Origin: a virus
Virus record (IMG/VR): IMGVR_UViG_3300008117_003191
Span: 1-27,055 of that record
Direction: 5' to 3' (one strand)
DNA: 27,055 bases
Part shown: positions 1 through 27,055 of the stretch, one piece after another
Position numbering within the stretch: the first letter of the stretch is position 1
How the letters are laid out: every line of letters begins with the position of its first letter
Made by a program: the position numbers and the translations under genes
The notes under the pieces: model-generated
Told to the model about the DNA's origin: nothing
What the model saw: only the letters and a program-made list of their open reading frames with translations
Database searches by the model: none

Positions 1-40
1 AAATAAAATTTAGATAATAAAGTAAAAAAATGCGGTATTT

Positions 41-66
41 ATATGAGTATAACAACATACTCATAT
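41..66 (+). promoter_or_regulatory. Inverted repeat burying the start of the fibre gene
   Basis: A perfect 10-bp inverted repeat (ATATGAGTAT, 6-nt loop AACAAC, ATACTCATAT) ends on the first two bases of the ATG at 65. In mRNA it would hide the translation initiation region of the tail-fibre gene if the transcript begins upstream of it. It could instead be a dyad operator. What is seen is the repeat; a control function is inferred. Confidence 0.55.
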
Positions 67-1129
67 GAATATATTTGATCCATTTGTCTCAGGTAATCTC
101 TCCGTATCGGGTTCCGGACACATTTCAGGAAACTTAACCGTATTAGGAACGATTAACGCCACTATTAGTGGTACGACATCAGAAGCGTTAAATTCACAAA
201 AATTAAATAACCAAGAGGCTTCGTATTATGCGATAACCGGTAGTAATATTTTTAAAGCGAACCAAACAATCACAGGTTCACTTTATGTTACTGACGACAT
301 CGTAATTAACGGACAGTCATATACCTCACAAACATCAGGTACATCAGGTACATCAGGAACATCCGGTTCGTCTGGTTCTTCAGGAACTTCAGGTTCATCA
401 GGTAGCTCTGGAACATCTGGTACGTCAGGTAGTTCTGGTTCATCAGGAACATCTGGTTCATCAGGTAGTTCTGGTACATCAGGTTCATCAGGTAGTTCTG
501 GTACATCGGGTACTTCAGGTAGTTCTGGTTCGTCTGGAACATCTGGTTCATCAGGTAGTTCTGGTACATCAGGTTCGTCAGGTTCGTCTGGAACATCTGG
601 TTCATCAGGTAGTTCTGGTACATCAGGTTCGTCAGGTTCATCTGGTACAACAACAATAACTAATGCTACCGACAATAGAGTTATGACAAGTGCTGGTGGT
701 GTTACTTTGAATGGTGAAGCTAACCTTACATTTGATGGTACTACTTTATACGTTGCAGGTGCTTTAGGTGTGGGTACATCAACACCAACAACTACAGGTT
801 TAATTAGAGCAACAAATGATGTAATTGCGTACTACGGTTCTGATGAAAGATTAAAAACTAACATCCAACCTATCGCTGGTTCATTGGATATTTTATCAAA
901 AATTAATGGTTACTATTTCGATTGGGTTCCTATGGAAGGAATACACGAAAATGAGGGTCATGACATTGGAGTTGTTGCACAAGAAATCGAATCAGTTTTA
1001 CCTGAAATTGTTACAACAAGAGACAATGGATTTAAGGCGGTTAAATATGAAAAATTAGTTGCCTTATTGATTGAAACAAATAAAGAATTACTAAAGAGAA
1101 TTGAGGCTTTAGAATCTAAATTAAAATAA
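65..1129 (+). CDS. Collagen-like tail fibre with C-terminal peptidase S74 chaperone domain
   Basis: A 354-residue virion fibre or tail-spike protein. Residues 1-90 are rich in Ser, Gly and Thr and beta-prone. Residues 91-194 are an uninterrupted run of GTS and GSS triplets, a Gly-X-Y repeat without proline. Residues 195-255 are a beta-rich linker with a GVGTSTPTT segment typical of fibres. Residues 258-354 form the peptidase S74 intramolecular chaperone domain, beginning GSDERLKTNI (Ser259-Asp260 as the expected self-cleavage dyad), followed by IGVVAQEIESVLPEIV and a Leu/Glu coiled coil. In this family the chaperone trimerises the fibre and is then cleaved off. The ATG lies in a hairpin arm and a terminator follows the gene. 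The family call is firm; the receptor is unknown. Confidence 0.93.
   Translation: MNIFDPFVSGNLSVSGSGHISGNLTVLGTINATISGTTSEALNSQKLNNQEASYYAITGSNIFKANQTITGSLYVTDDIVINGQSYTSQTSGTSGTSGTSGSSGSSGTSGSSGSSGTSGTSGSSGSSGTSGSSGSSGTSGSSGSSGTSGTSGSSGSSGTSGSSGSSGTSGSSGSSGTSGSSGSSGTSGSSGSSGTTTITNATDNRVMTSAGGVTLNGEANLTFDGTTLYVAGALGVGTSTPTTTGLIRATNDVIAYYGSDERLKTNIQPIAGSLDILSKINGYYFDWVPMEGIHENEGHDIGVVAQEIESVLPEIVTTRDNGFKAVKYEKLVALLIETNKELLKRIEALESKLK
335..646 (+). repeat. In-frame tandem repeat encoding GTS/GSS triplets
   Basis: A coding minisatellite of about 312 bp. The basic 27-bp unit encodes GTS-GSS-GSS, and at three places an extra GTS lengthens the unit to 36 bp or more. Synonymous codons vary between copies (tca, tct, agt, agc for Ser; aca, acg, act for Thr), so the copies are not recent identical duplications. 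Length is always a multiple of 9 bp, keeping the frame. The repeat also opens long antisense frames, which are not genes. Confidence 0.92.
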
Positions 1130-1140
1130 TTAAATTATTG

Positions 1141-1175
1141 ATACTCACCACGTCCTAAAAAAATGTGGTGAGTAT
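1141..1175 (+). terminator. Hairpin terminator after the fibre gene
   Basis: A perfect 11-bp stem (ATACTCACCAC at 1141-1151 pairing with GTGGTGAGTAT at 1165-1175) encloses a 13-nt loop and starts 12 nt after the fibre stop codon. It is followed by TTATAAAAA rather than a clean T-run. It is the most GC-rich hairpin near the gene end and fits a factor-independent terminator, though the tail is weak. Confidence 0.7.
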
Positions 1176-1211
1176 TTATAAAAAGTCGATATCAAAATTT
1201 AAGAATTAGAA

Positions 1212-1427
1212 ATGGGTACAGTACCAGCAACAGGATCGGAAGTAAGTATGGGTAAAATTGCGGTAGTTTTAGGTATAAACGCAAATGCAACCACTCAAAC
1301 AGCATTAAATGCCAATTTAGGTGTAGGTCGTAACCGTTCATATTCAGGAGTTGCAAGTATTGCCAGTGGATCACAGACACAAGAAAGTTTAAGTTTCGGT
1401 GGTTTATCAGGTTCAGGAGCATATTAA
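1212..1427 (+). CDS. Small Gly/Ser/Ala-rich protein, possibly structural
   Basis: A 71-residue protein beginning MGTVPATGSEVSMGKIAV and ending in a Ser/Gly-rich segment (SFGGLSGSGAY). No membrane segment or catalytic motif is seen. From memory, short proteins with a GxVPxTGxxxSMG start sit beside tail-fibre genes in environmental phages, which suggests a small virion or fibre-associated protein; this is inference. It lies between the fibre terminator and the 1466 gene and has its own ATG. The opposite-strand frame here is Leu/His-rich and looks like a shadow. Confidence 0.6.
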   Translation: MGTVPATGSEVSMGKIAVVLGINANATTQTALNANLGVGRNRSYSGVASIASGSQTQESLSFGGLSGSGAY

Positions 1428-1451
1428 TTTTATTTTTTCATTAATTTTTAT

Positions 1452-1476
1452 TATATTAATACCATATGAGTATTAA
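1452..1476 (+). promoter_or_regulatory. TATATTAATAC start element with ATG in a hairpin loop
   Basis: TATATTAATACCATATGA (1452-1469) recurs with one mismatch at 21551-21568, in both cases with ATG at the same place. Here the arms TTAATAC (1456-1462) and GTATTAA (1470-1476) form a 7-bp stem whose 7-nt loop CATATGA holds the start codon. It may be a phage promoter giving a very short leader, a translation control element, or both. No -33 TTG is present at the expected distance. Confidence 0.4.
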
Positions 1477-1909
1477 GTATAAATCTAATCCCTCATTATA
1501 TGAGGGTTTATACGTTATATGGAATGGTATTGACTTTGATAAGGATAAATTAATTAAGTTCATAAAACGACTTAAATGGGTCAAATTTTGGTCTTTTATC
1601 CCAAGGTTTAAGGAAGAACACCAAATGATGGAAATTATCCTACAATCGTGTAATTATGACCGTATAAAGGGGTTATTAAACAACGATGAGAATGTGATTC
1701 GTATTTGTTTAATTGAAAAATATGCACGAATTGGAGCTTTAGATATTGCGATTCATGGAGTATATACAAGAGACACATATAGGATTATTTCTAATTTACC
1801 CAAAGAAGATTATAAGTTAGTATTAAGAAGAGTGGAGGAATTGGTAAAAATCGCACAGACAACTACTATACAGAGTGATAATATTTCAGATAACATACCA
1901 GGAATATGA
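1466..1909 (+). CDS. Protein of unknown function, translationally coupled to a glycosyltransferase
   Basis: A 147-residue protein that I do not recognise. It is soluble-looking, basic in the first half (KLIKFIKRLKWVKFW at about 28-42) and mostly helical, with a Ser/Thr/Asn-rich tail. The stop codon overlaps the next start as ATGA, so it is probably co-translated with the glycosyltransferase that follows. The start codon sits in the loop of a small hairpin. Nothing in it shows catalytic activity. Confidence 0.75.
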   Translation: MSIKYKSNPSLYEGLYVIWNGIDFDKDKLIKFIKRLKWVKFWSFIPRFKEEHQMMEIILQSCNYDRIKGLLNNDENVIRICLIEKYARIGALDIAIHGVYTRDTYRIISNLPKEDYKLVLRRVEELVKIAQTTTIQSDNISDNIPGI

Positions 1910-2541
1910 AAAAATCAATAAGAAAAAGTTCAATGTGGGATAGTAAACAAATAAAACTATCTATATTAGTACCAACAAGAGATACTGTACATTCACAATT
2001 CTCATATTGTTTAGCACAATTATATAAGACAACATCAGAACTTGGTATTGAGACATTCTTATTTTATGATTCTAGTACAATTTTATTAAACCAAAGAGAA
2101 AGATTACTAGAACAGGCTAAAAAAGTTAATTCAGATTATGTGTTATGGATTGACAGCGATATGATGTTCCCATCAACCACCGCAGTTCGTCTTTTAGAAC
2201 ACAATAAGGACATTGTTGCGTGTAATTATACTAAACGTACCAAACCACTTAAAACAGTTGCATATACCAATTTAAATGATTGGAATAGTTGGCTTCCTAT
2301 GGTGCCACAGGACGAACTTGTTAAGGTTGAAGGGGTTGGTATGGGATGTATGTTAATGAAATTAGATATCTTCGAAAAAATTCAAAAACCTTATTTTGAA
2401 TTTAGATACAAAGAAGACACCCAAGATTATTTCGGGGAAGATTTTATATTACTCGGTAAATTAAGAGAACAAGGATACGATGTTTATATCGATACTGTTT
2501 TAAGTATGGACATAAAACATTTAGGTATTTATGCCTTTTAA
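1906..2541 (+). CDS. Glycosyltransferase, GT-A fold (GT2-like)
   Basis: A 211-residue putative cytoplasmic glycosyltransferase. The N-terminal strand LSILVPTRDT (18-27) is the nucleotide-sugar fold start. YVLWIDSDMMFP contains the DxD metal and sugar-nucleotide motif (Asp83-Ser-Asp85). GVGMGCMLMK (143-152) and FGEDFILLGKLREQGY (177-191) match the acceptor-side part of phage and bacterial GT-A enzymes, with a later His205. Donor and acceptor cannot be told. It is coupled to the 1466 gene by ATGA and converges on the minus-strand glycan operon, with the two stop codons overlapping in a TTAA. It probably works with that operon. Confidence 0.85.
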   Translation: MKKSIRKSSMWDSKQIKLSILVPTRDTVHSQFSYCLAQLYKTTSELGIETFLFYDSSTILLNQRERLLEQAKKVNSDYVLWIDSDMMFPSTTAVRLLEHNKDIVACNYTKRTKPLKTVAYTNLNDWNSWLPMVPQDELVKVEGVGMGCMLMKLDIFEKIQKPYFEFRYKEDTQDYFGEDFILLGKLREQGYDVYIDTVLSMDIKHLGIYAF

Positions 2542-3641
2542 ATTTTATTTTTTATATTGATTGTAAGATTACCAATTTTGTACTGTCCAATTTCATATTG
2601 ACTTACAACTAATCTTAAAACAAGTAATAATTCCATATCCTTATTTGTCATTGGTTCAATTTCATAAACCATTACATCAACTGAGTTTACGTCCTCAAAC
2701 TTGTTTTTTAAATTATAATTCGTATTAGGTTGTTCTTTGTCGATATAGTCATTAGGTATTTCGTCTAAATCTATTTTATCAAAAAATGGTTCAACATCAA
2801 ATAAAGTTTTTTTGTTATTCGTTGTTAATCCCATAGAAAATTTTTTATAAGAGAAACTTTCTTGATTTTGATAATTTATTTGATTAAATGTGTGAATAGG
2901 AACCCCCCATTTTCTTATAAAATTTCTATTAGAAAAAAATTCAATGTCGTTACGTTTATCTTTCATCTCATCACTAAATCTGGATGTCTGCGAAACAAAA
3001 TGATATACAATTGCGGAATCACATGTTTTTAATCTATATCCTTTTAGTTTCGCACGTATTAAAAAATCATCATCTTCACAAAAACATGGAACAAAAGTAA
3101 AACCATCAAAACCATTTAAATCTTGGAATACCTTTTTGTATGCTGACATAAAGAATACTGCACCATCATATAATTTATCGTTATTGTTCCATTGTTGAAC
3201 ATAACTTTTAAAGTTGTCATCATCGAAATCATCAAATGAACTTCCTAAATCTAATAATACTTTACCAGGTCTTTGGTGTCCTTTGAAAATAGGAGGTTCA
3301 ATTGTGGTGTAAGATAAAATCATATCCTCTTCCAACAATCTATCAAATGATTCTAAAAATCCTTCACCAATTACCATATCATTATGGATCAAAACTAATT
3401 TATCTGTATCAACTAAATCAATACCTGCATTATATGTGTGTGAAAAAGATAACCTATCATCATCATGAAAGAATGATAAATTATCATCTTCTAATGATTC
3501 TAACCATTCTTTAGTCCCATCTGAAGAACCACCACTACTTATTACCAAAGGTGCTGTAGGATATACCTCACGTAATCTTTTATAACATTCTTTTGTTAAA
3601 TCTAATTTATTATAAACTGCTAATACGAAACTTATATTCAT
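2538..3641 (-). CDS. GT2-family glycosyltransferase
   Basis: A 367-residue GT2-type transferase and the last gene of the minus-strand operon. Seen: FVLAVYNKLDLTKEC (5-19) as the first fold element, ISSGGSSDGT (35-43), LVLIHNDMVI with HND at 86-88 in the DxD position, GFTFVPCFCEDDDFLIRAK (180-197) with the acidic catalytic-base region, and YHF at 213-215. This arrangement resembles rhamnosyltransferase-type GT2 enzymes. Residues from about 265 are extra, acidic and Asn-rich and do not match the catalytic domain. A 14-nt gap separates it from the upstream GT. Confidence 0.88.
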   Translation of the reverse strand: MNISFVLAVYNKLDLTKECYKRLREVYPTAPLVISSGGSSDGTKEWLESLEDDNLSFFHDDDRLSFSHTYNAGIDLVDTDKLVLIHNDMVIGEGFLESFDRLLEEDMILSYTTIEPPIFKGHQRPGKVLLDLGSSFDDFDDDNFKSYVQQWNNNDKLYDGAVFFMSAYKKVFQDLNGFDGFTFVPCFCEDDDFLIRAKLKGYRLKTCDSAIVYHFVSQTSRFSDEMKDKRNDIEFFSNRNFIRKWGVPIHTFNQINYQNQESFSYKKFSMGLTTNNKKTLFDVEPFFDKIDLDEIPNDYIDKEQPNTNYNLKNKFEDVNSVDVMVYEIEPMTNKDMELLLVLRLVVSQYEIGQYKIGNLTINIKNKI

Positions 3642-3655
3642 TTTATATTTTAATT

Positions 3656-4234
3656 TTAATTATGTACATATAATGGTTTTGGTATATATCTAACACCCTC
3701 CCTATTGAATTTTCTTAGATAATCTTCAACAAATAACGCATCTGCGGCTTCTTTTGTTATATCTAATTTCAATTGTTGTGCATTTGTTCTTTTTGTCATG
3801 AAGTTACCAATATCAATTGCACCATATCTTGGTTGAGATTTAATATAATAATATTCAAAATTTACCCAATTGTGTATCATATCACAATAAACGAAATGTA
3901 CACCTCCTTTATTTGTGATATCTAAGAAATGGTCAACAAATACTGGCATATAATAATTGTCATCACCACTCATTACAACCCAATCCTCAGTTGCATGTTC
4001 TAGACCATAATTCCTCGGAGTATGACCCCAATCCCTACCTGGATTATCTAACACACTGAATTTAATTCTATCATCATTAAAATAATCTTTTACTTTTTGA
4101 AATCCGTCGTACAAACCATCGGCAACAACATGTATTTTCCACCTATCATCTCTTTGTGAAAAAATGGAACTAATAACTGTCATTAATTGATTTGGACGGT
4201 TATATGTTGGAATTATAAATTCAATTTTACTCAT
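3656..4234 (-). CDS. Short GT2-family glycosyltransferase
   Basis: A 192-residue GT2 enzyme: IEFIIPTYNRPNQLMTVI (4-21) is the typical start, IHVVADG (34-40) the second strand, and WVVMSGDDNYYMP has GDD at 90-92 in the DxD position. DADVEDY-like acidic residues occur near the end (FVEDYLRKF, about 168-176). It is shorter than full GT2 proteins but holds the nucleotide-binding half and an acidic C-terminal motif. It overlaps the end of the epimerase gene by 8 nt, so translation is probably coupled. Substrate unknown. Confidence 0.85.
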   Translation of the reverse strand: MSKIEFIIPTYNRPNQLMTVISSIFSQRDDRWKIHVVADGLYDGFQKVKDYFNDDRIKFSVLDNPGRDWGHTPRNYGLEHATEDWVVMSGDDNYYMPVFVDHFLDITNKGGVHFVYCDMIHNWVNFEYYYIKSQPRYGAIDIGNFMTKRTNAQQLKLDITKEAADALFVEDYLRKFNREGVRYIPKPLYVHN

Positions 4235-5252
4235 GATTAATCATTTTATTTATCCATTCATATGTTTTTGTTAAACCATCAAATAAAGGTTTTGTTGGTT
4301 TCCAATTTAATTTTTGATAAATTAATTTATTGTCACTATTTCTACCTCTAACACCCATTGGACCATCAATGTTTTTTATTTTAATATTTTTATTACTGAT
4401 TTTAATAATATTTTCGGCTAAACTATTAATACTTACCATCTCTTCACTACCTATGTTTACTGGACCGTTAAAGTTTGAATCCATCAATCTTAGCACACCT
4501 TCAATACATTCGTCTATATATAAAAAAGATCTAGTTTGTAGACCATCACCCCAAACTTCAATTTCACCACCATCATTTGTTTCTGAAATTTTTCTACATA
4601 ACGCTGCGGGCGCTTTTTCTTTACCCCCACAATAAGTTCCGAAAGGACCAAATATATTATGAAATCTTGCAATTTTAACATCAAGATTGTAATTATTTCG
4701 GAATGACATGTACAATCTCTCACTAAATAATTTTTCCCAACCGTATTCTGAATCAGGATTTGCAGGATATGCTGAACTTTCTTCACAATTTGGTTTTTGA
4801 TTATCTAATTGATTATGTTCAGGATACATACAAGCGGAAGAACTATAAAATATTTTTTTAACTTTAGATTTAATACAATTATTTAATACGTTTAAATTTA
4901 TCAACGAAGAATTGTACATTATATCGGCATCATTTTCACCGGTAAAAATATAACCCGCACCACCCATATCGGCAGCCAATTGATATACCTCATCAAATAT
5001 TAATTTATCGGTAAATGGTTGAACATATAAATCATATGGTATTGGATATCCACCTCTAGCTTCTAATTTGAATATCGATTCAACAAAACGTTGGTCTCTA
5101 AGATCACCGATTACAAATTCGTCGGAAAAAGTTTCCCAATGTTCTGGATATTTTAAATCCACACCCCTAACCCAATTACCATTTTCTTTTAATTTCTTTA
5201 CTAAGTGTGAACCAATAAATCCACCCGCACCTAATACTAATATTTTTTTCAT
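4227..5252 (-). CDS. GDP-mannose 3,5-epimerase homologue (extended SDR)
   Basis: A 341-residue NAD-dependent sugar-nucleotide epimerase. The Rossmann motif GAGGFIG is at 8-14. Segments match plant and bacterial GDP-D-mannose 3,5-epimerase closely: ADMGGAGYIF (94-103), SSSACMYPE (137-145), RFHNIFGPFGT (196-206), GGKEKAPAALCRK (209-221), WGDGLQTRSFLYIDEC, VNIGSEEMVS and GVRGRNSDN. Cys141, Tyr170, Lys174 and Lys213 fall at the spacing of the known catalytic residues Cys145, Tyr174, Lys178 and Lys217 of the Arabidopsis enzyme. The expected reaction is GDP-mannose to GDP-L-galactose and/or GDP-L-gulose. It is joined to the upstream epimerase by TAATG and overlaps the downstream GT by 8 nt. The family is very likely; exact product specificity needs assay. 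Confidence 0.88.
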   Translation of the reverse strand: MKKILVLGAGGFIGSHLVKKLKENGNWVRGVDLKYPEHWETFSDEFVIGDLRDQRFVESIFKLEARGGYPIPYDLYVQPFTDKLIFDEVYQLAADMGGAGYIFTGENDADIMYNSSLINLNVLNNCIKSKVKKIFYSSSACMYPEHNQLDNQKPNCEESSAYPANPDSEYGWEKLFSERLYMSFRNNYNLDVKIARFHNIFGPFGTYCGGKEKAPAALCRKISETNDGGEIEVWGDGLQTRSFLYIDECIEGVLRLMDSNFNGPVNIGSEEMVSINSLAENIIKISNKNIKIKNIDGPMGVRGRNSDNKLIYQKLNWKPTKPLFDGLTKTYEWINKMINHE

Positions 5253-6250
5253 TACTTTTTAGTTTTCCAAAATGAATATATTCCTTTATCTAATTCATAT
5301 GAGGGCCAAACAAAACGTTCTCTTATTGGTTGTGTTTTAACCCATTCCCACATTTTAGTCAATCCTTCTTTTAAATCTGTTTTGTGTTCGAAGTCCAACA
5401 AATCAACAGACTTTTGCCAAGTCGGTATTGAATGTTTAACTTCATGTCTCCCTTCAAAATACTTTACCGTACCTCCACCAACAACTTCACGAAGTATTTC
5501 ATTTGCCTCATTAATAGAATATTCTTTTATCCCACCTAAGTTGATAATTTGCTTTGACGCTCTACTATCTTGAGAGGCCTTCCATAACGGTTCCAACGAA
5601 TCGTCAATATAACTAAAAGCTCTAGTTTGTGTACCGTCACCAAAAATTGTCATAGGTTCATTGATAGTATGTTGATACATCCATATACCTAATACATTAC
5701 GATATTTATCCCATATGTTTTGATTACGACCATAAACGTTATGTGGTCGAATGATACACCAATCAAGCCCATGATGGTCACCGGCAATCTGAATATCCAT
5801 TTCACAACCATATTTTGCCACACCGTACGGATCAATAGGTTTTTGTTGTTGAGACTCATCAAAAATACCACCATACCCAAAACCATAAACAGCTAATGTT
5901 GATGTGAAAACCAATCTTTTTATATCGTGTCTGATACATTCATTTATAATTCTCGATGTTGCAACTAAGTTATTTTGATAGTTATAACTCCTAATGAACG
6001 GCGATAAACCCTCGGCAGCGTATGCTGCGAAATGGTAAACATAATCAAAATTATGTCTTTCAAAACATTCTTGTATGTTTCCATTCACTAAATTCATTTC
6101 CCATAACTCCACTTTTGGATTTACATTTTCTTTATAACCACCACTCATATCATCGATACCAACTATATTAACATTTGGGTGATTTTCAATAATATAATCT
6201 GCTAATCTTGAACCCAATAAACCGGCGACTCCTGTAATTAAAATTTTCAT
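5252..6250 (-). CDS. NAD-dependent sugar-nucleotide epimerase/dehydratase (GalE-like extended SDR)
   Basis: A 332-residue extended short-chain dehydrogenase. GVAGLLG at 7-13 binds NAD, YHFAAYAAEG (72-81) and VFTSTLAVYG (114-123) match UDP-glucose 4-epimerase-like enzymes, and the catalytic pair is Tyr142-x3-Lys146 with Ser117/Thr118. IRPHNVYGRNQ and FGDGTQTRAFSYIDD are the sugar-binding motifs of the family. The sugar cannot be fixed from sequence; UDP-sugar 4-epimerase is the best guess. The start overlaps the methyltransferase stop as ATGA and its stop overlaps the next epimerase as TAATG, so the pair is probably made in equal amounts. Confidence 0.85.
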   Translation of the reverse strand: MKILITGVAGLLGSRLADYIIENHPNVNIVGIDDMSGGYKENVNPKVELWEMNLVNGNIQECFERHNFDYVYHFAAYAAEGLSPFIRSYNYQNNLVATSRIINECIRHDIKRLVFTSTLAVYGFGYGGIFDESQQQKPIDPYGVAKYGCEMDIQIAGDHHGLDWCIIRPHNVYGRNQNIWDKYRNVLGIWMYQHTINEPMTIFGDGTQTRAFSYIDDSLEPLWKASQDSRASKQIINLGGIKEYSINEANEILREVVGGGTVKYFEGRHEVKHSIPTWQKSVDLLDFEHKTDLKEGLTKMWEWVKTQPIRERFVWPSYELDKGIYSFWKTKK

Positions 6251-6861
6251 ACTTTGTAATAATTTTCTTTTAAATCATTTTCATTTATAAATTTTTTCTT
6301 TTTCATAATAACTTGATACCCGTTATGAACTATTTCTAAATATTTGTGATATCCATGATAAAAGGCGTCCGCACCAGTTTTTACTTGTAAATAAAGTGCT
6401 TGTTCTAAACCACCACCATAATCATCAAAAATCATATAACCATCATCTTTTAAACAATAAAAAGAATTTACAGCATCTTCTAAAACATATTTACACATGT
6501 GATTTCCATCGATATAAACAAAATCTAAAAATTGTTTAGTTTCACCGTTGTGACTAAATTTTTTGAAACTATCAGCGGACTCACCTAAAAAATAAGTTAC
6601 TTTATTTTCATACGGTTTTAGATTATTTTCAATAAAATCATTGGTATTAATATCCATTATATAATGATGTGACCCTTCTTTTTTACAAAAATTTTCTAAT
6701 ATATAGACACTTGAACCACCGTATAATGCACCAATTTCTAAACAAACTCTTGGTTCGTCACCAAAATTCGGTAAAAAATATTCCCAAGCTTCGACGTGAT
6801 TTAAAAAAAAGTATCTTTCACCTTCGGGATATTTAAAATGTTTTGGATATTGAAAACTCAT
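6247..6861 (-). CDS. Class I SAM-dependent methyltransferase (Methyltransf_24-like)
   Basis: A 204-residue methyltransferase. VCLEIGALYGGSSVYIL (39-55) is motif I, YIMD (67-70) is the acidic end of strand 2, and LDFVYIDGNHMCKYVLEDA (112-130) plus YMIFDDYGGG are typical of the Methyltransf_24 sugar and small-molecule O-methyltransferases. Inside a glycan operon, methylation of a sugar hydroxyl is a reasonable inference. It overlaps both neighbours by 4 nt (ATGA). Confidence 0.82.
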   Translation of the reverse strand: MSFQYPKHFKYPEGERYFFLNHVEAWEYFLPNFGDEPRVCLEIGALYGGSSVYILENFCKKEGSHHYIMDINTNDFIENNLKPYENKVTYFLGESADSFKKFSHNGETKQFLDFVYIDGNHMCKYVLEDAVNSFYCLKDDGYMIFDDYGGGLEQALYLQVKTGADAFYHGYHKYLEIVHNGYQVIMKKKKFINENDLKENYYKV

Positions 6862-7478
6862 AAACTATTATAAAAATTATTTTGTTTTTCTTGACGTTCA
6901 ATTGTCTTATGGTGTTGTATACAATATTCTTCATCTACAGGTAATGAAGAGAATCTCTGACCACCTAAAATTCTCTCATGTACTTTACCATACCAACTCA
7001 TACCCTTTCGATATATACGTCCCTGTGTATCGGGAAAATTTACCCAACCCTTATCATTTATTCTCCATCCCCATTTGTTAATATGTTCCTGTGTTATATT
7101 TTTAACGGTATTAATACGAGGTACAAATATTAAATCTACATTTGGATTTAGTTTTAATATTTCATGTAAATTTTTAACCATGTATTCACTAATCATTTCA
7201 TCTGCATCTAATTGATAGATATAATCACCTCTACAATATTCGTTTAATTTATTTTTCCATTCAGCAAAATTACCCTCGAATCCAAACCCTCTCCACGTCT
7301 GAACATTAGGTAATATATTAAAAGGTAATAAGAAATCCAAAATTTCAGGATTACCGTTTTTTTCGTCAAAAAGTACGACTATCTCATCTTCAATCCTTTT
7401 CTTTTCTAATAAAAAAGGAACTAACCTTTTTATTTCATCAATTTCATTACATACTGTAATTGCAAAACTTATTTTCAT
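6858..7478 (-). CDS. GT2-family glycosyltransferase (WaaE-like)
   Basis: A 206-residue GT2 enzyme. FAITVCNEIDEI (5-16) starts the fold, GNFAEWKNKLNEYCRGDYI (69-87) and LDADE (Asp91-Ala-Asp93-Glu94) give the DxD region, and GKVHERI (164-170) matches the xVHE signature of lipopolysaccharide core beta-glucosyltransferase-like (WaaE/KdtX) proteins. These transfer hexose to lipopolysaccharide or similar acceptors. The acceptor here is unknown. It overlaps the neighbours on both sides as ATGA. Confidence 0.86.
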   Translation of the reverse strand: MKISFAITVCNEIDEIKRLVPFLLEKKRIEDEIVVLFDEKNGNPEILDFLLPFNILPNVQTWRGFGFEGNFAEWKNKLNEYCRGDYIYQLDADEMISEYMVKNLHEILKLNPNVDLIFVPRINTVKNITQEHINKWGWRINDKGWVNFPDTQGRIYRKGMSWYGKVHERILGGQRFSSLPVDEEYCIQHHKTIERQEKQNNFYNSL

Positions 7479-7759
7479 AAACCGAGATTTCCGTTTGTAA
7501 TAATTGTTAAATTATTTGTGTTTGGTAAATTTACTAAATTTTCTTCATTTTCTCCTACGATTTCTTCAGATATTTCATTCATCAATCTAATAAATTCTAT
7601 GTTGTTATTTTCCACCATTTCGTTTTCTAATCTTTCACGTAAAGTCCTGATAATCATCTGTATCGCATCGGATTCAATTGTAATTCCATGAAAAAATTTA
7701 AATTCTCTAATCATTTTGTCTTTGTCTGGCAAATATTTTAAAAACTCTACCATTATCAT
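7475..7759 (-). CDS. Small protein of unknown function in the glycan operon
   Basis: Up to 94 residues, acidic and helical in the middle with an Asn/Thr-rich tail. Not recognised. As drawn it overlaps the upstream gene by 53 nt; an internal ATG at 7714 (MIREFKFFHG) would reduce the overlap to 8 nt (ATGATTAG), similar to other junctions here, and is equally likely to be the true start. The stop overlaps the GT start as ATGA. The frame is kept despite the overlaps, supporting a real gene. Confidence 0.6.
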   Translation of the reverse strand: MIMVEFLKYLPDKDKMIREFKFFHGITIESDAIQMIIRTLRERLENEMVENNNIEFIRLMNEISEEIVGENEENLVNLPNTNNLTIITNGNLGL

Positions 7760-8009
7760 TAAATATCATATTTGAATTTGCCGTCGGACTTATATGTATT
7801 GTACAGTCATTAGGACCATTCGCAAAAACAACTGGACTCTCATCGTCAAACTGAAAACAAAATTCTACATCTTGAATTCTTTGATTATTCATGTAAAAAA
7901 TTCTACCGTTATTATTTGTCAAATTGAAACTATCAGTCATAGTTTCCCAATAATCATTTAAATTAATGACTGCGGTATTTTCTTTTTGATTAAAAAATTT
8001 GAAATCCAT
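7707..8009 (-). CDS. Small beta-rich protein of unknown function
   Basis: A 100-residue protein with alternating polar and hydrophobic residues (AVINLNDYW, VEFCFQFDD, CTIHISPT) that suggest beta-sheet. No membrane segment or catalytic motif. Not recognised. The start codon follows directly on the stop of the upstream methyltransferase gene (TAA-ATG), and its end overlaps the next small gene, so it belongs to the same transcript. It may be a small partner or a virion protein. Confidence 0.65.
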   Translation of the reverse strand: MDFKFFNQKENTAVINLNDYWETMTDSFNLTNNNGRIFYMNNQRIQDVEFCFQFDDESPVVFANGPNDCTIHISPTANSNMIFNDNGRVFKIFARQRQND

Positions 8010-8546
8010 TTACGGTTTTTTTATAATTAAAAGTTTATTATCACACTCTAATTTGAATTCTAAATAACTATTTTTGAATTGTTCGATTGTTAAATGACCA
8101 TCATGTGCCTGTAAATCTTCAATTAGATAGTACCCACCTGATTTCAGGTGTTGATATAAAGTATTAAATGTAATCATGTGATGTTCATGATAATGACTAC
8201 CATCATCAATTATTACATCATATTCACCACCAAATTTTAAAATGGCATTATTTAAATCATCCACATTTCCTTGGTCACCTTGAAATGTGTGTATTTTATT
8301 ATTGTCAAATCTCGAACAATCTTTTATATCGAAACCAACAAAAAATAAATCTTCAAAGTATTGGTCCCATAAATGAACGGAAGAGTTTAAATATCTAGGG
8401 TCATTTATTCCAATTTCAAACATTCTCAAATGTTTATTTTTGTACTCATCAAACAAAGTTTCATATATCAAAGTGTATGAATGTTTTTCAAAATGTTCAG
8501 TACCTTTATCTATACCTAATTTGTTTGCAATTTCTGTTAATGTCAT
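8010..8546 (-). CDS. Class I SAM methyltransferase of the MycE/demethylmacrocin type
   Basis: A 178-residue methyltransferase. LGIDKGTEHFEKHSYTLIYE (10-29) is the typical leader of the sugar O-methyltransferases related to MycE and TylE, FEIGINDPRYLNSS (43-56) is motif I, FVGFDIKD (69-76) ends strand 2, GDQG (90-93), DVIIDDGSHYHEHHMITF (110-127) and YYLIEDL (139-145) complete the fold and metal-binding region. In relatives it methylates sugar hydroxyls. It ends soon after motif VI and is shorter than most relatives. The gap to the upstream gene is 3 nt. Confidence 0.85.
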   Translation of the reverse strand: MTLTEIANKLGIDKGTEHFEKHSYTLIYETLFDEYKNKHLRMFEIGINDPRYLNSSVHLWDQYFEDLFFVGFDIKDCSRFDNNKIHTFQGDQGNVDDLNNAILKFGGEYDVIIDDGSHYHEHHMITFNTLYQHLKSGGYYLIEDLQAHDGHLTIEQFKNSYLEFKLECDNKLLIIKKP

Positions 8547-8549
8547 AAT

Positions 8550-9800
8550 TTATAATTTAAATAAACTTGGTAAAACTAAATTCGTATATGTTGGAATTAC
8601 CATTCTTTTTTGTATAATTGTTTTGAATTTTTTTGTCATTTCATCCAATGAGAAATTGTTTTTATTTTTTTCTTTAAGTGGTGTTGATTTTAACAACATT
8701 TCATCATATTCGTTTTTTACTAATTTCATTGCACCAACAACTTCTCCATAATTAGCAGTGAACCATTTTGACCCTTTGATTATGAATGTGTCCTGTGCAC
8801 TTTCATCCACATCTGTCAATTTTCCACCTAGTAGAATTGAATTTTCTAATGTTAAGAAATCCTTATGTCCCGACCAATTTGATGCAATAACCGGTTTACC
8901 TGTCATGGTAAATTCTAATAATGGTCTACCGAATCCTTCCCCTTTAGTTATACTAATCATTGATTTAATTTTCGGATGATTATATAAATCGTTCATTTCA
9001 CTATTTGTTAATTCACCGAATAAAAGATAAATCGAAGGTGGGGTTTTAATATCACCAACTAACTCAGTTATTCTTTTTCTAAAATTTTCTCTTTCTAAAA
9101 CGGAAAAATTTGCAGATGATGTTTTTAAAACTAATGCCGGTTTTTCTTTCTCATCTTTAAATGCTTCAACGAAACATTTAATTAACATACCCACATCTTT
9201 TCTATCTTGACCTAAATTACCTTTTAACCAATGACCAACAAATAAAAACGCGAAATCTTCTTTTATATCTAATTGAAAATTATCATTAATACTATCATTA
9301 TAAATTGACAAATCAACACCTTCGAATAAAACCTCAATTGGTTTTTCAATTTTATGTTGTTTAATGATTGTATTTGTTTTATTATCAATTTCATTATAGA
9401 CTGAACTTAAAAGAACATCTTTTGAGAATGTGGAAGTTGTAATAATTAAATCCATTTTATTACATCCGTCAATCCAATCTTTTGGTGCAATAGTTGTTTC
9501 AATTCCTGCGGTTATACCTATATTCAATTTACCAAAACGTTGGAATTCATTTGGTACTGTAACTTGAATGTAAACATCAGGTAATCCTTGAAATTCATTC
9601 ACAATATTACTTTCAATCCATTTATGATATAAATTATCACTCTCTAATGCAGTTAATGGTGTACTTCCCCACATACAACTATCGATACGTATGTCGAAAA
9701 TATCCATTTTATAAAGTGATTCTAATAAATCTCTCGAATGGGCACCATACCCACTTCTACTTTTAACTGGTCCTCTAAATAATAAAGTTGGTTTTATCAT
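8550..9800 (-). CDS. GT4-family (GT-B) glycosyltransferase
   Basis: A 416-residue GT-B enzyme. N-terminal LLFRGPVKSRSGYGAHSRD (6-24) includes the Gly-rich loop, and FLFVGHWLKGNLGQDRKD (185-202) starts the C-terminal donor domain. ITKGEGFGRPLLEF (284-297) has the EX7E motif (Glu288 and Glu296), and TGKPVIASNWSGHKDF follows. These are GT4 retaining-transferase signatures that use nucleotide sugars. It overlaps the upstream GT4 gene by ATGA and lies 3 nt from the downstream methyltransferase gene. Substrate unknown. Confidence 0.88.
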   Translation of the reverse strand: MIKPTLLFRGPVKSRSGYGAHSRDLLESLYKMDIFDIRIDSCMWGSTPLTALESDNLYHKWIESNIVNEFQGLPDVYIQVTVPNEFQRFGKLNIGITAGIETTIAPKDWIDGCNKMDLIITTSTFSKDVLLSSVYNEIDNKTNTIIKQHKIEKPIEVLFEGVDLSIYNDSINDNFQLDIKEDFAFLFVGHWLKGNLGQDRKDVGMLIKCFVEAFKDEKEKPALVLKTSSANFSVLERENFRKRITELVGDIKTPPSIYLLFGELTNSEMNDLYNHPKIKSMISITKGEGFGRPLLEFTMTGKPVIASNWSGHKDFLTLENSILLGGKLTDVDESAQDTFIIKGSKWFTANYGEVVGAMKLVKNEYDEMLLKSTPLKEKNKNNFSLDEMTKKFKTIIQKRMVIPTYTNLVLPSLFKL

Positions 9801-11158
9801 ACTATTTTATATAAATCATATTTTTTTCTTGGTTTGAAGTTTTTAATTGCTGTTTCAATCCCCTCAACCATTTTATCACACATAATTTTTGACGACAAAT
9901 TTTTAATTGCCCACTCTCTACCTTCTAATCCTCTTTTCTTACGTTCTTTCTTTGACCATTTATAAACTTTCATAATTGCATCTGCAACTTCATTATCATT
10001 TACTCGATCATCAAAGATGTAAGGTGTTGCAACTGAACCATTTATATTGATTGATGATGGCCACACAGGTACAACCCAAGAACCATGTGGTTCTGAACCG
10101 TATTTTTCTTTATCGTGTAGTGTCCCAATTTTTATGTAATCTTCATCTGTATACTTAAATCCACATTGATCTTGTAAACCACCTGTTACATTAACAATAA
10201 TTGGTGTACCGGCCATAACACTTTCGGCGGTGGTTAAACCAAAACCTTCATTATTAGCAATATTAATTGTACAGTCAACTATATTATACAATTCATTTAA
10301 TTTGTCTTGTTCTACTTTTGTGTTCAACAACTTGACATCATAATCAGGACATATAGCATCTTTTACCGCATACAAATCAGTTCCATTAACATCGACCGGT
10401 GTTGTATGCATTAGTAATAAACATTTGTCAGCCTTTTCTTTTGGTAATTTATCACAAAATAATTTATATGAATAAATTACATCGGATGGTTGTTTTCTTC
10501 TTATGTTTCTGTTGTTATAAAACAATATGAAATCATATTTTTTGTCACCATAAACCAACGATTTCATTTCGTCAGAAACTTTATCCAACGGTTTGAAAAC
10601 ATTTTCATTTATACCGTGTGGAACATAACTTATTTGCCAATCCTCTAATGGTTTCCAAGTTGATTGAGTAGTCATTTTACCAACTCTATTAACAATACCA
10701 TAAGTTTGTTTAGAAATACAACCTAACCAATCACAACATTCATAATAATTTCTATTATACATAGGGTCAGGTAAGTTGTCCCATATATGATAATATAATA
10801 TAGGTGTGGTTTGTCTTATTTCATGTTCATTTTCATATAACCAAACCCAATAGTGTGGATCTGTAAAATGTAATATAGCATCAAACTTCTCCGCGGATAA
10901 GATTTTTCTAATAGTACCTATGTTACCATAACCATCAAAAGGTATAACTTTAACATCGGCATGTGGAACACCAGTTTTATTTCTCACATCTTCACTTACA
11001 TCAATAATTTTTCCTTTATCAGGGTGATTCACACCCGCACCAACCTGTAACCAACTGTATTTATCGACGGTTCCTAAAACAAATTCTTTTGACATAGTAC
11101 CTATACCAGATGTTAAACGTAAGTCATCTGATAATAATAATATTTTTCTTTTTACCAT
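9797..11158 (-). CDS. GT4-family (GT-B) glycosyltransferase, second copy
   Basis: A 453-residue GT-B enzyme from the ATG at 11158. A longer frame exists but opens with GTG at 11176 inside the upstream gene, so ATG is preferred; it follows the upstream stop by one base. Seen (ATG numbering): KRKILLLSDDLRLTSGIGT near the N-terminus, YHIWDNLPDP (123-132), YVPHGINENVF (178-188), YNNRNIRRKQP (214-224) for phosphate binding and NEGFGLTTAES with the EX7E pair Glu304 and Glu312. It is related to, but not a recent duplicate of, the next gene. ATGA overlap with that gene implies co-expression. Confidence 0.88.
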   Translation of the reverse strand: MVKRKILLLSDDLRLTSGIGTMSKEFVLGTVDKYSWLQVGAGVNHPDKGKIIDVSEDVRNKTGVPHADVKVIPFDGYGNIGTIRKILSAEKFDAILHFTDPHYWVWLYENEHEIRQTTPILYYHIWDNLPDPMYNRNYYECCDWLGCISKQTYGIVNRVGKMTTQSTWKPLEDWQISYVPHGINENVFKPLDKVSDEMKSLVYGDKKYDFILFYNNRNIRRKQPSDVIYSYKLFCDKLPKEKADKCLLLMHTTPVDVNGTDLYAVKDAICPDYDVKLLNTKVEQDKLNELYNIVDCTINIANNEGFGLTTAESVMAGTPIIVNVTGGLQDQCGFKYTDEDYIKIGTLHDKEKYGSEPHGSWVVPVWPSSININGSVATPYIFDDRVNDNEVADAIMKVYKWSKKERKKRGLEGREWAIKNLSSKIMCDKMVEGIETAIKNFKPRKKYDLYKIV

Positions 11159-11159
11159 T

Positions 11160-11357
11160 TTAATACTTTGAACCACTTACCGCTAAATCGGTATAGTTAT
11201 TAATCCTTTCACGGAAGGATTCATCCTTGATATATAAATCTAATGACCTATTAACTAATTTTTGTAAATTAATATTACCATCAATAGCATTTATTTTAAA
11301 TTTTTTATAAACATCACCCAATATATGGACACTTGTTAATTTTTTATCTACTTTCAT
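11160..11357 (-). CDS. Ribbon-helix-helix DNA-binding protein heading the glycan operon
   Basis: A 65-residue protein with the ribbon-helix-helix layout: strand LTSVHIL (7-13), helix 1 GDVYKKFKINAIDGN (14-28), turn at about 28-30 and helix 2 NLQKLVNRSLDLYIKD (30-45), then a polar tail. Proteins of this fold bind palindromic operators as dimers through the N-terminal strand, as in Arc, Mnt and CopG. It is the first gene of the operon, and two 22-bp near-palindromes lie 42 and 70 nt upstream of its start, so autoregulation of the operon is likely. The fold call rests on pattern, not on a search. Confidence 0.7.
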   Translation of the reverse strand: MKVDKKLTSVHILGDVYKKFKINAIDGNINLQKLVNRSLDLYIKDESFRERINNYTDLAVSGSKY

Positions 11358-11398
11358 ATTTTATTATATATATTTTTATATATTAATTCTCTAAAAAA

Positions 11399-11448
11399 AT
11401 ATCGTGAATATTAACGATATTTTTAATTATCGAGCATATAAACGATAT
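11399..11448. promoter_or_regulatory. Two 22-bp near-palindromic operator copies
   Basis: Copy 1 (11399-11420) has arms ATATCGT and ACGATAT around G-AATATT-A and is symmetric except for one base pair. Copy 2 (11427-11448) matches copy 1 at 18 of 22 positions and keeps the ACGATAT half. The copies are in direct order, 28 bp apart. They lie between the ribbon-helix-helix gene start and the stop codon of the 55-aa gene, which copy 2 touches. Regulatory function is inferred from the arrangement. Confidence 0.65.
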
Positions 11449-11615
11449 TAGGAATTAATTTGATTTAACCTAGCAATGATTTCATCAACAGTTTTTTGTT
11501 GTTCTTCTGTTAAGGTTAAATTTGCATCTTGTTGTGTTACTTCTTCAGTATTAACCGTAACTTCGGTTGGTTGTTCTACTGTTTTAGTTTTGTTCTTTTT
11601 ACATCCGCAACCCAT
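11448..11615 (-). CDS. 55-residue GCGC-start small protein
   Basis: A short gene encoding MGCGCKKNKTKTVEQ, followed by a Thr/Val/Glu/Gln-rich linker and a helical C-terminus (LTEEQQKTVDEIIARLNQI at about 35-53). The N-terminal CxC followed by lysines could bind a metal or be oxidised; there is no hydrophobic signal segment, so it is not a lipoprotein. Good codon structure and the clear N-terminus support a real gene. I recall similar short proteins in other environmental phages but cannot name a family. The stop codon abuts the second operator copy. Confidence 0.72.
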   Translation of the reverse strand: MGCGCKKNKTKTVEQPTEVTVNTEEVTQQDANLTLTEEQQKTVDEIIARLNQINS

Positions 11616-11640
11616 AGTAAATTGTTTTTTTATAAATATT

Positions 11641-11679
11641 TTGTTTTATTGATTTTAATTCCCTATATTACATAATATA
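11641..11679 (+). promoter_or_regulatory. Bacteroidetes-type promoter for the DPPF methyltransferase gene
   Basis: TTG at 11641-11643 is followed after 20 nt by TATATTAC (11664-11671), a match to the TAnnTTnn -7 box; the host consensus is TTG and TAnnTTTG. The -7 box is half of a TATATTA-CA-TAATATA palindrome, a possible overlapping operator. ATG is at 11690, allowing a leader of about 12 nt. Confidence 0.45.
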
Positions 11680-11689
11680 AAAAATAAAA

Positions 11690-12388
11690 ATGTCAATATC
11701 AATGGATAAAGAATTTAATCTAGTAAAAAGTGTATACAACTCTAATTTTGAGGCCATCAAGAGTATTATGGATTTATATAAAATCGACAGATTCGATTTG
11801 GATTGTACCTATTCGACAGGTTCTTTTTGGAAAAATTTACCAGGACCAATTAATAAGACCGATTTATTTCCTAGCAACGAGATTGTTACCCAAGCGAATT
11901 CTGAAAATTTACCTTTTGAAGAAAATTCAATGAATAGTATTATGTACGACCCACCATTCGTAGTTGCTGGTGCATCATATAAAAAGAATAAAGAAGGGAG
12001 TTCTATTATAGCAAAAAGATTTGAAGGTTATACTAGTTTTGAAGATTTGAAAAACAATTATTACAATACACTCAAAGAACTGTACAGGATATGTAATAAA
12101 GGGGGGTTTTTGGTTATGAAGTGTCAAGATACGGTCTCAGGAGGTAAACAACACTTTACACACGTAATGATTATGAATATGGCATATTCATTAGGTTTTT
12201 ATCCAAAAGATTTATTTATACTACATAATAAAGTGAGACTCAATAGTTTCGGAACGAGATGGTCTAAACAAGAACATGCAAGAAAATATCATTCTTATTT
12301 TTGGGTGTTTGAAAAAGTTAAACCAAAAGTAAAATATGACTTTGTTAATACTATCCCACAGGATTTAACGGTGACCCAAGATACATAG
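11690..12388 (+). CDS. DNA adenine/cytosine-N4 methyltransferase (DPPF motif)
   Basis: A 232-residue SAM-dependent amino-methyltransferase. LDCTYSTGSFWKN (37-49) fits motif I, SIMYDPPFV has the DPPF catalytic motif IV at 87-90, and GGFLVMKCQDTVSGGKQH with MAYSLGFYPKDLFIL match the late strands of phage N6-adenine/N4-cytosine methyltransferases. No endonuclease gene is near, so it probably modifies phage DNA for protection; target sequence unknown. It has its own promoter and its last 38 nt overlap the convergent DUF192 gene. Confidence 0.82.
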   Translation: MSISMDKEFNLVKSVYNSNFEAIKSIMDLYKIDRFDLDCTYSTGSFWKNLPGPINKTDLFPSNEIVTQANSENLPFEENSMNSIMYDPPFVVAGASYKKNKEGSSIIAKRFEGYTSFEDLKNNYYNTLKELYRICNKGGFLVMKCQDTVSGGKQHFTHVMIMNMAYSLGFYPKDLFILHNKVRLNSFGTRWSKQEHARKYHSYFWVFEKVKPKVKYDFVNTIPQDLTVTQDT

Positions 12389-12716
12389 CAACTTTATCAC
12401 CCACCTTCCAACCATCACAGGTACCCGCGGGAAATTCAATTACATGGTCACCAATACCACTATAACGGGGTGGATTCATACGATGAGGGTCCGCAGGAGG
12501 ACAATTAGGATGTAAATGGTTTATTCTATTATTAAGGACAAAAACAATATCTAAAGGAATTAAACAATTTTTCATCCAAAATGAATGATGTCCTTTACCC
12601 ATTTTAAATACCATACAACCATCCAATTCTTGTCTACCCATCATTCCTTTTTGGATATCCTCAGGACTTGACAGATATTCTGCTTTAAATGTTTTGTTAT
12701 TGATGTGTACAGACAT
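12351..12716 (-). CDS. DUF192 family protein
   Basis: A 121-residue DUF192 protein. Signature features: the EYLSSPEDIQKGMMGRQEL segment (13-31) with the conserved GxMxR, CMVFKMG, HSFWMKNCLIPLDIVFVL (44-61) and, near the end, IEFPAGTCDGWKVGDKV. The family is widespread in bacteria and often in phages; its function is not known. There is no signal peptide, unlike many chromosomal members. It is the only gene on this strand between two plus-strand genes, and its 3' end overlaps the methyltransferase gene tail to tail. Confidence 0.85.
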   Translation of the reverse strand: MSVHINNKTFKAEYLSSPEDIQKGMMGRQELDGCMVFKMGKGHHSFWMKNCLIPLDIVFVLNNRINHLHPNCPPADPHRMNPPRYSGIGDHVIEFPAGTCDGWKVGDKVAMYLGSPLNPVG

Positions 12717-12729
12717 ATTAATAATTATT

Positions 12730-12759
12730 TTGTATTCCTAAATAAATTTATTATATTTG
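12730..12759 (+). promoter_or_regulatory. Bacteroidetes-type promoter predicting a leaderless mRNA
   Basis: TTG (12730-12732), a 19-nt spacer and TATATTTG (12752-12759) match the Bacteroidetes -33/-7 consensus exactly at the -7 box. The ATG begins only 5 nt after the -7 box, so transcription should start at or very near the ATG. The last 15 bases and the following T also form the AATTTATTATATTTGT block repeated at 14361. Confidence 0.75.
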
Positions 12760-12763
12760 TTTT

Positions 12764-12979
12764 ATGGAAAGTATTTTTGGTGGATTCTTTGATTATGAAT
12801 CAAAAAAACAATTAGATGATTATCTGATAAATGGTTTAGATAAACCAACGGCATTAAAGATAATCGAACTTGCAATTGAAACTCTACAGAGTCAAGGTGT
12901 GTTTTCCCTGGCAGAATCACACACTCTTTTCAAATGTTTATGTAAATTAAAAGAAAACGATGAAGACAAAATATTATAA
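12764..12979 (+). CDS. Small conserved phage-type protein, unknown function
   Basis: A 71-residue soluble helical protein. The middle part NGLDKPTALKIIELAIETL and the segment SLAESHTLFKCLCKLKEN resemble a small family I recall from Bacteroidetes-phage genomes, but no function is known. It starts just after a strong promoter, probably without a leader, and overlaps the next gene by 20 nt. First gene of a three-gene run ending in thyA. Confidence 0.72.
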   Translation: MESIFGGFFDYESKKQLDDYLINGLDKPTALKIIELAIETLQSQGVFSLAESHTLFKCLCKLKENDEDKIL

Positions 12980-13151
12980 AGATTTTTTTATTTATAAAAA
13001 GAAACATCACTGGTTTATATTACCCGCTATTGTGTTTTATTACGATAAGGATGAATATTATGGTGATGGTAAAACTTCACCATCTTGGGGTATAACAGTA
13101 AGATGGTTACAATTTATGATTGGATTTCAAATACAAAAAGTACATGAATAA
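12960..13151 (+). CDS. Small aromatic-rich protein, unknown function
   Basis: A 63-residue protein rich in Tyr, Phe, Trp and Lys: KKKHHWFILPAIVFYYDKDE (13-32) then SWGITVRWLQFMIGFQIQK (42-60). Hydrophobic patches are too short and broken for a clear membrane helix; association with a membrane is possible. Not assigned to a named family. Its end overlaps the thyA start by 8 nt (ATGAATAA), so it is probably co-translated with thyA. Confidence 0.65.
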   Translation: MKTKYYKDFFIYKKKHHWFILPAIVFYYDKDEYYGDGKTSPSWGITVRWLQFMIGFQIQKVHE

Positions 13152-14148
13152 CATAGATAAACAATACCAACAATTATTAGAAGACATTCTAAATAATGGT
13201 TTACAAAAAGAAGATAGAACTGGTACTGGTACAATATCTCTATTTGGTAGACAAATCCGTCACAAAATGAGTGAGGGGTTTCCTCTGCTTACAACAAAGA
13301 AGATGCATTGGAAATCTATTGTAACCGAACTTCTTTGGTTTTTAAGAGGTGAAACTAATATCAAATTTCTATTGGATTACGATTGTCACATTTGGGATGG
13401 TGATGCTTATAAACGATATGAGAGAGCAAACACATGGGAATTACAAGATACCCCACCAATGAATGAGTTTATCAAAAGAATAAAAGAAGATGAAACATTC
13501 AGAAAAACATGGGGTGAGTTAGGACCTATTTATGGTAAACAATGGAGAAGTTGGAGTGGCCCGTATAATGATGGGTTTGGTGAAAATATAGACCAAATCC
13601 AAAACCTAATCAACGAACTAAAAACAAATCCGGATAGTAGAAGATTAATGGTATCTGCTTGGAACGTTGGTGAATTAGATAGAATGGTATTACCACCTTG
13701 TCATTATGGATTTCAAGTTTATACAAGACCAACAACAAGAGATGAAAAGATTGTTAATCCAGGAAAATATAGAGCAATCTCTTTAATGTGGAATCAAAGG
13801 AGTGTTGATACATTTTTAGGGTTACCATTTAATATTGCTTCTTATGCATTACTATTGGAGATTATTGCGAAAGAAGTAAATATGGTACCCGATGAATTGA
13901 TTGGTAATTTAGGGGATACACATTTATACTTAAATCACATTGAACAGGCGAAAGAACAAATCAGTAGAACCCCTTATGGTTTACCAACAATAGAAATTAC
14001 AGAAAGGAATTGGTATATACATGAAAAAGTAAAAGAACATTTAGGAGAAAAAACATTAGACGAAAAATTAAAAAGTTACAGACCGGATTGTTTTGAATTA
14101 ATTGGATATCAGTCACACGAAAAGATAAGAGCAAAATTAAGTAATTAA
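13144..14148 (+). CDS. thyA: Thymidylate synthase (ThyA)
   Basis: A 334-residue thymidylate synthase making dTMP from dUMP with methylenetetrahydrofolate for phage DNA synthesis. Seen: RTGTGTISLFG near the start, FPLLTTKKMHWKSI, ELLWFLRGETN, LGPIYGKQWRSW, DSRRLMVSAWNV (the double Arg that binds dUMP phosphate), LPPCHYGFQVY with catalytic Cys186, QRSVDTFLGLPFNIASYA and GDTHLYLNH. The motif set is complete and the length is near the upper end for the family because of an insert around residues 90-125. A frame eight codons longer opens with TTG; the ATG at 13144 is preferred. A strong bidirectional terminator follows. Confidence 0.96.
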   Translation: MNNIDKQYQQLLEDILNNGLQKEDRTGTGTISLFGRQIRHKMSEGFPLLTTKKMHWKSIVTELLWFLRGETNIKFLLDYDCHIWDGDAYKRYERANTWELQDTPPMNEFIKRIKEDETFRKTWGELGPIYGKQWRSWSGPYNDGFGENIDQIQNLINELKTNPDSRRLMVSAWNVGELDRMVLPPCHYGFQVYTRPTTRDEKIVNPGKYRAISLMWNQRSVDTFLGLPFNIASYALLLEIIAKEVNMVPDELIGNLGDTHLYLNHIEQAKEQISRTPYGLPTIEITERNWYIHEKVKEHLGEKTLDEKLKSYRPDCFELIGYQSHEKIRAKLSN

Positions 14149-14149
14149 A

Positions 14150-14181
14150 AAACCCCGATAACTTATTTGTTATCAGGGTTT
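14150..14181. terminator. Bidirectional terminator between thyA and a minus-strand gene
   Basis: Arms AAACCCCGATAAC (14150-14162) and GTTATCAGGGTTT (14169-14181) form a 13-bp stem with one mismatch and a 6-nt loop TTATTT. A-runs on one side and T-rich arm ends allow termination on both strands, as expected between the convergent thyA and 44-aa genes. Confidence 0.85.
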
Positions 14182-14191
14182 AAAGGGGGAT

Positions 14192-14326
14192 TTACATCCT
14201 TCCTTGTCCACGATAGTTCTTTTCAGTTCTATCGTGTTTGTTGTGTGTTTTAGAGGCTTTACCACCCTTTCTTTTCCCGAAGGAAATTTTGGTCGAAGCA
14301 CCGCCCTTACCTTTTGCTTTAGCCAT
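14192..14326 (-). CDS. 44-residue strongly basic small protein
   Basis: A short gene for a Lys/Arg/Gly-rich protein: MAKAKGKGGASTKISFGKR, then GGKASKTHNKHDRTEKNYRG and QGRM. About a third of residues are basic, there is no hydrophobic stretch, and it looks disordered. It could bind nucleic acid, for example inside the capsid, but this is a guess from charge alone. It is alone on the minus strand, closed by the shared terminator with thyA, and divergent from the 14399 gene. Confidence 0.68.
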   Translation of the reverse strand: MAKAKGKGGASTKISFGKRKGGKASKTHNKHDRTEKNYRGQGRM

Positions 14327-14360
14327 AAAAATTGTGTTTCTTATAAGTATATCCCAAATT

Positions 14361-14376
14361 AATTTATTATATTTGT
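14361..14376 (+). promoter_or_regulatory. TATATTTG -7 box in a repeated 16-bp block
   Basis: AATTTATTATATTTGT is identical to 12745-12760 and contains a perfect TAnnTTTG -7 box (14368-14375). No TTG lies 19 nt upstream, so the -33 part is weak here, or the block is recognised differently. It precedes the large PcfJ-like gene by 23 nt. Confidence 0.55.
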
Positions 14377-14398
14377 ATCATAAATAATAGAATGATAT

Positions 14399-16336
14399 AT
14401 GGAAGAATTATTCAAACAAGAATATGTTTATGCGTTAATCACACCATTTAAAAATTATTCAAAATTCCCAAAAGAAACACCATATTCTAATATAAATAAA
14501 AAAAGTTCATATGATGATATATTTGGAGGGACTACCACAAATTATCATAACCAAGATTATACAGAAGTTCAACCTATTGAATTAAATGAATATTCCCATA
14601 AAAGAAAATTATGTTTTTTTTACATTGATGATGAAATAAAAGAACCTGCGTTATTTCAATATGCAAAAAAGAACTATGTTAATGGGAATGTAAGTTATAA
14701 ATTCTTTACAACTAAAGATAGACACATAAAAAAACATTATGGAAATCCTTTTAGTGAAATAACAATTCATCTAATCAGAAGGAGTGTTGTGAGAATCGGT
14801 GACAAAATTACCATTAAAGCTTACAGACACACTAAACACAGATACTTTAACAACAAATACTTTAAAAAAAATACATTTGTCGAATCGTTAACAATCAATA
14901 CGAAAACAGGAAATTTTACCCTATTAAGTTATTCGATAGGAAGGAAGGGTTCAAAAAAAAGAGTATTTAGAACTAATTCGTTTAATTTTCTTAAAAATGG
15001 ATTTTTAAATGGACCAGACGGACCTTTTAGATTTTTGAGAAATCATTCTTCAAATCATCAAAAAGTAGATAACGAATTATCGAAGTATATGAATGATTAT
15101 GAATTCAACTTTGCAATAAAAGAAATATTGGGATTTAATTCTTTATTATTCGGTAATGGTTCACACTTCAAAGAATATTTTTATAGTCAATTTATGGAAT
15201 GGTTTGTTAAAACAAAAAAAATTAAAATTCCAAATGATTATACACATCTTCTATCTAACATGTATCCTACGGAAAAATATCTGAAAAAAAATGACAGAAA
15301 ACTAATTTCATCAATTTTAGACATGTTTCAAATTAAATCAAAAATTACAAATAAAATTGTACATGACAATCCAAACATAGAATTTGATGTTTTATGTAGA
15401 TTGTGTTATTTGTTTGGTGAGGATTTTCCTAAATACATCGGTTCAATAAACAAAGAAATATTACACAATTCTAAATATAAAACACAAGTATCATCCCCTT
15501 TTGGTCTTGAAAAAATGTCTAAAACATTCATATCCAGTTTTAAAAATCACGATTTCACAATAAAACAAGTTGAAAAAGAAAATCTTGTTAAATTATTAAA
15601 TTCCCATAATATTGGTGATAATAGAAATTCATTTATTGGTCATAGAAATTCCTTCAACGATTCCTCGTTGGGGTTAATTTGGGATCACTTTAGAATGATA
15701 AAAAAAATAAGAGAGTTTCAACCTGATTTAATTATGAGGGCAACAAATTGGGAAAAATTTAACGAAGAACATAATGAATTGACCAAAATAATTAAAGCAA
15801 TTAAAAAGGGTTATGTAATTCAATATGTGTATCCTGAAAAAACAATAAATGAGATACAACAACCAATAAAATCATTTAAAAGTATAGAAATTGGTGGAGG
15901 TCTGAAAGGAACTGATATGGATGATTATACATTAATCATACCACACGTTTTAACAAGAGAAGAAGAATATGTTGAAGAGGGAAGTTTTATGCATCATTGT
16001 GTTGCCACTTACGCTGAAACTGACACTTCTATGATTGTATCTTTAAGAACTGAAGATAAACAAGACAGAGTTACTTGTGAATTTAGATTATCCGATGGTC
16101 ACCTAATTCAAGCTAGACATTTTTCAAATAAAACACCGCCAGAATATTTTGAAGGGGCCATTGAACATGTTAATGATATTATTAGATTAAATGCTCGTTA
16201 CGGAACTTTAGGTTGGTTAAAAAAAGAAAGGGTTCCGGTAAAAATAAATGGGGTGGAAATAAAAAAAGAAGATAGGGAACCAAGAAGATTGATAGATATT
16301 TTAGATTTTGACGACGCACCACCGTTACCATTTTAA
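14399..16336 (+). CDS. Large PcfJ-like protein, paralogue 1
   Basis: A 645-residue protein, basic and Asn/Lys-rich. The C-terminal part (about 510-610) has the PcfJ-like pattern: VEEGSFMHHCVATYAE with His533-Cys534, then IVSLRTEDKQ, VTCEFRLSDGHLIQAR and a helix-rich end. PcfJ-like proteins occur on conjugative plasmids and phages and their biochemical role is unclear. Residues about 295-360 (YLKKNDRKLISSILDMF, LCRLCYLFGEDFPKYIGSI) recur in the next gene, showing tandem duplication. The N-terminal 250 residues are not recognised. No membrane segment. Preceded by a -7 box. Confidence 0.72.
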   Translation: MEELFKQEYVYALITPFKNYSKFPKETPYSNINKKSSYDDIFGGTTTNYHNQDYTEVQPIELNEYSHKRKLCFFYIDDEIKEPALFQYAKKNYVNGNVSYKFFTTKDRHIKKHYGNPFSEITIHLIRRSVVRIGDKITIKAYRHTKHRYFNNKYFKKNTFVESLTINTKTGNFTLLSYSIGRKGSKKRVFRTNSFNFLKNGFLNGPDGPFRFLRNHSSNHQKVDNELSKYMNDYEFNFAIKEILGFNSLLFGNGSHFKEYFYSQFMEWFVKTKKIKIPNDYTHLLSNMYPTEKYLKKNDRKLISSILDMFQIKSKITNKIVHDNPNIEFDVLCRLCYLFGEDFPKYIGSINKEILHNSKYKTQVSSPFGLEKMSKTFISSFKNHDFTIKQVEKENLVKLLNSHNIGDNRNSFIGHRNSFNDSSLGLIWDHFRMIKKIREFQPDLIMRATNWEKFNEEHNELTKIIKAIKKGYVIQYVYPEKTINEIQQPIKSFKSIEIGGGLKGTDMDDYTLIIPHVLTREEEYVEEGSFMHHCVATYAETDTSMIVSLRTEDKQDRVTCEFRLSDGHLIQARHFSNKTPPEYFEGAIEHVNDIIRLNARYGTLGWLKKERVPVKINGVEIKKEDREPRRLIDILDFDDAPPLPF

Positions 16337-16351
16337 CTACACAATTTCCTT

Positions 16352-16380
16352 AAATCCATATATCTTTTATATATGGATTT
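16352..16380 (+). promoter_or_regulatory. Perfect 12-bp inverted repeat covering a start codon
   Basis: AAATCCATATAT (16352-16363), a 5-nt loop CTTTT and ATATATGGATTT (16369-16380) form a perfect hairpin whose right arm includes the ATG at 16373-16375. It fills the gap between the two PcfJ-like genes. In a read-through mRNA the start would be hidden; the same structure could act as a dyad operator. Confidence 0.7.
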
Positions 16381-17767
16381 ATTGTTTGAATATACACAAG
16401 AAAAAACGGATAGAAAACATAAGACATTAAATGTTTGTAATTTTATTCTTTCACGTAATAGTGAAATGATTGAATATTCAAGTTATTTTAATTTTGATTA
16501 TAATAGGTTTGGTACAAAACAAAAAATTACATTCCAACATTCATTTATTGTAAATTTAACAAATGGTGATATTGACATTAGTTATAAAATTATTAACAAT
16601 GATTTGATAGAAGATAAGTTATTTAGAAATACATTTAAACATAAGAAAAATGATTTTAAAATGTTATTTGACTTGTCTGAAAACGGTTTTGAAAGAGGTG
16701 AAAAAAGATATAATTATTGGGGTGTTAAATTCAAAAGAGCAAAAGATGAATTATTAGTTATTTTTTATAATCAAATAAAAGATTATTTCAAAAACGATTT
16801 CATAAGTCATAAACTACAAAAAGGTGAATACCACATAAATCATCTATATGATATGTTGGTAGATTTACATTTAGAATTGAAAGGTATTAAAGGACACGAC
16901 GGAATCTATTTTGATATTCAACACGAATATCCAAAGAAAAAATGGTTAGAAAAAAACGAATATAAGTTTTTACCTGCGGTACTTGATTCTTATAATATCA
17001 AATCAAAATATCTTATTGGTGAATTAAATAAACATACGGACAAACCGGTTATGATTTCATCTTTAAATTATCTATGTAAACTTTTTGGTTCAAACTACAT
17101 AGATTATTTGAGACAAATAAAATGGGAACACCATTGTTATGATGCAACACCGAATAAAAAAACTCATGAATTAAAAAATGAATCAGAAAAAAATTCTTTA
17201 GTGAGTGTTATTAACAAATGGGAAAAGGACACATTAAAAAGTGATTCGTTAATTTACATGTTGAACAAACTTTTTACAATAAGAGAGGTGTTAGAACAAA
17301 AAGGTTTAAATCTAAAATTCAGGGCTAAGAATGATCATGAATTTGAAAATCTAATGGAAATTTGGTCGGGGTTCAAAATACATTTTACAAGAGGATATAA
17401 AGTAAAATATCTTTTACCTAACAATGTAATTAATGATTTGGAAGAAGAATTTAAATTGGGTGATATGAATTTTAAACCTAAATTAATATTATCAGAAGAA
17501 GATTTCAGAATCGAGGGATATACAATGAAAAATTGTATGTCCAAACAATTTCCTCATGGTGCGATTTATATTTTTGTTTCATTACAACACAAAAGAAAGA
17601 AAATCAATTTACAATATAGGAAGGGACAGTTAGTACAATCTTATGGAAAGGCAAATACAGTGGTTCCGAAATTATTTGAAGAGGCAATATGTTATCTTAC
17701 TAACAAGTTTAAAAAATACTCCAACTTAGAATGGAGGAAAGAAAAATACGATTTCATAACTCATTGA
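16373..17767 (+). CDS. PcfJ-like protein, paralogue 2
   Basis: A 464-residue protein, shorter than its upstream paralogue mainly at the N-terminus. The C-terminal PcfJ-like pattern is FRIEGYTMKNCMSKQF with Cys388, then IYIFVSLQHKRKKINLQYRK, GQLVQSYGKANTVVP and FEEAICYL. The middle segment WLEKNEYKFLPAVLDSYNI and SLNYLCKLFGSNYIDYLRQI aligns with the first copy. The conserved His-Cys of the first copy is Asn-Cys here, so the two may have diverged in role. Translation start is inside a perfect hairpin. Confidence 0.72.
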   Translation: MDLLFEYTQEKTDRKHKTLNVCNFILSRNSEMIEYSSYFNFDYNRFGTKQKITFQHSFIVNLTNGDIDISYKIINNDLIEDKLFRNTFKHKKNDFKMLFDLSENGFERGEKRYNYWGVKFKRAKDELLVIFYNQIKDYFKNDFISHKLQKGEYHINHLYDMLVDLHLELKGIKGHDGIYFDIQHEYPKKKWLEKNEYKFLPAVLDSYNIKSKYLIGELNKHTDKPVMISSLNYLCKLFGSNYIDYLRQIKWEHHCYDATPNKKTHELKNESEKNSLVSVINKWEKDTLKSDSLIYMLNKLFTIREVLEQKGLNLKFRAKNDHEFENLMEIWSGFKIHFTRGYKVKYLLPNNVINDLEEEFKLGDMNFKPKLILSEEDFRIEGYTMKNCMSKQFPHGAIYIFVSLQHKRKKINLQYRKGQLVQSYGKANTVVPKLFEEAICYLTNKFKKYSNLEWRKEKYDFITH

Positions 17768-17789
17768 TAATCAATGTATAATTTTTTTT
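17762..17789 (+). terminator. Short hairpin and T-run after the second PcfJ-like gene
   Basis: CATTGA (17762-17767) and TCAATG (17771-17776) form a 6-bp stem with a TAA loop that contains the stop codon, followed by TATAATTTTTTTT. The stem is short but the eight-T tract supports a weak terminator. The T-tract runs into the next promoter. Confidence 0.45.
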
Positions 17790-17817
17790 GTTAATTCGAA
17801 TTATTTTTATAATTTCG
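17788..17817 (+). promoter_or_regulatory. Bacteroidetes-type promoter for the C5 methyltransferase gene
   Basis: TTG (17788-17790), exactly 19 nt, then TAATTTCG (17810-17817), a 7 of 8 match to a TAnnTTTG -7 box. The ATG follows 21 nt later. The TTG-N19 spacing equals that at 12730 and 18793. Confidence 0.65.
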
Positions 17818-17838
17818 TAGTAACTAAACAATAAACAA

Positions 17839-18807
17839 ATGACTTACCTATCTGTATGTAGTGGTATTGAAGCTGCTTCGGTTGCTTGGAAACCACTTAA
17901 ATGGAAATGTGTTGGTGTGTGTGATTTTGCAACATTCCCACAACAAGTGTTGACACATCATTATCCAAAAACTCCTTTATTTACTGACATAACTAAACTT
18001 AACCAAAATGAAACGTACAAAAAAACAAAATTCGACTTATTGGTCGGAGGAACGCCTTGTCAATCTTTTTCCGATGCAGGGCTCAACAAAGGAATGGATG
18101 ATATCCGTGGTAGAATCTCACTTGAGTATGGAAGAATTCTTAAAGAGAAACGACCCACATGGTTCATTTGGGAAAATGTCGAAGGCGTTTTTAAAAACAA
18201 ACACAAAAAAGCCCTATGTGAAATCATCTCAACTTTCACAGGTGTTAACTTTAAACCAGAAAATCTCGACAAACAAGGTGTTGTCCAAGGAGAAGAATAC
18301 TCCATCGCTTATAGGGTTTTCGACAGCCAATACTTCGGAGTTCCCCAACGACGCAAAAGAATCTATATTGTTGGATATCGTGGAAAAAATTGGAGATTCC
18401 CGTTCGCCGTACTATTTGAAGAAGGATGTTTTGAAAGCGTTAAAGAAAAGAATAAAATCAAGAGGGATGAGTACTCCAAAAATATTCTCGGACAAATTAA
18501 ACTCGCAGGTACAGTAACCAAATCATATGCAACTACTTTAGTAGACGGTTTTGGAAAAACATCCACCTCAAACTATTGGGTGGATACTCACGGAATCAGA
18601 AGATTCACAGAAAAAGAACTCGAAAGATTACAAGGTTTTCCTGATGGTTATTTAGATTTTGAAATTAATGGAAAAAAACCTTCCTATTCGAGTGTTAAAG
18701 GTGGATTAGGTAATTCAATGACAGTCAATGTTATGTATTGGATTGGACAAAGAATCAATTTTATTGAAAAATATAGACAGAAATCAAAAGTTTTGAAATC
18801 CAAATAA
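17839..18807 (+). CDS. DNA (cytosine-5) methyltransferase
   Basis: A 322-residue C5 DNA methyltransferase. Motif I YLSVCSGIEAASVAW (3-17), motif IV GGTPCQSFS with catalytic Cys74, motif VI WENVEG (111-116), motif VIII FGVPQRRKRIYIVG (166-179), and the C-terminal FTEKELERLQGFPDGY and GGLGNSMTVNVM (IX-X) are all present in order. The target-recognition region between VIII and IX is short (about 75 residues). No endonuclease is nearby, so it is a solitary enzyme, probably protecting the phage from host restriction or marking its genome. Expressed from its own promoter. Confidence 0.95.
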   Translation: MTYLSVCSGIEAASVAWKPLKWKCVGVCDFATFPQQVLTHHYPKTPLFTDITKLNQNETYKKTKFDLLVGGTPCQSFSDAGLNKGMDDIRGRISLEYGRILKEKRPTWFIWENVEGVFKNKHKKALCEIISTFTGVNFKPENLDKQGVVQGEEYSIAYRVFDSQYFGVPQRRKRIYIVGYRGKNWRFPFAVLFEEGCFESVKEKNKIKRDEYSKNILGQIKLAGTVTKSYATTLVDGFGKTSTSNYWVDTHGIRRFTEKELERLQGFPDGYLDFEINGKKPSYSSVKGGLGNSMTVNVMYWIGQRINFIEKYRQKSKVLKSK

Positions 18808-18822
18808 TTTTTATTATATTAT
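18793..18822 (+). promoter_or_regulatory. Bacteroidetes-type promoter at the end of the C5 methyltransferase gene
   Basis: TTG (18793-18795) inside the last codons of the methyltransferase gene, a 19-nt spacer and TATATTAT (18815-18822). The ATG of the next gene is 19 nt downstream. The -7 box lacks the final TG of the consensus, but spacing matches the other promoters here. Confidence 0.5.
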
Positions 18823-18840
18823 TATAAATTAAATAAAAAA

Positions 18841-19116
18841 ATGGCAACAAAAAGACCTGATATATTCAAAATGGTTGATTTACTCTATGACTATCACTAT
18901 GAAAAAGCTGTTAGTCTTTATAAACCTGGTATAAGTTTGATGATAGAAGGTAGAATAGTTAGACTTGCCACAACTGCCGCAGTCGAACATTGTGATAGAC
19001 AAATTCAAATGTTAAAACCAAACACAAAAAAAACAATATATAACCCCGAAAGATATTCTGACGAATTGGTATATTGGATTGCTGTTAAAGAAATTCTTTT
19101 AAATAAATTAGTATAA
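18841..19116 (+). CDS. 91-residue protein of unknown function
   Basis: A soluble, mostly helical protein (MATKRPDIFKMVDLLYDYHY, then VRLATTAAVEHCDRQIQML and ELVYWIAVKEILLNKL). Not recognised; no catalytic motif. It is the first gene of a chain of small genes: its stop overlaps the next start as TAATG. It has its own promoter-like element at 18793-18822. Confidence 0.72.
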   Translation: MATKRPDIFKMVDLLYDYHYEKAVSLYKPGISLMIEGRIVRLATTAAVEHCDRQIQMLKPNTKKTIYNPERYSDELVYWIAVKEILLNKLV

Positions 19117-19277
19117 TGCAACCTAAAGAAAGTAAATCAAAAAAACATTTTTATACATCTATGTTAAAAAGTATAATCCGAATAATTGGTTGTTGGGCGT
19201 TATGGGATTATTCATTAGGTAGTGCCGCAATTTTTTTCGGATTGGCAGAAGTGTTAGGTATCATTGAAGAATTTTAA
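19116..19277 (+). CDS. 53-residue small membrane protein
   Basis: A short gene starting at a TAATG overlap: basic head MQPKESKSKKHFYTSMLKS, then hydrophobic IIRIIGCWALW and GSAAIFFGLAEVLGIIEEF. The hydrophobic part can form one helix or a hairpin in the membrane; the basic head is probably cytoplasmic. Typical of the small membrane proteins of large phages; function unknown. Confidence 0.65.
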   Translation: MQPKESKSKKHFYTSMLKSIIRIIGCWALWDYSLGSAAIFFGLAEVLGIIEEF

Positions 19278-19322
19278 TTCGTGAATTATTATTTATTAAA
19301 TTCGTTTATAAAAAAAATTAAA

Positions 19323-19586
19323 ATGAAAACTTTCAAAGATTTAACATTCACACCAACAGAACCATTTCATAATGGAGTTAGTTCAAGAATTTTTTTCGAA
19401 AATGGATGGGGTGCATCAATAGTTAAACATGATTATTCCTACGGGGGAAGAGAAGGATTATATGAATTGGCGGTGTTATTAAATAATGAAATTCATTATG
19501 ATAATCCTGTTTCTGGAGGAGACGTGTTGGGATATTTAACCGAAGAAGATGTCTCTGAATTATTAAAAGAAATACAAATATTATGA
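19323..19586 (+). CDS. 87-residue conserved phage-type protein
   Basis: The ATG at 19323 is preferred over a GTG 14 codons upstream. The protein reads [20 protein letters not shown] near the start, then [32 protein letters not shown] and [16 protein letters not shown] recall the SSRIFFENG and [14 protein letters not shown] pattern as a conserved hypothetical family in environmental phages, with no known function. Soluble, beta then helix. It overlaps the next gene by ATGA. Confidence 0.72.
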
Positions 19587-19864
19587 AAACAGAAACACAA
19601 CTTAGAGCTGGTTTAACATTTTCACTTTTATTTTTGGTCATATTGTCTTTTCAATACATGAAACAAAATGATGAATTGACAAAATGTAAAGTAAATAAGG
19701 ATTCATTGACAGGCGGTGATATCCAAAAGGCGGAATTACAAGATTCACTTTTCATACTACAAACTAATTTGGGTAGATATGAAATTGCATTAGAGATGTT
19801 GAAAGAAGAAGACAGTTTATGTGCACAAAAATTTGAAGATATTTTATATACAAAAACGGAATAA
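19583..19864 (+). CDS. Membrane-anchored small coiled-coil protein
   Basis: A 93-residue protein with one N-terminal membrane helix ([18 protein letters not shown], about 9-26) followed by a polar helical region with heptad-like spacing ([20 protein letters not shown]). This layout resembles phage Rz-type or other single-anchor proteins, but there is no clear spanin signature, so none is assigned. ATGA overlap with the upstream gene. Confidence 0.65.
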
Positions 19865-19865
19865 T

Positions 19866-20171
19866 ATGGTTCAAAGTGATGGTCAGTTTCATTTGGGTAA
19901 TGGTGATTTTTTGAATATAAAATCAACACAAATTGTTAAATTACAAGAACAGTTTGTGGTATATAGTGAAGACGGCCCAATATTTTTAAATGTTGATGTT
20001 CAAGCCGATTTTGCTGAGATACCAAAAAAATATCATGAAATATTTTTTAATGTTCTTGCAGCAAAATACATGAATAAAGTTTCCTTTGGTGAGAATCCTT
20101 TTTCAGAATGTAGACCAGTTATTAAAAGAAAATGGTGGCAATTTTGGAAATCAAAATATTTTACACAATAA
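19866..20171 (+). CDS. 101-residue protein of unknown function with WWQFWK tail
   Basis: The ATG at 19866, one base after the upstream stop, is preferred to a GTG 15 codons earlier that would overlap the neighbour. The N-terminal half is beta-like (GQFHLGNGDFLNIKSTQIVK), the middle acidic, and the C-terminus basic and aromatic (KRKWWQFWKSKYFTQ), which might touch a membrane. Not recognised. Confidence 0.62.
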   Translation: MVQSDGQFHLGNGDFLNIKSTQIVKLQEQFVVYSEDGPIFLNVDVQADFAEIPKKYHEIFFNVLAAKYMNKVSFGENPFSECRPVIKRKWWQFWKSKYFTQ

Positions 20172-20180
20172 ATCAATTTT

Positions 20181-20333
20181 ATGAAGTACATTATTATTGT
20201 TGCAGTTTTAACTACACTTTGGATGGCTTATGAAATTTGGAGAGCACCTCTAATGGAGGAGACGGATGACGGAAGAATGATAACAAAAAGACCTACAAGA
20301 AAATTGAGTGATTTATGGCGAAAGCAAAAATAG
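20181..20333 (+). CDS. 50-residue single-helix membrane protein
   Basis: A short gene: MKYIIIVAVLTTLWMAYEIW forms one membrane helix, followed by a polar, basic tail (EETDDGRMITKRPTRKL). It overlaps the next gene by 19 nt. Function unknown. Too short for routine gene finders, but the frame has normal codon use and a clear ATG. Confidence 0.58.
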   Translation: MKYIIIVAVLTTLWMAYEIWRAPLMEETDDGRMITKRPTRKLSDLWRKQK

Positions 20334-20560
20334 AATTTGATTTAAATGATGTTGATGATAGGTACGCCCATTTACGAGCAGTCAAATCTCTTGACTTAGC
20401 ATTAGCTATATGGGACATCATCCATAACACCAAGAAATCTTTGGAATGGTCAATGGAGGGTAAGGAAATGGACAAGTATGATGCTTTAGAAATGGTATAC
20501 GATAAAATTCATGAAATATTAGATGAACACAACATTAATATCGACGAATTAATCGTATAA
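20315..20560 (+). CDS. 81-residue acidic helical conserved phage-type protein
   Basis: A soluble helical protein: AKIEFDLNDVDDRYAHLRAV, then KSLDLALAIWDIIHNTKKSL and a tail with LDEHNINIDELIV. I recall this FDLNDxDDRxxHLRxVKSLDxALA pattern as common in environmental phage genomes; no function is known. It precedes the iscU-like gene by 25 nt, in which a TATATTTA -7-like box (20561-20568) lies. Confidence 0.73.
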   Translation: MAKAKIEFDLNDVDDRYAHLRAVKSLDLALAIWDIIHNTKKSLEWSMEGKEMDKYDALEMVYDKIHEILDEHNINIDELIV

Positions 20561-20585
20561 TATATTTATGATTAAAAGATAAATT

Positions 20586-20993
20586 ATGGCGTATAGTGAC
20601 AAAGTTTTAGACCACTATTCAAATCCTAAAAATGTAGGAACTTTGGACAAATCTAAAACCAACGTGGGAACAGGATTAGTTGGTGCTCCAGAGTGTGGTG
20701 ATGTAATGAGATTACAAATTGAAGTAAATGATGGTATAATTACGGACGCTAAGTTTAAAACCTTTGGTTGTGGTTCCGCAATTGCGTCATCTTCATTAGC
20801 AACCGAATGGTTAAAAGGAAAAACCTTAGACCAAGCGGTTCAAATAGATAACATGGATATAGTGGAAGAATTAAATTTACCACCAGTTAAAATACATTGT
20901 AGTGTTTTAGCTGAAGACGCAATTAAATCAGCAATAAACGATTATAGAAAAAAACAAGGATTGGAAGAAATCATTTTTGAAGAAAAATATTAA
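20586..20993 (+). CDS. iscU: IscU-type iron-sulfur cluster scaffold
   Basis: A 135-residue IscU homologue, the scaffold on which [2Fe-2S] clusters are built from sulfur given by a cysteine desulfurase. All ligands are present: LVGAPECGDVM with Cys37 and Asp39, KTFGCGSAIASSS with Cys62, and LPPVKIHCSVLAEDAI with His104-Cys105; this last includes the LPPVK motif recognised by the HscA chaperone. Length matches the bacterial family (about 128). No desulfurase gene is in the window, so it would use host enzymes. Followed closely by a membrane protein and an IscA-type gene. Confidence 0.95.
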   Translation: MAYSDKVLDHYSNPKNVGTLDKSKTNVGTGLVGAPECGDVMRLQIEVNDGIITDAKFKTFGCGSAIASSSLATEWLKGKTLDQAVQIDNMDIVEELNLPPVKIHCSVLAEDAIKSAINDYRKKQGLEEIIFEEKY

Positions 20994-20998
20994 TTAAT

Positions 20999-21196
20999 AT
21001 GGTACAATTTATAAAAAAATATCAAAGTCAAATAGGAATGGGTTTAGCAATATCTGTTTTAGTTTTATGTTATTTCCAAAGAAAAGAAATTAATAGATTG
21101 AGACAAGAGTTAGGTCACAAACAAATTGTGGATACGACTATGATGAACATAGATAAAGAAGCGAATAAAATGTTATTAGATAGTATTAAAAAATGA
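20999..21196 (+). CDS. 65-residue single-helix membrane protein between iscU and iscA
   Basis: A small protein with one membrane helix ([15 protein letters not shown], about 12-26), then a charged helical region ([19 protein letters not shown]). No family recognised. It sits 5 nt after iscU and overlaps the IscA gene by ATGA, so it is probably co-expressed with both; a link to Fe-S assembly is only inferred from position. Confidence 0.68.
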
Positions 21197-21525
21197 TAGA
21201 CGTTTCAGAAAAGGCACTAAATCATATATTAGAAATAATGGTCAGTGAAGGAATGACACCAGATACACACTATCTAAGAGTTGGTGTTAAAGGTGGTGGT
21301 TGTAGTGGTTTATCTTATGTCATGGATTTTGATGATACGAAAGAAGAGTTAGATGACGTGTTTGAAGTTGATGGGGGATTAAAAGTTTTGGTTGATAGAA
21401 AGTCATTATTATATCTTTATGGAACCACTCTTACTTATTCAGATGGTCTGAATGGTAAAGGGTTTCAATGGGAAAATCCTAACGCATCACGAACATGCGG
21501 TTGTGGTGAAAGTTTTGCTTTATAA
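21193..21525 (+). CDS. A-type iron-sulfur carrier (IscA/HesB family)
   Basis: A 110-residue IscA/ErpA-type protein that carries Fe-S clusters or iron to target proteins. The three conserved cysteines are present: [14 protein letters not shown] with Cys37 and [10 protein letters not shown] with Cys102 and Cys104. [20 protein letters not shown] and [15 protein letters not shown] match the family closely. Members occur in phages of marine bacteria as host-like metabolic genes. Paired here with an IscU-type scaffold. Whether it is IscA, ErpA or SufA cannot be decided. Confidence 0.94.
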
Positions 21526-21546
21526 TTTTTTTATTGTCAGTATTTT

Positions 21547-21569
21547 TTCATATATTAATACTATATGAA
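21547..21569 (+). promoter_or_regulatory. Start-codon hairpin and TATATTAATAC element
   Basis: TTCATATA (21547-21554) and TATATGAA (21562-21569) form a perfect 8-bp stem with 7-nt loop TTAATAC; the ATG at 21565 is in the right arm. The 18-bp stretch 21551-21568 matches 1452-1469 at 17 positions. It could be a phage promoter and a translational gate. Confidence 0.5.
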
Positions 21570-22179
21570 TTTACTAGAATTATTTGCTGGAAGTCGTTCA
21601 GTAGGGAAACAAGCTGAAAAACTTGGTTACGAAGTATTTTCATCAGATTTAATATCATTCGAAGGAATTCACTACCCTATCAGTATATTAGATTTCGATG
21701 TAAAAAAAGTACCGTTCAAACCAGATGTGATATGGGCGTCGCCACCATGCACTGGTTTTAGTGTTGCAGCAATAGGTCATCATTGGAGTGGAGGTAAAGG
21801 TGCATACATACCTAAAACGGAAACTGCGAAGTTAGGTATTGAATTGGTTAAGAAAACAATTGAAATAATTGAATACTTCCAACCAAAGTATTGGTTTATG
21901 GAAAACCCACGTGGAGTTCTTCGTAAGTTAGATGTTGTGAAAGATTTACCAAGAAAGAGCGTAACATATTGTCAATATGGTGATGAAAGAATGAAACCAA
22001 CCGATATATGGACCAACAGTGATGTATGGGTTCCACGTCCTATGTGTAAGAATGGTGACCCATGTCACGTCGCCGCACCAAGAGGTAGTAGAACTGGAAC
22101 ACAAGGTAGAGCAAATGCATATGAAAGAAGTAAGATACCTGATGAATTATGTAAAGAGATATTAAAAAGTTGTTTATGA
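21565..22179 (+). CDS. Short C5-type DNA methyltransferase (phage dcm-like)
   Basis: A 204-residue protein with methyltransferase motif I LLELFAGSRSVGKQAE (3-18), IWASPPCTGFSVAA with the catalytic Cys62, and WFMENPRGVLRKL (110-122) with the ENP variant of motif VI. The C-terminal part (SVTYCQYGDERMKPTDIWTN) replaces the usual motif VIII-X region. Proteins of this short form occur in many phages and lack a separate target-recognition domain. Solitary. It is not closely related to the 17839 enzyme. ATGA overlap with the next gene. Confidence 0.85.
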   Translation: MNLLELFAGSRSVGKQAEKLGYEVFSSDLISFEGIHYPISILDFDVKKVPFKPDVIWASPPCTGFSVAAIGHHWSGGKGAYIPKTETAKLGIELVKKTIEIIEYFQPKYWFMENPRGVLRKLDVVKDLPRKSVTYCQYGDERMKPTDIWTNSDVWVPRPMCKNGDPCHVAAPRGSRTGTQGRANAYERSKIPDELCKEILKSCL

Positions 22180-22388
22180 TTGAGTTAATAGGATATGTTG
22201 GTATGGTAATCACAATACTATCATTTATATTCAAAGATGTTAATAAAATAAGAATCACAAATGGAATTGCATGTGTAGTATGGATTGTATATGGATTTTT
22301 TAAAGTTTCATACCCAATAATATTGGTGAATTTAATGGTATTAGTGGTCCACCTATATTGGTTAATTAAAAATAAAAACAATGACTGA
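22176..22388 (+). CDS. 70-residue multi-helix membrane protein (YgjV/SemiSWEET-like)
   Basis: The ATG at 22176 overlaps the upstream stop as ATGA and is preferred over a TTG two codons earlier. Three hydrophobic segments (IELIGYVGMVITILSFIF, ITNGIACVVWIVYGFF, YPIILVNLMVLVVHLYWLI) suggest three membrane helices. The GYxGMxxTxLSF start and overall layout resemble YgjV and SemiSWEET-like proteins, some of which transport sugars; the resemblance is from memory and moderate. Confidence 0.65.
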   Translation: MIELIGYVGMVITILSFIFKDVNKIRITNGIACVVWIVYGFFKVSYPIILVNLMVLVVHLYWLIKNKNND

Positions 22389-22521
22389 TTTTATATTTTA
22401 TAATGAAGAATGGAATAAACATTTGGAAAAAGATAAATCTAATGAAATATGTTCAGTGCACAATATTTTATTAGATAAAGACGGAACATGTAAAAAATGT
22501 TTAGAAGAAAATAATAAATAA
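22381..22521 (+). CDS. 46-residue CxxH/CxxC zinc-ribbon-like protein
   Basis: A short gene overlapping the previous stop by 8 nt. It has Cys24-x2-His27 and Cys37-x2-Cys40 (ICSVHN, GTCKKCLEEN), a spacing that suits one zinc ion. The N-terminal part is aromatic and acidic. Metal binding and possible nucleic-acid contact are inferred. No family recognised. Confidence 0.58.
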   Translation: MTDFIFYNEEWNKHLEKDKSNEICSVHNILLDKDGTCKKCLEENNK

Positions 22522-22522
22522 T

Positions 22523-22627
22523 ATGGACATAATGATAATATTAGGTTTTGTATTCTTTGCAACAATGAGTGTTTTTGGTATCATTGATTTTATAATAAAA
22601 TTTTATAAAAAAAATGAAGGTCAATAA
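22523..22627 (+). CDS. 34-residue single-helix membrane microprotein
   Basis: A very short gene: MDIMIILGFVFFATMSVFGI followed by IDFIIKFYKKNEGQ, a membrane helix with a basic end. It starts one base after the upstream stop and overlaps the SGNH-like gene by 14 nt. Its size makes the call uncertain; tight spacing supports it. Confidence 0.45.
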   Translation: MDIMIILGFVFFATMSVFGIIDFIIKFYKKNEGQ

Positions 22628-23372
22628 AATTTTTGTTACTGGAGGTAGTCATTGTATTGGTGGAGGGTTTAATTGGGAAAAGGTCATAAAAATATATCAA
22701 AACATCGGGTTTGATATTAAAAATCGTTTCGAGATAACATATCCCCAATTAGTGGCAAATTATTTTGAAACTGACGTAATTTTTGAAGGTGATTTTGGAG
22801 GATCAATTAATCGTCTCATATCTAAAACATATGATTATATTTTTAATAATAATGTGAAGGATACTCTGTTCATAATAGAAATGCCACCAGGTTGGAGAGA
22901 TGAATTTTATTCTATTGAATTAAATAGGTCTGTAAATATAACTATAGGAAATATTCTTTCTCCTGACGATGAAACAGATGTTGCTTGTGGATATGATGTC
23001 AAAGATTTACACAAAATACATAAGGACATTTCAAATTATTTTTACAAATTCGTTGATTATGATAGAGAAAGAAGAAAATGGATGAACGGTATTATGGGTT
23101 TATTGTCTTATTTCAAACTTAATAATTTAAAATATATTCTAATCGATTCTGGTGATTTTCAAAATTATTTGAGAATCAATAATATAAAGGAAGAAGATTA
23201 TAATTTTCTGTGGTTTGATAATGGTTATGCAATGAACAATTGGATTAATGAAAAAAAATTAACAATAAGAATCGAAACCAACGGATTATCCAATGATGAA
23301 CACATGGGTATTCAAGGACACAGATTAGTATGTGAAAATATTATAAAATATATCAAAAATGAATTTCAATAA
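22614..23372 (+). CDS. SGNH-hydrolase-like protein, paralogue 1
   Basis: A 252-residue protein of a phage family that looks like SGNH/GDSL hydrolases: IFVTGGSHCIGGGF with Ser12 as block I, EGDFGGSINRL with Gly63 and Asn66 as blocks II-III, PPGWRDEFYS, ILIDSGDFQ and the block V DxH at Asp228-Glu-His230 (LSNDEHMGIQGHRL). If active it would be an esterase or deacetylase; the substrate is unknown. It shares these motifs in the same order with the next gene. Ser12 here lies in GGSHC instead of the more usual GCSFT. The 14-nt overlaps on both sides suggest one transcript. Confidence 0.7.
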   Translation: MKVNKIFVTGGSHCIGGGFNWEKVIKIYQNIGFDIKNRFEITYPQLVANYFETDVIFEGDFGGSINRLISKTYDYIFNNNVKDTLFIIEMPPGWRDEFYSIELNRSVNITIGNILSPDDETDVACGYDVKDLHKIHKDISNYFYKFVDYDRERRKWMNGIMGLLSYFKLNNLKYILIDSGDFQNYLRINNIKEEDYNFLWFDNGYAMNNWINEKKLTIRIETNGLSNDEHMGIQGHRLVCENIIKYIKNEFQ

Positions 23373-24132
23373 AATATATACAAATGGTTGTAGTTTTACT
23401 TGTGGAGGTGGATTACATTGGGAAGACGTAAAAGAAGTATATAGAGTTCATCACAATATTGAAATTGATAATCATTTACATTTTTCATATCCATTTTTGT
23501 TATCAAAAAAACTTGGGGTAGGTTTAATCAATGATGCGGTACCTGGTGGTTCGTCAAACAGACTGGTTAGAACAACATACAAATATCTTTTTGAAAATAA
23601 AAACGACCTAATTAATACTTTATTTATATTGGAAATACCTCCATTTTGGAGAGATGAAATGTACTCCAATGAATTGGGAAGATTGATAAATTTAACAATT
23701 ACTAGTATACATTCTTATTTCGATGTAACAGATTATGCCAATGGTAACGATAAAAATGATTTGAGAAAAATTCACGATAACCTAACAAATTATTTTTATA
23801 ATTTTATTGAGGAAAAGTTCGAAAAAAATAAAATGATGATTAATATTTTTGGTTTAATTTCATATATGAAATTGTTAAATCTAAAATTCATATTAATTGA
23901 TAGTGGAGATTTTAGACATTTTTTAGAAACACAAAATTTAACAATATGTAAAGATAATTTTTTATGGTTCGATTCAAAACCATTATGGGAATGGATGAAC
24001 ATGAAAAAAATATTAATTAAAAACGAAACAAATAATTTATCTAAAGATGAACATTTAGGTATTGAAGGTAATAAAATAGTTTCAAACGTGATTTATGAAT
24101 ATATCAAAGAAAATAAAACATCCTTTGGTTAA
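23359..24132 (+). CDS. SGNH-hydrolase-like protein, paralogue 2
   Basis: A 257-residue paralogue of the upstream gene. Block I is a more typical IYTNGCSFTCGGGLHWED with Ser12, then NDAVPGGSSNRLVRTTYKY with Gly64 and Asn67, LEIPPFWRDEMYSNELGR, ILIDSGDFRHF and the block V Asp230-Glu-His232 (LSKDEHLGIEGNKIV). This pattern is characteristic of SGNH-type phage proteins. Possible roles include glycan deacetylation. Fold call moderate; activity not shown. The last 38 nt overlap the next gene. Confidence 0.72.
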   Translation: MNFNKIYTNGCSFTCGGGLHWEDVKEVYRVHHNIEIDNHLHFSYPFLLSKKLGVGLINDAVPGGSSNRLVRTTYKYLFENKNDLINTLFILEIPPFWRDEMYSNELGRLINLTITSIHSYFDVTDYANGNDKNDLRKIHDNLTNYFYNFIEEKFEKNKMMINIFGLISYMKLLNLKFILIDSGDFRHFLETQNLTICKDNFLWFDSKPLWEWMNMKKILIKNETNNLSKDEHLGIEGNKIVSNVIYEYIKENKTSFG

Positions 24133-24790
24133 AGGAATAGTAAAGGAAATACAACCTAAAATATTTTGTGCACTGATTGATGACGATTATGATAGAGCAA
24201 TGTTATTTTGTCGTTATCAAGAATTTTATGAATCACCAATTAAGAAATTTAGAGGAAAGTATTTTAGTTGGGTACAATACATGAGACACTATAAAGATTT
24301 TTGGAAAAAAGACACTTTTACATATCCTGTGGATTGGTCTGGATACAATATACCAAAAGAATGTATTGAAAAAGGTTTGGAGGTATTCCATAAAGAAACT
24401 GAATATGATGTTATCATGAATGATATTTATTATTTCTGTGAAAACTATCCACTTAGATTTAATAAACCAAGAGGGAAATGGTATTTGATTGGTGCTAGTA
24501 GTAAAGATTTGAAAACAGTGGACCACGAAATTGCTCACGGTTTATTTTTTACAAATAGTGATTACAGAAATAAAATGACTTCATTAGTCGACTCATTACC
24601 AAAAAATATTAGAGAAAAGGTTTTTAAAAAATTAATTAAAATGGGTTATGTAAATGATAAAAAAATATTAATTGATGAAACCCAAGCATTTATGTCCACA
24701 GGTTTATACAATGGATTAGAAACCAAAGAGATAAAAAAATATGAAAAAGAATTCATAAAAGTATTCAAAGAATATAAAATTAAAAACTAA
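24095..24790 (+). CDS. Putative zinc metallopeptidase-like protein (HEIAH motif)
   Basis: A 231-residue protein with VDHEIAHGLFFTNSDYRNK, an HExxH site (His144, Glu145, His148), and a downstream ILIDETQAFMSTG with Glu195, the usual third metal ligand position of gluzincin-like peptidases. I recall relatives in environmental phages. No signal peptide, so it would act in the cytoplasm or in particles. The substrate is unknown. Its start codon is 38 nt inside the upstream gene; no later Met offers an alternative before the conserved part. Confidence 0.65.
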   Translation: MNISKKIKHPLVKGIVKEIQPKIFCALIDDDYDRAMLFCRYQEFYESPIKKFRGKYFSWVQYMRHYKDFWKKDTFTYPVDWSGYNIPKECIEKGLEVFHKETEYDVIMNDIYYFCENYPLRFNKPRGKWYLIGASSKDLKTVDHEIAHGLFFTNSDYRNKMTSLVDSLPKNIREKVFKKLIKMGYVNDKKILIDETQAFMSTGLYNGLETKEIKKYEKEFIKVFKEYKIKN

Positions 24791-24799
24791 ACCAAAAGT

Positions 24800-24952
24800 A
24801 TGCAACACGTAATTATTCCTATTATTTTGTTTATTATTTCATTTATCATATCCTATTTTTGGGTTAGGGGTATAGATTACATGAATGTAAATCATTCAGA
24901 TTATAAGGGTGAAGATTTTTTAAATTGGGATAAAAAAAATGACTGGCCGTAA
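24800..24952 (+). CDS. 50-residue single-helix membrane protein
   Basis: A short gene: MQHVIIPIILFIISFIISYF is a membrane helix, then a polar tail (GIDYMNVNHSDYKGEDF, DKKNDWP). It follows the HExxH gene by 9 nt and overlaps the DUF2452 gene by 14 nt. Function unknown. Confidence 0.58.
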   Translation: MQHVIIPIILFIISFIISYFWVRGIDYMNVNHSDYKGEDFLNWDKKNDWP

Positions 24953-25352
24953 GAAAAATGACAGGCCCGACATGGTCGTCTACGATGATGAAAAAGGATA
25001 TTACCAAAGAGAATTAATCTATGGTAGTAATATTGGTGCACCCGCAATAAAAATTGACGACGTTAAGGGTTGGAAAAGTAATCAAGCAAATGTTGCTAAC
25101 AAACAATTTAGAACCAAATATGAAGAACTAAAAGAGGAATACAGAAAGTTAATTGATGAGGTGAATTGGAATGAATTAGTGTATTCTTCGCAGTATAGTT
25201 TTATACCATCTATTGGTGAAATTTATCACCTTTATCTGAGAGATGACGATACCACGTTTCTATCTCTCATATCACCAGAACAATGGAATAAAAAGTATAT
25301 TGGGTCATTTAAGTTAGACTCAACACAGAAATGGATAAAAGTATCCGTATAG
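24939..25352 (+). CDS. DUF2452 family protein
   Basis: A 137-residue soluble protein: YGSNIGAPAIKIDDVKGWK (28-46), a charged helical middle (KYEELKEEYRKLIDEVNWNE) and SFIPSIGEIYHLY followed by FLSLISPEQWNKKYIGSFKL. These fit DUF2452, found in bacteria and phages, whose function is not known. The ATG overlaps the upstream membrane-protein gene by 14 nt. Followed at 25355 by a short A/T spacer and the lysin gene. Confidence 0.8.
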   Translation: MTGRKKNDRPDMVVYDDEKGYYQRELIYGSNIGAPAIKIDDVKGWKSNQANVANKQFRTKYEELKEEYRKLIDEVNWNELVYSSQYSFIPSIGEIYHLYLRDDDTTFLSLISPEQWNKKYIGSFKLDSTQKWIKVSV

Positions 25353-25367
25353 GATATTTATAATAAT

Positions 25368-26831
25368 ATGAAAAGAATTCTCAGAGAACAACTTGAAAGA
25401 ATCCACAGACTAAATTATGGTAATAGGGTATTGAAAGAAGGTTTTTTAGATACTTTATTGGGTGATGACAATGAAGATGTTAAAAAGATTGACGACCCTA
25501 AAAAGGCCGATTTAGTTGGATTAACAGACAAAAAGGAGAAAATTTCTGACGATAAGTTAGTTTTAGATTTTTATAGAACATTGGACGAGTCAATACAATC
25601 AGGAGGTTTGAAACAACAATCCTATGGTTCAATGTCATATCAAAAAGGTGTAGAAACCATGCAAATTGGTTTATTACTTCTTGGTTATGAATTACCAATT
25701 CATGGTGTTGACGGTTTATTTGGTCCTGAGACGGCAAATGCTGTCAAGAGTTTTATGGATAATAACTTTGGTCAAAATCAAATAAACGAAGATACCTTAT
25801 CATCACCAATCGGATCAACAGTTATTAATTCACCTTTTGGTGACAGACATGGTCGTAAACATGCCGGTATAGATTTGAAAGCAAATTCTGGAACACAAAT
25901 TAAATCTCCTTTAGATGGAGAAGTAATTGATGCCGGTATTAAACAAGATAATTGTGGAGGGACAATTTTTATACAACATGCGGATGGTTTTAGAACAAGA
26001 TATTGTCATTGTAAACAAATTAATGTTACTAAAGGTGATAAAGTAAGTAAAGGTGATGTAATTGGTTTATCAGGAGGTGCTGCCGGTGATGTTGGAAGAG
26101 GAAGGTCAGATGGTGCACATTTACACTTTGAAGTTTATAAGGATGGTCAAGTTGTTAACCCAGAAGAATATTTAGGATCAGAAGTTGGTCAATATGTAGG
26201 GGGAACAAAAGAATTTGTGATGACCTTTGCAACACCAGAAATGTTATCCAAATTAAAAGAAATGTTGGAACAAAAGGGAGTAACACCTAAAGATATAAAA
26301 CAATATATTGACCCGGTAACCACAGGTGGGGGAGAAAGTTTCACAGATTTGGATATAATGACGAGTGAAGGTTTTGATAATTATGCAAAAATTTGTGATG
26401 CTTTTATATCTAAAAGACAACCCAATCCTTTAGGAATCACAGGAAAAATGATGGCATCTTCAGCAAGGAAAGCGTTCGAAAGATATCAAAAATATGTTCC
26501 AGCAGAATTGGCGTTAGCTCAACTAGCAGCTGAAGGAGGTATTGGAAACTCTGATTTGAATATTAGACCAATTAAGACTAAAAATCCTTTTAACGTAGGT
26601 AACGTCGACAGTGGAAAAAACATCTACAGAGAAACCGTTCAAGATGGTATTGATGCATATTACAATCTTATTGCAAAGGATTATTTAGGAAAGGGTAAAA
26701 CGGCAAATGATTTGACGAAAAACTTCGTAAATAAAGACAATCTTAGATATGCAGGTCCAAAATACGAGGCGTCGGTTTCGGCAATAGCGAGAGAGGCAAA
26801 CAGAATAGCTAAAAATTTAGGAATTTCTTAA
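25368..26831 (+). CDS. Three-domain lysin: peptidoglycan-binding, M23 endopeptidase, glucosaminidase-like
   Basis: A 487-residue cell-wall hydrolase. Residues 1-25 (MKRILREQLERIHRLNYG) are a basic helix. Residues 91-131 resemble the PG_binding_1 repeat (GVDGLFGPETANAVKSF). Residues 155-268 are an M23 peptidase with all metal ligands: His165 and Asp169 (KHAGIDL) and His253 in GAHLHFE, with His214 as a further active-site His. Residues about 375-485 resemble a glucosaminidase/lysozyme-like domain (LALAQLAAEGGIGNS with Glu389). Such proteins cleave peptide bridges and probably glycan of peptidoglycan. There is no signal peptide, so it is either an endolysin needing a holin or a virion-associated lysin. 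A lack of linked holin leaves this open. Confidence 0.88.
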   Translation: MKRILREQLERIHRLNYGNRVLKEGFLDTLLGDDNEDVKKIDDPKKADLVGLTDKKEKISDDKLVLDFYRTLDESIQSGGLKQQSYGSMSYQKGVETMQIGLLLLGYELPIHGVDGLFGPETANAVKSFMDNNFGQNQINEDTLSSPIGSTVINSPFGDRHGRKHAGIDLKANSGTQIKSPLDGEVIDAGIKQDNCGGTIFIQHADGFRTRYCHCKQINVTKGDKVSKGDVIGLSGGAAGDVGRGRSDGAHLHFEVYKDGQVVNPEEYLGSEVGQYVGGTKEFVMTFATPEMLSKLKEMLEQKGVTPKDIKQYIDPVTTGGGESFTDLDIMTSEGFDNYAKICDAFISKRQPNPLGITGKMMASSARKAFERYQKYVPAELALAQLAAEGGIGNSDLNIRPIKTKNPFNVGNVDSGKNIYRETVQDGIDAYYNLIAKDYLGKGKTANDLTKNFVNKDNLRYAGPKYEASVSAIAREANRIAKNLGIS

Positions 26832-26840
26832 TAAATTTTT

Positions 26841-26870
26841 TTGTTTAATCAGAAATATTGATTAAATTAG
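26841..26870 (+). promoter_or_regulatory. Bacteroidetes-type promoter overlapping an 8-bp inverted repeat
   Basis: TTG (26841-26843), 19 nt, TAAATTAG (26863-26870): -33 and -7 boxes with the spacing seen at three other sites. The spacer and -7 region also form an inverted repeat TTTAATCA (26844-26851) and TGATTAAA (26859-26866) with a 7-nt gap. This may be a terminator for the lysin gene or an operator over the promoter. Confidence 0.5.
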
Positions 26871-26888
26871 TGTTCTAAAACTTACATT

Positions 26889-27055
26889 ATGCCAAAAGAA
26901 ACTTGCATCATGTGTGGTAAAGAAACACACGAAGAGATTACAACTCACATTGATTTCAGAACTGGTTACATTGAAGGTGCTGGTCAGTTATGTATTGAAT
27001 GTTACAACAGAGGTAACCAATCAAGTCGTAACATGATTACCATACCAGAACATTA
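26889..27055 (+). CDS. Cys4 zinc-binding small protein, truncated at the window edge
   Basis: The first 55 residues are visible; the gene continues past the window. ETCIMCGKETHEEITTHID near the start and GQLCIECYNRG (32-42) hold two CxxC pairs (Cys6-Cys9 and Cys35-Cys38), 25 residues apart, a zinc-ribbon-like layout. A family is not assigned. A promoter lies just upstream. Confidence 0.72.
   Translation, partial: MPKETCIMCGKETHEEITTHIDFRTGYIEGAGQLCIECYNRGNQSSRNMITIPEH

Follow-up and report, generated by a model that had tools for sequence, protein, structure and literature searches.

The DNA analysed here, referred to as the window, comprises an entire virus record (27,055 bases). A close-packed glycan operon on its minus strand begins with a small gene, upstream of which lie several symmetric sequence elements. 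The features of this locus are as follows.

2538-9800, minus strand: remainder of the operon, with glycosyltransferases, methyltransferases, two NDP-sugar epimerases and small ORFs, close-packed on the same strand
9797-11158, minus strand: family-4-type glycosyltransferase, the first enzyme of the operon (Pfam Glycos_transf_1, 2.9e-7)
11160-11357, minus strand: gene for a ribbon-helix-helix (RHH)-like protein of 65 aa (ORF, relatives and weak Arc-like profile matches)
11363-11384, minus strand: TATATA dyad AATATATAAAAATATATATAAT (core 11365-11382), a candidate operator that would overlap the promoter (conservation and PWM)
11393-11424, minus strand: intrinsic-terminator-like hairpin with T tract, containing the near-palindrome at 11399-11420 (fold energy and covarying arms in relatives)
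11427-11448, minus strand: second, gene-distal near-palindrome, offset by 28 bp from the proximal copy and beginning at the stop codon of the 55-aa gene
11448-11615, minus strand: 55-aa gene (MGCGCKKNK...), the upstream neighbour of the 65-aa gene, in the same direction

The 65-aa gene and its operon

The stop codon of the 65-aa ORF is 1 bp away from the glycosyltransferase gene, and a homologue of this first glycosyltransferase lies downstream of the 65-aa gene in all 81 loci of a first set, including that of the cultured Flavobacterium phage immuto, as well as in all 149 of the further loci with enough sequence. The proposal of a first-pass annotation of this DNA that a small, putatively DNA-binding gene begins a glycan operon therefore holds for the window and for every testable relative, with the qualification that the profile matches behind the DNA-binding assignment are weak. 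In Microcystis phage Mel-JY01, a homologue of the glycosyltransferase is present with no annotated RHH gene before it. The 55-aa MGCGCKKNK... protein encoded on the other side has a Cys-rich start, and in relatives its gene often sits next to the RHH gene on the upstream side.

The protein belongs to a family with at least 586 related stretches in IMG/VR, in which the segments LQKLVNRS and KLTSV are near-invariant; the homologue in immuto, annotated as 'hypothetical protein', is 37% identical to the window protein. Collinear over residues 14-47, the window protein matches phrog_3180, 'Arc-like repressor', with an E value of 0.024, and the best value among family members is 5.1e-7. A Pfam search of the window protein gave no RHH match above the cut-off; across the family, 8 of 72 members match Pfam RHH_10 weakly (best E 0.0084), and a CopG-family PDB chain is also a weak match (E 0.2). 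Comparison by hhalign with one Arc and one CopG sequence, both approximate, gave no alignment. AlphaFold2, run on the monomer with 30 and with 72 sequences, places helices at residues 14-26 and 31-44, where the RHH class expects them; the N-terminal segment has a pLDDT below 50, with low confidence in both runs, and the strand is absent from the model. In the RHH class, this N-terminal strand pairs only in the dimer. A fold search of the monomer model against the PDB returned zero matches. Taken on its weak profile matches, the 65-aa protein is probably a member of the ribbon-helix-helix (Arc/CopG-like) class.

The TATATA dyad

A T tract and the start codon of the 65-aa gene are separated by 35 bp, and within this interval, 6-27 bases upstream of the ATG and downstream of the hairpin, lies a TATATA dyad which went unmentioned in the first-pass annotation. 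Of 80 loci, 65 carry TATATA-N2-6-TATATA upstream of the 65-aa gene, and only 2 copies lie elsewhere in 587 kb; a first-order Markov model of the window leads to an expectation of 0.05 such dyads per 27 kb. Among the 18 distinct dyads with a 4-8 gap that 16 large records contain, 13 stand directly upstream of the gene. A further 160 loci, gathered using two distant family members as queries, carry TATATA-N2-8-TATATA no more than 80 bp upstream in 155 cases, with 13 copies elsewhere in 722 kb. Of 153 distinct regions upstream of the gene, 149 contain two or more TATATA boxes. To control for the AT-richness of intergenic sequence, the last 70 nt of each gene-upstream region in five genomes were searched, and two or more boxes were present in 5 of 237, four of these five belonging to the 65-aa gene itself. 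The spacing of the boxes varies (2, 4, 6, 8 or 10), and the marine group mostly has three boxes, two bases apart.

A leave-one-out PWM of the dyad ranks the site before the 65-aa gene first in five genomes. The scores of this site and of the next non-overlapping one are 26.2 and 8.9 in the window, 23.8 and 13.1 in genome G008, 27.0 and 17.5 in G010, and 21.7 and 11.6 in G005; in immuto, the first place is a narrow one (13.2 vs 11.8). On these comparisons, the conserved, gene-specific cis element upstream of the 65-aa gene is the TATATA dyad, and it is a better candidate operator than the ATATCGT palindromes considered below. Extra copies of the dyad in relatives were also considered as a regulon, an idea that was set aside: the places fetched lie in varied contexts, with no visible common target.

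The dyad might alternatively be a special promoter element of the operon, serving a host or phage sigma factor, with the small protein acting elsewhere, a reading that we regard as rather unlikely. It does sit where the promoter must be if the hairpin terminates, and in four relatives (L005, L009, L016 and L018) the sequence of the proximal box is TATATTTG, which matches TAnnTTTG, the -7 promoter element of Bacteroidetes; in G005 and G008, words of this type are also enriched in the regions that precede other genes. However, if this were a general promoter, it would be expected in front of other genes as well, whereas the paired boxes are almost unique to the 65-aa gene, and the symmetry of the boxes and their triplication in most of the marine group also speak against this alternative. 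A generic sigma-70 scan found no excess over shuffles.

The enriched words in the gene-upstream regions of G005 and G008 include GTATATTTG, TACCTTTGTA and TTTGGAATAT. Their enrichment suggests Bacteroidetes-type promoters, and hence a Bacteroidetes host.

The ATATCGT near-palindromes and the proximal hairpin

The feature on which the first-pass annotation had centred is a pair of 22-bp near-palindromes upstream of the 65-aa gene, at 11399-11420 (ATATCGTGAATATTAACGATAT) and 11427-11448 (TTATCGAGCATATAAACGATAT), and its description is confirmed: the copies are identical at 18 of 22 bases and their starts are 28 bp apart. The pattern ATATCGT-N8-ACGATAT occurs once exactly in the window, the second copy being 2 mismatches off; when up to 3 mismatches are allowed, the count is 6 where 2.2 are expected, 2 of 100 shuffles also reach 6, and the pair exceeds chance. 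The proximal palindrome is longer than first described, extending over 11395-11424 with 15+15 nt that are 93% complementary, and the earlier description omitted the TTTTTTT (11393-11399) that follows the gene-proximal copy on the transcribed strand.

Read on that minus strand, the proximal copy forms a hairpin, AAAAATATCGT-TAATATTC-ACGATATTTTTTT, which runs into the T tract, is placed after the stop codon of the same-direction 55-aa gene and folds with -8.7 kcal/mol (z -4.7). A T-tailed hairpin stands at the same place in 40 distinct relatives, its stem ending 31-44 nt upstream of the start codon, and these hairpins comprise 25 distinct inner arm pairs (ATCGTC/GACGAT, ATCGGAC/GTCCGAT, ACGGGTA/TGCCCGT, TTCACC/GGTGAA, ACGGAAA/TTTCCGT and others) with loops of 3-13 nt. 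The arms do not follow protein identity: they differ in L020 (83% identity; a locus of genome G005) and L022 (82%), and L040 (68%) keeps ATCGTC. Downstream of a gene, the transcribed strand thus carries a stable hairpin with a T tract behind it, and across the 40 distinct sequences the pairing rather than the sequence is kept; persistence of pairing and T tract while the sequence changes is the pattern of terminators and not of operators. The best reading of the proximal ATATCGT palindrome is therefore a putative intrinsic terminator of the 55-aa gene transcript.

Scans for T-tailed hairpins found 13 in G005 (0-1 in shuffles), 11 in G008 (0-2) and 49 in G010 (5-6), most of them located behind stop codons on the same strand. 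Applied to the window, the scan gave 4 against 0-3 in shuffles, and the proximal hairpin was not among them because its A-rich arm pairs with part of the T tract and the tail rule is stricter; a stock terminator scan also missed it, because that scan needs three G-C pairs and the window stem has two.

The first-pass annotation had interpreted the palindromes as operators to which RHH dimers bind cooperatively, repressing the operon, and this interpretation now appears improbable. The pair is real and near-palindromic, the 28-bp tandem is retained in 11 of 40 distinct relatives (with proteins approximately 68 to 86% identical to that of the window), and a leave-one-out palindrome PWM gives the site its top rank in both the window and G008. 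The same PWM, however, places it at about rank 496 in G005 and at 550 in G010, the T tract is always on the transcribed strand, and the arms take 25 forms, being replaced even at 82-83% protein identity, yet the protein is nearly invariant. Moreover, more distant groups retain the 65-aa gene, the dyad and the operon with no such hairpin. Arm replacement, the T tract and the failure of the PWM in G005 and G010 led us to reject the palindromes as operators, so that what survives of the original interpretation is the small RHH-like gene heading a glycan operon.

The relatives that keep the tandem include L011, L012, L016, L025, L028, L032, L040 and L042, in which the spacing is exactly 28 bp while the remainder diverges; in L028, ATATCA replaces ATATCG in both copies. 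The distal palindrome may lengthen the terminator stem, and termination alone does not fully explain why the distal copy is retained at exactly 28 bp. A switchable RNA element, in which the two palindromes would form either two hairpins or one four-arm hairpin and act as an attenuator or reinforced terminator, is very improbable: the stretch 11380-11460 has a long four-arm fold (-20 kcal/mol, z -5.6) and the tandem is retained in 11 of 40 relatives, but no antiterminated form is evident, because one T tract is the end point of either pairing, the distal copy is absent from 29 of 40 relatives, and an Rfam search of the window gave zero matches.

Other hairpins of this kind were noted. A strong terminator-like hairpin with a T tail, AAACCCTGATAAC-AAATAA-GTTATCGGGGTTT, lies at 14150-14181 of the window (minus strand). 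Several genomes of the phage group share a recurrent hairpin followed by T-rich sequence, usually soon after a stop codon:

Window 16351-16381 (plus strand), G005 48226-48256, G008 32256-32288 and G010 69022-69048: recurrent AATCCATATATA-loop-TATATATGGATT hairpin

Putative control of the operon and comparison with known systems

Taken together, the reading that we favour, and hold to be fairly probable, is that the RHH protein is an autorepressor of its own glycan operon which acts at the TATATA dyad, the ATATCGT palindrome being an insulating terminator. The product of the 65-aa gene would be a small, putatively dimeric RHH repressor, and the operator to which it is predicted to bind is most likely the dyad. 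Should the hairpin act as a terminator, the only place for the operon promoter would be the 35-bp interval containing the dyad, and a protein bound there would cover it, because no more room than this exists between T tract and ATG; a dimer, or an array of dimers on the boxes, would block the promoter and so autorepress the operon. The hairpin, for its part, would end the 55-aa gene transcript and insulate the operon from upstream transcription, so that expression of the operon would depend on the dyad-controlled promoter. Both the position of this promoter and repression rather than activation are what we infer, and autorepression is the likeliest logic for this putative regulator. The autorepressor model is weakest where the spacing of the boxes is concerned, since a single dimer-dimer operator does not usually vary in this way; in addition, conservation at the same place would also be expected of an AT-rich promoter element.

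Several known systems resemble this arrangement. Arc-type phage repressors (PHROG 3180, with P22 Arc as the prototype) are similar in size, in the expected helix positions and in the collinear match over residues 14-47, and they are likewise phage-borne with a symmetric site beside their own gene. Arc is found in the context of the immunity or ant region, whereas the window gene heads a glycan-synthesis operon and its candidate site consists of TATATA boxes with a variable gap. The CopG/omega-type autorepressors, which bind repeated half-sites beside their own promoter, offer the likely logic, namely a small protein encoded first in its own operon and repeated short boxes overlapping the promoter; unlike them, the window protein has no plasmid copy-control role. 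The hairpin resembles intrinsic (rho-independent) terminators in running into a T tract just past a stop codon and in its covarying arms, and differs from them in the two G-C pairs of the window stem and in the near-copy 28 bp upstream in some relatives.

The logic of RHH autorepressors is known, while its pairing with glycan operons and TATATA boxes is apparently undescribed among the papers open to searching, none of which was found to deal with the 65-aa regulator. Whether an RHH protein and a flexibly spaced array of TATATA boxes form a widespread, fixed leader of glycan operons in a large environmental phage group that includes Immutovirus, providing dedicated feedback control of phage-encoded glycosylation, is to our mind evenly balanced. 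If so, a control element would be named for a phage glycan operon that hundreds of environmental viral contigs share with a cultured Flavobacterium phage, and a precise DNA site would be supplied for testing. The locus also illustrates how paired palindromes next to a repressor gene can prove to be a terminator, since it was the comparison of relatives, and not symmetry alone, that pointed to the candidate operator.

The pair of RHH and glycosyltransferase genes, with TATATA-like boxes, was also observed on two contigs, L292 and L294, from bins labelled as Flavobacteriales and Euryarchaeota MAGs; both are probably phage contigs inside MAG bins.
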